Below, one piece after another: positions 1 to 64,000 of a stretch of DNA of 64,000 nt. The stretch's first letter is position 1. Every line of letters starts with the position of its first letter. The translations under genes were made by a program, and so were the position numbers. The notes below the pieces were generated by a model. That model searched no databases. It was not told where the DNA came from and saw nothing but the letters and a program-made list of their open reading frames with translations. Source of the stretch: Streptomyces griseus subsp. griseus (GTDB taxonomy: Bacteria; Actinomycetota; Actinomycetes; Streptomycetales; Streptomycetaceae); contig NZ_JOJE01000051.1 of NCBI RefSeq assembly GCF_000720255.1, forward strand, positions 1-64,000. Reading direction: 5' to 3'.

Positions 1-344
1 GGCAGCCGCTTCTCGATGTCCTTCAGGGCTTTGGTACGGGACTTGGCGAAGTCTCGGATGATCTGCTGCTGCGGCACCGAGGCACCGTCGCGGAGCCACT
101 GCGTCCCGGCGCGGGCTTCGGTGAGCATCTTGTCGAGCTGGGCTGGTCCGCACGTAAGCCTGTCGTCCGGGTGCGCGCGGTTGTGGGCGTGCACCGCGCG
201 GGACTTGGCCACGCACTCGTTCCACACCCAGCGACAGCGGTCCCACTCGGCGAGCAGGGCGGTGCGTGCGGTCGACGACACACGCAGGCGGTAGGTGTAC
301 CGGGCATGCCCAGTATCCCCCAGAGCCTTCCATCGTGTCGTCAT
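1..344 (-). CDS. tnpB: TnpB-type RNA-guided nuclease, N-terminal part (runs off left edge)
   Basis: Reading leftward from an ATG at 344 gives 114 codons without a stop before the window edge. The peptide has the features of the start of TnpB/OrfB of IS200/IS605 elements: RYTYRLRVSST at residues 15-25, RCRWVWNECV at 36-45 and PQQQIIRDFAKSRTKALKDI at 91-110, which form the N-terminal wedge and recognition region. The RuvC catalytic part would lie outside the window, so activity cannot be judged. TnpB proteins are nucleases guided by an RNA made from the element's own end. No tnpA is visible here. A ribbon-helix-helix gene lies divergently 50 bp away. The family call rests on motif pattern, not on a search. 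Confidence 0.8.
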   Translation of the reverse strand, partial: MTTRWKALGDTGHARYTYRLRVSSTARTALLAEWDRCRWVWNECVAKSRAVHAHNRAHPDDRLTCGPAQLDKMLTEARAGTQWLRDGASVPQQQIIRDFAKSRTKALKDIEKRL

Positions 345-352
345 GGTGTCAT

Positions 353-368
353 TATATCACTGGATATA
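353..368. promoter_or_regulatory. AT-rich palindrome between tnpB and the RHH gene (candidate operator)
   Basis: TATATC-ACTG-GATATA is a 16-bp inverted repeat with perfect 6-bp arms, in a 50-bp AT-rich gap that stands out in this GC-rich DNA. It lies 8 bp upstream of the tnpB start and 26 bp upstream of the RHH start. Ribbon-helix-helix proteins bind such short palindromes as dimers, so autoregulation plus control of tnpB is a fair inference. Confidence 0.45.
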
Positions 369-394
369 CATCACAAATCCACTATTCTGGGGTC

Positions 395-553
395 ATGGAT
401 GAAGAGAAGCGCATCACGCTCCGACTGCCCGCCGACCTCCACGAGTGGCTGGCCGCCGAGGCCAAGTCCGCCCGTAGGTCCCTCAACTCCGAGATCGTCT
501 ACCGCCTGGAGGCCGAGCGCGACACCGCCGCATCTGACGCCGAATCGACCTGA
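395..553 (+). CDS. Arc-type ribbon-helix-helix DNA-binding protein, 52 aa
   Basis: The ATG at 395 opens a 52-residue protein starting MDEEKRITLRLPADLHEWLA. The ITLRLP strand, the LHEWLAAEAKSARRS helix and the RSLNSEIVYRLE helix are the standard Arc/MetJ ribbon-helix-helix order. The same frame is open further upstream, but that part reads through the AT-rich promoter gap and is not protein-like. The RHH fold is clear; its target is not. Its position, divergent from tnpB and with a palindrome between, suggests it controls the transposon nuclease. It could also be an orphan antitoxin, but no toxin gene is next to it. Confidence 0.75.
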   Translation: MDEEKRITLRLPADLHEWLAAEAKSARRSLNSEIVYRLEAERDTAASDAEST

Positions 554-599
554 CTGCGTTTCGATTTCCCCTGCCCTGCTCCACAGGAGTCCGATTCCT

Positions 600-619
600 C
601 CCCGGCCTGAAGACCGGGG
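600..619. repeat. Hairpin resembling an IS200/IS605 element end
   Basis: CCCCGG at 600-605 pairs with CCGGGG at 614-619 around an 8-nt loop. The surrounding text (TTCCTCCCCGGCCTGAAGAC) looks like the end sequences often seen beside actinobacterial tnpB genes. If so, the element end lies within about 10 bp of the Shine-Dalgarno sequence of the next gene. It could instead be a simple terminator for the RHH gene. Confidence 0.4.
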
Positions 620-637
620 CATCCTCGGAGGAACCCG

Positions 638-1396
638 GTGACTGTTTCCCTGGAGGTCTCCGGCCTCGCCTTCGCCTACCCCGACGGCCATCAGGCCCTG
701 TTCGGCGTGGACTTCTCGATCGAGCGCGGTGAGCGGGTCGCGCTGCTCGGGCCGAACGGCGCCGGGAAGACGACCCTCGTGCTGCACCTCAACGGCATCC
801 TCGGCGGCGGCACGGGCACGGTGACGGTGGCCGGACTGCCCGTCGGCAAGCGGCACATGGCGGAGATCCGCCGCAAGGTCGGCATCGTCTTCCAGGACCC
901 CGACGACCAGCTGTTCATGCCGACGGTGCGTGAGGACGTGGCGTTCGGGCCGGCCGCCGCCGGGATCAGGGGCGCCGAGCTGGAGGAGCGGGTGGACCGG
1001 GCGCTGGCACGGGTCGGCATGGCGGAGTTCAAGGAGCGCCCGCCGCACCACCTGTCCTTCGGCCAGCGGCGCCGGGTGGCCGTGGCGACCGTGCTGGCGA
1101 TGGAGCCGGAGATCCTCGTCCTGGACGAGCCGTCCTCCAACCTCGACCCCGCCTCGCGCCGCGAACTCGCCGACATCCTGCGCTCGCTGGACGTGACCGT
1201 GCTGATGGTCACCCACGACCTGCCGTACGCGCTGGAGCTGTGCCCCCGCTCGCTGGTGCTCAGCGACGGGGTGATCGCGGCGGACGGGAAGACGGCGGAG
1301 CTTCTCGGCGACGACGAGCTGATGCGCGCCCACCGTCTGGAGCTGCCCTTCGGTTTCGACCCGCGTTCGGTGACGGCGGGCCCGGACCGTCCGTGA
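638..1396 (+). CDS. cbiO: Energy-coupling factor (cobalt/nickel type) ABC transporter ATP-binding protein
   Basis: This is a 252-aa ABC ATPase that powers uptake by an ECF transporter, most likely for Co2+ or Ni2+. Walker A GPNGAGKTT is at residues 38-46, the Q-loop Gln at 86, a signature LSFGQ at 139-143 (Phe replaces the usual Gly), Walker B ILVLDE at 159-164 and the switch His at 193. VFQDPDDQLF after the Q-loop is characteristic of CbiO/EcfA. The GTG start has GGAGG six bases upstream. The membrane partners CbiM, CbiN and CbiQ normally precede this gene; here the preceding DNA is the tnpB/RHH element, so they are either beyond the left edge or separated by the insertion. Confidence 0.9.
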   Translation: MTVSLEVSGLAFAYPDGHQALFGVDFSIERGERVALLGPNGAGKTTLVLHLNGILGGGTGTVTVAGLPVGKRHMAEIRRKVGIVFQDPDDQLFMPTVREDVAFGPAAAGIRGAELEERVDRALARVGMAEFKERPPHHLSFGQRRRVAVATVLAMEPEILVLDEPSSNLDPASRRELADILRSLDVTVLMVTHDLPYALELCPRSLVLSDGVIAADGKTAELLGDDELMRAHRLELPFGFDPRSVTAGPDRP

Positions 1397-1406
1397 CAAT
1401 GGGCGC

Positions 1407-1856
1407 GTGACGAACGAGGAACCCCAGAGCTCCCTGCTCCTCGACGAGCAGCTGTGCTTCGCGCTGTACGCCGCCCAGCGCGCGGTGACGGCCGCGTACC
1501 GCCCGATCCTCGACGAGCTCGGTCTCACCTACCCGCAGTACCTGGTCCTGCTGGTGCTGTGGGAGCGGGGCGAGACCACGGTGAAGGAGCTGGCCGAGGC
1601 GCTGCGACTCGACTACGGGACCGTGTCGCCGCTGCTGAAGCGGCTGGAGGCGGCGGGGCTGGTGCGCCGGGAGCGCTCGGCGCGGGACGAGCGCTCGGTG
1701 CTCGTCGCGTGCACGGCGCGCGCGGAAGAGCTGAAGGAGCGGGCGACGGGCGTCCCCGGCGCGCTTCTGGAGTCGACGGGGCTCGATCTGGCGGCGGTCG
1801 CGCGGTTGCGCGAGGAGTTGTGGCAGCTCACCGAGAAGGCGCGCCCTCACCTGTAG
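1407..1856 (+). CDS. ohrR: OhrR-type MarR family repressor, organic peroxide sensor
   Basis: This 149-aa MarR protein has a winged helix between about residues 40 and 110 (TTVKELAEALRLDYGTVSPLLKR is read in pieces across that region) and a single N-terminal cysteine, Cys17, in LCFALYAAQRA. That Cys position is the peroxide-reactive residue of OhrR. The neighbour downstream is ohr, the usual target, which strengthens the name. Oxidation of the Cys would release the repressor from DNA and induce ohr. The GTG at 1407 lies 10 bp after the cbiO stop, so readthrough from cbiO is possible. Confidence 0.88.
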   Translation: MTNEEPQSSLLLDEQLCFALYAAQRAVTAAYRPILDELGLTYPQYLVLLVLWERGETTVKELAEALRLDYGTVSPLLKRLEAAGLVRRERSARDERSVLVACTARAEELKERATGVPGALLESTGLDLAAVARLREELWQLTEKARPHL

Positions 1857-1896
1857 TTACCCCCGGTCACTACCCCCTGGTAACCAAGCACCTCCC

Positions 1897-1926
1897 TACC
1901 GGCCGGTACCTTGTGCACGATGTAAT
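1897..1926 (+). promoter_or_regulatory. Candidate ohr promoter with palindromic operator
   Basis: A perfect 12-bp palindrome TACCGGCCGGTA lies at 1897-1908. A near-consensus -10 box TGTAAT lies at 1921-1926, so the palindrome sits over the -35 region, where OhrR would block the polymerase. Assignment to OhrR is inference from position; the site does not obviously match the published AT-rich OhrR boxes. Confidence 0.4.
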
Positions 1927-1956
1927 TGGGGAGGAAGTGTGGGGGAGGTCCACGCC

Positions 1957-2403
1957 GTGACCGAGGGCGCCGAAGTCGACAGCCGTCCGACGAAGATCAT
2001 GTATGTCGCCGAGGCGACCGCGCACGGCGGCCGGGACGGCTATGTCACCAGCCAGGACGGCCAGATCGAGCTGAAGGTGGCGATGCCCCCGGAGATGGGC
2101 GGCGACGGCAACGGCACCAATCCCGAGCAGCTGTTCGCGGCCGGCTACAGCTCCTGCTTCCACAACGCCCTGGTCCTCGTCGGCCGCCGGGCGGGCTTCG
2201 ACCTGACCGGCTCCACGGTCGCCGCGAAGGTCGGCATCGGCCCCAACAAACAGCGCGGTTACGGCCTCGCCGTCGCCCTGAGCGTCTCCCTGCCGATCCT
2301 CGACGCGGACATCGCGGCCAAGCTGGTGGACGCGGCCCACGAGGTCTGCCCGTACTCCAACGCGACCCGCGGCAACATCGACGTAACGATCCTGCTCGGC
2401 TGA
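1957..2403 (+). CDS. ohr: Organic hydroperoxide resistance protein (Ohr/OsmC family)
   Basis: Ohr is a cytosolic thiol peroxidase that reduces organic hydroperoxides. The two catalytic cysteines are visible: Cys67 in AAGYSSCFHNAL and Cys131 in HEVCPYSNATRGN. The protein is about 148 aa, the usual size. I prefer the GTG at 1957 because GGGGGAGG at 1941-1948 sits eight bases upstream; a GTG at 1939 is in frame but has only four bases to its purine run. The gene follows ohrR with a 100-bp promoter gap, which allows separate induction of ohr. Confidence 0.92.
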   Translation: MTEGAEVDSRPTKIMYVAEATAHGGRDGYVTSQDGQIELKVAMPPEMGGDGNGTNPEQLFAAGYSSCFHNALVLVGRRAGFDLTGSTVAAKVGIGPNKQRGYGLAVALSVSLPILDADIAAKLVDAAHEVCPYSNATRGNIDVTILLG

Positions 2404-2477
2404 CGGAACCAGGGAATCGCAGGCTGTTCCCGGGTGTTGCCCGCACTGTCGGAGGCGATCGGGAGGGGTGTGCGGAC

Positions 2478-3647
2478 GTGGACGTGAACGGCGTGAACGG
2501 CACAGTGGCCGAGGGCTTCGAGCCGGTCAGGGAGGCGTTCGCGGGCAACTTCGAGCTGCTCGGCGACCGGGGCGCGGCGGTGACCGTCTACCGGGACGGG
2601 CACAAGGTCGTCGACCTGTGGGGCGGCACGCGGGACGTCGACGGCACGGCCGCCTGGGAGCGGGGCACCGCCCAGATCGTGCGCTCGGCGACCAAGGGCG
2701 TCGCCGCCGCCGTACTCCTGCTGCTGCATCAGCGCGGGGAGTTGGACCTGGACGCCCCGGTGGGCGTGTACTGGCCCGAGTACAAGGCGGCGGGCAAGGA
2801 GCGCACCCTCGTACGGCATCTGCTCGCGCACCGGGCGGGCGTGCCGGTGCTGGACCGGCCGTTGACGCCGGCCGAGGCCGCCGACCCGGCGCTCGGCGCG
2901 GAGGCGGTCGCGGCGCAGTCACCGGTGTGGGAGCCGGGCACCGACCACGGCTACCACGCGCAGACGTACAGCTGGCTGACAAGTGAGCTGGTCCACCGGG
3001 TGACCGGCCGCCCGATCGGGGAGTGGATCGCGACCGGGATCGCCGGGCCGGTCGGGGCCGACCTGTGGTTGGGGCTGCCCGCGGGCGAGGCGGGGCGCGT
3101 GGGCCGGGTGGGCCAGGTCGAGGCACCGGTGCGGCCGGGCGCGCTGCGGACCCGCCCCAAGCGGGCGGTCTCCGAGGCCTACGCCGACCCCGAGTCGCTG
3201 ACCCGCCGCGCGTTCGCCGCGATCACCCCGCTGCCCGACGAGAACGACCCCGCGTATCGGGCGGCCGCCCTGCCCGCCTCCAACGGCATCGCGACGGCGG
3301 AGGGCCTGGCCCGCTTCTACGCCTCGCTCATCGGCGAAGTGGACGGCGGCGCACGCCTGTTCACCCCCGCGACCGTCGACCTGGCGCGCGGCGAGCAGTC
3401 GGCCGGCCCGGACCGCGTCCTGGTCGTCGGCACCCGCTTCGGCCTGGGTTACATGCTTCACGGCAGCGCCTCCCCCCTCCTCTCCCCCGGCTCGTTCGGC
3501 CACCCCGGACGAGGCGGCGCCCTCGGCTTCGCCGACCCGGACTCCGGCATCGCGTTCGGCTATGTGACGAACGGCTTCCGCAAGAGCGTGACGGCGGATC
3601 CGAGGGCGCAGGCGCTGGTACGGGCGGTGCGTGCCTCGCTCGCGTGA
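2478..3647 (+). CDS. Serine hydrolase of the beta-lactamase/EstB esterase family
   Basis: This 389-aa protein has the class C beta-lactamase/penicillin-binding fold. The nucleophile motif SATK is at residues 70-73, Y159 lies in a GYHAQTYSW segment that replaces the YxN motif, and HPGRGG near the C-terminus takes the place of KTG. Those variants are typical of carboxylesterases such as EstB rather than true beta-lactamases. No signal peptide is visible, so it is probably cytoplasmic. The reading frame stays open upstream to 1926, but GGGAGGGG nine bases before the GTG at 2478 decides the start. Substrate unknown. Confidence 0.85.
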   Translation: MDVNGVNGTVAEGFEPVREAFAGNFELLGDRGAAVTVYRDGHKVVDLWGGTRDVDGTAAWERGTAQIVRSATKGVAAAVLLLLHQRGELDLDAPVGVYWPEYKAAGKERTLVRHLLAHRAGVPVLDRPLTPAEAADPALGAEAVAAQSPVWEPGTDHGYHAQTYSWLTSELVHRVTGRPIGEWIATGIAGPVGADLWLGLPAGEAGRVGRVGQVEAPVRPGALRTRPKRAVSEAYADPESLTRRAFAAITPLPDENDPAYRAAALPASNGIATAEGLARFYASLIGEVDGGARLFTPATVDLARGEQSAGPDRVLVVGTRFGLGYMLHGSASPLLSPGSFGHPGRGGALGFADPDSGIAFGYVTNGFRKSVTADPRAQALVRAVRASLA

Positions 3648-3663
3648 GACGCTGTGACGCTTT

Positions 3664-3939
3664 TCAGACGTTGATCGAGTGCGAGGTCCGGCCCGACGCC
3701 GAGTCGATCTCGTCGTGCGCCTTGGTCAGCAACCGCATCGCGAGATCGTTGAGCGCGCGGGCCCCGGCGATCTCCTCACCGACCCTCGGCTGATTGGAGT
3801 CGGTGCGGTGCCGCGTGGCGTGCCCGTGGGCCCGTACCTCGCTCCCGTCGGGCAGACGCACGAGCGCGGCCGCCCGCGTGTGCTGGTCGTCCTCCTGGAA
3901 CTCCAGCTCGACATGCCATCCCACTGTGGTGTGCATCAT
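3664..3939 (-). CDS. DUF1876-type small conserved protein
   Basis: A 91-aa protein whose core, WHVELEFQEDDQHTRAAALV followed by a conserved LNDLA helix near the end, matches the actinobacterial DUF1876 family. These are small, soluble proteins of unknown function with a dsRNA-binding-like fold. The ATG at 3939 has GGAGG eight bases upstream; the frame extends 19 codons further but without a ribosome site. It is convergent with the serine hydrolase gene, only 16 bp apart. Confidence 0.75.
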   Translation of the reverse strand: MMHTTVGWHVELEFQEDDQHTRAAALVRLPDGSEVRAHGHATRHRTDSNQPRVGEEIAGARALNDLAMRLLTKAHDEIDSASGRTSHSINV

Positions 3940-4029
3940 GACGATCACCTCCGGAACACCTGTTTCCAGGGTGCTCCTGCCGTCGAGCGGACGCACCCAC
4001 GCGTGCGGACGGCGGCGACTGATTTTTTG

Positions 4030-4875
4030 TCACCCCGCGCGCAGCATCAGCCCGATCCCGAGCACCAGCAGCCCCGCCGCCAGGATCCTCGGTGTCCCGA
4101 ACCGCTCCTTGAAGAACACCGCCCCGATGGCCGCGCCCACGATGATCGACGATTCCCGCAGGGCCGCGACCGGCGCGAGTGCCGCCCGGGTCTGCGCCCA
4201 CAGGACGAGCCCGTACGCGGCCACGGACAGCGCGGCGCCGAGCAGCCCGACCGCCGCGAAGGGACGCAGCGTGGCGAGGGTGTCCCCGCGCCAACGGCAG
4301 AGGGCGTACGCCGGGACGGCGAGGCCCTCGACGGCCATCAGCCAGGCGATGTACCCGGCCGAGGACCCCGAGGCGCGCACCCCGAGCCCGTCCACGACGG
4401 TGTACGAGGCGATGGTCAGCCCCGTCGCCGCCGCGGCCCCGATCGCGGCCCAGTTGGGCGGCTGTCCGCGCAGCCCCCAGAGGGCGACACCGGTGAGCCC
4501 GGCGCAGGACAGCGCGATGCCGGCGGCGGCCCAGCCGTCGGGCACCTCGTGGGCGAAGAGGGCGGCGAGCAGGGTGACGACGAGGGGTGCGGAGCCGCGC
4601 GCGATGGGATAGGCCTGCCCGAAGTCGCCGAGCCGGAAGGACCGCATGAGCAGCACGAAGTACACGATGTGGATGAAGGCGGAGCCGATGAGGTACGGCC
4701 ACGCCCGCGCCGCCGGGACCGCCACGAACGGCACCATGGCGAGCCCGATCAGTGTGCCGCCCCCGGCGATCAGCGTGAAGCCGGCCAGCTTGTCGGTGAT
4801 GCGGTGGGCGAGGGCGTTCCAGCCGGCGTGCGTGACCGCGGCGAGCAGGACGGCCGCGGCGACGGTCGGGGTCAC
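4030..4875 (-). CDS. EamA/DMT family permease
   Basis: This is a 281-aa, mostly hydrophobic protein with about ten membrane helices in two repeated halves, the EamA (drug/metabolite transporter) layout. The first half ends near LALCRW-type loops and the second carries the typical FFKERFG motif before the last helices. Substrate cannot be told. The GTG at 4875 begins MTPTVAAAVLLAAVTHAGWN, a good first helix; the frame is open further upstream but runs into the divergent marR promoter. The divergent MarR gene is the likely regulator. Confidence 0.85.
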   Translation of the reverse strand: MTPTVAAAVLLAAVTHAGWNALAHRITDKLAGFTLIAGGGTLIGLAMVPFVAVPAARAWPYLIGSAFIHIVYFVLLMRSFRLGDFGQAYPIARGSAPLVVTLLAALFAHEVPDGWAAAGIALSCAGLTGVALWGLRGQPPNWAAIGAAAATGLTIASYTVVDGLGVRASGSSAGYIAWLMAVEGLAVPAYALCRWRGDTLATLRPFAAVGLLGAALSVAAYGLVLWAQTRAALAPVAALRESSIIVGAAIGAVFFKERFGTPRILAAGLLVLGIGLMLRAG

Positions 4876-4931
4876 GAGGCCCGCCCGTACACGGCCTCGA
4901 CGGCGGATGTCGTCATGCTGAAACAGTAGCC

Positions 4932-5399
4932 ATGTACATTGCCGCCGTGAGCCCCGCATCCCCCGGCGCGACCCCCGGCCACCTCGTCTGGCGCCTCGCC
5001 ACCAAGTGGCGGACCTCCGTCGACCGGGCCCTCGCGCCGCTCAGCCTCACCCACGCCCAGTACGTCCTCCTCGCCTCCCTGGACGGGATGGAGCGGGAAG
5101 GCCGGCAACCCGGTCAGCGGGAGCTCGGTGATCACACCGGGCTCGAAGCGCTGTACGTGTCCAAGCTCGCCCGGTCGTTGGAAGCGGCGGGGCTGGTGGA
5201 GCGTAACCGGGACGCGGATGACACCCGGGTCGTACGGCTGGCCCTCACCGAGGAGGGGCGCGCGAAGGTCAGGCCGGCCATCGACGCCGTACAGGTGCTG
5301 CTCGATCAGCTGCTCGCTCCACTGGGCGGGCTGGACGACCCGCGTACCACGGACTTCAAGCGCACCCTCGTGGCCCTTCTGGACACTCCCCTCGGCTGA
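4932..5399 (+). CDS. MarR family transcriptional regulator
   Basis: A 155-aa winged-helix protein. The DNA-binding part runs from LTHAQYVLLASL through the recognition helix LEALYVSKLARSLEAAGLV to the wing NRDADDTRVVRLALT. It is divergent from the EamA permease with 56 bp between starts, so it most likely represses that permease and itself. No ribosome-binding site is seen before the ATG at 4932; a GTG at 4950 is an alternative start. Confidence 0.85.
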   Translation: MYIAAVSPASPGATPGHLVWRLATKWRTSVDRALAPLSLTHAQYVLLASLDGMEREGRQPGQRELGDHTGLEALYVSKLARSLEAAGLVERNRDADDTRVVRLALTEEGRAKVRPAIDAVQVLLDQLLAPLGGLDDPRTTDFKRTLVALLDTPLG

Positions 5400-5418
5400 G
5401 GAGCCGGGCGTGAAAGAA

Positions 5419-5460
5419 GCCGGTGAAGGCAGCCCCGTCCCCACGGAAGCCCTCACCGGC
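5419..5460. terminator. Bidirectional terminator hairpin
   Basis: GCCGGTGAAGGC at 5419-5430 pairs with GCCCTCACCGGC at 5449-5460 (one mismatch), with an inner CCGT/ACGG stem in the loop. It lies between the convergent marR and mmpL genes. Confidence 0.6.
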
Positions 5461-5500
5461 CGGTCCTTCGTCGCGCCCTGTGCGCCGGGCGCCGAGTCGG

Positions 5501-7693
5501 TCAGGCGCCGACCAACTCCTTGTCGCGGTCCTCGTCCTGGGTACGCAGGCCCTCGCCCTCGACGTCGACGTTGGGCAGGACGCGGTCCAGCCACTTCGGC
5601 AGCCACCAGGCCTTCTTGCCGAGCAGCGCCAGGACCGCCGGGACGATCGCCATGCGGACGACGAACGCGTCGAAGAAGACAGCGATCGCGAGGCCGAAGC
5701 CAATCATCTTGATCATGGACTCGCTGGAGGAGATGAACCCCCCGAAGACGGCCATCATGATGACCGCGGCCGCGGCCACGACCCGGGCGCTGTGCCGGAA
5801 GCCGGTCACGATGGCCTGGCCCGGCGTCTCGCCGTGGACGTACGCCTCCCGCATCCGGGTCACGAGGAACACCTCGTAGTCCATCGCGAGACCGAAGACC
5901 ACGCCCACCATGAAGATCGGCATCATCGACATGATCGGGCCGGTCTGTTCGACGCCCAGCAGACCGCTGAGCCAGCCCCACTGGAAGACCGCGACCACGG
6001 CACCGAGCGCGGCGAGCACGCTGAGCAGGAAGCCGAGGGCCGCCTTCAGCGGGACCAGGATGGAGCGGAACACCGCGATCAGGAGCAGGAACGCCAGGCC
6101 CACCACCAGAGCCAGGTACGGGATCAGCGCGTCGTTGAGCTTCTGCGAGAAGTCGATGTTCATCGCGGTGGTGCCGGTGACGAGAACCTTGCTCTCCGTG
6201 TCGGCACGGACGTCGGCGCCCTTGTCACGGATAGCGTGCACCAGGGACTCGGTCTGCGTCGAGGACGGCTTGGAATCCGGGATCACAGTGATCGTCGCGG
6301 TGTCGCCGGCCTTGTTGAAGACCGCCGGGGTCACCGTCGAGACGTCCTTCAGGCCCTTGATGTCGTCGGCCACGGTGGTCGCCGCCGCCTTGGGGTCGTC
6401 GCTGTCCTTGGCGTCGACCACGATCATCAGGGGGCCGTTGAAGCCGGCGCCGAACCCTTCGGAGAGCAGGTCGTAGGCGCGGCGCTGCGTCGTGGAGGTG
6501 GGCTGTGAGCCGTCGTCGGGCAGACCCAGTTCCAGTTGGGCGGCCGGGACGGCCATCGCGCCGAGGCCGACCACGCCGAGCAGCAGGACGGCGGCCGGAC
6601 GGCGGACCACGAAGCTCGCCCAGCGCTCGCCCAGACCGGGCTTCCTCGGGGCGTCGGTGTCGTCCTTGCGGCGCTTCTCGCCCGCCGCCTTGACGCGCCG
6701 GCCGGCGTATCCGAGCAGGGCCGGGATCATGGTCAGCGCGATGAGGACCGCGACCAGGACCGTGCCCGCCGCCGCGAGGCCCATCTTCGTCAGCATCGGG
6801 ACACCGACGACCGACAGTCCCGCGAGGGCGATCACGACGGTGAGGCCCGCGAAGACCACCGCCGAGCCGGCGGTGCCGGTGGCACGGCCGACCGCCTCCT
6901 CGCGGTCACGGCCGTCGGCCAGCTCGCCGCGGTAGCGGGAGACGATGAACAGCGCGTAGTCGATGCCCACCGCGAGGCCGATCATCAAGGCCAGCGTGGA
7001 CGTGGTGTCGCCGAGGTCGAGTGCCTTGGCGAGGGCGGTGATGGTGGAGACCCCGATGCCGACGCCGATGATCGCCGTCAGCAGCGGCAGTCCGGCCGCG
7101 ACCAGCGATCCCAGGGTGATGACGAGGACGACCGCGGCGATGGCGAGGCCGACGATCTCCCCGGCCACCCCCGGTTCGGCCCCGGCCTGCAGGGCGTCAC
7201 CGCCGATCTCGACGGTGAGCCCGGCGTCCCGCGCCTTCTGCGCGGTGTCCTCGAGGACTTCGCGGGAGGAGTCCTTCAGCTCCATGCCGGAGACCTTGTA
7301 CTTCACCGAGGCGTACGCGACCGAGCCGTCCTTGCTGACGGCGTGGGCCTGGTAGGGGTCGGCGACGGAGACGACCTCGGAGCCGTCGGCCAGCCCCTTC
7401 ACCGTCTCCTCGACGGTCGCCTTGTTCTCGGCGTCGGTCATCTTCTCGCCCGCGGGCGCCTTGAAGACGACGCGTGCGGTGGCGCCGTCGGCGCTCATGC
7501 CGGGAAAGCGCTGCTCCAGCAGGTCGAAGGCCTTCTGGGCTTCGGTACCGGGGATGGAGAAGGACGTGTTGCCGGCGGCGGGGGCGCTCGCCGCGCCGAC
7601 GCCCGCGAGGGTCAGCAGCGCCACCCACAGCAGGGCGACGACATGCCTTCGCCGGAAGGCGAGCCGGCCGAGTTTGTAGAGGAACGTGGCCAC
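5501..7693 (-). CDS. MMPL family RND-type exporter
   Basis: A 730-aa transporter with the duplicated MMPL layout: a first helix near residues 17-37, an extracellular domain with NTSFSIPGTEAQKAFDLL, five helices, then a second set after about residue 370. The conserved GLAVGIDYALFIVSRYREE-like block appears here as VGIDYALFIVSRYRGE and is repeated in the second half as FGLAMDYEVFLVTRMRE; these carry the proton-relay residues. Such proteins export lipids, siderophores or antibiotics using the proton gradient. The tetR gene lies just upstream on the same strand and is the likely repressor. Confidence 0.9.
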   Translation of the reverse strand: MATFLYKLGRLAFRRRHVVALLWVALLTLAGVGAASAPAAGNTSFSIPGTEAQKAFDLLEQRFPGMSADGATARVVFKAPAGEKMTDAENKATVEETVKGLADGSEVVSVADPYQAHAVSKDGSVAYASVKYKVSGMELKDSSREVLEDTAQKARDAGLTVEIGGDALQAGAEPGVAGEIVGLAIAAVVLVITLGSLVAAGLPLLTAIIGVGIGVSTITALAKALDLGDTTSTLALMIGLAVGIDYALFIVSRYRGELADGRDREEAVGRATGTAGSAVVFAGLTVVIALAGLSVVGVPMLTKMGLAAAGTVLVAVLIALTMIPALLGYAGRRVKAAGEKRRKDDTDAPRKPGLGERWASFVVRRPAAVLLLGVVGLGAMAVPAAQLELGLPDDGSQPTSTTQRRAYDLLSEGFGAGFNGPLMIVVDAKDSDDPKAAATTVADDIKGLKDVSTVTPAVFNKAGDTATITVIPDSKPSSTQTESLVHAIRDKGADVRADTESKVLVTGTTAMNIDFSQKLNDALIPYLALVVGLAFLLLIAVFRSILVPLKAALGFLLSVLAALGAVVAVFQWGWLSGLLGVEQTGPIMSMMPIFMVGVVFGLAMDYEVFLVTRMREAYVHGETPGQAIVTGFRHSARVVAAAAVIMMAVFGGFISSSESMIKMIGFGLAIAVFFDAFVVRMAIVPAVLALLGKKAWWLPKWLDRVLPNVDVEGEGLRTQDEDRDKELVGA

Positions 7694-7831
7694 GAGGGCG
7701 TACTCCCGGTCAGGTCGTAGTGGGTCAGGGCAGGGGTGATCAACCCGGCGGGAAGGCAGGGGTGATCGGCCCGACGACGTGAGCGGTGACGTCAGGTGGG
7801 CGACCGCGGGGACGGTCGGACTGGGGGAGGG

Positions 7832-8431
7832 TCAGCTGGTGCGGACGCCGAGGGCGGGGAGGATGACGGCGTCGATGTACGAGGTGAGGAAGGCCTGCGT
7901 CGGCGGCTGGTCGTCGAGCAGCGCCCGGGTGGCGAAACCGCCGACCATCATGTGCAGCAGGAAGTCCAGGGCGGGACAGTCCGCGGCGACCTCGCCCCGG
8001 TCGATGGCCCGCTGGATCACCTGGCGGAATCCGCCCATCTCCGGTTCGACGAGCTGCGCGCGGAAGGCCTGCCGGAGGTCCGGATTGTTGTGCATCGCCA
8101 TGGCGATGCCGCGCATCAGCGCCGAGTTCTGCTCGATGGCGCAGTCGTCCTCGCGCGTCATCAGGGTGTGCAGGTCGCCCCGGAGCGTGCCGGTGTCGAT
8201 GTCTTCGACGGGTCCCGGCTTGTTGTGCCTGAGCGCCTTCACCACGAGTTCGGCCTTGCCGCCCCACTGGCGGTAGAGCGTGGCCTTGCTGGAGCGGGTC
8301 CGGGCGGCGACGGCGTCCATGGTGAGGGCGTCGTAGCCGACTTCGCGGAGCAGGTCGAGCACGGCCCTGTAGAGCTCGGCCTCGCGCTCGGGCGTGATGC
8401 GACTGCGACGCGTTGTCGCGACCTCAGTCAT
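7832..8431 (-). CDS. TetR family transcriptional regulator
   Basis: A 199-aa TetR protein. The N-terminal helix-turn-helix spans about residues 17-60 and contains MDAVAARTRSSKATLYRQWG, with the typical TLYRQW recognition helix. The ligand domain follows. It is 138 bp upstream of the MMPL exporter on the same strand, so local control of that exporter is likely. A clear operator-like palindrome lies in the promoter at 8501-8515. Confidence 0.9.
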   Translation of the reverse strand: MTEVATTRRSRITPEREAELYRAVLDLLREVGYDALTMDAVAARTRSSKATLYRQWGGKAELVVKALRHNKPGPVEDIDTGTLRGDLHTLMTREDDCAIEQNSALMRGIAMAMHNNPDLRQAFRAQLVEPEMGGFRQVIQRAIDRGEVAADCPALDFLLHMMVGGFATRALLDDQPPTQAFLTSYIDAVILPALGVRTS

Positions 8432-8500
8432 GACTCACCTTCCTGCTGCGTCCGGGGTCCCGGGTTGGTACTCCATGAAGATACCCCGCCCGCCAACGAA

Positions 8501-8515
8501 ACGAAACGGTTTCGT
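8501..8515. promoter_or_regulatory. TetR operator candidate
   Basis: ACGAAAC-G-GTTTCGT is a perfect 15-bp palindrome 70 bp upstream of the tetR start, preceded by another ACGAA half-site at 8496-8500. It sits between tetR and the divergent tricorn protease gene and could control both. Confidence 0.6.
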
Positions 8516-8586
8516 ACGTGTGCTGGATCACTGAGGTGAAGAGCCCATAAGTTGACCCGTCCGTTCCGCCGGAAAAGCATGGGGAG

Positions 8587-11500
8587 GTGAGCTATCTGCG
8601 CATGCCGCACCTGAACGGTGACCTGCTGTGCTTCGTCGCCGAGGACGACCTCTGGCTGACCACGCTCGACGACCCCGGCCGCGCCTGGCGGCTGACCGTC
8701 GACCGCACCAAGGCCGGCCACCCCCGCTTCTCCCCCGACGGCCGCCACCTCGCCTACACGAGCTGGCACAGCCTCGCCCCCGAGATCCACCTGGTGCCGG
8801 TCGACGGCGGCCCGGGCCGCCGGCTCACCCACTGGGGCAGCCCCGACACCCAGGTCACCGGCTGGACACCCCCCGACGCGGAGGGCAACGCCGACATCCT
8901 CGCCGTCGCCTCCCACGGCGAGCCCTTCTCGTACTTCACCTGGGCCTACAAGGTCACCACCGACGGCGACCCCGGCCGCAAGCTGCCCTGGGGCCCCGCC
9001 TCCGACATCCAGGTCGCCGACATCGCGGGCGAGCGCAAGACCCTGCTGCTCACCGGCACCCCACCGCACGAACCCGCCTCCTGGAAGCGCTACCGGGGCG
9101 GCGCCACGGGCCGGCTGTGGCTGCACGGCGAACGGCTCCTCGCCGGCCTCGGCGGCCATCTGCACTCCCCCCTCTTCGTCGGCGGCCGGATCGCCTTCCT
9201 CTCCGACCACGAAGGCGTCGGCAACCTCTACTCCTGCGCCCACGACGGCTCCGACCTGCGCCGACACACCGACCACGACGCCTTCTACGCCCGGCACGCC
9301 GCCAGCGACGGCACGCGCGTGGTCTACCAGTGCGCCGGCGACCTGTGGATCGTCGACGACCTGTCCCCCGAGTCCGTGCCGCGCCGGCTCGACGTCCGGC
9401 TGAGCGGGCCGCGCGCCGGGCGCCGCCCCCACCAGATCCCGGCCGCGCAGCACGTGGACGGCCTGTCGGTGGACGAGACAGGACGGGCCAGTGCCGTCGT
9501 CGTCCGCGGCAGCCTGTACTGGCTGACCCACCGCGACGGTCCCGCCCGCACCCTCATCGACACCCCCGGCGTCCGCATCCGGCTCCCGGAGATGCTCGGC
9601 GCCCGTGGCCAGGTCGCCTACGTCACCGACGCGGACGGCGAGGACGCCGTCGAGATCGCCCAGCTGCCCCGCGCGACCGGCGCCCGCGAGCCGCGCCGGC
9701 TGGCCCGCGGAAAGCTGGGCCGGGTCCTGGAGCTAGTCTGCGACCCCCAGGGCGAGCGACTCGCCCTCGCCTCCCACGACGGGCGGCTGCTGCTGCTCGG
9801 TACGGACGACGAGTCCGACGGCGAGGTGACCGAGCTGATCCGGTCGATCAACGGACCGGTGCGCGACCTCGCCTTCTCCCCGGACGGGGCATGGCTGACC
9901 TGGTCGCACCCGGGGATCGGACGGTCGCTGCGCCAAATCAAGATGGCGCGCGTCTCCACGGCCCCCGACGACGACTCCCTGGTGGTCGACGTCACCAACG
10001 GCCGCTTCGAGGACGAGAACCCGGTCTTCACCAGGGACGGCCGCTACCTCGCCTTCCTCTCCTGGCGCGGCTTCGACCCGGTGTACGACGTCCACACCGG
10101 CGACCTCTCCTTCCCGCTCGGCTGCCGCCCCTACCTGGTGCCCCTGTCCTCCGCGACCCCCTCCCCCTTCGCCCTGAACCCCGAGGGCCGCCCGGCCGCG
10201 GGCGGCCTGGACCCCGCCGAGGACGGAGAGGGCGGCGACGGCACGGTGACCGTGGAGGTGGAGGGACTGGAGAGCCGGGTGACACCGTTCCCGGTCGCCG
10301 CCTCCAAGTACTCGGCGCTGTACCCGGTCGCGGGCGGCGGGCTGGTCTGGTTGCGCTGGCCGATCTCGGGCGCGCTCGGGGAGACCTTCGCCAACCCGGA
10401 CGACACCACCGGCCGCCCGACCCTGGAGGGCTTCAACATCACCAAGGCGAAGAAGTCCGAACTCGTCGAGCACCTCGACTGGTTCGCGGTCAGCGGGGAC
10501 GGCACCCAGCTCGTCGTGGTCGACGAGGGCGACCTGCGGGCCGTACCGTCCACGGAGTCCGGCGACTCCGACAGCACCGTCTGGATCGACCTGCGACGCA
10601 TTCTCCACCAGGCCGACCCGGGCGCCGAGTGGCGCCAGTCGTACGAGGAGGCCGGGCGACTGATCCGCGCCTACTTCTGGGACCCCGGGATGTGCGGCAT
10701 CGACTGGGACGCGGTCCTCGACCAGTACCGGCCACTCGTCGAACGGGTCGCCTCCCCCGACGAGTTCGCCGACCTGCTGCGTGAGGTGCTGGGCGAACTG
10801 GGCACCTCCCACGCCTACGTCAGCGCCGCCCGCCGCAACGAGGGCCCGCAGCACTACCAGCGCCGACAGGGCCTCCTCGGCGCCAACTTCGTCCGCAGGG
10901 ACGGCCGATGGGCCGTCCGCCGCATCCTGGCCGGCGACTCCTCCGACTCCAAGGCCCGCTCCCCGCTGGCCGGCACCGGCATTCGCGAGGGCGCGATCCT
11001 CACCCACGTGGACGGACGCCCCGTGGACCCGGTCACCGGCCCCTACCCGCTGCTCGCGGGCGCGGGCGGTACGACCGTGGAGCTCACGTTCGCCCCGGCG
11101 GACGGCGAGAACGGGCCCCCTCGCCGGGTGGCAGTGGTACCCCTCGTCGACGAGCGGCCGCTGCGCTACCAGGACTGGGTCGCCAAACGCCGTGCTGTCG
11201 TACGGGAGTTGAGCGGCGGCCGCTGCGGCTACCTGCACATCCCGGACATGGGCGGCTCCGGCTGGGCCCAGTTCAACCGCGACCTGCGCATGGAGGTCTC
11301 CCGGCCCGCGCTGATCGTGGACGTACGCGGCAACGCGGGCGGCCACATCAGCGAACTCGTCGTCGAGAAACTCACCCGCACCATCCTGGGCTGGGACCTC
11401 ACCCGCGACGCCCAACCGGTGTCCTACACATCGAACGCCCCGCGCGGCCCCGTCGTCGCCCTCGCCGACGAAGCGACCTCCTCCGACGGCGACATGATCA

Positions 11501-11847
11501 CCGCCGCCTTCAAACTCCTCAACCTCGGCCCCGTCGTGGGCCAGCGCACCTGGGGCGGCGTCGTCGGCATGACCGGACGCCACCAGCTCGGCGACGGCAC
11601 GGTGATCACCGTACCCATGAACGCGGCCTGGTTCGACGCGTACGGCTGGTCCATCGAGAACAAGGGCGTCGCCCCCGACGTGGAAATCCTCCGCACCCCC
11701 CTCGACTGGGCCGAGGGCCGCCACGCCCAACTCTCCGACGCGGTCTACCTGGCCCTGGAACTCCTGGACTCCAACCCCCCGGCCACCCCACCCGACCACC
11801 ACAACATCCCGAACAGAGCAAGACCAAAGCTCCCCCCGCGCCACTGA
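8587..11847 (+). CDS. Tricorn protease homologue (S41 peptidase)
   Basis: A 1086-aa cytosolic protease of the tricorn family. The N-terminal half is a WD40-like beta-propeller (repeated FSPDGRHLAYTS and FSPDGAWLTWS blocks) that gates substrates; the second half holds a PDZ domain and the S41 catalytic core. Catalytic residues line up with archaeal tricorn: Ser741-His742 in LGTSHAYV, nucleophile Ser966 in TSSDGDM, and Glu1024 in ENKGVAPD. Tricorn degrades oligopeptides left by the proteasome, which actinobacteria also have. The GTG start is directly preceded by GGGGAGG with almost no spacing, so it may be leaderless or start at the ATG at 8602. Confidence 0.93.
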   Translation: MSYLRMPHLNGDLLCFVAEDDLWLTTLDDPGRAWRLTVDRTKAGHPRFSPDGRHLAYTSWHSLAPEIHLVPVDGGPGRRLTHWGSPDTQVTGWTPPDAEGNADILAVASHGEPFSYFTWAYKVTTDGDPGRKLPWGPASDIQVADIAGERKTLLLTGTPPHEPASWKRYRGGATGRLWLHGERLLAGLGGHLHSPLFVGGRIAFLSDHEGVGNLYSCAHDGSDLRRHTDHDAFYARHAASDGTRVVYQCAGDLWIVDDLSPESVPRRLDVRLSGPRAGRRPHQIPAAQHVDGLSVDETGRASAVVVRGSLYWLTHRDGPARTLIDTPGVRIRLPEMLGARGQVAYVTDADGEDAVEIAQLPRATGAREPRRLARGKLGRVLELVCDPQGERLALASHDGRLLLLGTDDESDGEVTELIRSINGPVRDLAFSPDGAWLTWSHPGIGRSLRQIKMARVSTAPDDDSLVVDVTNGRFEDENPVFTRDGRYLAFLSWRGFDPVYDVHTGDLSFPLGCRPYLVPLSSATPSPFALNPEGRPAAGGLDPAEDGEGGDGTVTVEVEGLESRVTPFPVAASKYSALYPVAGGGLVWLRWPISGALGETFANPDDTTGRPTLEGFNITKAKKSELVEHLDWFAVSGDGTQLVVVDEGDLRAVPSTESGDSDSTVWIDLRRILHQADPGAEWRQSYEEAGRLIRAYFWDPGMCGIDWDAVLDQYRPLVERVASPDEFADLLREVLGELGTSHAYVSAARRNEGPQHYQRRQGLLGANFVRRDGRWAVRRILAGDSSDSKARSPLAGTGIREGAILTHVDGRPVDPVTGPYPLLAGAGGTTVELTFAPADGENGPPRRVAVVPLVDERPLRYQDWVAKRRAVVRELSGGRCGYLHIPDMGGSGWAQFNRDLRMEVSRPALIVDVRGNAGGHISELVVEKLTRTILGWDLTRDAQPVSYTSNAPRGPVVALADEATSSDGDMITAAFKLLNLGPVVGQRTWGGVVGMTGRHQLGDGTVITVPMNAAWFDAYGWSIENKGVAPDVEILRTPLDWAEGRHAQLSDAVYLALELLDSNPPATPPDHHNIPNRARPKLPPRH

Positions 11848-11885
11848 GGACGTGGGGCGACCTGGCGGCTCGGGGCGCCGGCAAC

Positions 11886-11938
11886 TCCCTCAGGGGCGCG
11901 GGGAACTGCGCGACAAGCCCCCACAAACCCGCACCCGA
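11886..11938 (+). repeat. Streptomyces interspersed intergenic repeat
   Basis: The stretch beginning CTCAGGGGCGCGGGGAACTG and ending in a CCCGCACCCGA block matches, from memory, a dispersed intergenic element that many Streptomyces genomes carry in large numbers. Here it lies just after the tricorn gene and before a strong hairpin. Confidence 0.55.
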
Positions 11939-11965
11939 CAACGCGTCCCCCAATCCCAAGCAAAA

Positions 11966-12002
11966 CGTGGGGCACCCTCACAAGAAGAGAGGGCACCCCA
12001 CG
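11966..12002. terminator. Strong terminator hairpin
   Basis: A 14-bp perfect stem: CGTGGGGCACCCTC at 11966-11979 pairs with GAGGGCACCCCACG at 11989-12002. On the minus strand it is followed by TTTTG, fitting a terminator for the small gene at 12030-12242; it also stops tricorn transcripts from the other side. Confidence 0.75.
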
Positions 12003-12029
12003 CTTCACGGCTCAAGCCGAGCGCAGCGG

Positions 12030-12242
12030 CTAAGCGTCGTAGTCCTGCGCGAAGCGCTCCTCGTCCTCGCGCTGGTGCCGCTCGCGCTCACTGTCCTCCT
12101 CGCGGCGCCCGCGCTCGGGACGCTCACCGCGCTCCGGACGCTCGCCGCGCTGACCGGCACGCTCCCTGGCCTGGTCCATCTTCTCCCGGCCCTGCTCCTG
12201 CCGCTGCTCGGACTTCTCCTGGAACTTGTCCTTCATGCCCAT
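12030..12242 (-). CDS. Small highly charged conserved protein, 70 aa
   Basis: The protein begins MGMKDKFQEKSEQRQEQGRE and is almost entirely Glu, Arg, Gln and Asp, with no hydrophobic core. It is predicted to be disordered or a long single helix. A GGAG stands 11 bases before the ATG and a strong terminator follows the stop, so it looks like a genuine monocistronic gene. Similar small charged proteins occur in other Streptomyces, as I remember, but no function is known to me. The ERPERGERPERGRR part is a short internal repeat. Confidence 0.6.
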   Translation of the reverse strand: MGMKDKFQEKSEQRQEQGREKMDQARERAGQRGERPERGERPERGRREEDSERERHQREDEERFAQDYDA

Positions 12243-12330
12243 GTGGGTTCACTCCCGTAGTGGGTGTCGGCTTGGCCCCTGGGTGGGACCTCGACCAGAT
12301 TCACACGCCACGACTACCCACGCATTTCGA

Positions 12331-13215
12331 TCAACTACGCTGCGTAGCGCGGGCCTCCTCATCGGCCGCCCCACCTGCGCCGACGAGTCCCGTACGCATC
12401 CCCTGAAGGCGGGGCGCGAACCGCTTCATCTCCCGCTGGCCGACCGTCCCGATGATGCCGGGGAGGTATCCGCGCACCCCCTGCATCCCGCGCAGCCACC
12501 ACTGCCCGTACACATGGCTCGACCGCCGCTCGATCCCCGCCACGAGCCGGTCCACCGCGGGCCCCAGCGGATAGGTCTTGCCGGCCGGCCACGGCAGCCG
12601 CTGCCGCAGCTCCCGCATGACGTCCTCGCGGTCGGCCCCGCGCACCATGTCGGTGTCGGTCCACGACAGGTAACCCACGCCCACCTTCACGCCCTTGTAG
12701 CCGACCTCGGCGCGCAGACTGTGCGCGTACGCCTCCACGCCCGACTTGGACGCGCAGTACGCCGTCATCATCGGCGCCGGGGTGATCGCGGCGAGGGAGG
12801 CGATCTGGAGCAGGTAACCCCGGCTCTCCGTGAGCACCGGCAGGAACGCGCGGGCCGTCACCGCCGAGCCGATGAGGTTGACCTCGATCACCCGCCGCCA
12901 CGCCTCCGGGTCGGAGTCGGCGAAGGGCCCGCCGGTCGCGACGCCCGCGTTGGCAACCACGATGTCGACCTTCCCGAACCGTTCCTTGACCTCGCCGGCG
13001 ACCCGGGCCATCGCCTCGTGGTCGGTGACGTCGGCGTACCAGTGGGCACTGTCCGTGTGCAGCCGCTCGGAGACCTGCTTGAGCGCGTCCGGCTCCAGAC
13101 CGACCAGCGCCACCATCGCGCCGCGCGCCGACAGCTTGCGGGCCAGCAACTCACCGACCCCGCGCGCCGCACCGGTGACGACCGCGACCTGCCCTTCGAG
13201 GCTCACCCTGCTCAT
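12331..13215 (-). CDS. Short-chain dehydrogenase/reductase
   Basis: A 294-aa classical SDR. TGAARGVG (residues 14-21) binds the dinucleotide, NAG is at 89-91, and the catalytic set is Ser140, Tyr153 and Lys157 (YCASK). The ATG at 13215 overlaps the stop of the hydrolase gene upstream by four bases and has AGGAGG before it, so it is the third gene of an operon with the hydrolase and the monooxygenase. The C-terminal 60 residues extend beyond the Rossmann fold, as in SDRs acting on lipids. It probably oxidises or reduces a product of the other two enzymes. Confidence 0.9.
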   Translation of the reverse strand: MSRVSLEGQVAVVTGAARGVGELLARKLSARGAMVALVGLEPDALKQVSERLHTDSAHWYADVTDHEAMARVAGEVKERFGKVDIVVANAGVATGGPFADSDPEAWRRVIEVNLIGSAVTARAFLPVLTESRGYLLQIASLAAITPAPMMTAYCASKSGVEAYAHSLRAEVGYKGVKVGVGYLSWTDTDMVRGADREDVMRELRQRLPWPAGKTYPLGPAVDRLVAGIERRSSHVYGQWWLRGMQGVRGYLPGIIGTVGQREMKRFAPRLQGMRTGLVGAGGAADEEARATQRS

Positions 13216-14129
13216 GCGCCCTCCTTGATCCCTACGTAGGTGGTGCCGAGTTCGCGGACGATACGGGTCACCGTGCCGGGCGCCTCGACGGGTGTCATGT
13301 GGCCGGCCCCGGGGAGCTCGGTGAGCCCGACGCAGCGCGGCAGCGCGGCCACCAGCGCGCGGGCTTGCACCGGTGGCGTCAGCCGGTCTGCCGTGCCCAC
13401 GACGACCGCCGTCGGCACGGTCAACTCCCGTACCGCGTGATCGAGGTCGAGCAGTTCGAGCACGGCCGCCCAGGCATGGCGGACTCGGCGCGGGCAGGCG
13501 TGCACGATCCGCGCGCACGCCTCGACCATGTGCGGGGCCGAACCCGGGCCCATGGTCCCGTACTTGAGGATCCGCCTGGCCAGGGGCGTGACCGGGCCGA
13601 GCGGCGCCCTCGACCCGAGGATGTGCCGGGTCAGCCAGGTCCGCAACCGCCCGGCCCGGATCGGCACCACGGTCGACTCGGCGACCAGCGCCGAACTGCC
13701 CGTGCTGCACAGCAGGACGGCCGCCGCGTGCTCCCGGAAACCGGGCCGCGCCGCGGCCGCCATCACCGTCATGCCGCCCATGGAGTGACCGGCGATCACC
13801 GCCTTCTCCCCCGGCGCGAGCGTCGCGTCCAGGACGGCCACCAGGTCGTCGGCCAGCGCGTCCGTGCTGCACACCGGGCTCACCGGGCTGCGTCCGTGGC
13901 CGCGCTGGTCGTAGGCGACGACCCGGTGGTCGACGGCCAGGTCACGGATCTGGGCCGCCCAGAACGCGGTCGAGCAGGTCCAGCCGTGCGCGAGGACGAC
14001 GGCGGGCGCGCCTTCGGGGCCGTGCACCTCGACGTGCAGCAGGGCACCGTCGACGGAGACGGCGGTGAGCTCACGGGTGGGAGTGGGCGGGGCGTAGGGA
14101 CCGGAGGAGACGGCGGAGAAGCGGCTCAC
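13212..14129 (-). CDS. Alpha/beta hydrolase
   Basis: A 305-aa hydrolase. The oxyanion region HGW is at residues 49-51, the nucleophile elbow GHSMGG puts Ser116 in place, and GAGHMTP near the C-terminus supplies the catalytic His. The GTG start at 14129 overlaps the monooxygenase stop by four bases, and its own stop overlaps the SDR start, so the three are translationally coupled. With a Baeyer-Villiger-type partner, ester hydrolysis is the natural role. Confidence 0.88.
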   Translation of the reverse strand: MSRFSAVSSGPYAPPTPTRELTAVSVDGALLHVEVHGPEGAPAVVLAHGWTCSTAFWAAQIRDLAVDHRVVAYDQRGHGRSPVSPVCSTDALADDLVAVLDATLAPGEKAVIAGHSMGGMTVMAAAARPGFREHAAAVLLCSTGSSALVAESTVVPIRAGRLRTWLTRHILGSRAPLGPVTPLARRILKYGTMGPGSAPHMVEACARIVHACPRRVRHAWAAVLELLDLDHAVRELTVPTAVVVGTADRLTPPVQARALVAALPRCVGLTELPGAGHMTPVEAPGTVTRIVRELGTTYVGIKEGA

Positions 14130-15622
14130 GCGGTCACCGCTTCCCGGGGAACGGACACGCGCAGCACCTCGTACTCCGTGAGGTCCACCCGCCGGGTGGC
14201 CCGGCGGAACTCGCTCGTCGTCCCGGGCCAGATCGTCGTGTTGCGCCCACTGGCGTCCAGGTACCAGCTGGTGCAGCCGCCGGTGTTCCACACCGTGCGC
14301 TTCATCCGCCCCTGCACCCGCTGGTTCCAGGCGCGCACCGCGCCGGGGCGGGCGTCGAGGGCGGCCCGGCCGCCGAGGACGTCCAACTGCCGTACGAAGT
14401 CGGCCATGTAGTTCAGCTGGGACTCGATGATCAGGATCATCGAGGAGTTCCCGAGGCCGGTGTTGGGCCCGATGATCGACAGCCAGTTGGGGAAGCCGGC
14501 CGCCGAGGCACCGCGCAGGGCCTGCATGCCGTCCCCGCCCTGCCACGCCTCCGCGAGGGTGCGCCCATCCGCGCCGACCACCCGCTCGGCGATCGGCATG
14601 TCGGTGACGTGGAAGCCCGTGCCGAAGACGATGACGTCGGCCTCGGCCTCGCTGCCGTCGGCGGCGACGAGGGTGGAGCCGCGGACCTCGGCGAGACCAC
14701 TGGCGACGACGTCGACGTTGGGCCGGGTGAGCGCCGGGTAGTACGTGCTCGACAGCAGGATCCGCTTGCAGCCGATGCGGTAGTCGGGGGTGAGCTTGGC
14801 GCGCAGGGCCGGGTCCTTGATCGCGCGGGCCATGTTCCCCCTGGCGAGTCGCTCCACGAAGCCGAGTGAGTCGGGGTGCTTGGTGAACGCCTGAACCTGC
14901 GCCTCCCGGATGCCCCACAGCAGCCCGCGCCGCAACCGGGTGGTCAAGGGCAGCCGGCTGTGCACCCACCGCTCGGCCTCGCCGATCGCCCGGTCCACGC
15001 GGGGCATCACCCACGGCGGGGTCCGCTGGAAGAGGGTGAGGCGGCCGACCTCGGGCTGGATGGACGGCACGATCTGGATCGCGGAGGCCCCGGTCCCCAC
15101 CACGGCGACCCGCTTGCCGCGCAGGTCGTGGTCGTGGTCCCAGCGGGCGGAGTGGAAGACCTTGCCGGGGAAGGAGTCGAGGCCCGGGATGTCCGGAATC
15201 CTCGGGTCGGACAGCGGCCCGGTGGCGGAGACGACGACGTCGGCGCAGAGATTGCCGCTGCTGGTCTCGATGTCCCAGCACAGCCGTCCCGCGTCCCAGG
15301 TCATCCGCTTCACCTCGGAGTCGAAGCGGAGGTGCGAGCGCAGCCGGAAGACGTCGGTGACGTGCTCCAGGTAGGCGCGGATGTGTTCCTGGCCGGAGAA
15401 GGTGCGCGGCCAGTCCGGGTTGGGCGCGAAGGAGAAGGAGTACAGGTGGGACGGCACGTCACAGGCGCACCCCGGGTAGCTGTTGTCCCGCCAGGTGCCG
15501 CCGACGCTGCCGGCGCGTTCGAGCACGACGAAGTCCGTGACGCCCTCGCGGCGCAGCCGTACGGCGGCCCCGAGCCCCCCGAACCCGGACCCGATCACCG
15601 CCACCCGCACATGCTCGGTCAT
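14126..15622 (-). CDS. Flavin-containing / Baeyer-Villiger-type monooxygenase
   Basis: A 498-aa NAD(P)H- and FAD-dependent monooxygenase. GSGFGG at 11-16 binds FAD, GTGASA at 176-181 binds NADPH, and FPGKVFHSARWD at 151-162 is the Baeyer-Villiger fingerprint (FxGxxxHxxxW). It would insert oxygen next to a ketone to form an ester that the following hydrolase could cleave. It is the first gene of the three-gene operon and faces a merR gene 142 bp away. Confidence 0.9.
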   Translation of the reverse strand: MTEHVRVAVIGSGFGGLGAAVRLRREGVTDFVVLERAGSVGGTWRDNSYPGCACDVPSHLYSFSFAPNPDWPRTFSGQEHIRAYLEHVTDVFRLRSHLRFDSEVKRMTWDAGRLCWDIETSSGNLCADVVVSATGPLSDPRIPDIPGLDSFPGKVFHSARWDHDHDLRGKRVAVVGTGASAIQIVPSIQPEVGRLTLFQRTPPWVMPRVDRAIGEAERWVHSRLPLTTRLRRGLLWGIREAQVQAFTKHPDSLGFVERLARGNMARAIKDPALRAKLTPDYRIGCKRILLSSTYYPALTRPNVDVVASGLAEVRGSTLVAADGSEAEADVIVFGTGFHVTDMPIAERVVGADGRTLAEAWQGGDGMQALRGASAAGFPNWLSIIGPNTGLGNSSMILIIESQLNYMADFVRQLDVLGGRAALDARPGAVRAWNQRVQGRMKRTVWNTGGCTSWYLDASGRNTTIWPGTTSEFRRATRRVDLTEYEVLRVSVPREAVTA

Positions 15623-15649
15623 CCCGCCGCCTCCTTGCCCTGTGACTCT

Positions 15650-15665
15650 GCCAGTGAACGCTGGC
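15650..15665. promoter_or_regulatory. Candidate operator between monooxygenase and merR
   Basis: GCCAG-TGAACG-CTGGC is a perfect inverted repeat in the divergent gap, 27 bp upstream of the monooxygenase start. Binding by the MerR protein is inferred from position only. Confidence 0.4.
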
Positions 15666-15764
15666 GCAATGGGAGCGTAGGGCAGCGCCGTACCGATGGG
15701 TAGGGGTCGTGCGAGGGAAAGTAACCGGCGGTACGCGCCCAGAGACAGGCCCTAGGCTGCTGAC

Positions 15765-16418
15765 GTGGCAGAAGACGGCGAACGACGCGAGTACCGCATG
15801 GAGGAGCTGGCCCGGCTGGCCGGCATCACGGTGCGCACCCTGCGCTTCTACCGCGAACGCAAACTGATCCCGCCGCCCCGCCGCGAGGGCCGTATCGCCT
15901 GGTACGACGACCACCACCTGGCCCGCCTGCGCACCATCTCCGCGCTGCTGGAACGCGGCCACACCCTGAACGGCATCGCGGAGTTGGCGGAGGCCTTCGA
16001 CCACGGCCGGGGCGTCGGCGACCTCCTGGGCATGGACGTCCCCACCGAGGAGATCCCGGTCCGCCTCACCCCCGAAGAACTCGCCGACCACTACGCGGGC
16101 GAGGTCACCCCGGAGAACCTCGCCGCCGCGATGGAGCTCGGCTACCTGGGCATCGACGGCGAGGAGGTCGTCCACATCAGCCGCCGCCTCCTGGACGTCT
16201 CCTCCGCCCTGGTCCGCGAGGGCATCCCCCTCGCCGACATCCTCACCGCCGGCCGCCACGTCCGCGAACACGCCGACGCCCTCGCCGAACTCTTCACCGA
16301 CCTCATCCTCCGCCACGCCCCCGAGGACGACGTCCAACGCCTCCGCCCCCTGGCCCGCAGCGTCATGGAGGCGGAACTGTCCCTGGCCCTGGACCGCAGG
16401 ATGCGCAAGGCGCCCTAG
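15765..16418 (+). CDS. MerR family transcriptional regulator
   Basis: A 217-aa MerR protein. The winged helix-turn-helix at residues 8-75 contains MEELARLAGITVRTLRFYRE, the MerR signature. The C-terminal part has no metal-binding Cys pair, so it more likely senses an organic ligand. A -10 box TAGGCT at 15753-15758 lies seven bases before the GTG, and no ribosome site is seen, so the mRNA is probably leaderless. It is divergent from the monooxygenase operon, its likely target. The last four bases overlap the convergent exonuclease gene. Confidence 0.88.
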   Translation: MAEDGERREYRMEELARLAGITVRTLRFYRERKLIPPPRREGRIAWYDDHHLARLRTISALLERGHTLNGIAELAEAFDHGRGVGDLLGMDVPTEEIPVRLTPEELADHYAGEVTPENLAAAMELGYLGIDGEEVVHISRRLLDVSSALVREGIPLADILTAGRHVREHADALAELFTDLILRHAPEDDVQRLRPLARSVMEAELSLALDRRMRKAP

Positions 16419-17227
16419 AGGCCGTACACCACGGTGACCGGCGCGTGGTCGGACCACCGCTCCGCGTGCGTGGCCGCCCGCTCCACGAACCCCTTGACCG
16501 CCTTGCCGGCGAGACCCGGCGTGGAGAGGTGGTAGTCGATCCGCCATCCCGAGTCGTTGCCGAAGGCCCGCCCCCGGTACGACCACCAGGAGTACGGGCC
16601 CTCCGCGTCGGGGTGGAGAGCGCGGACCACGTCCACGTAGCCGCCCGCCTCCGGGGTGAGGACCTGGGTCAGCCACTCCCGCTCCTCCGGCAGGAAGCCG
16701 GAGTTCTTGGTGTTGCCGCGCCAGTTCTTGAGGTCGGCCTGCTGGTGGGCGATGTTCCAGTCGCCGCAGACGAGGACCTCGCGGCCGTCGGCGGCGGCGC
16801 GTTCGCGCAGGTCCTTGAGGTAGGCCTGGAACTCGCCCATGAAGCGGACCTTCTCGTCCTGGCGTTCGGTGCCGACTTCGCCGGAGGGGAGGTAGAGGGA
16901 GGCGACCGTGACGCCGGGCAGGTCGGCCTCGACGTAGCGGCCACTGTCGTCGAACTCGGCGGAGCCGAAGCCGACACGGACGGCGTCGGGTTCGCGACGG
17001 GTGTAGAGGGAGACGCCGGCGCGGCCCTTCGCGGCGGCGGGGGCGTGTACGACGTGCCAGCCCTCGGGCGAGCGGACGTGCTCGGGCAGCTGCTGCGGCT
17101 CCGCGCGCACCTCCTGAAGACACAGCACATCGGCGGAGGTGTCGGCGAGCCACTCCACGAAGCCCTTCTTCGCGGCGGCCCGCAGCCCATTCACGTTCAC
17201 AGTGGTCACAGTCAGCACCAGCGGCAC
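16415..17227 (-). CDS. xth: Exodeoxyribonuclease III / AP endonuclease
   Basis: A 270-aa enzyme of the exonuclease III family, which cuts DNA at abasic sites during base excision repair. Visible motifs are NVNGLRAA near residues 11-18, LQEVR with the metal-binding Glu39, the GDWNIAH motif with the catalytic Asp-Asn pair, and the C-terminal SDHAPV with the catalytic Asp-His. Length is normal. A GTG three codons in is an alternative start. It converges on merR with a 4-bp overlap. Confidence 0.93.
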   Translation of the reverse strand: MPLVLTVTTVNVNGLRAAAKKGFVEWLADTSADVLCLQEVRAEPQQLPEHVRSPEGWHVVHAPAAAKGRAGVSLYTRREPDAVRVGFGSAEFDDSGRYVEADLPGVTVASLYLPSGEVGTERQDEKVRFMGEFQAYLKDLRERAAADGREVLVCGDWNIAHQQADLKNWRGNTKNSGFLPEEREWLTQVLTPEAGGYVDVVRALHPDAEGPYSWWSYRGRAFGNDSGWRIDYHLSTPGLAGKAVKGFVERAATHAERWSDHAPVTVVYGL

Positions 17228-17298
17228 GATACAGGGGTCCCGGAGTCAGACTGGACAGTGTCCGGACTTCGAATCAGTACAGATGTACGATGATGCGC

Positions 17299-17781
17299 AT
17301 GCATATACGCCGGGTCCCGTTCGACCACCCCGACGCCGTGAAGCTCAACGACGCCGTCCAGGCCGAGTACCACGTGCGCTACGGCGACGGCGGCGACGCC
17401 ACCGTGCTCGCGCCCACGGACTTCGAGCCGCCGAACGGCGTGTACCTCATCGCCTACGACGAGGCGGGCCGGCCCGTCGCGACCGGCGGCTGGCGGCGCC
17501 AGGACGCCAACGGCGAGGGCAACGAGGACGGCGACGCCGAGCTCAAGCGCATGTACGTGATCGACGACATGCGCGGCCGCGGTCTCGCCCGGCGCGTCCT
17601 GGCCGCCCTGGAGGAGGACGCCCGCGCCGCCGGCCGCCTGCGCATGGTCCTGGAGACCGGCACCCAGCAGCCCGAGGCCATCGCCCTCTACAGCTCCAGC
17701 GGCTACGAACCGTGCGTCAAGTTCGGCTACTACCGCCACTACGAGGGCAGCCGGTGCTACGCGAAGCCGCTCAGCTCCTGA
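17299..17781 (+). CDS. GNAT family N-acetyltransferase
   Basis: About 160 aa with the acetyl-CoA-binding motif [21 protein letters not shown] and the following YSSSGYEPC segment typical of GNAT. Two further ATG codons (17290 and 17293) precede 17299 in frame; a TACGAT box at 17286-17291 would place the start of transcription right at 17299, so I take it as a leaderless start with moderate confidence. Substrate unknown. Confidence 0.82.
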
Positions 17782-18469
17782 GGTAGGCGAGCACGGCGAG
17801 CACCCTGCGGTGCACGTCGTCCGCCGGTGGCAGGTCCAGCTTGGTCAGGATGGACCCGATGTGCTTGCCGACGGCCGCCTCCGACACCACCAGTTCCCGA
17901 GCGATCGCCCCGTTGGACTTCCCCTCCGCGACCAGCGCCAGCACCTCCCGCTCGCGCGGGGTGAGCCGGGCGAGCGGATCCCGGCGGCGGCGCAGCAGCT
18001 GTCGTACGACCTCCGGATCGACGACCGTGCCCCCGGCCGCGACCTCACGCAGGGCGTCCACGAACTCCTCGACCTGGCCGACCCGGTCCTTGAGCAGATA
18101 GCCGACGCCGGTTCCGTCGCCGGAGTCGAGCAGTTCGGCGGCATACGCCCGCTGTACGTACTGGCTGAGCACCAGCACCGGCAGCCCGGGCCGCTCCTCG
18201 CGCAGCCGTACGGCCGCGTGCAGCCCCTCGTCCTGGAACCCGGGCGGCATCCGTACGTCCGTCACGACGACGTCCGGCTCGTGCGCGGCGACCTCGGCGC
18301 GCAGCGCGTCGGCGTCGCCCACGGCGGCCACCACCTCGTACCCGAACCGGGTGAGCAGCGCGATGAGTCCGTCCCGCAGCAGCACGCTGTCCTCGGCGAG
18401 GACTACGCGGAGCGCTCGGCCCGCCCCGTCCTGGCCTCGTCCATCGGTTCTCCCCCCATTGGCCCGCAA
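17771..18469 (-). CDS. NarL/LuxR-type response regulator
   Basis: A 232-aa response regulator. The receiver domain has the acidic pair in VVLAEDS, the phosphorylated Asp71 in VVVTDVRMP and Lys127 in YLLKD. The output LuxR helix-turn-helix is at 170-212 ([20 protein letters not shown]). The only good start, ATG at 18469, overlaps the sensor kinase gene by 67 bp, so the two are tightly coupled. The divergent ABC exporter is a likely target. Confidence 0.9.
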
Positions 18470-19740
18470 GGCATCTCCACACGCAGCACGGTCGGTCCGC
18501 CCGGCGGGCTGGACAGCGCCAGTCTCCCATCGAGCACCGACACCCGGTCGGCGAGTCCGGTGAGGCCGCTGCCGCGGGCGCCGTCCGCGCCGCCGCGTCC
18601 GTCGTCGCGGACCTCGACCCGCAGCCGCCCCCGCTCATGGCGTCCCCGCACCCAGGCCCGCTCGGCGCCGCTGTGCCGGGCCACGTTGGCGAGGGCCTCG
18701 CAGACCACGAAGTACGCGGCGGCCTCCACCGACTCGGGCAGCCGCCCCGGCAGTTCTACGTCCACCTCGACCGGTACCGGCGAGCGGTCGGCGGCGTCGG
18801 CGACGGCGGCCTCCAGGCCGTAGTCGGCGAGGACCTTGGGATGGATGCCGTGGATCAGCTCGCGCAGTTCGGCGAGCGCCGCGCCCGCCTCCTCGTGGGC
18901 CTTGGTGAGTTGGTCGGCGAGCGGGCCGGGCGGGGCGTCGAGGCGGGCCAGGCCGAGGGTCATGGTGAGGGCCACGAGCCGCTGTTGGGCACCGTCGTGC
19001 AGATCCCGCTCGATCCGGCGCCGCTCCGCCTCGAACGCGTCGACCAACCGGATCCGGGAGCGGGTCAGTTCGACCACCCTCGCCCCCAACTCCCGCTCCG
19101 GCGGGGCGACCAGGAGCCGGGTCAGCGCGGCCCGTGCCCCGGCGGCGACGCCGAGGACGTACGCGCCCGCGGCCAGCAGCAGTACGCCGAGTGCGGCGGC
19201 GGCGAAGGCGGTCGGCCAGTCGGTGACCGTCCACTGCTTGAGCACCTTCGTCTCCTCGCCGTCGCCGACGGTGGCCATCAGGAGCGGGGTCGCGACGACC
19301 GACAGGGGCAGGAGCAGGGCGCCGGTGACCACGAGGGCCTCGGCCGGCCACAACAGGCAGGCCCACAGCAGGGCGTGGCCCAGTTCCCGCCAGGTCGCCT
19401 GCTCCCGCAGCCGGGTGGTGAGCCAGCTCCGAAGGCCGGGCGTGGCGGGTTCCGCGTGCGCTCCCCGCGCCGGCTCTCCGTCGACCAGTCGCAGCCGGCG
19501 CCGTTCCAGCGCGCCCACGGGCAGCCCGGCCAGCGCGGTGGCGACCAGCAGGGCCAGCCCCACGAGCACGACCGCCAGCACTCCGCCGGCGACGGCCAGG
19601 GCCACCAGCGCCACCAGCACGGCGACTCCGGCCACCACGCCCGTCAACAGGTAGGCGGCGGCGCGCCAGGGCCACGGCGACAGCAGGAAGGCCGGGCGGG
19701 ACATGGCCTGCCACAGGGTGCGCGGGTGCATGCGGACCAC
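18403..19740 (-). CDS. Sensor histidine kinase (HisKA_3 type)
   Basis: A 445-aa membrane kinase. Helices near residues 28-75 and 125-200 form the sensor part. The dimerisation domain carries the phosphorylated His248 in [13 protein letters not shown], followed by an HATPase_c domain with [13 protein letters not shown] and DDGRGG. It pairs with the overlapping response regulator. Divergent placement beside an ABC exporter resembles the detoxification modules of Gram-positive bacteria that sense cell-envelope-active peptides, but the signal is not known. Confidence 0.92.
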
Positions 19741-19865
19741 CGTAGAAGGGCGGCCGGGGGCGGGCCATGGGTTCAGGGGGTGGGACGGAGGTATGCCTGG
19801 CCCTACCCCAAGTCTCGGTCCTGCCGCACTGATTGCGGACCGGGTCGCGGGGTTTCGTTGTGGCC

Positions 19866-20743
<878 letters not shown>

Positions 20744-20750
<7 letters not shown>

Positions 20751-23185
20751 GCATCGCCCTGCGCACGCTGCGCGCCCGCTGGGTCACCTTCGTCGGCAGC
20801 TTCGTCGCGCTGTCGCTCGGTGTCGCGCTGATCGCCGTGATGGGGCTGGCGCTCGCCTCGTCCCAGGACGCGCCGGAACGCCGGCCGGAGCGGTTCGCGG
20901 CGGCCCCGGTCGTGATCGAGGGCCGGGACACCCTGCACGTCCCCACTCCGATCGGTGAGCGCACGTCGAGGCTGCCGCAGCCCCGGCCCGTCCCCCCGGC
21001 CGCCGTCGCCGCGCTGAAGAGGCTGGGCACGGTCACCGAGGACCGTTCGTTCCCCGTACGGGTCGAGGGCGGCCCCGGTGATCTGCTGGGCCACCCGTGG
21101 TCGGTAGCGCGGTTCGCCCCGTACGAACTCGGCGCGGGCCGTGCCCCGAGGGCGGCTGCTGAGGTCGTGACCACCGGTGGCTGGGCGTCCGTGGGTGAGC
21201 GGTTGCGTACCGCCCACGGCACGGTCCGGGTGGTCGGGACGGTCCCCGCGCGGGGTCTCGAGAACGCTGTGTTCTACGCGGACGCGCAGGCCGCCCGGCT
21301 CTCCCCGGTCAGTACGCGGCTCGTCGTGGACACGGCGGACGTCACCGCCGTACGCGCAGCCGTGAGGGGCAGCGACGGCGTGGGTGTCCTCACCGGTGGC
21401 TCCCGTCGCCTCGCGGACGCCGATCCCGATCGCGACGCCAGGTCCCTCACGGCGCTGAACGCCCTGTTCGGCACGGCGGGCGGGGTGACCGGGTTCGTGT
21501 CGGTGTTCGTCGTGGCCTCCACGTTCGCGTTCGCGGTGGCCCAGCGGCGCCGGGAGTTCGGCCTGCTGCGCACCGCGGGCGCCACGCCCGGCCAACTGCG
21601 CCGCATGGTCCTCGCGGAGGCGCTGTTCGTCGGCGTCCTCGCCTCGGCGGCGGGCTGTGTCCTCGGCGCGTACGGCGCCCCGGTGTTGGCAGGCCAGGTG
21701 GTCGACGGTGGTCTGGCCCCGGCCTGGTTCAGGATCGGCGACGCCGTGTGGCCGTACCACCTGGCGTTCTGGACGGGGCTGCTGGTGGCCCTGTGCGGTG
21801 CGGTCGCCGCGTCGTGGCGGGCGGGGCGGACGGGGCCGGCGCAGGCGTTGCGCGAGGCGTCCGTGGACCACGGCGCGCTGACCCGGGGCCGTCGGCTGTG
21901 CGGCGCGGCCCTGCTGGTCGCCGCCGTCGCGACCCTGGCCCACGCGCTGCTGACCGACCCGGGTGACCTGCTGCACCGCAAGACCTACGTCAGCCGCCCG
22001 ATGCTCCTGATCACCGCGGTCGCGCTGCTCTCCCCGGCGCTGGTGCGCCCGCTGACCCGGCTGCTGGTGTGGCTGCCCGCCCGGCTGCCCGGCGCGCTCG
22101 GTCTGCTGGTCCGTGAGAACGCGGCGACCGGTGTCCGCCGTACCGCGGCCGTCGCGGCGCCCGTCCTCGTCACGGTGGCCCTCGCCGGCTCGCTGCTCGG
22201 GGCCACCGGGACGCTGAACGAGGCGCGGGCGCGGGAGGTGGCCCGCCAGGCGACGGCGGACTTCGTGGTGACCCCGGCTTCGGAGGGCTTCGACTCCGCG
22301 ACGCTCACCCGCCTGCGGGGCACACGTGGTGCCGACGTCTCCGCCACCTCCCCGACCGCGGTCCACGTCCTGGAGGACGGTGTCGCCCTGGTCAAGTCCG
22401 AGGCGCGGGCGGCCGATCCGGGGCTGCTCGCCGCGACCGTACGGCTGCCGGTGACGGCGGGGCGGGTCGACGACCTGGACGACGACTCGATCGTGGTGAA
22501 CGAGGAGTGGGCCCGGCACACGGTCGGGCAGCGGGTGGAGGTATGGCTCGGCGACGGTACGCGCAGGTCGCTGCGGATCGCCGCGGTGCTGGCCACCGGC
22601 ACCGGTGACAACGGCGTCTACGTGACCCCTGCCAACGCGCTCGGCGCGCCGGTCGACCGGGTCGACGTGCGGGTGCGGGGCGGCGCGGACCGGGCCGCGG
22701 TGGCCACGGCGCTGCGCGAGGCGGCAGGGCAGCAGGGGCACGTCCTCACGAAGTCGCGGTGGGTGCGCTCGACTTACCCGGAGACCAACTCCACCACACG
22801 GCTGGGCCTGCTGCTGATCCTGGGTATCGCGCTGCTCTACACCGGCATCTCACTGGCCAACACCCTGGTCATGGCGACCTCCGACCGCGTCCGCGACTTC
22901 GCGGCCCTGCGTCTGGCAGGCGCCACCACGCCCCAGGTGCTGCGGCTGGTCGGCGCGGAGGCCCTGACGGTCGTCGCGGTCGGCGCGGTCCTGGGCGTGC
23001 TGGTGACGTTGCTCAACCTGCTCGGCATGGGCGCGGCACTCCGTCTGCTGTCCGCCCCGGCCCCGCTCGCCGTCCCCTGGCCGGCGCTCGGCGCGACCAC
23101 CGCCGCGTGCGCCGTCCTCGCGCTCCTGTCGGCGACGGTTCCGGCGGCGCTCACCCAGCGTCGCGGCCGTCGTGTCTCCCCCTGA
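20744..23185 (+). CDS. FtsX-like ABC transporter permease
   Basis: An 813-aa permease with the duplicated FtsX/MacB layout: one N-terminal helix near 13-37, an extracellular domain, three helices (about 250-370), then a second helix-domain-three-helix set. The GTG at 20744 overlaps the ATPase stop. With the ATPase it forms an exporter or lipoprotein/peptide release pump at the cell membrane; the divergent two-component system probably controls it. Confidence 0.9.
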
Positions 23186-23203
23186 CACGACGGAGCATGC
23201 TGC

Positions 23204-23347
23204 GTGGACCTGAGGGGATGTGAACCCCTGGCATGCCGAGCGCAACGGCACAAGGGGTTCAAAGCGTTGGCCTACGCATGCCTGTGCTTCGGTCTTGTCT
23301 GCGCTCTCACTCCGATCGGAGTTGTCGTCTGGGCGTCGTCCCTGTAG
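23204..23347 (+). pseudogene. Short open frame with a membrane-helix end, probable element relic
   Basis: From the GTG at 23204 the frame runs through the att copy and ends in a hydrophobic stretch (ALAYACLCFGLVCALTPIGV). It looks like the surviving C-terminal part of a small membrane protein whose start was lost when the element collapsed, or a chance frame. No family recognised. Confidence 0.25.
23205..23231 (-). repeat. att site copy: duplicated 3' end of tRNA-Ala
   Basis: 27 bp match the 3' end (acceptor and T-arm) of the tRNA-Ala gene at 23996-24022 with one mismatch at 23220. Such duplications mark the far end of integrative elements that insert into tRNA genes. An 8-bp inverted partner of the T-arm (AGGGGTTC at 23253-23260) lies close by. 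Confidence 0.75.
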
Positions 23348-23468
23348 ACGCAGGGGCAGGGATCTCTGGCCCTGTCGCCAAGGCGCCAGTTCCCCGCGAG
23401 CCGCGAGTGCTTCATGCCGTCCCGTAGTCTCGTAGATCCATACGACAAGGGGTGGGGGCGTTCACGCG

Positions 23469-23693
23469 ATGGCGAAGCCGGTACGTGCAGCGGTCGGCGA
23501 GATATGGATCACTTGCCAGGTCTGCAAGGGGGACCTGTTCCGGGAGCGGGGTGTCCTGTTGAACAGCGCCGGCATGGAGTTCATGAAGTTGGCTTGGGCC
23601 GATGAGAAGGCCACTGGCCTTATCTGCTGGCGATGTGGGTACGTCCACCTCTTCGTCAACAGGGACATCAAACTTCACCAAGCGGACAAATAG
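23469..23693 (+). CDS. Small zinc-ribbon protein, 74 aa
   Basis: The ATG at 23469 opens a protein with two CxxC knuckles, CQVC and CWRC, about 35 residues apart, and the phrases FRERGVLLNSAG and CWRCGYVHLF that I associate with small Zn-ribbon nucleic-acid-binding proteins of bacteria. Base composition is lower in GC than its neighbours and it lies between two att copies, so it was probably brought by the element. Function unknown. Confidence 0.6.
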   Translation: MAKPVRAAVGEIWITCQVCKGDLFRERGVLLNSAGMEFMKLAWADEKATGLICWRCGYVHLFVNRDIKLHQADK

Positions 23694-23759
23694 CATAGAT
23701 CGCCTGTCCGCGCTGCTCCGACGACCTGGACGCCATGGGCCGGCGTCTGCTCGGCTCCG

Positions 23760-23921
23760 CCTGGGTCGATGGCAGGCGGGACGGGAGCTCCCCGCGCACA
23801 CGCTCCCGGAGATCTGCATCGCGGCTCTCCAGCGCAGGCAGAAGGAACGGGAGTTGGCCAAGCAGGCGGCCGGGCACTGCGCAAGCTGGGCAAGCACCTC
23901 GGGAAGCAAGATCCGGAGTAG
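23760..23921 (+). pseudogene. int: Remnant of a tyrosine-recombinase (integrase) gene
   Basis: The peptide ELPAHTLPEICIAALQRRQK followed by ERELAKQAAG resembles the segment of actinobacterial phage/AICE integrases just before the catalytic HxxR box. The same phase then breaks; in another frame it continues RALRKLGKHLGKQDPE to a stop at 23919-23921, like an integrase C-terminus. The catalytic boxes are missing, so this is a deletion and frameshift relic. Its place directly beside the att site is where an int gene normally lies. Confidence 0.55.
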
Positions 23922-23952
23922 TTGCTGTACTTCGCTGCTGTACGGAATGGCC

Positions 23953-23985
23953 AAAGCCCCGGTCGGGAATCCCGACCGGGGCTTT
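23953..23985. terminator. Intrinsic terminator after tRNA-Ala
   Basis: AAAGCCCCGGTCGGG pairs perfectly with CCCGACCGGGGCTTT around an AAT loop, giving a 15-bp stem with T-runs on both sides. It lies 10 bp beyond the tRNA 3' end on the minus strand. Confidence 0.9.
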
Positions 23986-23995
23986 TGAGCTGCAG

Positions 23996-24069
23996 TGGAC
24001 CTGAGGGGATTTGAACCCCTGGCCCCCTCGATGCGAACGAGGTGCGCTACCGGACTGCGCCACAGGCCC
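23996..24069 (-). tRNA. tRNA-Ala (anticodon CGC)
   Basis: On the minus strand the 74-nt gene folds into a full cloverleaf: acceptor GGGCCTG with CAGGTCC, anticodon loop TTCGCAT (anticodon CGC) closed by CCTCG/CGAGG, and T-arm CAGGGGTTCAAATCCCCT. The G3-U70 wobble pair, the alanine identity mark, is present. CCA is not encoded. The 3' half is duplicated at 23205-23231. Confidence 0.93.
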
Positions 24070-24171
24070 TTGCAACGAGTGAAACTCTAGCACCCCCGTC
24101 CGGGTGCTTGGAAATCCGTTCCGCGCCGACCAGGGGCGGAGCACCTGGCGGGCGCCGGGCGGGTGTCACTG

Positions 24172-25440
24172 TCACTCGTTGGCCGCGCGGGGCCGTTCGC
24201 CGTCCTCGTACTGGTCGAACAGGGGCGTGCGGCCGCGTTCGCGGGCCCGGCGGGCGGAGGCCGCGCGGCGGGCGTCGGTGCGGCCGTCCGCCGACGGCTT
24301 GTCCTCGGCGGACGGCGGCTCCCCGGGTTCCGTATGCGGCGCCTGAACCTCCGGCTCGGGAGCGACGGCACTCGACCGCGCCGAGCTCCACGCGTCCGGC
24401 GCGCCCAGGTCGACGTCGGAGGTGGCGCGCGGGGCGACCGGGGCGGTCACGTAGGTGGGCAGCGGGACCGGGACCGGCTCCCAGCTGTCTCCGTGGCCGG
24501 GCCGCCGCTGCCGTTCGCGCTGCTGGTCGACCCACTCGGCATGGTCGGTCTGCTCGACGAGGGCGCGCCGGTCGGCGGCGAGCGCCGACAGGCCGGGGTC
24601 CGTCTCCGGCTCAGGCCCCTCCTCGGGTTCGTCCACGACGTCGTCGGCGCCCGTGTCGAGGGTGGGGCGGCGGTGCGGCTGGCGGGCGCGCTCCCGCAGC
24701 CGCTGGGCGGCGACCTCGGCCCGGCGCCGGTCCATCTGGTAGGCGAAGCGACGGCGCTCCTGGGCGCGCAGATACGCGATGTACGTGCTGAGCATCACCG
24801 CGGGCACGCCCGGCGCCCACAGGAAGGCGAGGCCTCCGACGGCGGCGACGATCGCACCGAGTGTGAAGGCGAGGAAGAGCATCACAGTGGTGCGCCGACG
24901 GCGCGCGAGCACCTTGGAGCGCCGGGCGCGGGCCGCGTCCGCCTGTGCGGCGGCCGTGCGCCGGGGGGCGGGGACGCGCTTGCGTGCCGGTGCGGTGCCG
25001 GATCCGGCGGGCCGGCCGGTTTCCCCCGCGGCCGGCGCCGGGGACGGCGCCGGCCTGTGGGCCGGTCCGCGCGCGGCCCTGGCCGCCTGTTCCCGTTCCG
25101 GATCGTGTGCCGGTTCGGGCCGGCTCTGCTCCTGTGCCTGGACCGGCGCCTTCACCTGCGGACGGGTCGGAGGCACGGCGAAGGCCCGGACGTCCACCGA
25201 GTCGGTGACGGCGTCCGGCTTCCCGGCGTCCTGCTCCCCCTCCTCGGTGGAGCGCGCCCGCAGGTCCTTGGCGTATCGGCGCTCCATGCCCGCTCGTCCG
25301 GACAGGAGCCGGATGGCGGTGCTGAAGCGTTCCGTCGGACGGGCCTCGTTCAGCTCGTCCTGCCTACGGAGCCACATCGGCACCAAGTAGGCGGCCCAGG
25401 CCCCGACAATGACTGCGTAGATGAGGCCGCTGCTGCTCAC
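24172..25440 (-). CDS. sepX: Divisome membrane protein SepX/GlpR
   Basis: A 422-aa protein with an N-terminal membrane helix at residues 5-24, a Pro/Ala/Arg-rich linker, a central membrane hairpin near 186-224 and a long acidic, disordered tail. This architecture and the location after glp, mogA and a rimJ-like gene match SepX/GlpR, the membrane receptor of the gephyrin-like protein Glp. In streptomycetes SepX supports cell division and hyphal compartment formation; in corynebacteria GlpR links Glp, SepF and polar growth. The GTG start is at 25440, 172 bp after the GNAT gene on the same strand. Confidence 0.85.
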   Translation of the reverse strand: MSSSGLIYAVIVGAWAAYLVPMWLRRQDELNEARPTERFSTAIRLLSGRAGMERRYAKDLRARSTEEGEQDAGKPDAVTDSVDVRAFAVPPTRPQVKAPVQAQEQSRPEPAHDPEREQAARAARGPAHRPAPSPAPAAGETGRPAGSGTAPARKRVPAPRRTAAAQADAARARRSKVLARRRRTTVMLFLAFTLGAIVAAVGGLAFLWAPGVPAVMLSTYIAYLRAQERRRFAYQMDRRRAEVAAQRLRERARQPHRRPTLDTGADDVVDEPEEGPEPETDPGLSALAADRRALVEQTDHAEWVDQQRERQRRPGHGDSWEPVPVPLPTYVTAPVAPRATSDVDLGAPDAWSSARSSAVAPEPEVQAPHTEPGEPPSAEDKPSADGRTDARRAASARRARERGRTPLFDQYEDGERPRAANE

Positions 25441-25612
25441 GCCTCACACGGTAGAGGGGTTTGCGTGAGGCCATCCGCCAATTGAGCCGGTGTGTCGCAC
25501 GATCTGGCTGATATTTCGAACTTTTTTTGTGACCGATGCGATCAGCAGGCTGCCGAGGGGGCGAATTCCATGCCACAAGATGGTCATCCGCCGATCAATA
25601 TCGAACACTTAT

Positions 25613-26257
25613 TCAATTACTTGCGCCGGGGGTGTTCTGCGAGTTCGAGGGGTGGGTGCGGCGCCAGCGGCTGAGCAGCCCTTCCGGCACCTCCTCCGCG
25701 GTGAGCGCGAAGACGAGGTGGTCGCGCCAGGCTCCGTCGATGTGGAGATAACGGGGGCGCAGGCCCTCCTCGCGGAATCCGAGTTTTTCCACGACCCGGC
25801 GGCTGGGCCCGTTCTCGGGCCGAATGCAGACCTCGATACGGTGCAGACCGACGGATCGGAAACAGTGGTCCACCACCAGCGCCACGGCCGTCGGCATGAC
25901 CCCGCGGCCGGCCACCGACTCGTCCACCCAGTACCCGACGTGGCCCGAGCACATCGAGCCCCAGGTGATCCCGGCAACCGTCAACTGTCCCACCAGACGG
26001 CCCTGGTATTCGATGACGAACGGCAGCATCCGGCCCGCGTTCGCCTCGTTGCGCAGATGCCGGACCATCTGGCGGTAGGTCGGCCGGTGCGCGATCGGCC
26101 CGGCCGGCGTGGGCGGCGGGATGGTCGCCTCCCAGGGCCGCAGCCAGTCCCGGTTGCGCCGGTTGACCTCGCGCCAGGCCCGCTGGTCGCGCAGCTTTAT
26201 CGGCCGGAGGAGGACATCGCCCTCCGCCAGTTCGACGGGCCAGGACGGGCTGTTCAG
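25613..26257 (-). CDS. RimJ-like GNAT acetyltransferase, apparent CTG start
   Basis: The 214-residue frame starts at CTG 26257 and reads [20 protein letters not shown], then a full RimJ/RimL GNAT domain with WVDESVAGRGVMPTAVAL (acetyl-CoA loop) and ENGPSRRVVEKLGFREEG. No ATG, GTG or TTG occurs in this frame until a Met about 64 codons in, which would cut away the first strand of the fold. The CTG overlaps the mogA stop as CTGA, the same geometry as the ATGA overlaps upstream, and GGGGG precedes it. These proteins acetylate N-termini of ribosomal or other proteins. Confidence 0.8.
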   Translation of the reverse strand: MNSPSWPVELAEGDVLLRPIKLRDQRAWREVNRRNRDWLRPWEATIPPPTPAGPIAHRPTYRQMVRHLRNEANAGRMLPFVIEYQGRLVGQLTVAGITWGSMCSGHVGYWVDESVAGRGVMPTAVALVVDHCFRSVGLHRIEVCIRPENGPSRRVVEKLGFREEGLRPRYLHIDGAWRDHLVFALTAEEVPEGLLSRWRRTHPSNSQNTPGASN

Positions 26258-26769
26258 CTCGCACCCCCACTGCCGGTGCCGGGTCTGGGGTGGTCGCCGC
26301 CGCGCAGCTGGTCGACGGCGTGGACCAGCAGGGGCTCCAGGACGGCCAGCCCGTCCTTCACCCCGCCGGTGGAGCCCGGCAGATTGACGATCAGCGTTCC
26401 TCCCGCCACTCCCGCGAGGCCCCGCGAGAGGACCGCGGTCGGCACCTTCTCCCGACCGAACGCCCTGATGGCCTCGGCGATGCCCGGCACCTCGCGGTCG
26501 ATCACCCGGCGGGTCGCCTCGGGGGTGCGGTCGGTGGGCGAGATGCCGGTGCCTCCGGTGGTGACGACCACGTCGTACCCGGCCTCGACGGCCGCACGCA
26601 GCGCGGCCTCCACGGGGTCGCCGTCCGGGACGACCTGCGGCCCCTCCACGGCGAACCCGAAGCGCCGGAGCCCCTCGGCGATCAGCGGGCCGCCCTTGTC
26701 CTCGTAGACCCCCGCGGCCGCCCGGTTGGAGGCGGTCACGACGAGTGCCCGGTACGGCACCGTGCTCAT
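26254..26769 (-). CDS. mogA: MogA/MoaB-type molybdopterin adenylyltransferase
   Basis: A 171-aa protein with [16 protein letters not shown] at about residues 70-85, the MPT-binding loop of the MoaB/Mog family, and an N-terminal [12 protein letters not shown] strand. It adenylates molybdopterin before molybdenum insertion by MoeA-type proteins. The ATG overlaps the moaC stop (ATGA). In eukaryotes this domain is fused to the MoeA domain in gephyrin; here they are separate neighbours. Confidence 0.9.
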
Positions 26770-27245
26770 GCCCGGCTCCAGTCGCCCGACTTGCCGCCCG
26801 TCTTCTCCTCCACCCGCACGTCCGTGATGACCGCCCCCTTGTCGACCGCCTTGACCATGTCGATCACGGTGAGCGCGGCGACGGAGACCGCGGTGAGGGC
26901 CTCCATCTCGACACCCGTACGGTCCGTCGTCTTCACCGTGGCCAGGATCTCCACGGCGTCGTCCGCGACCGACAAATCCAGTTTCACACCGGACACCGAC
27001 AGCGGGTGACACAGCGGGATCAGGTCCGGGGTGCGCTTGGCTCCCATGATTCCGGCGATCCGCGCGGTGGCGAGGGCGTCGCCCTTGGGTACGCCCTCCC
27101 CGCGCAGCAGCTCGACCACGCGGGGCGAGACCAGGACGCGTCCGCTGGCGCGGGCGGTGCGCGCGGTCACGTCCTTGTCGGAGACGTCGACCATGCGGGC
27201 CGCGCCCGCGTCGTCGATGTGCGTCAATCGATCCTGCGTACTCAT
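26766..27245 (-). CDS. moaC: Cyclic pyranopterin monophosphate synthase MoaC
   Basis: A 159-aa MoaC, which with MoaA makes cyclic pyranopterin monophosphate from GTP in the first step of molybdenum cofactor synthesis. [13 protein letters not shown] holds the conserved Lys and His, and [19 protein letters not shown] is the family hallmark. The ATG at 27245 ([14 protein letters not shown]) is chosen; the frame is open 14 codons upstream but that part is not MoaC-like. No moaA lies in the window. Confidence 0.93.
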
Positions 27246-27308
27246 GGCTGTGCGGCGCTCCCAGTCCAGGCCTGTTGTGCGCGCCACGGTACCCCCAACC
27301 AGGGGTGT

Positions 27309-28631
27309 CTAGCCGAGCAGGACCACCTCTACCTCGGCGCCCGGCTCGACCGACTCGACGTCCTCGGGGACCACGATCAGGGCGTCGGCGTGGGCGAGGG
27401 CGGCGACCAGGTGGGAGCCGGACCCGCCGACGGGGCGCACGGCGGCGTCCGCGTAGGTCCCGCGCAGGAACTGTCTGCGGCCCTTGGGGGAGGTCAGCGC
27501 CTTGTTCGCGGTGAGGGTCGCGCGCGTGGTGGGCCGGTGCACGTCCGTGAGCCCCATGAGGGTGCGGATCGCCGGACGGACGAACAGCTCGAAGGAGACG
27601 TACGACGACACGGGGTTGCCGGGCAGCGCCAGCAGTGGGGTGTGGTCGGGGCCGATGGAGCCGAAGCCCTGGGGCTTGCCCGGCTGCATGGCGAGCTTGC
27701 GGAACTCGATGCCGCTGCCCGCCTCGTCCTCGTCCCCGACGTGCGACAGCGCCTCCTTGACGACGTCGTACGCGCCGACGCTGACGCCGCCCGTGGTGAC
27801 CACGAGGTCGGCGCGCACGAGCTGGTCCTCGATGGTGGAGCGGAGGGTCTCGGCGTCGTCGGCGACCGCGCCCACCCGGTAGGCGATGGCGCCGGCGTCC
27901 CGCGCGGCCGCGGTGAGGGCGAAGCTGTTGGAGTCGTAGATCTGGCCGGTGCCGAGCGCGTCGCCGGGCGGGACGAGTTCGCTGCCGGTGGACAGGACGA
28001 CCACGCGCGGGCGCGGCCGCACCCGGACCGTGCCGCGGCCGATCGCGGCGAGCAGCGCGATCTGCGGCGGGCCGAGGACGGTGCCCGCCTCCAGGGCGCG
28101 GTCGCCGGCCTTCACGTCGCTGCCCTTGGCGCGCACATGCGCGCGTGCCTCGGCCGGGCGGTACACGCGCACCAGCCCGGAGGCGCCCTCGGGGGCGAGG
28201 CTGCGGGCGCGCATCCCGCTCACCGGGCCCTCGCCGAGGCCGCCGTCGGTCCACTCCACGGGGACTACGGTCTCGGCGCCGTCGGGCAGCGGGGCGCCGG
28301 TCATGATGCGGGCGGCCTGGCCCGGGCCGACGTGCAGCAGGCCGTTCCCGCCGGCCGCCACGTCCCCCACGACGTCCAGGACGGCCGGGAACTCCTCGCT
28401 CGCGCCGCCCACGTCCGCGACCCGCACCGCGTACCCGTCCATCGAGCTGTTGTCGAACGGGGGCAGCGAGAGGGGCACGGTGACGTCCTCGACGAGAACG
28501 CAGCCCTGGGCGTCGAGCAGCTGCAGTTCGATGGGCTCGAGGGGGCGGACGGTGGCGAGGATGTCCTCCAGGTGCTCGTCCACCGACCAGAGGTGGTCCT
28601 GACCCGTGGTGCGGGGCGCGGCGCTGCTCAA
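27309..28631 (-). CDS. glp: Gephyrin-like molybdotransferase Glp (MoeA family)
   Basis: A 440-aa MoeA-family protein. Visible are NSSMDGYAV near residue 62, IMTGAPLPDGAETVVPVE, TGSELV, TTGGVSVGAYD and LALPGNPVSSYV, in the usual order. MoeA inserts molybdate into adenylated molybdopterin. In actinobacteria this copy, encoded near galU and sepX/glpR, is the Glp that binds SepF and helps division, so it may be a dual-use protein. It starts with TTG overlapping the galU stop (TTGA). Confidence 0.92.
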   Translation of the reverse strand: MSSAAPRTTGQDHLWSVDEHLEDILATVRPLEPIELQLLDAQGCVLVEDVTVPLSLPPFDNSSMDGYAVRVADVGGASEEFPAVLDVVGDVAAGGNGLLHVGPGQAARIMTGAPLPDGAETVVPVEWTDGGLGEGPVSGMRARSLAPEGASGLVRVYRPAEARAHVRAKGSDVKAGDRALEAGTVLGPPQIALLAAIGRGTVRVRPRPRVVVLSTGSELVPPGDALGTGQIYDSNSFALTAAARDAGAIAYRVGAVADDAETLRSTIEDQLVRADLVVTTGGVSVGAYDVVKEALSHVGDEDEAGSGIEFRKLAMQPGKPQGFGSIGPDHTPLLALPGNPVSSYVSFELFVRPAIRTLMGLTDVHRPTTRATLTANKALTSPKGRRQFLRGTYADAAVRPVGGSGSHLVAALAHADALIVVPEDVESVEPGAEVEVVLLG

Positions 28632-29539
28632 CGTTGCTGCATCTCCTCGGTGACGTAACTGCGGAGCCAGGTCCGGAACTCCGGGCCCAGGTCTTCACGT
28701 TCGCACGCGAGTCTGACAATGGCACGCAGGTAGTCGCCACGGTCTCCGGTGTCATAGCGGCGGCCCTTGAAGACGACGCCGTGCACGGGACCGCCGACCT
28801 TCTCGTCGTCCGCGAGCCGCTGGAGGGCGTCGGTGAGCTGGATCTCGCCGCCGCGGCCCGGTTCGGTGGTGCGCAGGACACCGAAGATGCCCGGGTCCAG
28901 GACGTACCGGCCGATGATCGCGTAGTTCGACGGGGCGTCCGCGGGGTCCGGCTTCTCCACCAGGCCGCTCACCCGGACCACGTCGCCGTCCTCGGTCTCC
29001 TCGACGGCCGCGCAGCCGTAGAGGTGGATCTGCTCGGGCTCGACCTCCATGAGCGCGACGACACTGCCGCCGTGCCGCTCCTGGACCTCGATCATCCGCT
29101 GGAGCAGCGGGTCGCGCGGGTCGATCAGGTCGTCGCCGAGCAGAACCGCGAACGGCTCGTGGCCGACATGGGGGGCGGCGCACAGGACGGCGTGGCCGAG
29201 GCCGCGGGGGTCGCCCTGGCGGACGTAGTGCATGGTGGCGAGGTCGCTGGACTCCTGGACCTTGGCGAGCCGGCCGGCGTCGCCCTTCTTCTGCAGCGCC
29301 GACTCGAGCTCGTAGTTGCGGTCGAAGTGGTCCTCCAGGGGGCGCTTGTTGCGGCCCGTGATCATGAGGACGTCATCGAGACCGGCGGAGACGGCCTCCT
29401 CGACCACGTACTGGATCGCGGGCTTGTCGACGACCGGCAGCATCTCCTTGGGAGTGGCCTTGGTCGCCGGCAGGAACCGGGTGCCGAGGCCGGCCGCGGG
29501 AATGACAGCCTTGCTGATCCTGGGGTGCGACTGAGTCAT
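28628..29539 (-). CDS. galU: UTP-glucose-1-phosphate uridylyltransferase
   Basis: A 303-aa enzyme that makes UDP-glucose for cell-envelope glycans and trehalose. The N-terminal nucleotide-binding motif AAGLGTRFLPATKATPKEML at residues 15-34 is diagnostic, and EKPD and the C-terminal sugar-binding parts follow. It heads the galU-glp-moaC-mogA-rimJ run and is divergent from the folate gene. Confidence 0.95.
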   Translation of the reverse strand: MTQSHPRISKAVIPAAGLGTRFLPATKATPKEMLPVVDKPAIQYVVEEAVSAGLDDVLMITGRNKRPLEDHFDRNYELESALQKKGDAGRLAKVQESSDLATMHYVRQGDPRGLGHAVLCAAPHVGHEPFAVLLGDDLIDPRDPLLQRMIEVQERHGGSVVALMEVEPEQIHLYGCAAVEETEDGDVVRVSGLVEKPDPADAPSNYAIIGRYVLDPGIFGVLRTTEPGRGGEIQLTDALQRLADDEKVGGPVHGVVFKGRRYDTGDRGDYLRAIVRLACEREDLGPEFRTWLRSYVTEEMQQR

Positions 29540-29589
29540 GGCGGCAACCTTATCCGGTGCCTTTGCAGCGATTCTGTGGCTCCGGTTAA

Positions 29590-29619
29590 TTGACCCTCAT
29601 ATGAGCGCATTGGAATGAT
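29590..29619 (+). promoter_or_regulatory. Promoter of the 5-formyl-THF cyclo-ligase gene
   Basis: TTGACC at 29590-29595 and AATGAT at 29614-29619 are separated by 18 bp. Transcription would start a few bases before the GTG at 29633, leaving a very short leader. Confidence 0.5.
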
Positions 29620-29632
29620 AAGGGAGCAACAG

Positions 29633-30253
29633 GTGAGCCACTTCGGACCTGCGGCCGAGCCTGACAAGCGGATATTGCGGCGAGAGCTCCTCCAGGTGAG
29701 GGGCAGGTTGACGGCGGATGTCGTGCGAGCGGCGGCCACCCGGCTGGCCGAGCGTGCGCTGGAGCTGCCCGAGGTGGCGCACGCGCGCACGGTGGCGGCG
29801 TACGTCTCCGTGGGGAGCGAACCCGGGACGCTCGCGCTCCTGGACACGCTGCGCGCGCGGGACGTACGCGTCCTGCTGCCCGTGCTCCTGCCGGACCACG
29901 ACCTCGACTGGGGCGTGTACGACGGTGCGGGCTCCCTGGAGCGGGTCCAACACGGCGGGAAGATGGCCCTCTTGGAGCCGGCCGGCGAGCGGCTCGGCCC
30001 GGACGCCGTGACCGGCGCCGACGTCGTGCTGCTGCCGGGGCTCGCCGTCGACCCGCGCGGGATGCGTCTGGGGCGCGGCGGAGGGTCGTACGACCGTGTC
30101 CTCGCGCGTCTGGAACGGGCTGGGGCGCGAACCGCGTTGGTGGTGCTGCTGTACGACTCGGAGGTCGTCGAGCGCGTCCCGGAGGAGCCGCACGACCGGC
30201 CGGTGCGGGCGGTGGTGACGCCCTCGGGGGTGCGCCGTTTCGGGTCGGCGTGA
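29633..30253 (+). CDS. 5-formyltetrahydrofolate cyclo-ligase
   Basis: A 206-aa enzyme that converts 5-formyl-THF to 5,10-methenyl-THF with ATP. The N-terminal KRILRRELLQVR helix and the C-terminal GRGGGSYDRVLARLE ATP-binding motif are typical. AAGGGAG six bases before the GTG at 29633 supports this start; an ATG at 29615 is in frame but overlaps the promoter. The divergent position beside galU is common in actinobacteria. Confidence 0.92.
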   Translation: MSHFGPAAEPDKRILRRELLQVRGRLTADVVRAAATRLAERALELPEVAHARTVAAYVSVGSEPGTLALLDTLRARDVRVLLPVLLPDHDLDWGVYDGAGSLERVQHGGKMALLEPAGERLGPDAVTGADVVLLPGLAVDPRGMRLGRGGGSYDRVLARLERAGARTALVVLLYDSEVVERVPEEPHDRPVRAVVTPSGVRRFGSA

Positions 30254-30282
30254 CTGCTCCGCCCGGATGGGACGGAGCGGAA

Positions 30283-30322
30283 CGGAAGGGGCCCTCCACG
30301 CGCGCGTGGAGGGCCCCTTCCG
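30283..30322. terminator. 40-nt perfect palindromic terminator
   Basis: The 20 bases at 30283-30302 are exactly the reverse complement of 30303-30322 (arm CGGAAGGGGCCCTCCACGCG). It lies between the convergent folate and penicillin-acylase genes and would stop transcription from both sides. Confidence 0.85.
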
Positions 30323-30335
30323 CATCAGTCGCCGC

Positions 30336-33149
30336 TCACGGCTTCAGCACGAGCGTGTCGCTGGTGCTCTTGTCGACCGCCTCGTCCGTGAAGGACCAGT
30401 CCAGCAGCTCGCCATCGGCCCACTTGTCCGTCTGGTCGGTGTAGTGGGCGCTGTAGGCGTGGCCGGAGGCGCCGGTGAGGTTGATCCACTTCGACTTGTC
30501 GAGGTCGTCGAGGTTGACCACCATCCGCATCGACGGCACCCACACGACGCCGTAACCGCCGGCCGCGTTCCAGCCGGTCGCGTTGACCGTCGCCTCGCCG
30601 CCGCTGAGCTTCCACGGGCCGCGGTTGAGCACGTACTGCAGGAAGCCGGGGCCCTCGGTGCCCAGGGTCTGGTTCTTCAGGAACAGCCGGTGCAGCCGGC
30701 CCCAGCTCCAGGTGTCGATGTCCTTGCCGAGCTTGGCGGTCAGCTCCCAGCGGGCGTCGATCATGGCGCGCTTGAACAGCTGGTCACGGTTGGTGGCCTC
30801 GGGGCGGGTGCCCACCTCGGGCGTCTTCCACCAGTCGCTGTTCTCGTCCGCCATGAGGTTGCGCACGACCTCGAACCAGCGGTCGCCGCCGTCCGGCTGT
30901 GCCTGGTCGGCGTCGCGCTCACCGCACTCGCGCACCTCCCCCGTGGACCCGTCGACCGGGCCGGTGCTGTCGACCTTCTTGACCCACAGGCACTGGCCCT
31001 TGACGCGCAGCTCCTTGGGGAGCTTGTTGCCGAAGGCGAGCTTGAGGATGTTGCGCCAGACCGCGTTGAAGTAGGCGGCCGCCGCCGAGTCGGCGTCCTG
31101 GGTGTAGTCCCAGCCCTCCAGGAGCTTCTGCGCCTCGCGGACGCCCTTGGCGTCGTCGACGTCGATCTTCAGCAGCTTGGGCACGAGCATCTTGGCGATC
31201 TCGCTGCTGTTGTCGAGCTGCATCTGGCGCATGTCGTCGGTGGAGATCTTGCCGCCGCCCTTGATCTTCGACTCGATCAGGTCGGTGATGCGCTGGCTGC
31301 GGGTGCCGTAGCCCCAGTCCGTGGTGAGCGTGTAGGGGTACTTGTCCTTGTCGATCACGGCCTGGTTGGCGGTGACGATGTAGCCGCGCTTCGGGTTGTA
31401 CTCGTAGGGCAGCTCGTCCTGGTCGATGTAGCCGGTCCAGCGGTACTTCGAGTCCCAGCCCGGCGCCGGGATCGAACCGGTGTCGCCCTTCGCGCGCGTG
31501 GGGATCTTCCCGGGCAGGGTGTAGCCGATGTTGTCCTTGGTGTCGGCGTAGACCAGGTTCTGCGACGGCACGTCGAACAGCGCGGCGGCGTCGCGGAAGC
31601 CCTTGAAGTCGCCCGCCTTGTCCATCGCGAAGACGGCGTCCATGGAGGTGCCCGGCTGCAGTGCCGTCCAGCGCAGCGCGACGGCGTAGCCGTCGCCGCG
31701 GTCGGGTGCGGCGGTGTCGACGCCGGCCTTCTTGCCGACCTTCACGAGTTCGTCGTCGCGGTCGGACAGCAGGGGCATGCCGTCGGTGGCCTGCCGGACG
31801 ACGATCTTCTTGGAGGCTCCGCCGGCGACCTTGATGGTCTCCTCGCGGCTCGTGAAGGGCTTGACCTTGCCGTCGTAGAGGTAGCCGTCGCCGGACAGCT
31901 TCTCCAGGTAGAGGTCGGTGACGTCGACGCCGGAGTTGGTCATGCCCCAGGCGATGTTCTGGTTGTGTCCGATGACCACACCGGGCATGCCGGCGAACGT
32001 GTAGCCGCTGACGTCGTACTGGCACTTGCTGGAGACGGTGCGGCAGTGCAGGCCCATCTGGTACCAGACGGACGGCAGCGAGGCCGACAGGTGCGGGTCG
32101 TTGGCCAGCAACGGCTTGCCGCTGATGGTGTACTTCCCGGCCACCACCCACGAGTTGGAGCCGATGCCGTTGCCGTTCACGCCGACGGCGTCGGGGACGT
32201 TCTCCAGGACGTCGTAGAGGCCCGAGAGCTGGCTCTGGAGCGCCGAGGAGGTACCGGTCGCACCGGAAGTGCCCGAGGTGCCCGTGCCGCTCGTGCCGGT
32301 CCCGCTCGTCCCGGAGGTCCCGCTCGTGCCGGACGTCCCACTGGTCCCGCTGGAGTCGCCGCTCGCCTCGAAGGTCTTGGTGAGCTCGTCGTACTGGCCC
32401 TGCTGGACGATCGTCTGGTTGCGGCCGTACGGGTACTCGGGGTACAGGTCGGCGATCTGCTTGGGGCCGAGGCGGCTGGTCATCAGGGCGCGGTCGATCT
32501 CGTCCTGCATGTTGCCGCGCAGGTCCCAGGCCATCGCCTTCAGCCACGCCACGGAGTCGACCGGGGTCCACTCGGTGGGCTTGTAGTCGTTGCTGAAGCC
32601 CAGGGCGGCGTACTCCAGCGAGACGTCCTTGCCGTTCTTGCCCTTGAGGTAGGCGTTGACTCCCTTGGAGTAAGCCTGGAGGTACTTCTTGGTGGAGGGC
32701 GACAGCTTCTTGTCGTACTCCTCCTTGGCGACGCGGTCCCAGCCCAGGGTGCGCAGGAACTCGTCGTTCTTGACCTGGCCCTTGCCGAACATTTCGGACA
32801 AGCGGCCGGAGGTCATGTGCCGACGCACGTCCATCTCGTAGAACCGGTCCTGCGCCTGGACGTAGCCCTGCGCCATGAACAGGTCCTCGTCGGAGGAGGC
32901 GTAGATCTGCGGGATCCCGTAGCCGTCACGCTTCACGTCGACCGGTCCGGACAGGCCGTCGAGAGTGATCGAACCCTTGGTCTGGGGGAAGGAGGCACGG
33001 ACGGTGCTGATCGACCAGTAGGCCCCGTACGCGATGCCCCCGATGATGGCCAGTACCAGGACGAGGACGATCAGACGGGCTTTGCGCCCCTTTTTCCTGC
33101 CGGACTTGCCGGGCTTGTGACCCGTTGAGGCGGTGGTGTTGGGGGGCAT
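30336..33149 (-). CDS. Penicillin acylase family protein (S45, Ntn-hydrolase)
   Basis: A 937-aa membrane-anchored enzyme. A signal anchor is at residues 25-47 after a Lys/Arg-rich start. The alpha-chain part includes RDGYGIPQIYASSDEDLF (75-92) and AQGYVQAQDRFYEMD; GSNSW puts the autocatalytic nucleophile Ser at 331, after which the beta chain begins. Family members hydrolyse amides such as acyl-homoserine lactones or beta-lactams, or cyclic lipopeptides. Residues 263-302, just before the cleavage site in the spacer, are an unusual Ser-Gly-Thr repeat tract. The ATG at 33149 is preceded by AAGGACAG. Confidence 0.9.
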   Translation of the reverse strand: MPPNTTASTGHKPGKSGRKKGRKARLIVLVLVLAIIGGIAYGAYWSISTVRASFPQTKGSITLDGLSGPVDVKRDGYGIPQIYASSDEDLFMAQGYVQAQDRFYEMDVRRHMTSGRLSEMFGKGQVKNDEFLRTLGWDRVAKEEYDKKLSPSTKKYLQAYSKGVNAYLKGKNGKDVSLEYAALGFSNDYKPTEWTPVDSVAWLKAMAWDLRGNMQDEIDRALMTSRLGPKQIADLYPEYPYGRNQTIVQQGQYDELTKTFEASGDSSGTSGTSGTSGTSGTSGTGTSGTGTSGTSGATGTSSALQSQLSGLYDVLENVPDAVGVNGNGIGSNSWVVAGKYTISGKPLLANDPHLSASLPSVWYQMGLHCRTVSSKCQYDVSGYTFAGMPGVVIGHNQNIAWGMTNSGVDVTDLYLEKLSGDGYLYDGKVKPFTSREETIKVAGGASKKIVVRQATDGMPLLSDRDDELVKVGKKAGVDTAAPDRGDGYAVALRWTALQPGTSMDAVFAMDKAGDFKGFRDAAALFDVPSQNLVYADTKDNIGYTLPGKIPTRAKGDTGSIPAPGWDSKYRWTGYIDQDELPYEYNPKRGYIVTANQAVIDKDKYPYTLTTDWGYGTRSQRITDLIESKIKGGGKISTDDMRQMQLDNSSEIAKMLVPKLLKIDVDDAKGVREAQKLLEGWDYTQDADSAAAAYFNAVWRNILKLAFGNKLPKELRVKGQCLWVKKVDSTGPVDGSTGEVRECGERDADQAQPDGGDRWFEVVRNLMADENSDWWKTPEVGTRPEATNRDQLFKRAMIDARWELTAKLGKDIDTWSWGRLHRLFLKNQTLGTEGPGFLQYVLNRGPWKLSGGEATVNATGWNAAGGYGVVWVPSMRMVVNLDDLDKSKWINLTGASGHAYSAHYTDQTDKWADGELLDWSFTDEAVDKSTSDTLVLKP

Positions 33150-33400
33150 CGCTGTCCTTGCTGTCCTTACGCGAGCGGCAGGCGGGCTATGACTTCGAAT
33201 GAGCGCTGGAGCAACCATAGGCGCAGGGCCCCGTGCCACTTGACGCGGAGTCGGGAACCGACGCGGACGGACGTTCGATCTTGCCCGGCGGAGTGTCAAG
33301 AAATCGTCAAGAGTTAGGTAAGGTAACGAAGTAGTTGGGTGCCGGGGGCCTCGACTTCGTGTCCTATGTACATGAGCGTTCACGCGCGTGTGTGCCATGC

Positions 33401-34927
33401 GTGAACCAGGGAAGGGAACGGCCGCTGACTGTCCACCACCTCAACCAGCTTCTGCTCGTCTGCTCGCTCGTCCTGCTCGTCGCCGTGGCAGCGGTCCGGA
33501 TCTCCTCGCGCAGCGGGCTCCCCAGCCTGCTCGTCTACCTGGGCATCGGCGTCCTCATGGGCCAGGACGGCATCGGCGACATCCACTTCGACAACGCCGA
33601 GATGACCCAGGTCATCGGATACGCGGCCCTGGTCGTGATCCTGGCCGAGGGCGGTCTGGGCACGAAGTGGAAGGAGATCAAACCGGTCCTGCCGGTCGCC
33701 TCCGCACTCGCGCTGGTCGGGGTCGGGATCAGCGTCGCGGTCACCGCCGCGGGCGCGCACTATCTGGTCGGGCTCGAGTGGCGGCAGGCGTTCATCATCG
33801 GAGCGGTGGTCTCCTCGACGGATGCCGCGGCGGTCTTCTCGGTGCTGCGGAAGGTCCCCCTCCCCGCGCGCGTGACCGGCACGTTGGAGGCCGAGTCCGG
33901 CTTCAACGACGCCCCCGTGGTCATCCTGGTGGTCGCCTTCTCCATGGCAGGTCCGGTCGAACACTGGTACGTGCTGGTGGGCGAGATAGCGCTGGAGCTG
34001 GCCATCGGCGCGGCCATCGGTCTCGCGGTGGGCTGGCTGGGCGCCTGGGGCCTCAGGCACGTCGCCCTGCCCGCCTCCGGCCTCTACCCCATCGCCGTCA
34101 TGGCCATCGCGGTGACGGCCTACGCGGCGGGCGCGATGGCGCACGGCAGCGGCTTCCTGGGCGTGTACCTCGCCTCCATGGTCATGGGCAACGCGAAGCT
34201 GCCGCACTGGCCCGCCACGCGCGGGTTCGCCGACGGGCTCGGCTGGATCGCCCAGATCGGCATGTTCGTGCTGCTCGGCCTGCTGGTCACCCCGCACGAG
34301 CTGGGTGACGACGTGTGGCCCGCACTGGTCATCGGCCTGGTGCTGACCATGGTGGCCCGCCCCCTGAGCGTGGTGTTCTGCCTGGTGCCGTTCCGGCTGC
34401 CGTGGCAGGAGCAGGCCCTCATGTCGTGGGCCGGGCTGCGCGGCGCCGTGCCCATCATCCTGGCGACCATCCCCATGGTGGAGGGCGTCGACGCCAGCCG
34501 CCGGATCTTCAACATCGTCTTCGTGCTGGTCGTCGTCTACACCCTGATCCAGGGGCCGACCCTGCCGTGGCTCGCCCGCGAGCTGCGCCTCGGCAAGGAG
34601 CCCGAGGCCGCCGACCTGGGCATCGAGTCGGCGCCCCTGGAGCGGCTGCGCGGACATCTGCTGTCCGTGGCCATCCCCGAGGGCTCGAAGATGCACGGCG
34701 TCGAGGTCCACGAGCTGCGCCTGCCGGCCGGGGCCGCGGTCACCCTCGTCGTCCGCGATGGAAAATCGTTCGTCCCGCTGCCGACGACCGTGCTGCGGCG
34801 CGGTGACGAGTTGCTCGTGGTCGCCACGGACCCCGTCCGGGACGCGGCCGAGCGCCGGCTGCGCGCGGTGGGCCGCGGCGGAAAGCTGGCGGGATGGCTG
34901 GGGATGAACGGGGCGGAGACGCGCTGA
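33401..34927 (+). CDS. Potassium/proton antiporter with RCK-C domain (CPA1)
   Basis: About 505 aa: some 12-13 membrane helices of a CPA-type antiporter (VVSSTDAAAVFSVL and ESGFNDAPVVILV carry the conserved Asp residues for ion exchange), then a soluble RCK_C/TrkA_C domain from about residue 420 that senses nucleotides or ions. I give the GTG at 33401, but CTG at 33425 (reading TVHHLNQLLLVCSLV after it) has GAAGGGAA six bases upstream and fits the expected N-terminus better, so the real start may be CTG. Confidence 0.9.
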   Translation: MNQGRERPLTVHHLNQLLLVCSLVLLVAVAAVRISSRSGLPSLLVYLGIGVLMGQDGIGDIHFDNAEMTQVIGYAALVVILAEGGLGTKWKEIKPVLPVASALALVGVGISVAVTAAGAHYLVGLEWRQAFIIGAVVSSTDAAAVFSVLRKVPLPARVTGTLEAESGFNDAPVVILVVAFSMAGPVEHWYVLVGEIALELAIGAAIGLAVGWLGAWGLRHVALPASGLYPIAVMAIAVTAYAAGAMAHGSGFLGVYLASMVMGNAKLPHWPATRGFADGLGWIAQIGMFVLLGLLVTPHELGDDVWPALVIGLVLTMVARPLSVVFCLVPFRLPWQEQALMSWAGLRGAVPIILATIPMVEGVDASRRIFNIVFVLVVVYTLIQGPTLPWLARELRLGKEPEAADLGIESAPLERLRGHLLSVAIPEGSKMHGVEVHELRLPAGAAVTLVVRDGKSFVPLPTTVLRRGDELLVVATDPVRDAAERRLRAVGRGGKLAGWLGMNGAETR

Positions 34928-34930
34928 GAT

Positions 34931-34990
34931 GCACTGAGACGCACTGAGACGCACTGAGACGCACTGAGACGCACTGAGACGCACTGAGGG
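34931..34990. repeat. Six 10-bp tandem repeats after the antiporter gene
   Basis: Five exact copies of GCACTGAGAC and one GCACTGAGGG follow the antiporter stop by three bases; the preceding ATGCACTGAG shares the unit. The rest of the 355-bp gap to the MFS gene (34991-35282) shows no gene; it contains a TTTTCACAGGTGTACGG stretch and a CCGTATACGATG motif that may be promoter, and nothing else that I recognise. Confidence 0.9.
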
Positions 34991-35282
34991 ATGCTCGGGC
35001 GAGGCTCGTCAAGGACGCGTTTCGTACGGTTCGCACCTCCGGTAATCCCAGGCGGGCGTGGCCATGGTGCTCATTTTCACAGGTGTACGGGGCGGTGATC
35101 CGTATACGATGAAGGCGCACCTTGATCGAACCAACTCTGCCTGACGCAGAGCTGGCGCGACCGTATGGCGGCCGGACCACCCCGACGGGGCGCCGGCATC
35201 TACCGCAGTTCCGCGCAAGAGGACAGCTCTCGGCGCTCCCGTGCACCGGGACCGCGCTACCAGGTGGCAGAAAGGCACGGCC

Positions 35283-36575
35283 GTGGCATCCACGGTCACC
35301 ACCGAGGCGGCGGGGAACTCGTCGGCCTCCTCCCGCCCGGGATACGGGCAGTTGCTGCGCACCCGCGGCGCCTGGACGTTCCTGCTGCCGGGCTTCGCCG
35401 CGCGCCAGCCGTTCGCGATGCTCACCATCTCCATCGTGCTGCTCGTCCAGCACACCACCGGTTCCTACGGCGCCGCCGGCGCGGCCGCGGCGGTCACCGG
35501 TGTCTCCATGGCGCTGTTCGCGCCCTACAGCGGCCGCCTCGCCGACCGCTACGGCCAGCGCGCGGTGCTGGTCCCGGGCGTGCTGGTGCACACGCTGGCA
35601 GGTCTCACCCTGACGGCGCTGGCCCTGGCGCACGCCCCGCTGTGGGCACTGTTCGCGGCGGCCGTCCCCACCGGCGCCTCGGTACCGCAGATCGGGCCCA
35701 TGGTGCGCGCCCGCTGGGGCGTGACGCTGAAGGACTCGCCCCTGATGACCACGGCGGCCGCTTTCGAGTCCGTCACCGACGAGCTGACCTTCGTCGTCGG
35801 CCCGCTCCTCGCGACCGCCCTGTGCACGGCCGTCACCCCGGCCGCGGGCCTGGTGACGGAGGCCATGCTGACCCTGGTCGGCGGGCTGCTGTTCGCCGCG
35901 CGGAAGAGCACGCAGCCCGCCGTCACCGCCGACGGCCACGCGCGCGTGGAGCACGTCTCCGCCCTGCGCGTGCCGGGCGTGCGCGTGCTCGCCGTGACGT
36001 TCCTCGGCATCGGTTCCGTCTTCGGCGGCATGCAGGTCTCGCTGGCCGCGTTCACCGAGTCGATCGGCCGACCCGGCCTCAACGGCGTCCTCTACGGGAT
36101 CTTCGCCGCGGGCAACATGCTCTCCGGCCTCGTCTGCGGCGCCGTCGCCTGGAAGGCGGCCCCGCGACACCGGCTGCTCGTCGGATACACCGCCCTCGCG
36201 GTGACCGCGTCCGGCCTGTGGGCCGCGCACTCGGTGCTCGTCCTCGCCGGACTCGGCCTCCTGGTCGGCATGTGCATCGCGCCCGCCCTGATCACCGGCT
36301 ACACCCTGGTGGAGAACCTGGTCCCGGCCGGGGCCCGTACCGAGGCCTTCACCTGGCTGACCGGAGCGGTGGCGCTGGGCCAGGCGGCCGCGGTCACCGT
36401 CGCCGGGCAGCTGGAGGACCGCTTCTGGGGCGGCGCCGGGTTCCTGGTCCCGACGGGCGGCACGCTGCTGGCCCTGGCGACCCTGCTGGCACTGCGATCG
36501 CGGCTGGTCACACCGCCCCGGACGCGCACGGTCGCACGTGGCGTCGGTCACCGCGAGCCGGTGGCAGTGGACTGA
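35283..36575 (+). CDS. MFS transporter
   Basis: A 430-aa, twelve-helix major facilitator protein. The A-motif loop GRLADRYGQRAVL lies between helices 2 and 3. The N-terminal ASTVTTEAAGNSSASSR is a hydrophilic lead. The GTG at 35283 has GAAAGG nine bases upstream; an earlier GTG at 35241 is possible. Probably a drug or metabolite exporter; no linked regulator. Confidence 0.85.
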   Translation: MASTVTTEAAGNSSASSRPGYGQLLRTRGAWTFLLPGFAARQPFAMLTISIVLLVQHTTGSYGAAGAAAAVTGVSMALFAPYSGRLADRYGQRAVLVPGVLVHTLAGLTLTALALAHAPLWALFAAAVPTGASVPQIGPMVRARWGVTLKDSPLMTTAAAFESVTDELTFVVGPLLATALCTAVTPAAGLVTEAMLTLVGGLLFAARKSTQPAVTADGHARVEHVSALRVPGVRVLAVTFLGIGSVFGGMQVSLAAFTESIGRPGLNGVLYGIFAAGNMLSGLVCGAVAWKAAPRHRLLVGYTALAVTASGLWAAHSVLVLAGLGLLVGMCIAPALITGYTLVENLVPAGARTEAFTWLTGAVALGQAAAVTVAGQLEDRFWGGAGFLVPTGGTLLALATLLALRSRLVTPPRTRTVARGVGHREPVAVD

Positions 36576-36641
36576 TTCTCAGGAATACGTCACTATGGAG
36601 CCTCGTTAGCACTCATTGAGTGAGAGTGCCAGGAGGAGACA

Positions 36642-36986
36642 GTGCCCACCTACCAGTACCAGTGCACCGAGTGCGGCGAGGGCCTCGAGGCGGTGCAGAA
36701 GTTCACCGACGACGCCCTGACCGAGTGCCCCAATTGCGGTGGCCGCCTCAAGAAGGTGTTTTCCGCGGTCGGCATTGTCTTCAAGGGATCCGGCTTCTAC
36801 CGCAACGACAGCCGCGGCTCCTCGTCGAGCAGCGCGCCGGCGTCCAAGTCGTCGTCGGAGTCGAAGTCCTCGGACTCCAAGTCCTCGGACTCCAAGTCCT
36901 CGGACTCCAAGGCGTCGGGGTCGAAGTCGTCGGACTCGAAGTCGTCCGGGGCCGGCACCTCGTCCAGCAGCAGCTCCGCCGCGTAG
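36642..36986 (+). CDS. FmdB family zinc-ribbon protein with Ser/Lys/Asp tail
   Basis: A 114-aa protein beginning PTYQYQCTECGEGLEA with two CxxC knuckles (CTEC and CPNC) in the first 40 residues, the FmdB putative regulatory ribbon. Residues 60-114 are low-complexity Ser/Lys/Asp/Gly built from a repeated KSSDS pentapeptide, encoded by 15-bp repeats. FmdB proteins occur beside this MscL/CpaB/LtrA block in Streptomyces. GTG start with AGGAGGAG six bases before. Confidence 0.9.
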   Translation: MPTYQYQCTECGEGLEAVQKFTDDALTECPNCGGRLKKVFSAVGIVFKGSGFYRNDSRGSSSSSAPASKSSSESKSSDSKSSDSKSSDSKASGSKSSDSKSSGAGTSSSSSSAA

Positions 36987-37010
36987 GACCGCTCAAGGAC
37001 AGACCTGCTC

Positions 37011-37042
37011 AGGACCCTGCCGTCGTAGGACGGCGGGGTCCT
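37011..37042 (+). terminator. Terminator hairpin after fmdB
   Basis: AGGACCC-T-GCCGTC pairs with GACGGC-G-GGGTCCT around a GTAG loop, a 14-bp stem counting one G-U pair. Confidence 0.75.
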
Positions 37043-37096
37043 CGGCGTCTGTGAAGTCGTTCTCCAGTTCGGTCTTCGGCGGCTAGTGTGCTGGTC

Positions 37097-37930
37097 ATGG
37101 CGAACGCAGAGATCGGTGTAATCGGCGGCTCCGGCTTCTACTCGTTCCTCGAGGACGTGACGGAGATCCAAGTGGACACCCCCTACGGGGCTCCCAGTGA
37201 CTCCCTCTTCCTCGGCGAGGTCGCCGGCCGCCGGGTCGCCTTCCTGCCCCGGCACGGACGCGGTCACCATCTGCCGCCGCATCGCATCAACTACCGCGCC
37301 AACCTGTGGGCACTGCGCTCCGTCGGCGTCCGCCAGGTGCTCGGCCCGTGCGCGGTGGGCGGTCTGCGTCCCGAGTACGGACCGGGCACACTCCTGGTCC
37401 CGGACCAGCTGGTCGACCGTACGAAGTCCCGGACCGGGACGTTCTTCGACGGCATGCCGCTGCCCGGCGGCAACGTGCCGAACGTGGTCCACGTGTCCCT
37501 CGCCGACCCCTACTGCCCCACCGGCCGGGCGGCCGCGCTGAAGGCGGCGTGTGGCCGGGACTGGGAGCCGGTGGACGGCGGCACGCTGGCCGTGATCGAA
37601 GGGCCGCGGTTCTCCACCCGTGCCGAGTCGGTATGGCACCAGGCCCAGGGCTGGTCGGTGGTGGGCATGACCGGTCACCCGGAGGCCGCGCTCGCCCGTG
37701 AGCTCGAGCTCTGCTACACCTCCCTGACCCTCGTCACCGACCTGGACGCGGGCGCCGAGACCGGTGAGGGCGTCTCGCACGACGAGGTCCTGCGGGTGTT
37801 CGCCGCGAACGTCGACCGGCTGCGGGGTGTCCTCTTCGACGCGGTGGCCGCGCTGCCGTCGACCGAGGAACGGGACTGCCTGTGCGTGAACGCGCTGGGC
37901 GGGATGGATCCAGGGTTCGAGTTTCCGTAG
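37097..37930 (+). CDS. mtnP: S-methyl-5'-thioadenosine phosphorylase
   Basis: A 277-aa purine-nucleoside phosphorylase-fold enzyme that splits methylthioadenosine in the methionine salvage path. IGVIGGSGFYS at the N-terminus binds phosphate, RHGRGHHLPPHRINYRANLW is the family signature, and GPRFSTRAES and MTGHPEAALARELELCY complete the active site. A TAGTGT -10 box at 37084-37089 lies seven bases before the ATG and there is no ribosome site, so the mRNA is probably leaderless. Confidence 0.93.
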   Translation: MANAEIGVIGGSGFYSFLEDVTEIQVDTPYGAPSDSLFLGEVAGRRVAFLPRHGRGHHLPPHRINYRANLWALRSVGVRQVLGPCAVGGLRPEYGPGTLLVPDQLVDRTKSRTGTFFDGMPLPGGNVPNVVHVSLADPYCPTGRAAALKAACGRDWEPVDGGTLAVIEGPRFSTRAESVWHQAQGWSVVGMTGHPEAALARELELCYTSLTLVTDLDAGAETGEGVSHDEVLRVFAANVDRLRGVLFDAVAALPSTEERDCLCVNALGGMDPGFEFP

Positions 37931-38083
37931 GGCCTGAGCAGGGCTGACGCGGGCTACAGGAAACCGGAACGACTCGTTCGGGTGAGGGAGTTGTCCACAA
38001 CCCGTCGGTAGTCCACGCGTCTCGGCGGGCGGCGGCGCGAAGCCTCATCGTGGGCTTCGCAGGCCGTTCCCTCGTCCCAGGCG

Positions 38084-38716
38084 GTGATTCCCGTGCCCCT
38101 CACTCCCTCTCCCTCTTACGCCCCCTCCCCCTACCCCTCCCTCTTCTCATCCCCTGCCGCCTCGCCCGCCGTACGTCCGCCCGGTGCCGAGGCTCCCGCC
38201 ACCTGCGAGGTGCCGCACTTCGCCCCGGTGCGGGTGCGCGGCGGGCGGCAGCGGATTCGACGGCTGCTGGGGAACCGGCGGCGAGCCGTGGCGGCCGGGC
38301 TCGCCCTGACCGCCGCCGCGCTCGTCGCGGCGGGGCCGACGGAACGGGGAGAGGCGGACCGGGCCCGTGGGCATCCGGAATCACAGCCTCCGACGCACAC
38401 CGCCTCGCTCGCGGGTGACCGCGCGCCCGAGCGCCGTGCCGTTGAGATGGTGACCGCACCGGTGCGCATCGCCGACGCCGCCACGGTCCGGCTGTTGCGG
38501 TCCGGGGACCGGGTCGACGTCATCGCCGCCGGTCAGACGGCGACGGGCGGCGACGCCCAAGTGGTCGCCCACGGGGCGCTGGTGACGAAGGTGCCGGAGG
38601 CCGCGGACAGCGCCGCCGGCGACGGGGCGCTCGTCGTGCTCTCGGTGCCACGTGCCACGGCGGCCCGCCTGGTCGGCGCCGGCGCCACGGCCCGGTTGGC
38701 GGTGACGCTGTGCTGA
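38084..38716 (+). CDS. RcpC/CpaB-like SAF-domain protein
   Basis: A 210-aa protein with a Pro/Ser-rich cytoplasmic start, one membrane helix near residues 69-84 (RRAVAAGLALTAAALVAA) and an outer domain reading SGDRVDVIAAGQ and GALVVLSVPRATAARLVGAG. That outer part resembles the C-terminal RcpC domain of CpaB pilus-assembly proteins. No tad/flp genes are nearby, so its function may be different. The GTG at 38084 lacks a clear ribosome site. The 150-bp gap before it holds a TTGTCCACA (DnaA-box-like) sequence at 37991-37999. Confidence 0.7.
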   Translation: MIPVPLTPSPSYAPSPYPSLFSSPAASPAVRPPGAEAPATCEVPHFAPVRVRGGRQRIRRLLGNRRRAVAAGLALTAAALVAAGPTERGEADRARGHPESQPPTHTASLAGDRAPERRAVEMVTAPVRIADAATVRLLRSGDRVDVIAAGQTATGGDAQVVAHGALVTKVPEAADSAAGDGALVVLSVPRATAARLVGAGATARLAVTLC

Positions 38717-38812
38717 GGCTCTGGTTTTGGACACGGCCTCGACAGTCGTACGTAGGTTGCGGAACTGTTTGTTCCCGATCCCCTGTCCATGCGTGCGAGG
38801 AGTGTCCCCGAG

Positions 38813-39292
38813 GTGGCCGACAAGAAGAAGGATCCGAACATCCTGCAGGGCTTCAAGGCCTTCCTGATGCGCGGGAACGTCGTCGATCTGGCAGTAGCGG
38901 TGGTCATCGGCGCCGCCTTCACCAACATCGTCAACTCGGTGGTGAAGGGTGTGATCAACCCGCTGGTCGGAGCGATCGGCACGAAGAACCTCGACGGCTA
39001 CAGCTCGTGTCTGGAATCCCCGTGCAAGGTGGCGGCGGACGGCACGGTCACGAAGGGCGTCCCGATCCTGTGGGGCAGCGTCCTCGGCGCCACGCTGACG
39101 TTCGTGATCACCGCGGCGGTCGTCTACTTCCTGATGGTGCTGCCGATGTCCAAGTACCTGGCGCGGCTGGAGACCCGCAGGAAGGCGAAGGAGGGCACAC
39201 ACGAGGTCATCGAGGTGACCGAGCTGGAAGTGCTGAAGGAGATCCGCGACGCGCTGGTCGCCCAGCGCGGGCCGGGTCAGGACCAGCGGTAG
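38813..39292 (+). CDS. mscL: Large-conductance mechanosensitive channel MscL
   Basis: A 159-aa MscL. GFKAFLMRGNVVDLAVAVVI marks the N-terminal amphipathic helix and first pore helix (about 13-50); the second helix is near 91-115, then a Lys/Glu-rich tail. The periplasmic loop carries a CLESPC cysteine pair. It opens on osmotic downshock. AGGAG lies ten bases before the GTG at 38813; an ATG at 38789 is in frame. Confidence 0.92.
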   Translation: MADKKKDPNILQGFKAFLMRGNVVDLAVAVVIGAAFTNIVNSVVKGVINPLVGAIGTKNLDGYSSCLESPCKVAADGTVTKGVPILWGSVLGATLTFVITAAVVYFLMVLPMSKYLARLETRRKAKEGTHEVIEVTELEVLKEIRDALVAQRGPGQDQR

Positions 39293-39302
39293 CGCGAGCG
39301 CC

Positions 39303-39485
39303 TCACAGGTGGTGGGGCGGCTTCTCGTCGAGGAAGCGCTTGAGGTCGGCGGCGCTGTCACCGTCCGGCCTCGGCCGCTCGCCCCAGCCCCGGTCGGTGT
39401 CGTCCGAGGACTGCGCGTCCAGCGGGTCGTCGAAGATCAGCGCGGCCTTCGGGTCGCGCGGCTCGGGGGTGGGAGCGGTACTCAT
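39303..39485 (-). CDS. Small conserved Streptomyces protein, 60 aa
   Basis: The protein starts MSTAPTPEPRDPKAALIFDD and ends AADLKRFLDEKPPHHL. I recall that ending from similarly small streptomycete proteins, and it is convergent with mscL with only 10 bp between stops. It is acidic, with no membrane helix. Function unknown. The frame extends 14 codons further upstream, but the ATG at 39485 gives the conserved-looking start. Confidence 0.6.
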   Translation of the reverse strand: MSTAPTPEPRDPKAALIFDDPLDAQSSDDTDRGWGERPRPDGDSAADLKRFLDEKPPHHL

Positions 39486-39562
39486 GGCACCAGGGTACGG
39501 CGCCGTGATCCCCGGCAATCCGATCACGAGCGTTCGCCCCGGTTGTCTGCTGTGCTGGACCC

Positions 39563-40792
39563 ATGACGTCCAGCCCCGCCCCCTCGTCCGGCGCGCCCGC
39601 GCACCACACCCCGCTGCGCCGGCTCACCGCGCGCGGCCGCGGCGAGGCGCACCGGGTGGCCTCGCCGCTGGAGCTCTTCTTCGACCTGTGCTTCGTGGTG
39701 GCCATCGCGCAGGCGGGCGCCGAGTTGGTGCACGCCGTGGCGGAGGGGCACGCGGGCCAGGGCATCCTCGACTACGCGATGGTCTTCTTCGCCATCTGGT
39801 GGGCGTGGATGAACTTCACCTGGTTCGCCTCCGCCTACGACAACGACGACGTCCTCTACCGGGTCGTCACCCTGATCCAGATCGCCGGCGTGCTGGTGCT
39901 CGCGGCCGGTGTGTCCCGTGCCTTCGAGCGGCACGACTTCCTCGTCGTCTGGCTCGGCTACGTGATCATGCGGCTGGCGATGTCCGCCCAGTGGCTGCGG
40001 GCCGCGCGGTCCGCGCAGGACGAGGAGCGGACGGCGGCGCGACGGTACGCGGTCGGCGTGCTGCTGTGCCAGATCGGCTGGCTGGGGCTGGTCGTCCTGC
40101 CGGAACCGGCCCGGGCCTGGGTGTTCCTCGTGATGGTGGTCCTGGAACTGTGCGTGCCGGTGTACGCGGAGAAGGACTTCTCGACCTCCTGGCATCCGCA
40201 CCACATCGCCGAGAGGTACGGGCTGTTCACGATCATCGTGCTCGGCGAGACGATCGCCGCGGCCACGGTGGCCGTGAAGTCGGCGGTGGACGAGCACGAC
40301 GCGCTGGACGAGCTGCTGCCGATCGCCGCGGGCGGTCTGCTGATCGTGTTCTCCGCCTGGTGGATCTACTTCGCGGTGCCGATCCACGGGCATCTGCGCT
40401 CCAACGCGCAGGCGTTCCTGTGGGGATACGGCCACTATCCGATCTTCGCCTCGGCGGCCGCGATCGGCGCCGGCCTGGAGGTGGCGGTCGAGGAGACGGT
40501 CGGTCAGGCGCACCTGTCCACTTTGGCCGCGTCGGCTGCCGTGACCCTGCCGACGGCGCTGTTCCTGCTGACCCTGTGGGCCCTGCACGCCCGCCACTTC
40601 AAGAGGGGCATCAGGCAGCAGCTGGTGTTGCCGGTGGCGGTGCTGCTGGTGATCTGCTGCACCTTCCTGGGGGACTGGGCGGTGCTCGCGGCGGGTGTGG
40701 TGTCCGCGCTGGCGGTGGTCGCGGGAGAGACGCTGCGGGCCCGCACGGACGCAGCACCGCACAAGGCGAGGGCGACCGCTCCGGCGGCGTGA
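39563..40792 (+). CDS. Low temperature requirement protein A (LtrA) family membrane protein
   Basis: A 409-aa protein with about 12 membrane helices. SPLELFFDLCFVVAIAQAG near residue 34 and the central WHPHHIAERYGLFTIIVLGE are the LtrA hallmarks. Function in streptomycetes is unknown; the name comes from a Listeria cold-growth gene. It is followed after 38 bp by the P1 peptidase gene and may share its transcript. Confidence 0.9.
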   Translation: MTSSPAPSSGAPAHHTPLRRLTARGRGEAHRVASPLELFFDLCFVVAIAQAGAELVHAVAEGHAGQGILDYAMVFFAIWWAWMNFTWFASAYDNDDVLYRVVTLIQIAGVLVLAAGVSRAFERHDFLVVWLGYVIMRLAMSAQWLRAARSAQDEERTAARRYAVGVLLCQIGWLGLVVLPEPARAWVFLVMVVLELCVPVYAEKDFSTSWHPHHIAERYGLFTIIVLGETIAAATVAVKSAVDEHDALDELLPIAAGGLLIVFSAWWIYFAVPIHGHLRSNAQAFLWGYGHYPIFASAAAIGAGLEVAVEETVGQAHLSTLAASAAVTLPTALFLLTLWALHARHFKRGIRQQLVLPVAVLLVICCTFLGDWAVLAAGVVSALAVVAGETLRARTDAAPHKARATAPAA

Positions 40793-40830
40793 CGCCCAGC
40801 GGTGCGGTGCGGCGCGGGAGACTGGCGGGC

Positions 40831-41859
40831 ATGACAGTTGACGCTCTGACGGATGTCGCCGGGGTGCGCGTGGGACATGCCTCGCGCAGCGGTGACGGTT
40901 GGCTCACCGGCACCACGGTCGTGCTCGCCCCGGAGGGCGGGGCGGTCGCCGCGGTGGACGTGCGGGGCGGAGGTCCCGGCACCAAGGAGACCGACGCCCT
41001 GGATCCGCGCAACGTGGTGCGGAAGGTCGACGCGGTCGTCCTGACGGGCGGCAGCGCGTACGGGCTCGACGCGGCGTCCGGGGTGATGGCCTGGCTGGAG
41101 GAGCAGGGGCGCGGGGTGCGCGTCGGGGTGGATGCGGCGCACGTCGTGCCGGTGGTGCCCGCCGCCTGTGTCTTCGACCTGGGCCGGGGCGGCGACTTCC
41201 GGGCCAGGCCGGACGCGGCCACCGGTCGGGCGGCGGTCGAGGCGGCCGCGGCGGACGCACCGGGGGCGCGGGTGCCCGAGGGATGTGTGGGTGCCGGTAC
41301 GGGGGCCGCGGTCGGGCCGCTGAAGGGCGGAGTGGGCAGCGCGAGCACCGTCCTCGACTCGGGGATCACGGTGGCGGCGCTGGTGGTGGCCAACGCGGCC
41401 GGATCGGTGCTCGATCCGGAGACGGGGGTGCTGTACGGGGAGTTGTTCCAGGCACGCCTGGAACGGCCGGAGGCGCGGGTGCACGAGGCCGCGCGGCGGC
41501 GGCTGGCCGAGGTGGCGGCGAGGAACCCGGTTCCCCCGTTGAACACCACGCTCGCCGTGGTCGCGACGGACGCGGATCTGTCCAAGGCACAGGCGCAGAA
41601 GCTGGCCGGCACGGCACACGACGGTATCGCGCGTGCCGTACGGCCCGTGCATCTGCTCAATGACGGGGACACGGTGTTCGCGCTGGCCACGGGGGCTCGT
41701 CCGCTCGCGGCCGGGGACCCGCTCGCGCTGAACGAGGTCCTCGCGGCGGGGGCGGACATGGTGACGCGGGCGATCGTGCGGGCGGTGCGGGCGGCGGAGC
41801 CGGTGGCCGGGCCGGGCGGGGAGTGGCCGTCGTACGAGGAGCTGTACGGGCGGCCGTAA
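40831..41859 (+). CDS. P1 family peptidase (DmpA-like Ntn-hydrolase)
   Basis: A 342-aa enzyme of the DmpA/aminopeptidase family that cuts itself to expose an N-terminal nucleophile. Here the sequence PPLNTTLAVV places Thr239 as the likely nucleophile, where DmpA has Ser. TDVAGVRVGH at the start and VLTGGSAYGLDAASGV are typical. Family members remove N-terminal or beta-amino acids from small peptides. Confidence 0.88.
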   Translation: MTVDALTDVAGVRVGHASRSGDGWLTGTTVVLAPEGGAVAAVDVRGGGPGTKETDALDPRNVVRKVDAVVLTGGSAYGLDAASGVMAWLEEQGRGVRVGVDAAHVVPVVPAACVFDLGRGGDFRARPDAATGRAAVEAAAADAPGARVPEGCVGAGTGAAVGPLKGGVGSASTVLDSGITVAALVVANAAGSVLDPETGVLYGELFQARLERPEARVHEAARRRLAEVAARNPVPPLNTTLAVVATDADLSKAQAQKLAGTAHDGIARAVRPVHLLNDGDTVFALATGARPLAAGDPLALNEVLAAGADMVTRAIVRAVRAAEPVAGPGGEWPSYEELYGRP

Positions 41860-42002
41860 CTCCGCCTTCGACGCGGGCGATTGTCCCGGTTCTGTCACTG
41901 ATGCCGTTTCGGGCGGTCGGCGGGAACCTCACCGGCCGCCGGTCCCCTCTTTGTCCACGGAACGGAGCGGACCACCCACATCACACGAACCTGGAGCAGC
42001 CC

Positions 42003-43220
42003 GTGACAACGCCTGACATAGCAGCGCGGCGTGCGCTGGCGTCCTGTGCCGCCCTGTTGGTCGGCGCACTCACCCTCACCGCCTGCGGCGGCAGCGCGAA
42101 CGCCAAGGGCGATGACAAGGGCGGCAAGGGCTCGGCCGCGGCCGCCGGCGCGGAGATCGCCATCTCGGCCAAGGACGGCTCGACCGGCGCGTCGATCAAC
42201 ACGACCGGCGTGAAGGTCAGCGACGGCCGGCTGACCGAGGTGACGATGACGGTGGCGGGCACCGGGCACGCCGTGCCGGGGGCCATCTCCGCGGACGGCG
42301 GCTCGTGGAAGCCGAAGGAGCAGCTGGAGCGCGGGACGAAGTACGAGATCTCGGCGACGGCGAAGGGCGCGGACGGCAGGGCCACGTCCGCCCGTTCGGC
42401 CTTCACCACGATCAGCAAGGCGAACAGCTTCATCGGGACGTACACGCCGGACAACGGCACGACGGTCGGCGTGGGGATGCCCGTGTCGTTGACCTTCGAC
42501 AAGGCGATCAGCCACAAGAAGGCCGTCCAGTCGCACATCACGGTGACCTCCAGCGGTGGGCAGCAGGTGGTGGGGCACTGGTTCGGGGCGCAGCGGCTCG
42601 ACTTCCGGCCGCAGGAGTACTGGAAGGCCGGCTCCAAGGTCACGATGAAGATCGACCTGGACGGTGTGAAGGGCGCGAACGGCATCCAGGGCGTGCAGAA
42701 GAAGACCGTCACCTTCAGCATCGGCCGGTCGCAGGTCTCCACGGTCGACGTCGACACGCAGACGATGACGGTGGCGCGGGACGGCAGGACGATCCGTACG
42801 GTGCCGATCTCGGCCGGTAGTCCGCAGTTCACGACGTACAACGGGCAGATGGTGATCTCCGAGAAGTACCAGCAGATCCGGATGGACAGCAGGACGGTCG
42901 ATCTCGCCAACGCGTACGACATCCCGGACGTTCCGCACGCGATGCGTCTGACCCAGTCGGGGACCTTCATCCACGGCAACTACTGGTACAACAAGGGCAA
43001 CCCGCCCTTCGGCCACGAGGGCACCAGCCACGGGTGCGTGGGCCTTCAGGACGTGCGGGGCGCACAGGGGGACACGCCCGCCAAGTGGTTCTACGACAAC
43101 TCGATGATCGGTGACGTGGTCATCGTGAAGAACTCCCCGGACAAGAAGGTGGCGCCCGACAATGGGCTCAACGGCTGGAACCTGCCGTGGAGCGAGTGGG
43201 TGGCCGGGAGCGCCGACTGA
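42003..43220 (+). CDS. L,D-transpeptidase lipoprotein with Ig-like domains
   Basis: A 405-aa exported lipoprotein. The signal peptide ends in the lipobox LTAC-GG near residue 29. Two Ig-like domains follow, then a YkuD catalytic domain with HGNYW and SHGCVGLQDVRG, the nucleophile being Cys345. It forms 3-3 cross-links in peptidoglycan outside the membrane, and actinobacterial homologues have the same layout. The GTG at 42003 has GGAG seven bases upstream. Confidence 0.93.
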   Translation: MTTPDIAARRALASCAALLVGALTLTACGGSANAKGDDKGGKGSAAAAGAEIAISAKDGSTGASINTTGVKVSDGRLTEVTMTVAGTGHAVPGAISADGGSWKPKEQLERGTKYEISATAKGADGRATSARSAFTTISKANSFIGTYTPDNGTTVGVGMPVSLTFDKAISHKKAVQSHITVTSSGGQQVVGHWFGAQRLDFRPQEYWKAGSKVTMKIDLDGVKGANGIQGVQKKTVTFSIGRSQVSTVDVDTQTMTVARDGRTIRTVPISAGSPQFTTYNGQMVISEKYQQIRMDSRTVDLANAYDIPDVPHAMRLTQSGTFIHGNYWYNKGNPPFGHEGTSHGCVGLQDVRGAQGDTPAKWFYDNSMIGDVVIVKNSPDKKVAPDNGLNGWNLPWSEWVAGSAD

Positions 43221-43263
43221 CCGGATCAAGTCATGTTCGACGGGCCGAACTTGACGGGGCGAC

Positions 43264-43300
43264 GGGCCGTGCGGGAACTTTTCGCACGGCCCCGGCGTTT
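43264..43300 (+). terminator. Intrinsic terminator after the L,D-transpeptidase gene
   Basis: GGGCCGTGCG at 43264-43273 pairs with CGCACGGCCC at 43283-43292, followed by CGGCGTTTTC with a T-run. Confidence 0.8.
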
Positions 43301-43398
43301 TCAATGACGTACGTTTTCTCGGTTCCCGGACACGATGTCCGACCGAGGGGCTACGGTATGCACCCACAAGGTGACATGCAGCAACGCCGGGAGAAACC

Positions 43399-44145
43399 TT
43401 GAGCGTTCCGTACGAGACGGCAGCGTACGAACCACCCGAGTCGCCCGAGTCTCCGGAGGAGCACCTCGCGCGGCTCCTCGGCCGCGCCCTGAACAGCTTC
43501 GAACTGCCCGACGAGACGCTGTGCCGGCTGGACTGCGCGCTGGCGCACGACAGCTCACTGCACTCCGCGCACCACAGCGCGGGTCTGCACCGGGAGACCT
43601 ACCGGCACACCTGGCTGCTCGCCGACGGCTCGGCCGTCACTCTGTGGGAGCTGGTGCACAACACCGGGCGGGGCAGCGAGCCGCAGCACGAGGTGTACGT
43701 CGACGAGGAGGAGCTGCGCGCGGCCACGGCGCGGCTGCCGCTGCCGCCGGACGCCCCCGACTTCGAACTGCCGGTGACGGTCCAGCTCTCCCCCGCGTTC
43801 CAGCCCCGGCACTCCTACGTGCCCGACGAGTCCGCGGACCACGGCCGCCGGCTGCTGCGCCGGGCGGAGAACGCGGACCGGCCCGGCGCCGACACCGCCG
43901 CCCTGCTGGCCACGGCGTTCGCCTACCAGATCACCCAGGCCTTCGGACGCCCCTGCCGGGCCGGCCGTATCGGGCTGGGCTTCTCGCTCTACGAGCACGC
44001 GTTCCTGCTGGCCGACGGCCGGGAGATGTCCCTCTGGGAGGTCGAGCACACGGCGACGCCCGACGGGCGGCACATGTGCGAGGTGTACGACACGGAGGAC
44101 GCGGCACGCGAGGCGATGGAGCGGCGGGCCGCGCAGGTCTCCTGA
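43399..44145 (+). CDS. DUF6227 family protein
   Basis: A 248-aa soluble protein. The stretch LARLLGRALNSFELPDETL and HSAHHSAGLHRETYRHTWLL, with a second half that repeats the HAFLLADGREMSLWEVEHT pattern, matches a streptomycete-only family I know as DUF6227. Two similar lobes suggest an internal duplication. Function unknown. It starts with TTG after GGGAG. Confidence 0.75.
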   Translation: MSVPYETAAYEPPESPESPEEHLARLLGRALNSFELPDETLCRLDCALAHDSSLHSAHHSAGLHRETYRHTWLLADGSAVTLWELVHNTGRGSEPQHEVYVDEEELRAATARLPLPPDAPDFELPVTVQLSPAFQPRHSYVPDESADHGRRLLRRAENADRPGADTAALLATAFAYQITQAFGRPCRAGRIGLGFSLYEHAFLLADGREMSLWEVEHTATPDGRHMCEVYDTEDAAREAMERRAAQVS

Positions 44146-44183
44146 GGCGCCGCGGGCATCCGCGCCCCCGAGGGGCCGCCGTG

Positions 44184-44441
44184 CTAGCCGCGGTCGTTCA
44201 ACTGCCGTATCAGGACCGCGAAGGTGTCCCGTTCCGCCGGGGTGAGTTCGACGGCCTCGCGGTGGGGGCCGGTCTGCCGTTGGTCCGGGACGGCGTACAG
44301 GGCGGCGGAGCCGGTGTGCCAGACGGTGACCTCGGCGCGGGCCCGGCGCAGCATGCGGATCAGGCCGACCAGCCAGGCGACGGAGACCAGGGCGAGGAAG
44401 GCCACGCCCGTCAGCTGGAGGATCGAGACGTGCTGAGGCAT
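44184..44441 (-). CDS. Small single-pass membrane protein, 85 aa
   Basis: The ATG at 44441 opens MPQHVSILQLTGVAFLALVS, a membrane helix over about residues 8-30, then a basic stretch (RMLRRARAE) and an acidic, helical cytoplasmic tail ending in a conserved-looking TPAERDTFAVLIRQL. It lies between DUF6227 and the fru operon. Function unknown. Confidence 0.55.
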   Translation of the reverse strand: MPQHVSILQLTGVAFLALVSVAWLVGLIRMLRRARAEVTVWHTGSAALYAVPDQRQTGPHREAVELTPAERDTFAVLIRQLNDRG

Positions 44442-44549
44442 GCGTCCCAGTAGACACCACGGCCCGGGACTTTGGCCCCGGACCGTGATGTATCTCGCAG
44501 GTGGTGTGAACGACTCACACCGCGTCAAAAGCGCGCAGAGCGGTGGCCC

Positions 44550-46628
44550 TCAGGCGGCGACCGGCTGCTTCGCCTGCGACGCCGAGCCGGCCGCACCGTC
44601 CTGCGCGGCTCCGGCGGCCGTGGTGCCCGCGGCCGGCTTGCGCAGGCCCTTGAGGACGACGACCAGCGCGGTGGTGACCCCCACGCCCGCGGCGATGGCG
44701 ACCAGGTACAGGAACGGGTTGCCGATCAGCGGGACCACGAAGATGCCGCCGTGCGGGGCGCGCAGGGTGGCGCCGAAGGCCATCGACAGGGCGCCGGTGA
44801 TCGCGCCGCCGACCATCGAGGACGGGATGACGCGCAGCGGGTCGGCGGCGGCGAACGGGATCGCGCCCTCGGAGATGAAGGAGGCACCCAGGACCCAGGC
44901 GGCCTTGCCGTTCTCGCGCTCGGTCGGCGTGAAGAGCTTGCCGCGCACGGTCGTCGCCAGCGCCATGGCCAGCGGCGGGACCATACCGGCCGCCATCACC
45001 GCGGCCATGATCTTCATCGCGGAGTCGCTCGGGTTGGAGACGGCGATCCCGGCGGTGGCGAAGGTGTACGCGACCTTGTTGACGGGGCCGCCGAGGTCGA
45101 AGCACATCATCAGGCCGAGCAGGGCGCCGAGCAGGACGGCGTTGGAGCCGGTGAGGCCGTTCAGCCAGTCGGTCAGACCCTTCTGCGCCTCGGCGATGGG
45201 CTTGCCGATCACGACGAACATCAGGAAGCCGACCACCGCCGAGGAGATCAGCGGGATCACCACCACCGGCATGATGCCGCGTACCGCCGCCGGGATCTTA
45301 ACGCGCTGGATCGCCAGCACCACACCACCGGCGATCAGACCGGCGGCCAGACCGCCCAGGAAGCCCGCGTTGATGGTCACCGAGATCGCACCGCCGACGA
45401 AGCCGGGCACGAGGCCGGGCCGGTCGGCCATGCCGTAGGCGATGTAACCGGCGAGGACCGGGACCAGGAACCCGAAGGCGACGCCGCCGATCTGGAAGAG
45501 CAGCGCGGCCCAGCTGTCGGTCTGGGTCCACACGAAGTGGTCCATGACCGACGGCGCCTTGTTGATCTTGTAGCCGCCGATCGCGAAGCCGAGGGCGATC
45601 AGGAGTCCGCCCGCGGCGACGAACGGGACCATGTAACTGACGCCGGACATCAGCCACTTGCGCAGCTTGGTGCCGTAGCCCTCGGTGGAGTCTCCGGCGC
45701 GCTCGACGGGCGTCGCACCCGGAGCGCCGGCGGTGACCTCGCCGCGCTCGGCCTTGCCGCGCACCTCGCTGATCAGCTCTCCGGGCCGGTTGATGCCGGC
45801 CTTCACACCGACGTCGACGGTGGGCTTGCCGGCGAAGCGGTCCTTCTCCCGTACGGGCACGTCGTGAGCGAAGATCACGGCGTCCGCGGCCGCGATGACC
45901 GCCGGGTCCAGCCGGGTGAAGCCCGCCGAGCCCTGGGTCTCCACGACGAGTTCGACACCCGCCTCGCGGCCGGCGTTCTCCAGCGACTCGGCCGCCATGT
46001 AGGTGTGGGCGATGCCGGTGGGACACGAGGTGACGGCGACGATCCGGAACGGCCGCTCCTCCGCGGCCTGCTCCTCGGTGGCGGCCGGGGCCGCGACCGT
46101 GGCGGCGTCGGCGGAGGCCGCCGCCGACGCCGCCACGGAGTCTTCGGAACGCGCCGTTTCGGCTTCGGTGGACCCGGCGTCTGCGGGCTCGTCCCCGCGG
46201 ATCAGCGCGGCCGCCTCGGCCGCCGCGTCCACGGACCGCAGCGCGGCGGTGAACTCGGCGTTCATCAGCTGCCGGGCCAGCGACGAAAGGATCGTCAGGT
46301 GGGCGTCGTCGGCGCCGGCCGGCGCGGCGATCAGGAAGATCAGGTCGGCGGGGCCGTCCGCCGCGCCGAAGTCGATCCCGGCTGTGCTGCGCCCGAAGGC
46401 GAGCGTCGGCTCGGTGACGTACTCACTGCGGCAGTGCGGGATGCCGATGCCACCGTCGAGGCCGGTGGGCATCTGTGCTTCGCGCGCGGCCACGTCGGCG
46501 AGGAAGCCGTCCAGGTCGGTCACCCGGCCCAGGGCCACCATGCGCTCGGCGAGGGCACGCGCCGCCGCTTCCTTGGTATCGGCGGACAGGTCGAGGTCGA
46601 CCAGGTCCGCGGTGATCATGTCGCTCAT
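44550..46628 (-). CDS. fruA: PTS fructose transporter, fused IIABC
   Basis: A 692-aa protein with three fused PTS domains: EIIA (His65 in IGIPHCRSEY is phosphorylated by HPr), EIIB (Cys202 in VAVTSCPTGIAHTY) and EIIC from about residue 310, with some ten membrane helices. It imports fructose as fructose 1-phosphate, the substrate of the adjacent fruK. AAGGAG lies seven bases before the ATG. It is last in fruR-fruK-fruA. Confidence 0.95.
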   Translation of the reverse strand: MSDMITADLVDLDLSADTKEAAARALAERMVALGRVTDLDGFLADVAAREAQMPTGLDGGIGIPHCRSEYVTEPTLAFGRSTAGIDFGAADGPADLIFLIAAPAGADDAHLTILSSLARQLMNAEFTAALRSVDAAAEAAALIRGDEPADAGSTEAETARSEDSVAASAAASADAATVAAPAATEEQAAEERPFRIVAVTSCPTGIAHTYMAAESLENAGREAGVELVVETQGSAGFTRLDPAVIAAADAVIFAHDVPVREKDRFAGKPTVDVGVKAGINRPGELISEVRGKAERGEVTAGAPGATPVERAGDSTEGYGTKLRKWLMSGVSYMVPFVAAGGLLIALGFAIGGYKINKAPSVMDHFVWTQTDSWAALLFQIGGVAFGFLVPVLAGYIAYGMADRPGLVPGFVGGAISVTINAGFLGGLAAGLIAGGVVLAIQRVKIPAAVRGIMPVVVIPLISSAVVGFLMFVVIGKPIAEAQKGLTDWLNGLTGSNAVLLGALLGLMMCFDLGGPVNKVAYTFATAGIAVSNPSDSAMKIMAAVMAAGMVPPLAMALATTVRGKLFTPTERENGKAAWVLGASFISEGAIPFAAADPLRVIPSSMVGGAITGALSMAFGATLRAPHGGIFVVPLIGNPFLYLVAIAAGVGVTTALVVVLKGLRKPAAGTTAAGAAQDGAAGSASQAKQPVAA

Positions 46629-46969
46629 CGCGGGCTCCTTCGCACGCGTATCGCCCGGCAGGGGGGATGGGCGGGAGAGGGGACGGGGGTGCTGTGGGGG
46701 GTGACGAGAGGGGTGGGGGTGGGGGCGAGGGCGTGGGGGATGGCGGGTAACACGGAGCCTCGCCACTCCGGGGCAGCTGACCGAGCGGTCGTGGCCCGGC
46801 GAACGGCCGCGGCTGAGCAAGCGGTCGTAGCACGACCAACGGCCGCGGCTGACCGAGCGGCGGCTGAGCAAGCGGCCGTAGCACGACCAACGGCCGCGGC
46901 TGAGCAAGCGGCCGTAGCACGACCAACGGCCGCGGCTGAGCAAGCGGTCGTAGCTGAGCGGACGTTCAT
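46625..46969 (-). CDS. Repeat-bearing linking frame between fruK and fruA (doubtful gene)
   Basis: An ATG at 46969 overlaps the fruK stop (ATGA) and the 114-codon frame ends on a TGA that overlaps the fruA ATG, again ATGA. The first half is a 12-residue repeat (AAVGRATAACSA type) from 36-bp repeats; the rest is Pro/His/Ser-rich. It has no known domain. Long chance frames are common in such GC-rich DNA, so it may not be a gene, but the double ATGA could keep ribosomes coupled across the gap. Confidence 0.25.
   Translation of the reverse strand: MNVRSATTACSAAAVGRATAACSAAAVGRATAACSAAARSAAAVGRATTACSAAAVRRATTARSAAPEWRGSVLPAIPHALAPTPTPLVTPHSTPVPSPAHPPCRAIRVRRSPR
46776..46961. repeat. 36-bp tandem repeats in the fruK-fruA gap
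   Basis: Units begin at 46776, 46812, 46863, 46899 and 46935 with core GCTGAGCAAGCGGCCGTAGC then ACGACCAACGGCCGCG; a 15-bp partial unit sits at 46848-46862. About 4.7 copies fill the 337-bp gap next to fruK. No promoter or other gene is apparent in the rest of the gap (46629-46775), which is G-rich. Confidence 0.92.
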
Positions 46970-47913
46970 GCCACCGGCTCCTTCAGTACGCGGTCCACCG
47001 GCACCCGGGCCGTGACCGTCACCGCCGCGAGGTCCAGGTCGCCCGGCTCCGGCATCACGCTGCCGGGCAGCTGCACGGCGGCCGCGCCGTGCGCGACGGC
47101 GGAGGCGAGCGCGTCGGGCCCGCTGCCGCCGGCGATCAGGAAACCGGCGAGCGAGGAGTCGCCGGCGCCGACGTTGCTGCGTACGACGTTTACCCGCGCG
47201 CTGCCGAACCAGGCGCCGTCGGCGTTCACGAGCAGCTGCCCATCGGCGCCCAGGCTCGCCAGGACGGCACCCGCGCCCATCGCGCGCAGCTGCTCGGCCG
47301 CCTTCACGGCGTCGCCCACGGTGGCCAGCGGGCGCCCGACGGCCTCCGCGAGCTCCTCGGCGTTCGGCTTCACCACGTCGGGCCGCTCGCGCAGCGCCGC
47401 GAGGAGAGCGGGGCCGGAGGTGTCCAGGGCGATACGCGTGCCGGCGGCGTGCGCACGGGCGACCAGGTCGGCGTACCAGGACGGCGCGAGGCCCCGGGGC
47501 AGGCTGCCGCAGCAGGCGATCCAGGCGGCGTCGCGGGACTGCTCGCGCACGGTCTCCAGGAGCAGTTCCTGCTCGGCGTCGGACAGCTCGGGTCCGGGAG
47601 CGTTGATCTTCGTCAGGACCCCGTCGGACTCCGCGAGCGCGATGTTGGAGCGGGTGGCCCCGGCGACCGGCACCGGCGCGACCTCGATGCCCTGCGCGTC
47701 GAGCAGGTCGGCGACGAGTGCGCCCGGCGCACCACCCAGGGGCAGGACGGCGACCGTGCGCTGCCCGGCGGCCGCGACGGCGCGCGAGACGTTCACGCCC
47801 TTGCCGCCGGGGTCCATGCGCTCGCCGGTGGCGCGGATGACCTCGCCGCGGTCGAGGGACGGGACCTCGTAGGTGCGGTCCAGGGACGGGTTCGGGGTGA
47901 CGGTGAGGATCAT
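46966..47913 (-). CDS. fruK: 1-phosphofructokinase
   Basis: A 315-aa PfkB-family sugar kinase. It phosphorylates fructose 1-phosphate to the 1,6-bisphosphate. NPSLDRTYEV at the N-terminus, the GGKGVNVSRA motif and the C-terminal NVGAGDSSLAGFL ATP/catalytic motif (catalytic Asp in GAGD) are present. Its ATG overlaps the fruR stop (ATGA). Confidence 0.94.
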   Translation of the reverse strand: MILTVTPNPSLDRTYEVPSLDRGEVIRATGERMDPGGKGVNVSRAVAAAGQRTVAVLPLGGAPGALVADLLDAQGIEVAPVPVAGATRSNIALAESDGVLTKINAPGPELSDAEQELLLETVREQSRDAAWIACCGSLPRGLAPSWYADLVARAHAAGTRIALDTSGPALLAALRERPDVVKPNAEELAEAVGRPLATVGDAVKAAEQLRAMGAGAVLASLGADGQLLVNADGAWFGSARVNVVRSNVGAGDSSLAGFLIAGGSGPDALASAVAHGAAAVQLPGSVMPEPGDLDLAAVTVTARVPVDRVLKEPVA

Positions 47914-48671
47914 GCGCGCACTACTTCCGTGCCGCCGCGCTCGATCGCGACGGCGTCTTCGGGGGACAGCCCGCTGTCGGTGATCAGCAGGTCCACGTCG
48001 CTCAGGCCGGCGAAGCGGGCGAAGTGCTCCTGGCCGTGCTTGGCGGAGTCGGCGAGCAGCACGACCCGGCGGGCGGCGGCGACGGCGGCCCGCTTCACGG
48101 CGGCCTCGGCGAGGTCGGGGGTGGTCAGACCGTGTTCCGCGGAGAAGCCGTTGGCCGCCACGAAGAGGACGTCCGCCCGGATCTCCCCGTACGCCCGCAG
48201 CGCCCAGGCGTCCACGGCGGCGCGCGTACGGTGCCGTACGCGCCCCCCGACGAGGTGGAGCTGCATGCCGGGGTGGTCCGCGAGGCGGGCCGCGATCGGC
48301 AGGGAGTGCGTGACGACGGTGAGTTCGGCCTCCAGCGGCAGTGCGGCCGCAAGGCGCGCGATCGTCGTACCGGCGTCGAGGATCATGGTGCCCTCGGTGG
48401 GCAGCTCGGCGAGGGCCGCCTTGGCGATGCGGTCCTTCTCGTCGGCGGCGGTCGACTCCCGCTCGGCGATGTCCGGCTCGAAGTCGAGCCGCCCGACCGG
48501 GATGGCCCCGCCATGCACCCGGCGGACCAGGCCGGCGCGGTCGAGGGCCTTCAGGTCCCGGCGGATCGTCTCCGCCGTGACCTGGAACTCCTCGGCCAGC
48601 GACACGACATCCACCCGACCGCCGTCACGGGCGAGCCGGAGAATCTCCTGCTGCCGCTCCGGTGCGTACAT
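47910..48671 (-). CDS. fruR: DeoR family regulator of fructose use
   Basis: A 253-aa DeoR protein. The N-terminal helix-turn-helix reads RQQEILRLARDGGRVDVVSL and TAETIRRDLKAL; the C-terminal sugar-phosphate sensor has ILDAGTT and VRHRTRAAVD-type loops. As first gene of fruR-fruK-fruA it most likely represses the operon and is relieved by fructose 1-phosphate. Large inverted repeats lie in its promoter. Confidence 0.9.
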   Translation of the reverse strand: MYAPERQQEILRLARDGGRVDVVSLAEEFQVTAETIRRDLKALDRAGLVRRVHGGAIPVGRLDFEPDIAERESTAADEKDRIAKAALAELPTEGTMILDAGTTIARLAAALPLEAELTVVTHSLPIAARLADHPGMQLHLVGGRVRHRTRAAVDAWALRAYGEIRADVLFVAANGFSAEHGLTTPDLAEAAVKRAAVAAARRVVLLADSAKHGQEHFARFAGLSDVDLLITDSGLSPEDAVAIERGGTEVVRA

Positions 48672-48777
48672 GTCCGTTCGCCTCCGACCGATGCCCGAAC
48701 TTGTGGTTTCGGTGGGAGGCTACGCCCGGATTTCCGGAAAGTAAACAGGTTCGGGCTTCACTCGGACATGAACGGAC
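48672..48777. promoter_or_regulatory. Nested inverted repeats upstream of fruR
   Basis: GCCCGAACTTGT (48693-48704) pairs with ACAGGTTCGGGC (48745-48756) with one mismatch, and GTCCGTTC (48672-48679) pairs with GAACGGAC (48770-48777). Both pairs share the same centre at about 48724.5. DeoR proteins bind several sites and can loop DNA, so these are candidate FruR operators. Confidence 0.6.
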
Positions 48778-48823
48778 TTCACGGCGGGACTTCACGGTGG
48801 GCCCCGGTGCGCCCCGGTTGGCC

Positions 48824-50356
48824 TCAGCCCACCAGTTCGGACGTCCGCTTCCCCGCCGGAAGCGGCTCCTCGGCCGCGCCCTCGATGTGCTGGGCCGGGC
48901 GCTTGGGGAGGGCGAACATCACGACGAAGATGGTGACGAGGACCGCGGCGACCCAGCCGAGGGCGTGCTTGAAGGCGTTGACGAACTCGGGGCCGACCCG
49001 GTCCGGGGCCAGGTTGTCGTCGATGACGCCGAAGAAGACCACGGAGACCAGGCCCAGGCCCAGGGCGTTGCCCATCTGCTGGACGGTGTTGATGAGGCCG
49101 GACGCTGAGCCGGCGTGTTCGCGGGGAACCTCGGAGAGGACCGCGTCGGTGAGCGGGGCGACGATCAGGCCCATGCCGGCGCCCATCACGACCAGCGGGA
49201 GAGCCATCTGCCAGGAGGTGATGGACATGCCGTACCGGTCGGACTCCCAGATGTAGAGCAGGACACCCGCCGCCATCAACAGCGCGCCCGCCTGGAGCAC
49301 CTTGCGGCCGAAGCGCGGGACCAGTTTCTGGACGGACAGTCCGGCCGCCGTGGAGACGGCGATGGAGAAGGGCACGCCCGTCAGGCCCGAGCGCAGGGCA
49401 CTCCAGCCGAGGCCGATCTGCATGTACAGCGTCCAGACCAGGAAGAAGACGCCGAGCCCGACGCCGAAGACGGTCTGCACAGCGATGCCGGCCGCGAAGC
49501 TCTTCACCTTGAACAGCGACAGCTCGATCAGCGGCGAGCCGTCCCGGGCCGCCTTGCGCCGCTCGTACGCCACCAGCCCCGCGAAGACGACGAGCGAACC
49601 GGCCATCGAGAGGTACCCCCACAGCGGCCAGCCCAGCTCACGGCCGCGGGTGAGCGGGTAGAGCAGCATCAGCAGGCCGAGGGTGACCAGGGCGACCCCG
49701 ACGAGATCCAGTTTCAGCGCCCTCGGAGCCTTGGACTCGGTGATGAAGCGGGTGCCGAGGACCAGGCCCAGGATGCCGACGGGCAGGTTGATCAGGAAGA
49801 TGGGCCGCCACTCGAGGCCGAAGAGGTTCCACTGCGTGAGCAGTGCGCCGAGCAGCGGTCCGGAGACCGCGCCCAGGCCGACGATCGCGCCGAAGAGCCC
49901 GAACACCTTGCCGCGCTCGTGCGCCGGGAAGGTGGCGTGCACGATCGACAGCACCTGCGGCACCATCAGCGCCGCCATCGCGCCCTGGAGGATACGGGCG
50001 GCGACCAGCATCTCCGGGTTCGCGGCGAGGCCGCAGAGGGCGGAGGCGAGGGTGAAGCCGCCGATGCCCGCGAGGAACAGGCGCTTGCGGCCGTGGATGT
50101 CGCCGAGGCGGCCGCCAGTGATCAGGCCCGCGGCGAAGGCGAGGGCGTAGCCGGCGGTGATCCACTGGATCTGGCTGAAGGAGGCGCCGGCGTCGCGCTG
50201 GATCGACGGGATCGCGATGTTCACGATGGTGACGTCGACGAGGTCCATGAAGGCGGCGGTCATCACGATCGCGAGGGCGAACCAGCGGCGGCGGTCGCCC
50301 GGGGTGTCCGTTTCACCCCGGCCGGCGGTGGTGCGGATGGTGTCCGTTGAGGTCAT
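48824..50356 (-). CDS. MFS transporter, DHA2 (EmrB/QacA) type
   Basis: A 510-aa, fourteen-helix drug:H+ antiporter. Motif A GGRLGDIHGRKRLF follows helix 2 and the DHA2 motif LVDVTIVNIAIPSI is in helix 1. It is divergent from a WYL-domain regulator with 62 bp between, so it is probably controlled by it. It exports lipophilic compounds; no substrate can be named. Confidence 0.9.
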   Translation of the reverse strand: MTSTDTIRTTAGRGETDTPGDRRRWFALAIVMTAAFMDLVDVTIVNIAIPSIQRDAGASFSQIQWITAGYALAFAAGLITGGRLGDIHGRKRLFLAGIGGFTLASALCGLAANPEMLVAARILQGAMAALMVPQVLSIVHATFPAHERGKVFGLFGAIVGLGAVSGPLLGALLTQWNLFGLEWRPIFLINLPVGILGLVLGTRFITESKAPRALKLDLVGVALVTLGLLMLLYPLTRGRELGWPLWGYLSMAGSLVVFAGLVAYERRKAARDGSPLIELSLFKVKSFAAGIAVQTVFGVGLGVFFLVWTLYMQIGLGWSALRSGLTGVPFSIAVSTAAGLSVQKLVPRFGRKVLQAGALLMAAGVLLYIWESDRYGMSITSWQMALPLVVMGAGMGLIVAPLTDAVLSEVPREHAGSASGLINTVQQMGNALGLGLVSVVFFGVIDDNLAPDRVGPEFVNAFKHALGWVAAVLVTIFVVMFALPKRPAQHIEGAAEEPLPAGKRTSELVG

Positions 50357-50377
50357 GGGACGAAGTTAGAACGCCAA

Positions 50378-50396
50378 TAGGTCTGATCGTGACCTA
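50378..50396. promoter_or_regulatory. Operator candidate between MFS and WYL regulator
   Basis: TAGGTC-TGATCGT-GACCTA is a perfect 6-bp-arm inverted repeat in the 62-bp divergent gap. Confidence 0.5.
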
Positions 50397-50418
50397 CTTG
50401 TGCGCGATTCTCACTCTC

Positions 50419-51432
50419 ATGACAACGGACACTCCGGCTCGACTCCTGCAGCTACTGTCCCTGCTCCAGACGCCCCGTGAATGGCCCGGCGGTGAGCTCG
50501 CCGATCGGCTCGGGGGGTCCCGCCGTACCGTGCGTCGGGACATCGACCGGTTGCGGGAGCTGGGGTATCCCGTGCAGGCGAGCATGGGGGCCGACGGGGG
50601 GTACCGGCTGGTGGCCGGCAAGGCGATGCCGCCGCTCGTGCTGGACGACGAGGAGGCGGTGGCGATCGCGGTGGGGCTGCGGGCGGGGGCCGGGCACGCG
50701 CTGGAGGGGGTGGACGAGGCGTCGGTGCGGGCGCTGGCCAAGCTGGAGCAGGTGCTGCCGTCCCGGCTGCGGCACCGGGTGACCACGTTGCAGGCCGCGA
50801 CCACGCCGCTGACCAGTGGGGACGGGGCGAGCATCGCGCCCGAGACGCTGACCGTCATGGCGGGGACGGTGGCGGGGCGGGAACGGTTGCGGTTCGCCTA
50901 TCGGGCGGGGGACGGGAGTACGTCGCGGCGGCTGACCGAACCGTATCGGCTGGTGTCGACCGGGCGGCGCTGGTATCTCGTCGCGTACGACCTGGACCGG
51001 GCGGACTGGCGGACGTTCCGCGTCGACCGGGTGAGCGAGCCGTTCGCGACCGGGGCTCGGTTCACTCCACGAGAGGTGCCGGAGGGGGACGCGGCGGAGT
51101 ATCTGCGGCGGTCGATCCGGCGGCGGCAGGACGCGGGCGAGGCGGAGTACGACTTCGAGGTGGTCTTCCGGGCCTCGGCGGAGGTGGTCTCGGCGCGGCT
51201 GTGGGGGGCGCTGGGGACCCCGGAACCGCTGGAGGGCGAGGGAGAAGGGGGCGAGGGAGAAGGGGGCGAGGAGTCGTGCCGGCTGCGGGGGCGGACGGCG
51301 GAGCCGGTGGAGTGGCTGGCGGTCCGGCTCGCGATGGTGGGGTGCGAGTTCTCCGTACGGGGGCCTGCGCAGTTGGCGGAGCGCGTACGGGAGTTGGGGG
51401 CGCGGTTGAGCCGAGCTGGGGGTGGAGGGTGA
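50419..51432 (+). CDS. YafY/DeoR-type regulator with WYL domain
   Basis: A 337-aa regulator. An N-terminal helix-turn-helix (ELADRLGGSRRTVRRDIDRL) is followed by a WYL ligand domain (residues ~140-220, ending in the WYLVAYDLDRADWRTFRVDR block) and a C-terminal WCX part. An unusual Gly/Glu insert (EGEGEGGEGEGGEE) near residue 275 comes from two 15-bp repeats at 51241-51270. ATG at 50419 is chosen from the start of the fold. Probable regulator of the divergent MFS gene. Confidence 0.88.
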   Translation: MTTDTPARLLQLLSLLQTPREWPGGELADRLGGSRRTVRRDIDRLRELGYPVQASMGADGGYRLVAGKAMPPLVLDDEEAVAIAVGLRAGAGHALEGVDEASVRALAKLEQVLPSRLRHRVTTLQAATTPLTSGDGASIAPETLTVMAGTVAGRERLRFAYRAGDGSTSRRLTEPYRLVSTGRRWYLVAYDLDRADWRTFRVDRVSEPFATGARFTPREVPEGDAAEYLRRSIRRRQDAGEAEYDFEVVFRASAEVVSARLWGALGTPEPLEGEGEGGEGEGGEESCRLRGRTAEPVEWLAVRLAMVGCEFSVRGPAQLAERVRELGARLSRAGGGG

Positions 51433-51576
51433 GGCGGCTCGGGGTGGCCGCGGCACGTGCTCGGCAGGGCGTGCGCGGGGTGTGGGTGGGTGCGTGGCAG
51501 AATCGGGCGTTCGGGTGGGTCACCCCGTGGTTCAGGTACGGGGTGGCCCGCCCTTTGGTGTGCCGCGGGAGAAGTA

Positions 51577-51624
51577 GAGCCGGGCTCCGGCGCCCGGGGG
51601 GGGGAGAGCGCCGGAGCCCGGCTC
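51577..51624. terminator. Strong 17-bp hairpin between WYL regulator and hrdD
   Basis: GAGCCGGGCTCCGGCGC at 51577-51593 pairs perfectly with GCGCCGGAGCCCGGCTC at 51608-51624 across a G-rich loop. Two weaker inverted repeats follow (AAGTCCCG/CGGGACTT at about 51627-51664, and CCCGGG/CCCGGG near 51680-51695). No gene is seen in 51433-51766. Confidence 0.75.
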
Positions 51625-51766
51625 GGGGAAAGTCCCGGCGCCGGGGGGATTGCGTCGGGACTTGGTCTTGGGGCCCGGGTGGAGGTCCCGGGAGGGGGAG
51701 GAACTGGCCTTTCGTGGAGTCTTGTTCCCGGAGACCAGGGTTTGAAGCGGCCTTACCTCGCCATGT

Positions 51767-52912
51767 TTACGCGGGCTTTGCCACCCGGCGCACGCCCTCG
51801 GCGCGGCATCGTCCGCCGGACCACCGCCCGCACCGCCGGCCTACGCACTGGAGACCTGCGCACCACCGGCCTGCGCACTGGAGACCTGCGCACCACCGGC
51901 CTGCGCACCAGCGACCTGCGCACCACCGGCCTGCGCACCAGCGACCTGCGCACCACCGGCCTGCGCACCAGCGACCTGCGATCTGGCGGATGCGCTCGCG
52001 GGTGAGGCCGTGCTCCTTGCCGACCTCGGTCAGCGTGCGTTCCCGGCCGTCCTCGATGCCGTACCGCATCTTGATGATGGAGGCCGTGCGCTGGTCGAGG
52101 CGGCCGATGAGGTCGTCGAGGCCCTCGCTGCGCAGCAGGGTGAGGACGGACTGCTCGGGGGAGACCGCCGACGTGTCCTCCAGGAGGTCGCCGAACTGCG
52201 TCTCGCCCTCGTCGTCCACCGACATGTTCAGCGAGACCGGGTCACGGGCCCAGTCGAGCACGTCGATCACGCGCTCCGGCGTGGAGCCGAGCTCCGCGGC
52301 GATCTCCGCGGGCTCCGGGTCGCGGCCGTTCTCCCGGTTGAACTCGCGCTGTACGCGGCGGATCCGGCCGAGCTCCTCCACGAGGTGGACGGGCAGGCGG
52401 ATCGTGCGGGACTGGTCCGCTATCGAGCGGGTGATCGCCTGGCGGATCCACCAGGTCGCGTACGTCGAGAACTTGAAGCCCTTGCGGTAGTCGAACTTCT
52501 CGACCGCGCGGACCAGGCCGGCGTTGCCCTCCTGGATCAGGTCGAGCAGGGGCAGGCCGCTGCGGGGGTAGCGGCGCGCCACGGCGACGACCAGGCGGAG
52601 GTTGGAGCGGATGAAGACGTCCTTGGCCCGCTCGCCCTCGGCGACCAGGGCCTCGAGCTCCTCACGGGTGGCGTCCGCCTTGGACTCCTCGTACCCGTCG
52701 AGGACCTGGCGCGCGAATACCCCCGCTTCGATGGTCTGCGACAGCTCGACCTCCCTGGCGGCGTCGAGCAGCGGCGTGCGCGCGATCTCGTCGAGGTACA
52801 TGCCGACCAGGTCGCGGTCGGCGATCTCGCCGCCATGGGCGCGAACACTGCTTGCCGAGTCGACCGTCTCGCCGGAGGCGGACTGACGACGGGCGACGGC
52901 ACGGGTTGCCAT
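51767..52912 (-). CDS. hrdD: HrdD-type primary-family sigma factor with repeat-replaced C-terminus
   Basis: A 381-aa sigma-70 family protein. Residues 1-311 are a normal group 1/2 sigma factor: region 1.2 near 34-60, region 2 with IRSNLRLVVAVARRY, QEGNAGLVRAVEKFDY and STYATWWIRQAITR (101-162), region 3 and region 4 to LTRERIRQI. The usual ending (EKHALLELKK and about 15 more residues) is absent. Instead 70 residues follow, starting with AGRWC pentapeptides, ten of which end in Cys. The -35-contact residues (TRERIRQ) remain, but the helix end and the flap/activator face are lost. HrdD identity is from sequence memory and the adjacent acetyltransferase gene. Confidence 0.85.
   Translation of the reverse strand: MATRAVARRQSASGETVDSASSVRAHGGEIADRDLVGMYLDEIARTPLLDAAREVELSQTIEAGVFARQVLDGYEESKADATREELEALVAEGERAKDVFIRSNLRLVVAVARRYPRSGLPLLDLIQEGNAGLVRAVEKFDYRKGFKFSTYATWWIRQAITRSIADQSRTIRLPVHLVEELGRIRRVQREFNRENGRDPEPAEIAAELGSTPERVIDVLDWARDPVSLNMSVDDEGETQFGDLLEDTSAVSPEQSVLTLLRSEGLDDLIGRLDQRTASIIKMRYGIEDGRERTLTEVGKEHGLTRERIRQIAGRWCAGRWCAGRWCAGRWCAGRWCAGRWCAGLQCAGRWCAGLQCVGRRCGRWSGGRCRAEGVRRVAKPA
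51841..51980. repeat. 30-bp (2 x 15-bp) tandem repeats at the hrdD 3' end
   Basis: Four full 30-bp units start at 51841, 51871, 51901 and 51931, with a partial fifth to 51980. Each is two related 15-mers, CTGCGCACCACCGGC and CTGCGCACCAGCGAC (earlier units CACTGGAGAC). The array begins exactly where the hrdD-like sequence ends. Confidence 0.95.
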
Positions 52913-53140
52913 GCGTGCTCCCTTGCGATTGGTGGGTGGTCAGCGGGTGGTCCCTCGGACGCCGGACACCTGTCTGTTGTCTTCAGCGCTCGGAGCGCTC
53001 TATGACTCCTCAACGCTCCGGACTCTTGTCGAGTGCCCTGCATCCGAAGGAAACAACGACTGGAATCAGGACAGAATTCCCGCCTGCCCCCCGATTCTTC
53101 TGATCATGCAGTACCCTGTCCGGCCACATGAGGAGGAGCG

Positions 53141-53659
53141 ATGCCGCCCGAGCGGGCAGAGGTGCAGGTCAGGCCAGGAGTCGAGGCGGACCTCGACGCC
53201 CTCACGGATCTCTACAACCACTACGTGCGTGAGACGTCCATCACATTCGACACTGCGGCCTTCACGGCGGAAGAACGCCGCCCTTGGCTGCTCTCCCACC
53301 CTGAAGACGGGCCGTACCGGCTGATGGTTGCCAGGGACACGGACTCACAGGAGATCCTGGGCTACGCCACATCCAGCCCTTACCGGCCGAAGGCCGCGTA
53401 CTCGACCTCGGTGGAGGTCACGGTCTACGTCGCCCCGTACGCGGGCGGGCGCGGCATCGGCACGCTCCTGTACAAGGCGCTCTTCGAGGCGCTCTCCGGC
53501 GAGGACGTGCACCGCGCCTACGCGGGCATCGCACAGCCGAACGAGGGGTCCGTCCGGCTGCACGAGCGCTTCGGCTTCCGCTACGTCGGCACGTACCACG
53601 AGGTGGGCCGCAAGTTCGGCCGCTACTGGGACGTCGCCTGGTACGAGAAGAAGCTCTGA
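53141..53659 (+). CDS. GNAT acetyltransferase of the phosphinothricin-acetyltransferase (PAT) type
   Basis: A 172-aa GNAT close in form to Bar/Pat: NHYVRETSITF near residue 27, VEVTVYVAPYAGGRGIGTLLY as the acetyl-CoA loop and HEVGRKFGRYWDVAWYEK at the end. The chromosomal copies in streptomycetes acetylate phosphinothricin weakly or methionine sulfoximine-like compounds. A PAT-type gene beside hrdD is known, from memory, in S. coelicolor too. GAGGAG sits right before the ATG. Confidence 0.85.
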   Translation: MPPERAEVQVRPGVEADLDALTDLYNHYVRETSITFDTAAFTAEERRPWLLSHPEDGPYRLMVARDTDSQEILGYATSSPYRPKAAYSTSVEVTVYVAPYAGGRGIGTLLYKALFEALSGEDVHRAYAGIAQPNEGSVRLHERFGFRYVGTYHEVGRKFGRYWDVAWYEKKL

Positions 53660-53695
53660 GCTGTTCTCCGGCAGCCCCAGCCGATCCGCGGCGAC

Positions 53696-53764
53696 CGCCT
53701 CGGTCGAAGTGGAGCAACCGTCTCGGCCGAACTGGAGCGTCCGTCTCAGCCGAACTGGAGCGAC
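53696..53764. repeat. Three 23-bp tandem repeats at the dioxygenase gene end
   Basis: Units at 53696, 53719 and 53742 share GTCTCGGCCGAACTGGAGCG. The third overlaps the last six codons and stop of the minus-strand dioxygenase gene. Confidence 0.85.
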
Positions 53765-54537
53765 CGCTTCGCCAGCCCCATCCAGAAGCCGTCGATCACG
53801 GACTTCTGTGCGTCGAGCTCCCCGTCGGCCTCCGCCGCGCCCATGGTGACGAACAGGGGGGCGAAGTGCTCGGTGCGCGGGTGGGCGTAGCGGCCGGCCG
53901 GGGCCTTGTGGAGGAAGTCCAGCAGGCCGTCCCAGTCGCGGGTCTCCAGGGCGCGGCGGCCCCAGTCGTCGAACTCCGCGGACCAGCTCGGCACGCCCGG
54001 GCCGGTGTGGCGCAAGGCGGCCAGGTTGTGGGTGAAGAAGCCGGAGCCGACGATCAGCACACCCTCGTCGCGCAGCGGCGCGAGCTTGCGGCCGATCTCC
54101 ATCAGCCGCACCGGGTCGAGGGTCGGCATGGAGACCTGGAGCACCGGGACGTCGGCCTCGGGGAACATCTCGACGAGCGGCACGTACGCGCCGTGGTCGA
54201 GGCCGCGGTCCGGTATGTCCTGGACGGGGATGCCGGGGGCGCGCAGCAGCTTGCGCACGGATTCGGCCAGTTCCGGCGCGCCGGGGGCTCCGTAGCGGAC
54301 CTGGTAGTAGTGCTCGGGGAAGCCCCAGAAGTCGTAGACGAGGGGGACGGTCTCGGTGGCGCCGAGGGCCAGCGGGGCCTCCTCCCAGTGGGCGGAGACC
54401 ATCAGGATCGCCTTGGGCCGCGGCAGGTCGGCGGACCACTTGGCGAGCTGACCGGGCCAGATCGGGTCGTCCGCCAGCGGCGGCGCGCCGTGACTGAGGT
54501 ACAGGGCGGGCATGCGCTCCTGGGTTGCGGCGGACAT
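53746..54537 (-). CDS. LigB-type extradiol dioxygenase (DODA/YgiD family)
   Basis: A 263-aa class III extradiol ring-cleavage enzyme. The metal-binding His residues are in LYLSHGAPPLADD (residues 12-24), SAHWEE and DHGAYVPL; GSGFFTHNLAAL is also family-typical. The DODA branch cleaves catechols such as 4,5-DOPA. It is divergent from a MarR gene across a shared operator region. Confidence 0.88.
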   Translation of the reverse strand: MSAATQERMPALYLSHGAPPLADDPIWPGQLAKWSADLPRPKAILMVSAHWEEAPLALGATETVPLVYDFWGFPEHYYQVRYGAPGAPELAESVRKLLRAPGIPVQDIPDRGLDHGAYVPLVEMFPEADVPVLQVSMPTLDPVRLMEIGRKLAPLRDEGVLIVGSGFFTHNLAALRHTGPGVPSWSAEFDDWGRRALETRDWDGLLDFLHKAPAGRYAHPRTEHFAPLFVTMGAAEADGELDAQKSVIDGFWMGLAKRSLQFG

Positions 54538-54586
54538 GGCGGCGACTCCTTCCGGAGGTGGGTTCGAGGGAGGCCCTGAACGTTGC

Positions 54587-54641
54587 TTGAAACCTAAAGC
54601 ATTACCCCATGCACACTACAGCCACTTAGTTCAAGTTTCAA
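54587..54641. promoter_or_regulatory. TTGAAAC/GTTTCAA inverted elements in the dioxygenase-marR gap
   Basis: TTGAAAC at 54587-54593 and GTTTCAA at 54635-54641 face each other, with an added TTCAAG at 54630. A -10 box TACAGT at 54654-54659 lies seven bases before the marR ATG. These are likely MarR sites controlling both genes. Confidence 0.55.
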
Positions 54642-54666
54642 GGACGTAGCCTTTACAGTGGGATAC

Positions 54667-55176
54667 ATGAACACGGCATCCGCATCCGCTGAAGAGCCGC
54701 AGTGGCTCACCGCCGAGGAGCAGCGCGTCTGGCGCTCCTACCTGCACGCCACCACTCTCCTCGAGGACCATCTCGACCGCCAGCTCCAGCGTGACGCGGG
54801 CATGCCGCACATCTACTACGGCCTCCTCGTCAGCCTCGTCGAGGCTCCGAAGCGCCGGCTGCGCATGACGGAGCTGGCGATGAAGTCGAAGATCACCCGG
54901 TCCCGGCTCTCCCACGCCATCGCCCGCCTGGAGAAGAACGGCTGGGTGCGGCGCGAGGACTGCCCCTCCGACAAGCGCGGTCAGTTCGCCGTGCTGACGG
55001 ACGCCGGCCTGGAGGTGCTGCGGCGTACCGCGCCGGGGCATGTGACCGCCGTACGGCAGGCGCTGTTCGACCGGCTGAGCCCGGAACAGCAGAAGTCCCT
55101 CGGCGAGATCATGCAGATCGTCGCCGAGGGACTTCAGCCCAACGAAGCGGGTGCGGACCTGCCCTGGCTGCGCTGA
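54667..55176 (+). CDS. MarR family transcriptional regulator
   Basis: A 169-aa winged-helix protein. The fold includes YYGLLVSLVEAPKRRLRMTE, the recognition helix SRLSHAIARLEKNGWV and the wing DKRGQFAVLT. The short TACAGT-to-ATG distance and lack of a ribosome site suggest a leaderless mRNA. It is divergent from the dioxygenase and 97 bp before the convergent MFS gene, and probably senses an aromatic substrate. Confidence 0.88.
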   Translation: MNTASASAEEPQWLTAEEQRVWRSYLHATTLLEDHLDRQLQRDAGMPHIYYGLLVSLVEAPKRRLRMTELAMKSKITRSRLSHAIARLEKNGWVRREDCPSDKRGQFAVLTDAGLEVLRRTAPGHVTAVRQALFDRLSPEQQKSLGEIMQIVAEGLQPNEAGADLPWLR

Positions 55177-55203
55177 GCGCGCGGCCGGGGCAGGTCCTGG
55201 GAA

Positions 55204-55240
55204 CCGTAAGGACGAGACGTCCCCTTCCTCGTCCGTACGG
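55204..55240. terminator. Terminator between convergent marR and MFS genes
   Basis: CCGTA-A-GGACGAG pairs with CTCGTCC-G-TACGG. Confidence 0.7.
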
Positions 55241-55273
55241 AGGGCCCGAAGGGGTACGGCCGAGAGGCCGCCG

Positions 55274-56803
55274 TCAGTGGGCGACCACCGGCACCGGCAC
55301 CTCGTCCGCGGCCTCGGCCCCGGAACCGGTCACGGCGGTGGTGCCCGGCCGACCGGCGTTGATCAGGGTCAGGGCGATGCCCGCGGCCACCACGAGGATG
55401 CCTACGGCGAACCAGATCGCGCTGGTGTAGCCCTGCACCATGCCCTCCAGCTGGACCAGCTGCTGCTGGGGCTTGGAGGCCGCCGAGCCGATGTGGTCCT
55501 TGATGTACGACGTCGTCGCGGAGGCGGCGATCGTGTTCAGCAGGGCGGTACCGATCGCGCCGCCCACCTGCTGCGAGGTGTTGACCATCGCGGAGGCGAC
55601 ACCGGCGTCCCGCGCCTCGACGCCCTGCGTGGCCAGGGCCATGGCCGGCATGAACGCCGTACCCATGCCGAGGCCGAGCATCAGCATCGCCGGCAGCAGC
55701 AGGGCGGCGTAGGAGGAACCGATCTCCAGCTGGGTCAGCAGGAGCATGCCCACGGCGGCGACCAGGAAGCCGGGGCCCATCAGCAGCCGGGGCGCGACCC
55801 GGGTCATCAGCCGGGCGCCGATCTGCGTGGACCCGGTGATCATGCCCACGATCATCGGCAGGAAGGCGAAGCCGGTCTTCACCGGCGAGTAACCCTTCAC
55901 GACCTGGAGGTAGTAGGTCAGGAAGAGGAACAGACCGAACATCGCGATGATCGCCAGGCCCAGCGAGAGGTAGACACCGCCACGGTTGCGCTCGGTGACC
56001 ACGCGCAGCGGCAGCAGCGGGGCCTTGACCTTGGACTCGACGAGCACGAAGGCGAGCAGCAGGACACCGGAGGCGACGAACATGCCGATGGTCAGGGAGT
56101 CGCTCCAGCCCTCGGACTCGGCGCGGGTGAAGCCGTAGACGAGAGACACCAGGCCCAGGGTGGACAGGATCACGCCCGGGACGTCGAGCGGCGAGCGGTT
56201 GCGGCCGCCCTCCGGCTCACGGATGACGAAGTAGGCGCCGGCCGCGGCGACGATCGCGAACGGGATGTTCACGAAGAACGTCCAGCGCCAGTCCAGGTAC
56301 TCGGTGAGGAAGCCGCCGAGGATCAGACCCACGGCACCGCCGCCACCGGCGATCGCGCCGTAGATGCCGAACGCCTTGGCGCGCTCCTTGGCGTCGGTGA
56401 ACATCACGGCGAGCAGGGAGAGCGCGGCGGGCGCGAGCAGTGCGCCGAACGCGCCCTGGAGCGCGCGGGCGCCGAACATCATCGCCTCGTTGGTGGCCGC
56501 GCCGCCCAGCGCGGATGCCGCGGCGAAGCCGCCCAGGCCGACGACGAAGGCGCGCTTGCGGCCCCACAGGTCGGCGATACGGCCGCCGAACAGGAGGAGT
56601 CCGCCGAAGGCGAGGGCGTAGGCCGTGACGACCCACTGCCGGTTGCCGTCGGATATGCCCAGGTCCTGCTGGGCGGAGGGCAGGGCGATGTTCACGATGG
56701 TCGCGTCGAGGACGACCATCAGCTGGGCGAGCGCGATGAAGACGAGCGCTTTCCAGCGGTTGGCGTCCGGGACGCCTGGAGCCTTTACGGCTGTTTCAGA
56801 CAT
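55274..56803 (-). CDS. MFS transporter, DHA2 type
   Basis: A 509-aa, fourteen-helix drug exporter with VVLDATIVNIALPSAQQDLG in helix 1 and GGRIADLWGRKRAF as motif A. The ATG at 56803 (MSETAVK) is preferred; a GTG four codons earlier is possible. The next upstream gene is a TetR regulator on the same strand, 189 bp away, separated by 15-bp repeats. Confidence 0.9.
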   Translation of the reverse strand: MSETAVKAPGVPDANRWKALVFIALAQLMVVLDATIVNIALPSAQQDLGISDGNRQWVVTAYALAFGGLLLFGGRIADLWGRKRAFVVGLGGFAAASALGGAATNEAMMFGARALQGAFGALLAPAALSLLAVMFTDAKERAKAFGIYGAIAGGGGAVGLILGGFLTEYLDWRWTFFVNIPFAIVAAAGAYFVIREPEGGRNRSPLDVPGVILSTLGLVSLVYGFTRAESEGWSDSLTIGMFVASGVLLLAFVLVESKVKAPLLPLRVVTERNRGGVYLSLGLAIIAMFGLFLFLTYYLQVVKGYSPVKTGFAFLPMIVGMITGSTQIGARLMTRVAPRLLMGPGFLVAAVGMLLLTQLEIGSSYAALLLPAMLMLGLGMGTAFMPAMALATQGVEARDAGVASAMVNTSQQVGGAIGTALLNTIAASATTSYIKDHIGSAASKPQQQLVQLEGMVQGYTSAIWFAVGILVVAAGIALTLINAGRPGTTAVTGSGAEAADEVPVPVVAH

Positions 56804-56898
56804 AGGGGTACCCACTTCGGGACTTCGTGACGGAAGAAGACGTCCTGAAGGACGGCTCCGGGGGACGGCTCGTCGGCCTCGGCGGCCGTGAGCTGTGT

Positions 56899-56973
56899 GT
56901 GGTGACTTGGAGAGTGGCGACTTGGAGAGTGGCGACTTGGAGTGTGGTGACTTGGAGTGTGGTGACTCGGATG
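56899..56973. repeat. Five 15-bp tandem repeats after the tetR gene
   Basis: Units at 56899, 56914, 56929, 56944 and 56959, consensus GTGG(T/C)GACTTGGAG(A/T). They fill the gap between tetR and the MFS start. Confidence 0.95.
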
Positions 56974-56991
56974 TCGCGCTGAACTGATCGG

Positions 56992-57636
56992 TCAGGCCTG
57001 GCGCAGATCCTCCAGGGTCGTCGCCGTGCCCGGCAGGACAGAACGGGCCGGGGCCCGCAGTCCGTCCAGGAACAGCTGAAGATGGCGGTGTACGAAGCGG
57101 TCGGCGCTGAGACAGCCGGTGCCGGCCGGGGGCCGGCTCAGCTGGGCCACGACGACCATCAGGTCACCGACGTCCACGTCGGCGCGGAGCTGCCCGGCCG
57201 CCTGAGCGCGGGCCATGACCTCCTGGATGATCCGCTCGGCCCGCTCGCGCGCGGCGACCAGGTCGGCGTGGTTCTCGTCGAAGGTGCTGGAGATCATCGG
57301 GCACAGCGCGCTGATCCGCTCGTCGGCGGCGGTGTGCACGAAGCGCTCCAGAGCCTCGAAGGCGTCGCTGTTCTCGGCGAGGGCGGTCTCGGCGGCCCGC
57401 ACGGTGCGGTCCATGACCGAGCAGACGACCTCGCGCACGAGCGCGTCGCGGTCCGGGAAGTTGCGGTACACCGTGGCATTGCCGACACCGGCCCGGCGGG
57501 CGATCTCGTCGAGCGGCACCTCGGGGCCGTGCTCGACGAACATCTCCCGGGCGGCGGTGACGATCCGCTCCCGGTTGCGCAGGGCGTCGGCGCGCGGCCG
57601 GGGCGCCTTGCGCTGTTCGGCGGTCGCGGTCTGCAC
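56992..57636 (-). CDS. TetR family transcriptional regulator
   Basis: A 214-aa TetR protein with the helix-turn-helix VPLDEIARRAGVGNATVYRN and the NFPDRDALVREV helix after it. The GTG at 57636 has GAGGAG six bases upstream; the frame remains open for 216 codons before that through repeats and the operator pair, which is not coding. It probably represses the MFS exporter and itself. Confidence 0.88.
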   Translation of the reverse strand: MQTATAEQRKAPRPRADALRNRERIVTAAREMFVEHGPEVPLDEIARRAGVGNATVYRNFPDRDALVREVVCSVMDRTVRAAETALAENSDAFEALERFVHTAADERISALCPMISSTFDENHADLVAARERAERIIQEVMARAQAAGQLRADVDVGDLMVVVAQLSRPPAGTGCLSADRFVHRHLQLFLDGLRAPARSVLPGTATTLEDLRQA

Positions 57637-57655
57637 GGTGTACTCCTCGGTTCTT

Positions 57656-57739
57656 GGTTCGGCGCCGGGTTCGGCGCCTAATTCAGTGCTGCTTGGTTCG
57701 GTGCTGCCTGGTTCGGTACTGCCTGGTTCGGTGCTTGTT
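57656..57739. repeat. 15-bp tandem repeats upstream of tetR
   Basis: Clear units GGTTCGGTGCTGCCT at 57695, 57710 and 57725 (the last partial), with decayed copies from 57656. The 421-bp gap 57637-58057 holds these repeats, a pair of palindromes and nothing else that I can name. Confidence 0.85.
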
Positions 57740-57760
57740 CGGCGACCGAGCTGGTGATCC

Positions 57761-57815
57761 GGGGACAAGGTCCCCGTTTCGCTCGGACACATGGCTAAAC
57801 GGGGATTCGGTCCCC
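57761..57815. promoter_or_regulatory. Twin 15-bp palindromes, likely TetR operators
   Basis: GGGGACAAGGTCCCC at 57761-57775 and GGGGATTCGGTCCCC at 57801-57815 are 40 bp apart, four helical turns, so they lie on the same face of the DNA. They are between tetR and the metalloprotease gene. Confidence 0.65.
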
Positions 57816-58057
57816 GGATATTTCCCACGCGCGCCACGTTTTTCTGTGACCTGAGCCACATCCCGCCTTGGGGCCGCCTTCCCGGCCGAGCCCGGTCGAG
57901 ACCTGGGCCGCGGTCAGGGCAGACACCCGGCCGGCGCCCGGCCCGAGGCCCCACGATCGGCCCCCTCCAACGCGCGTCCCCGACCACCCCGACACAGGGT
58001 GATCGAGAGGGTGCAGTCGGTGACCGGTGCGGCTGCCCGGAGCGGAAGGGCCCACGC

Positions 58058-59350
58058 ATGCTGCCGCAGTCGCAGCCGACCAACCGTCGGATACGCCCGC
58101 GCCGTGTGGCCGCCCTCGCCTCCGTCACCGCCCTGACCTTCGCCGTCAGCACCTCGGCCGGTTCCGGACACCTCAGCCCGAGCACCACGACCGCCGGCGC
58201 CACCCCTGTGACGGCGTCCCACACCTCCGCCCTCAGCGCCTGCATGATCAGCGGCAGCCCGGTCGTCCAGATGTCCGAGGGCATCCCGACCCTCCCCGGC
58301 TACGCCCGCTCCACCGGGGTCGTCCGCGCGCTGACCGTCATGGTCGACTTCTCCGACGCCCCCGGCCAGGGCAGCGCGCTCGACCGCTTCGGCGAGTTCT
58401 TCCCCAGGACCCAGGAATGGTTCCGCACCAGCTCCTACGGCCGGCTCGACTACCGTCCCGACGCACCGATCCGCGACTGGCTGCGCATGCCGAAGCCGTT
58501 CCGGGCGTACGGCATAGAGCGCGGCGCGCCCTTCGACCCCGGCTACCGCACGCTCGTCCAGGACATCGTGGCCGCCGCCGACCCGACGGTCGACTTCCGG
58601 GCGTACGACCTGCTGAACGTACTGGTCACTCCGAACGCGGGGCCGTCCGCGCTCGACACGGTCCTGTCGGTGACCTTCGCGGGCAACACGGAGGCACCGA
58701 TCGCCGACGGCGTCCCCGTGGCGAACGCCTCCTTCGTCTACTCCCGCCAGGACGACGGCTCCGGCTCCTACACACAGACCGGCTACCGCGTCCTGCCGCA
58801 CGAGAACGGCCATGTCTTCGGACTGCCCGACCTGTACACCCAGGAGGGCGGGGGCGCGGTCGGGCACTGGGACATCATGAGCGAGGACTGGGGGGCCAAC
58901 AACGACCTGCTCGGCTGGCACAAGTGGAAGCTGGGCTGGCTGGACGGCACGCAGATCGGCTGCGCGGCGCTGCCCGGGACGTCGCAGTACACACTGACCC
59001 CGCTGGCCCGGGCCGGCGGGGTCAAGCTCGTCTTCGTCCCCGTCGACCCGCGTACGGGGTACGCCGTCGAGCTGCGCACCCGGGAGGGCAACGACGAGGC
59101 GGTGTGCCGGCCGGGTGTGCTGATCTACCGCGTCGACGCGGACATCGACACCGGCATGGGCCCGGTCACCGTCTACGACTCCCAGCACGACACCGGCGGC
59201 TGCAGCCGCAGCCCCAACGTCCACGCCGAACTCTCCGACGCTCCCCTCGTCCCCGGCGAGAGCTTCGTCGACTCCCGCCGCGGCATCCGCATCACCGTGG
59301 TGGCGGCGGACGCGGCAGGAAATCATCGGGTGCTGATCACGCGACGGTGA
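58058..59350 (+). CDS. Secreted M6-type metalloprotease
   Basis: A 430-aa secreted zinc protease. A basic N-terminus (RRIRPRRVAALA) and hydrophobic stretch to about residue 35 make a signal peptide, possibly Tat-type. The zinc site is HENGHVFGLPD with His248, Glu249 and His252, the HExxHxxGxxD form of the M6/immune-inhibitor-A group. Later GHWDIMSEDWG is typical too. AAGGG lies seven bases before the ATG. Confidence 0.85.
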   Translation: MLPQSQPTNRRIRPRRVAALASVTALTFAVSTSAGSGHLSPSTTTAGATPVTASHTSALSACMISGSPVVQMSEGIPTLPGYARSTGVVRALTVMVDFSDAPGQGSALDRFGEFFPRTQEWFRTSSYGRLDYRPDAPIRDWLRMPKPFRAYGIERGAPFDPGYRTLVQDIVAAADPTVDFRAYDLLNVLVTPNAGPSALDTVLSVTFAGNTEAPIADGVPVANASFVYSRQDDGSGSYTQTGYRVLPHENGHVFGLPDLYTQEGGGAVGHWDIMSEDWGANNDLLGWHKWKLGWLDGTQIGCAALPGTSQYTLTPLARAGGVKLVFVPVDPRTGYAVELRTREGNDEAVCRPGVLIYRVDADIDTGMGPVTVYDSQHDTGGCSRSPNVHAELSDAPLVPGESFVDSRRGIRITVVAADAAGNHRVLITRR

Positions 59351-59390
59351 GGGGCGCTCCGGGGCACGGGGGCGGGGTGCACAGAGGTGC

Positions 59391-59422
59391 GTGGAGGTGT
59401 GGAGGTGTGGAGGTGTGGAGGC
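59391..59422. repeat. Four 8-bp tandem repeats before the iclR gene
   Basis: GTGGAGGT is repeated at 59391, 59399 and 59407, then GTGGAGGC at 59415. Confidence 0.85.
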
Positions 59423-59464
59423 GGATTACCGTAGGGCTGCCGGGGACGCCGTAGCGGAGAATCG

Positions 59465-61201
59465 ATGATCGTGAGGACGAGCGTGGATGCCACGCCGGGT
59501 GGTGGGGAGGTGGGCGCGGATTCCGTCGTGCCGCCGGCCGAGGCGGTCACGCCGCTCGTGCGCGGAGCCGCCGTGCTGGTGGAGCTGACCGAGGCGGGCG
59601 GCACGCTGAGCCTGAGCGCCCTGGAGCGGGCCACCGGGCTCGCACGGTCCACCGTGGACCGGATCACGGCGACCCTCGCCCGCATGGGGTACGTCCGGCT
59701 CGACGGCCGGGACGCGGTGCTGGCCCCGCGTGTGATGGAGCTGGGCAACGCCTACCTCGCGGCCCTGCGCCTGCCCGCGCTGCTCGACGAGCGCGCGGAC
59801 GCCCTCGCCGACGAGCTGGACGAGTCGGTGTCGCTGGCGGTCTCCGACCGCGACGGCATCCGTTTCATCCATCAGGCCACCCGCCGCCGGGCGATGTCCC
59901 TCAGCTTCCGCATCGGCGATCTGCTCCCCGCCGAACGCACCGCCCCCGGGCCCCTGTTCGCCACCGAGTGGACCGACACCGACTGGCACCGCTGGCGCGA
60001 GCGCCGGGCGGCGGACCCTCAGGACCGCGGCTTTCCCGCCGTACCGCCGAGGGAACGCCCCAGCCGGGACGAGGAGTTCGAGCGTGCCGCGGCCCGGGCC
60101 GGGCGGGACGGTTTCGCGCTGGACGACCAGCTGATCGAGCCGGGTCTGGTCGCCGTTTCGGTACCGGTACGGGACCCGCGCACCGGTCGGATCGCCTGCG
60201 TGGCCAGCGTCGTCAGCCACACCAGCCGGCATCCTGCGGCCGGGCTGCGCGACACGCTGCTGCCCCGGCTGCGGGCGGCCGTCGATGTCATGCGGGACGA
60301 CCTGCGTGAGGCGCCCGCCCCTGAGCCGGGGGCCGGGCCGATGGGCCTCGCGACCTGGACCGGAGCCTCCAAGCAGGAACTCGGCCGCGAGTTCGTCGAG
60401 TCCCTCGCCCGTGGCCTGACCGTCCTGACCGCGTTCGGCGAGGGCCGGGCCGAGCTGACGCTCACGGACGTCGCGAAGGCGACGGGGCTGGCACGGGCGA
60501 CGGCACGCCGGGCGCTGATCACCTACGAGCACCTCGGCTTGGTGACCCGCCCGACCGACCGTACCTTCGCCCTCACGCCCAGGGTCCTGTCCCTGGGCTT
60601 CCCGCCCCTCTCCCGCACCTCCCTCCCCCAGATCGCGACCCCGCATCTGACGGAACTGGCCCAGCGGATCCAGGAGTCGACGTCACTGGCGGTCCTGGTC
60701 CCGAGCGCGACCGGTGATGCAGGCAGGGTCGGCGGGACCGGCTCCGGCCCGGAGATCCAGTACACCGCCCGGGCCTCCACCAGCCGTGTGATGACCGTCA
60801 ACATCGCCCTCGGCACCCGGCTGCCGGCGTACGCCACCTCACTGGGCAGGGTCCTCCTCGCGGACCTGCCGGCCGCGCAGCGCGATCTGGGTCCACTGCA
60901 CGCGCTGACCTCCCGCACGGTGACGGACCCCACCGCCCTCGCCTACGCCCTGGAGGACGTACGGGCCCAGGGGTACGCCCTGGTGGACGAGGAGTTGGAG
61001 GCGGGCCTGCGTTCGATCGCTGTGCCGGTGCGCGACCGTACGGGACGGGTCGTGGCCGCCCTCAACACGGCGATGCATCCGGCCCGGCGCACGCTCGAAG
61101 CGTGCCTGCACGACCTCCTGCCCGAACTGACCGCGACAGCCGACCGCATCCAGTCCGACCTCCACGTGGCCGAGCGCTTCACACACGTCGCGCTGTCTTG
61201 A
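59465..61201 (+). CDS. Double-length IclR family regulator
   Basis: A 578-aa protein made of two complete IclR units. The first has a helix-turn-helix near residues 45-80 (LSALERATGLARSTVDRITA) and an effector domain to about 285; the second has a helix-turn-helix near 340-375 (LTDVAKATGLARATARRALI) and an effector domain with LGTRLPAYATSLGRVLLA, like PcaR-type regulators. A normal IclR protein is about 260 aa. The tandem layout could bind DNA as an intramolecular dimer. Confidence 0.88.
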   Translation: MIVRTSVDATPGGGEVGADSVVPPAEAVTPLVRGAAVLVELTEAGGTLSLSALERATGLARSTVDRITATLARMGYVRLDGRDAVLAPRVMELGNAYLAALRLPALLDERADALADELDESVSLAVSDRDGIRFIHQATRRRAMSLSFRIGDLLPAERTAPGPLFATEWTDTDWHRWRERRAADPQDRGFPAVPPRERPSRDEEFERAAARAGRDGFALDDQLIEPGLVAVSVPVRDPRTGRIACVASVVSHTSRHPAAGLRDTLLPRLRAAVDVMRDDLREAPAPEPGAGPMGLATWTGASKQELGREFVESLARGLTVLTAFGEGRAELTLTDVAKATGLARATARRALITYEHLGLVTRPTDRTFALTPRVLSLGFPPLSRTSLPQIATPHLTELAQRIQESTSLAVLVPSATGDAGRVGGTGSGPEIQYTARASTSRVMTVNIALGTRLPAYATSLGRVLLADLPAAQRDLGPLHALTSRTVTDPTALAYALEDVRAQGYALVDEELEAGLRSIAVPVRDRTGRVVAALNTAMHPARRTLEACLHDLLPELTATADRIQSDLHVAERFTHVALS

Positions 61202-61362
61202 CGGGGCGGGGCCTTCCTCGGTTGCGCCGGCCAGCGTTGCAACATCAACCGCCAGACGCCGTCGCAGCCGACGTCCCGCTTCAATGAATAGCCTATTTTT
61301 TTCTCGGCTTCATCCCTTTCCGGCTCAGCGTGGGCGTGCGTTCCGGTTCTGACTGATGTTCA

Positions 61363-62900
61363 AGTATTCCGGCCTACGTGATGAACGACTACCAGGTCGT
61401 GGTGAAGTCCGACGGCAGCCCACTCACCCTGAACGGCAACCCCCTCCTGGACAAGACCGACCCGAACATGCTCGCCAGGGAGAAGTTCGTGCTCGGCCGG
61501 CTCATGAGCCGCCTCGCCGCCGTCGACACCGCGCACACCGTCGTCGGCATCCAGGTGCTGAACGAACCGAACGTGTCGAGGCAGCAAGGCGGTGAGTCCA
61601 TCGCCCGGAGTTTCAGCACCTACAGCACCGACCTGTGGAACAGCGGCGGATACACCGACACGACGAAGTTCCGCAAGGACGTGCTGCTGAACTACCTGAC
61701 CCAGCTCGGACAGGTGATCAAGCAGTCGGACTACTCGGTGTACACCCGGACCAACATCGCCGGCATCGGGGACACGGTGCCGGTCGCCGAGAACGAGGTC
61801 CTCAGGAGCCAGGGAACGGCGACCATCGACTTCTTCGGAAAGGACCCGTACACCAAGAATTTCGACACGCTCTACAACTACGGGCAGGACGGCACCTGGG
61901 CCCAGGGGAAGAACTTCCCCATGGTCATGGAGAACTACGGTGGATCCTCGACGGCGGACGTCGAGAAGTTCAACGCCATCGCCGGCAACGCCGTCCACAA
62001 TCTGTACGCCGCCCTGGACCCGGACTCCAGCACCGGCATCAGCGACCACGGCCTGTACAACTGGAGGCCCGACACCAAGGTCGTCACCCGCAAGACCCCC
62101 TCCCTCAAGGTCGCCCGGCTCAACCGCGCGCTGAAGAAGATCCACCGGGACCTCGCCGGCAGGACTCCGGTGGAACGCGGGGGAACCACCCTGCAGACCT
62201 TCAACCGGAACGCGACCGCGAGCGCCACGACCACCAAGCCCCTGGGCGGCGTCGACATCACCTTCACGACGTCCATCGGTGCGCAGGCATCCGGCGTCCG
62301 GCGCGGTGCGGCCGAGTTCGCCTTCGCCACCACGACGGAGGCCACGTTCACGTTGCCGGGAACCATCGGTGTCGTACGGTCCGTCGAGGTCGGCCAGTAC
62401 GATGCGAACGACACCTGGGTGAAGTCCGGCACGAAGGCGTACAGCACCGTGTCCGGGAACACCGAGATCACCCTGGCGACCGAGGAGTGCGTCCGGGTCT
62501 CGTACCTCGTCAGCGGCGCGCGGTACAAGCTGAGGAACACATCCTCGGGCAAGTACCTCGACACCGACGCGGACGGCGCGGTCATCGTCGCGTCCGGCAC
62601 CGTCTACGACGACCAGGACTGGATCGTCGCCAAGGACTCGTCCGGTGCCTGGACCATCAAGAACGTGCGAACGGGGCGCCTGTATCTGGAGACCGTCGCC
62701 ACCGACAACAACGTCATCTACAACACCGGCACCGTCGCGGACGCCTCGCTCTGGAGTTGGAAGGGGTCGCGGCAGGCGGGCTCCGTGTCAGGAACACCCA
62801 CACGGGAAGGGCCTACCTGTACGGGAGCTCCGCGGGTGAGGCGAAGTGGAACACGGGAACGCAGGACGCGAGCACGGTCTGGGAGTTCCAGCCGAGGTAG
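61363..62900 (+). pseudogene. Glycoside hydrolase (DUF4978-like), 5'-truncated and frameshifted
   Basis: From about 61363 the plus strand reads IPAYVMNDYQVVVKSDGSPL with no start codon or signal peptide before it; a stop lies at 61354. It continues VVGIQVLNEPNVS, a NEP acid/base motif, and FPMVMENYGGSS, the likely second catalytic Glu. A ricin-like domain follows (YKLRNTSSGKYLDTD). At the G-run 62762-62765 the phase shifts by one; the other frame then gives RVRNTHTGRAYLYGSSAGE up to a stop at 62898-62900. Both ends argue for a decayed gene, though one lost G could be a sequencing error. Confidence 0.7.
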
Positions 62901-62912
62901 CCGCCCCCGTCG

Positions 62913-63053
62913 TCCCCTCTCCCGCGAGGCCGTGCGATCACGTTCCGGGTGGTCATGGGCGTCTTCGAGGTCACCGGCGGCCTCATCACCGCCTGGCGCG
63001 ACTACTTCGACTCCGCCGAGCTCGCCGAGCTCCCCTCGGTCCTCGGCCAGTAG
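62913..63053 (+). pseudogene. C-terminal fragment of a limonene-epoxide-hydrolase/SnoaL-like protein
   Basis: A 46-codon tail reads RAITFRVVMGVFEVTGGLIT and AWRDYFDSAELAELPSVLG, then a stop at 63051-63053. The FEVTGGxITxWRDYFD block is typical of this family, which is normally about 130 aa. The N-terminal two-thirds is missing. Confidence 0.55.
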
Positions 63054-63104
63054 AGCCCGCTGGCGGCGAGCGGCCATGAGGGCGGGCAGTACCCTCTCCA
63101 CGAT

Positions 63105-63135
63105 GAAACCCCCAGGTCGAAGACGTGGGGGTTTC
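63105..63135. terminator. Terminator hairpin
   Basis: GAAACCCCCA at 63105-63114 pairs perfectly with TGGGGGTTTC at 63126-63135, so each strand ends in a short T-run. It faces the esterase gene end at 63181. Confidence 0.75.
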
Positions 63136-63180
63136 ACGGTCATCTTCCGGTGGTCCGTGCCGGCCGAGACGCTCAGCGCG

Positions 63181-64000
63181 TCACTGGCGGCCGCTGCAGC
63201 GGAAGTTGGCGGCGTCGTTCGTGCTGCCGTGTCCGTCGTAGCGGGCTACGGCCGGCCACCGGCACAGCGGCCTGCTCATGGGCCCGTTCTCGGCGCGCAG
63301 TGTGGTGGGGGCCATGCCGTGTTCGACCCACTTCACCAGAGCCGCCAGTGGGTCGGCCGGGGCGGCGCCGGACCCGCCCCTGCAGTGGCCCACGCCGGGG
63401 GCCGTGAAGAGGCGGGCGAACTGCTCGGTCTTCGCCCGGCCGCCCATCGCGGCGGTGACCTGCTCGTAGTACCTGATCGTTCCCTGGGGAGGGATCAGCT
63501 GGTCGGCCAGACCGTGCCAGAGGAGCAGTTTGCCGCCGGCGGCACGGAAGGCGCTCAGGTCGGGGTCGTCCGTGCCGACCACGGGGCCCCACTCCTGACG
63601 GGACTGGCCGAAGTACTGAGCGAAGTTCGCCAGGGTCAGGCGGTGCCAGTCGAAGGACGGGTCCTTCGCCAGCCAGTAGGTGAACCAGCCCGACGCGAGG
63701 GGCGTCGGGACTCCGTCACCGTTCGCGGTGGCGGCGAGTCTGGCGAACGAGGCGCCGGGCAGGATTCCGTACCACAGGCGGCGACCGTCCGGGCGTCGCG
63801 GCCCGTCCCAGATCTTTTTCACCACGGCCGCGTCCTTGGCCGTGATCGTGCCGCAGGGGGTCACGGTGCCGACCAGCGAGGTGGGGTTGAAGCGGCAGGT
63901 CCGGGGGTCCGCGATGACACCGTCGGTCACGCCGTCCCGGCTGTCGCACGCTGCTGTGACCGCCTTGTTGACCGCGTCGAACTTGCACGAGGGCACGAAG
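63181..64000 (-). CDS. Tannase/feruloyl esterase family protein, C-terminal part (runs off right edge)
   Basis: At least 271 residues without a start inside the window. GKLLLWHGLADQLIPPQGT carries the catalytic Asp and PGVGHCRGG the catalytic His of tannase/feruloyl esterases; CRFNPTSLVG and the paired cysteines of the insertion domain are present. The Ser part lies beyond the edge. These secreted esterases release gallic or ferulic acid from plant material. It sits beside decayed carbohydrate-active genes. Confidence 0.85.
   Translation of the reverse strand, partial: FVPSCKFDAVNKAVTAACDSRDGVTDGVIADPRTCRFNPTSLVGTVTPCGTITAKDAAVVKKIWDGPRRPDGRRLWYGILPGASFARLAATANGDGVPTPLASGWFTYWLAKDPSFDWHRLTLANFAQYFGQSRQEWGPVVGTDDPDLSAFRAAGGKLLLWHGLADQLIPPQGTIRYYEQVTAAMGGRAKTEQFARLFTAPGVGHCRGGSGAAPADPLAALVKWVEHGMAPTTLRAENGPMSRPLCRWPAVARYDGHGSTNDAANFRCSGRQ

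Follow-up and report, generated by a model that had tools for sequence, protein, structure and literature searches.

The closest described systems are the HrdD sigma factors of relatives such as Streptomyces ambofaciens (P0115) and Streptomyces sp. NPDC006314 (P0001, an intact protein of 332 aa), which share regions 1.2 to 4 and have the small RNA Scr3202 encoded downstream. According to passages of PMC5742136, which cite Fujii 1996 and Kang 1997, secondary metabolism and differentiation are unchanged in hrdD mutants, and loss of hrdD should therefore be tolerable. The same passages name envelope stress, oxidative damage and hyperosmolarity as inducers of hrdD. For S. albulus (PMC4361855), in-vitro binding of HrdD to the pls promoter is described, and an HrdD mutation goes with low yield, so the gene may matter in some species. 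No report of a C-terminal lesion in hrdD was found in the literature, as judged by titles and the openings of abstracts.

In the stretch of 64,000 nucleotides analyzed here (the window), the hrdD open reading frame comprises 381 codons and a stop on the minus strand (52912..51767). The hrdD body (codons 1–311; 51980–52912, minus strand), delimited by alignment with P0001 and by Pfam, encodes a group 2 sigma-70 factor with regions 1.2, 2, 3 and most of region 4. Its last native residues are GLTRERIRQI, ending at residue 311 (codon at 51980–51982). From there the frame enters a tandem array (51829–51980, minus strand), for which Tandem Repeats Finder gave a 30-bp period with 5.1 copies and 95% matches, each unit consisting of two 15-mers; an alternative solution has a period of 15, 10.1 copies and 78% matches. 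With a head-to-tail unit in the 10–60 bp range and high identity between copies, the array is a minisatellite. It is translated into ten pentads (six AGRWC, then AGLQC, AGRWC, AGLQC and VGRRC; codons 312–361 at 51830–51979), which are followed by a basic end of 20 residues, GRWSGGRCRAEGVRRVAKPA (51770–51829, minus strand), and a TAA stop codon (51767–51769, minus strand). Compared with the HrdD of P0115 and P0001, the last 21 residues and the stop are thus exchanged for a 70-residue tail of translated array and spacer. The tail contains 11 cysteines, ten of them from the array pentads, and the body none; its charged residues are 15 K/R and 1 D/E. The sequence-only reading had described the normal frame up to residue 311, the start of the array, the ten pentads and the 20-residue end, and each proved correct when re-read. 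Its term “pentapeptide repeats” suits the five-residue period that the tail has in common with the family of pentapeptide repeat proteins, but not their profile, as no Pfam repeat family was detected in the 381-aa protein at E ≤ 1. On the plus strand, the frame 51457–52002 gave only a sub-cutoff Decapeptide hit (26 vs 45 bits).

The body is that of an ordinary HrdD. P0001 aligns to the locus only over residues 1–312, with 98–99% identity, and the best 120 proteins listed, among which the strain’s own HrdD is absent, are 92–99% identical over about the same residues. The 98% match to P0001 over 312 aa, together with the downstream Scr3202, identifies the gene as an ortholog of hrdD. Pfam places regions 1.2, 2 and 3 (PF00140, PF04542 and PF04539) above their cutoffs. 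Across 18 aligned sequences, with gapped columns left out, the body carries a single private substitution (K53R), a count that gives no sign of relaxed selection on the rest of the gene. Near-identity to an intact relative and the lone private substitution suggest that the lesion is recent, or else an artefact.

The native end of the gene, EKHALLELKKLAR.TGFDAAA followed by a stop, was not found elsewhere in the strain’s own 9.9-Mb assembly, nor was a second intact hrdD copy, the next-best sigma factors being 50–51% identical. A search of the genome for the RQI–EKHA pattern returned a single hit with 3 mismatches (C20:93281), which is not hrdD. An insertion without loss is thereby ruled out. 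This agrees with the sequence-only reading, in which the native tail was absent from 51433–51840 and hence replaced, not just interrupted.

The comparison with hrdD of relatives that had been proposed there shows an intact 3′ end at 66 of 66 loci read. These loci come from 29 of the 34 non-own genomes of one match set (the rest being without the locus), from the 8 closest of 80 loci, the remainder of which are at most 60% identical and hence other sigma genes, and from 29 genomes among the 382 that, besides the strain’s own, matched a 461-bp hrdD 3′ query (the last 180 bp of the body, the array and the spacer); G009 and G032 are counted twice. The ending EKHAL(L/M)ELK(K/R)(L/M)A..TGF.... plus stop is present at all 37 loci printed and at 61 of 66 parsed with a stricter expression, and the five unparsed loci (L023, L030, L031, L034 and L035) are among the 37 read as intact, which brings the count to 66. 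The hrdD allele of the window lacks a part conserved in its close relatives and in this respect resembles a pseudogene. More broadly, the RQI–EKHA pattern (≤3 mismatches) occurs in 386 of 391 other genomes of the genus (387 of 392 with the strain’s own), an approximate figure that holds among the matches listed, since in some genomes the 3-mismatch hits fall outside hrdD. The five pattern-negative genomes (G001, G163, G176, G336 and G354) consist of 630–1040 contigs each and are also among the nine that have no match to the hrdD 3′ query at E ≤ 1e-40.

The origin of the basic end can be traced to the DNA behind the gene. Scr3202 is intact downstream of hrdD (51573–51665, minus strand; Rfam RF02833), with a score of 83.7 bits against a gathering score of 52, an E-value of 6.2e-12 and a match to model positions 1–95 of 95. 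A blastn search with 51561–51829 matched 47 of the 66 relative loci, and 31 of these matches start at query base 20–39. The homology to the relatives’ intergenic DNA passes through a conserved block, CGTGCGCCGGGTGGC..AAACATGGC, on the way to Scr3202, and the basic end of the tail runs into this block. Because the stretch past the array is homologous to the relatives’ intergenic DNA before Scr3202, the last residues of the frame are, on homology, translated 3′ spacer. The new stop lies within the conserved block and reflects a difference there: the sequence is CGTAAACATGG here, a form seen at none of the 66 loci, and CGCAAACATGG at 27 of them. The distance in relatives from the hrdD stop to the motif CGCTT(C/A)A is 51–492 bp (median 136 bp; 41 of 59 distinct loci, with the motif found), and the position of the array corresponds to that of this 3′ spacer. 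Tandem repeats of other units occur behind hrdD at 23 of 61 relative loci at a score of at least 40, L149 being the strongest. The block upstream of Scr3202 (CGCTTCAA...GGGAACAAGACT) is itself conserved and may hold a putative Scr3202 promoter.

The array is far beyond chance, while its open frame is not. Five of the six frames through it are free of stops, and a 30-bp unit at 71.3% GC has a probability of 0.84 of being open in a given frame; the open tail accordingly needs no selection and is no sign of coding. The copies are uniform beside hrdD and degenerate toward Scr3202 (TCTCCAG variants, then CGTAGGCCGGCGGTG), and this combination of one abrupt and one graded edge is what would be expected if a deletion had cut into an old array from one side. 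The same array was found at hrdD in none of 391 other genomes of the genus (E ≤ 1e-12) and in none of a 394-genome draw from the family that overlaps the genus draw (E ≤ 1e-14), so the presence of an array in the spacer before the deletion can only be surmised. The genus draw did contain two other period-15 arrays, in G403 (L156) and G147 (L157), at unrelated places, and the family draw one in G554 (L229), likewise at an unrelated place. These three represent period-15 minisatellites of Streptomycetaceae that share with the hrdD array the 15-bp period, an CACCACCGGCC-like core and a position at or near gene borders, and differ from it in lying elsewhere than hrdD; the L157 array, judged by eye, lies 3′ of an intact stop. 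The occurrence of similar arrays near gene borders (L156, L157), including one in the one-contig genome G554, shows that arrays of this class are natural; doubt attaches to the junctions themselves. The L229 array (G554:C1:8566724-8566835) comes from another genus, is 83% identical to the hrdD array over 112 bp and is in frame with the N-terminal codons of a gene named by eye as deacetylase-like.

Searches with the protein tail gave little. None of 1912 candidate proteins matched residues 300–381 at E ≤ 0.001 in a database clustered at 90% identity, a clustering that could hide the same tail in sister strains. A weak match in the own genome (C1:382762-382986; 35% identity, residues 306–379, E 1.1e-4) is overlapped by 18-bp and 45-bp tandem arrays (L191, G000:C1:382544-383072). 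A plasmid search returned six records, all partial matches to other bacteria.

Apart from hrdD, the array region matches the own genome at C20:63773-63853 (77%) and C57:29078-29124 (47 bp). The former lies in a gene for a DAK2-domain protein (L158, C20:63680-65353, minus strand) that reads ...EAYLAVDTVV and then continues into TTGHR repeats; the DNA that specifies them is a perfect array of 6.3 copies with a 15-bp unit (100% matches). The ending VDT..Y.GG.....LLIG(V/I)E plus stop is present at all 13 parseable loci of relatives, from a comparison that covered 17 (L159–L175) of 29 non-own loci, with L164, L171, L173 and L174 unparsed; in the own gene, the end that reads YRGGRQGALLLIGVE plus stop in relatives is replaced. 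The protein with the repeat tail is present in the protein database as P0121. In this gene of the same assembly, a conserved C-terminus and its stop are thus likewise exchanged in frame for a period-15 array, which differs from the hrdD array in its perfect copies and in its position between convergent genes. An altered end in the convergent neighbor was considered and dropped, since that end varies among relatives. A genome-wide excess of minisatellites was not found: per 100 kb, 8.0 were counted in the strain’s own stretches (400 kb), 12.5 in the window and 11.0 in a total of 400 kb drawn from 20 relatives. This control is rough, as the own C20 stretch includes the DAK2 array and hrdD itself lies in the stretches of 17 of the 20 relatives. 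Nineteen of these 20 genomes are in one contig and G027 is in three.

We propose, with a probability of about 0.58, that hrdD was joined to a minisatellite of its 3′ spacer by a deletion of recent date, which produced a sigma factor damaged in region 4. The starting state would have been a spacer between hrdD and Scr3202 that held a minisatellite of 15/30-bp units. A deletion with its left end just past the RQI codons would have run into this array, removing the last 21 codons of hrdD together with the stop codon and the adjoining portion of the spacer, and joining hrdD in frame to the repeats; against it stands a microhomology at the junction of only about 2 bp, by eye. Ribosomes would then read through the array and 20 spacer codons as far as a chance TAA. 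The predicted product comprises regions 1.2 to 3 and, in region 4, only the beginning of the recognition helix, the rest of which would be gone, and would be tolerated given that hrdD mutants have little phenotype. The sequence-only reading had left a choice between a damaged paralogue and a thiol- or metal-responsive tail. The former gains from the intact relatives, the spacer origin of the tail end, the shortened region 4 and the DAK2 lesion; the latter drew on the Cys count alone.

The evidence comes from one draft assembly of a single strain in 265 contigs. The main rival reading, less probable but by no means remote, is that the array is real spacer DNA that an assembler or gap closer misjoined to hrdD, dropping the tail. 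A draft in this many contigs is open to such an error, the hrdD body is free of decay, and within the E-value limits applied, no other genome drawn showed such an array at hrdD. The DAK2 gene is broken in a similar style, and two such joins at 3′ ends could reflect a systematic error. Against a misjoin, the window and 400 kb of the strain’s own stretches contain no N, and the copies at hrdD are graded and diverged, unlike a looped gap fill. Furthermore, the ends of neighboring genes look complete by eye at at least 2 of 14 other arrays (L195:13842 and L198:11119), and related arrays lie at gene borders in the one-contig G554. That hrdD of the relatives is free of the array is compatible with either reading.

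If the join is genuine, what the protein can still do depends on region 4. PF04545 is matched at positions 2–41 of 50 here and at 2–50 in P0001, with 43.9 and 54.7 bits, respectively, against a cutoff of 24.1. The last nine of the 50 model positions, corresponding to the latter half of the final helix with EKHALLELKK, are absent. In sigma-70 factors, both the recognition helix and the hydrophobic core of region 4 are completed by this part; without it, the domain should be unstable in the fused HrdD. The main −35 contacts lie upstream of the break and would be retained. HrdD could in principle still be active with the array merely trailing behind RERIRQ, and the above-cutoff Pfam score leaves room for residual activity; the single private substitution in the body would also fit. 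We nevertheless regard an active HrdD as improbable, given the loss of the conserved EKHALLELKK half-helix and the Gly at the second residue past the break, where the helix would be expected to terminate. AlphaFold models computed from alignments of near-identical HrdDs point the same way, with ten-residue blocks of residues 271–320 dropping from 56–77 in the intact homologue to 35–50 in the fused protein, although neither model is of usable quality (mean pLDDT 58.1 and 47.7, respectively). Most likely, the fused HrdD would be a poor or inactive sigma factor. That the Cys-rich tail is made and confers a thiol or metal response on a re-tailed, functional HrdD seems highly improbable to us. The 11 cysteines and the basic charge of a tail behind a Cys-free body, as well as the induction of hrdD by stresses including oxidative damage (PMC5742136), are in line with such a role. 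On the other side stand the spacer origin of the post-array part, a frame that is one of five open in six, the absence of any family hit on the tail or any match at E ≤ 0.001 among the 1912 candidates from the clustered database, and the absence of such a tail from every locus and genome examined.

Should the fusion by deletion be real, it would provide a natural case of partial region 4 loss in HrdD, a group 2 sigma factor of still uncertain role. Taken with DAK2, it would also exemplify the in-frame erosion of gene 3′ ends by spacer minisatellites. We find it unlikely, on two genes, that period-15 spacer minisatellites of this lineage repeatedly expand into and delete conserved gene ends and so form a recurrent route to new tails, as in HrdD and DAK2. 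An array with a period that is a multiple of three tends to stay open, which would yield in-frame repetitive C-termini; by such a route, ten array cysteines would have been placed on a sigma factor. If the join is instead an artefact, it would point to a type of misassembly at the ends of genes, the products of which could pass for new C-termini in annotation. An open frame across a period-15/30 array at 71% GC should in any case not be taken as evidence of a coding tail.

Further tandem arrays lie at gene borders within the window. The C-terminus of an ABC-transporter ATPase-like gene (19860–20750, plus strand) consists of a 24-bp array in five copies (20620–20738) encoding AREVPSD-type octapeptides, and the last codons and the stop of a potassium/proton antiporter gene (33359–34988, plus strand) fall within a 10-bp array of 7.3 copies (34916–34988). 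A 23-bp array of 3.3 copies (53691–53766) is situated between convergent genes that appear by eye to be acetyltransferase-like and dioxygenase-like, with the stop of the latter inside the array. Finally, a complex repeat with periods of 36, 51 and 87 bp (46772–46954) is located just past the upper-coordinate end of the minus-strand frame 44550–46766.
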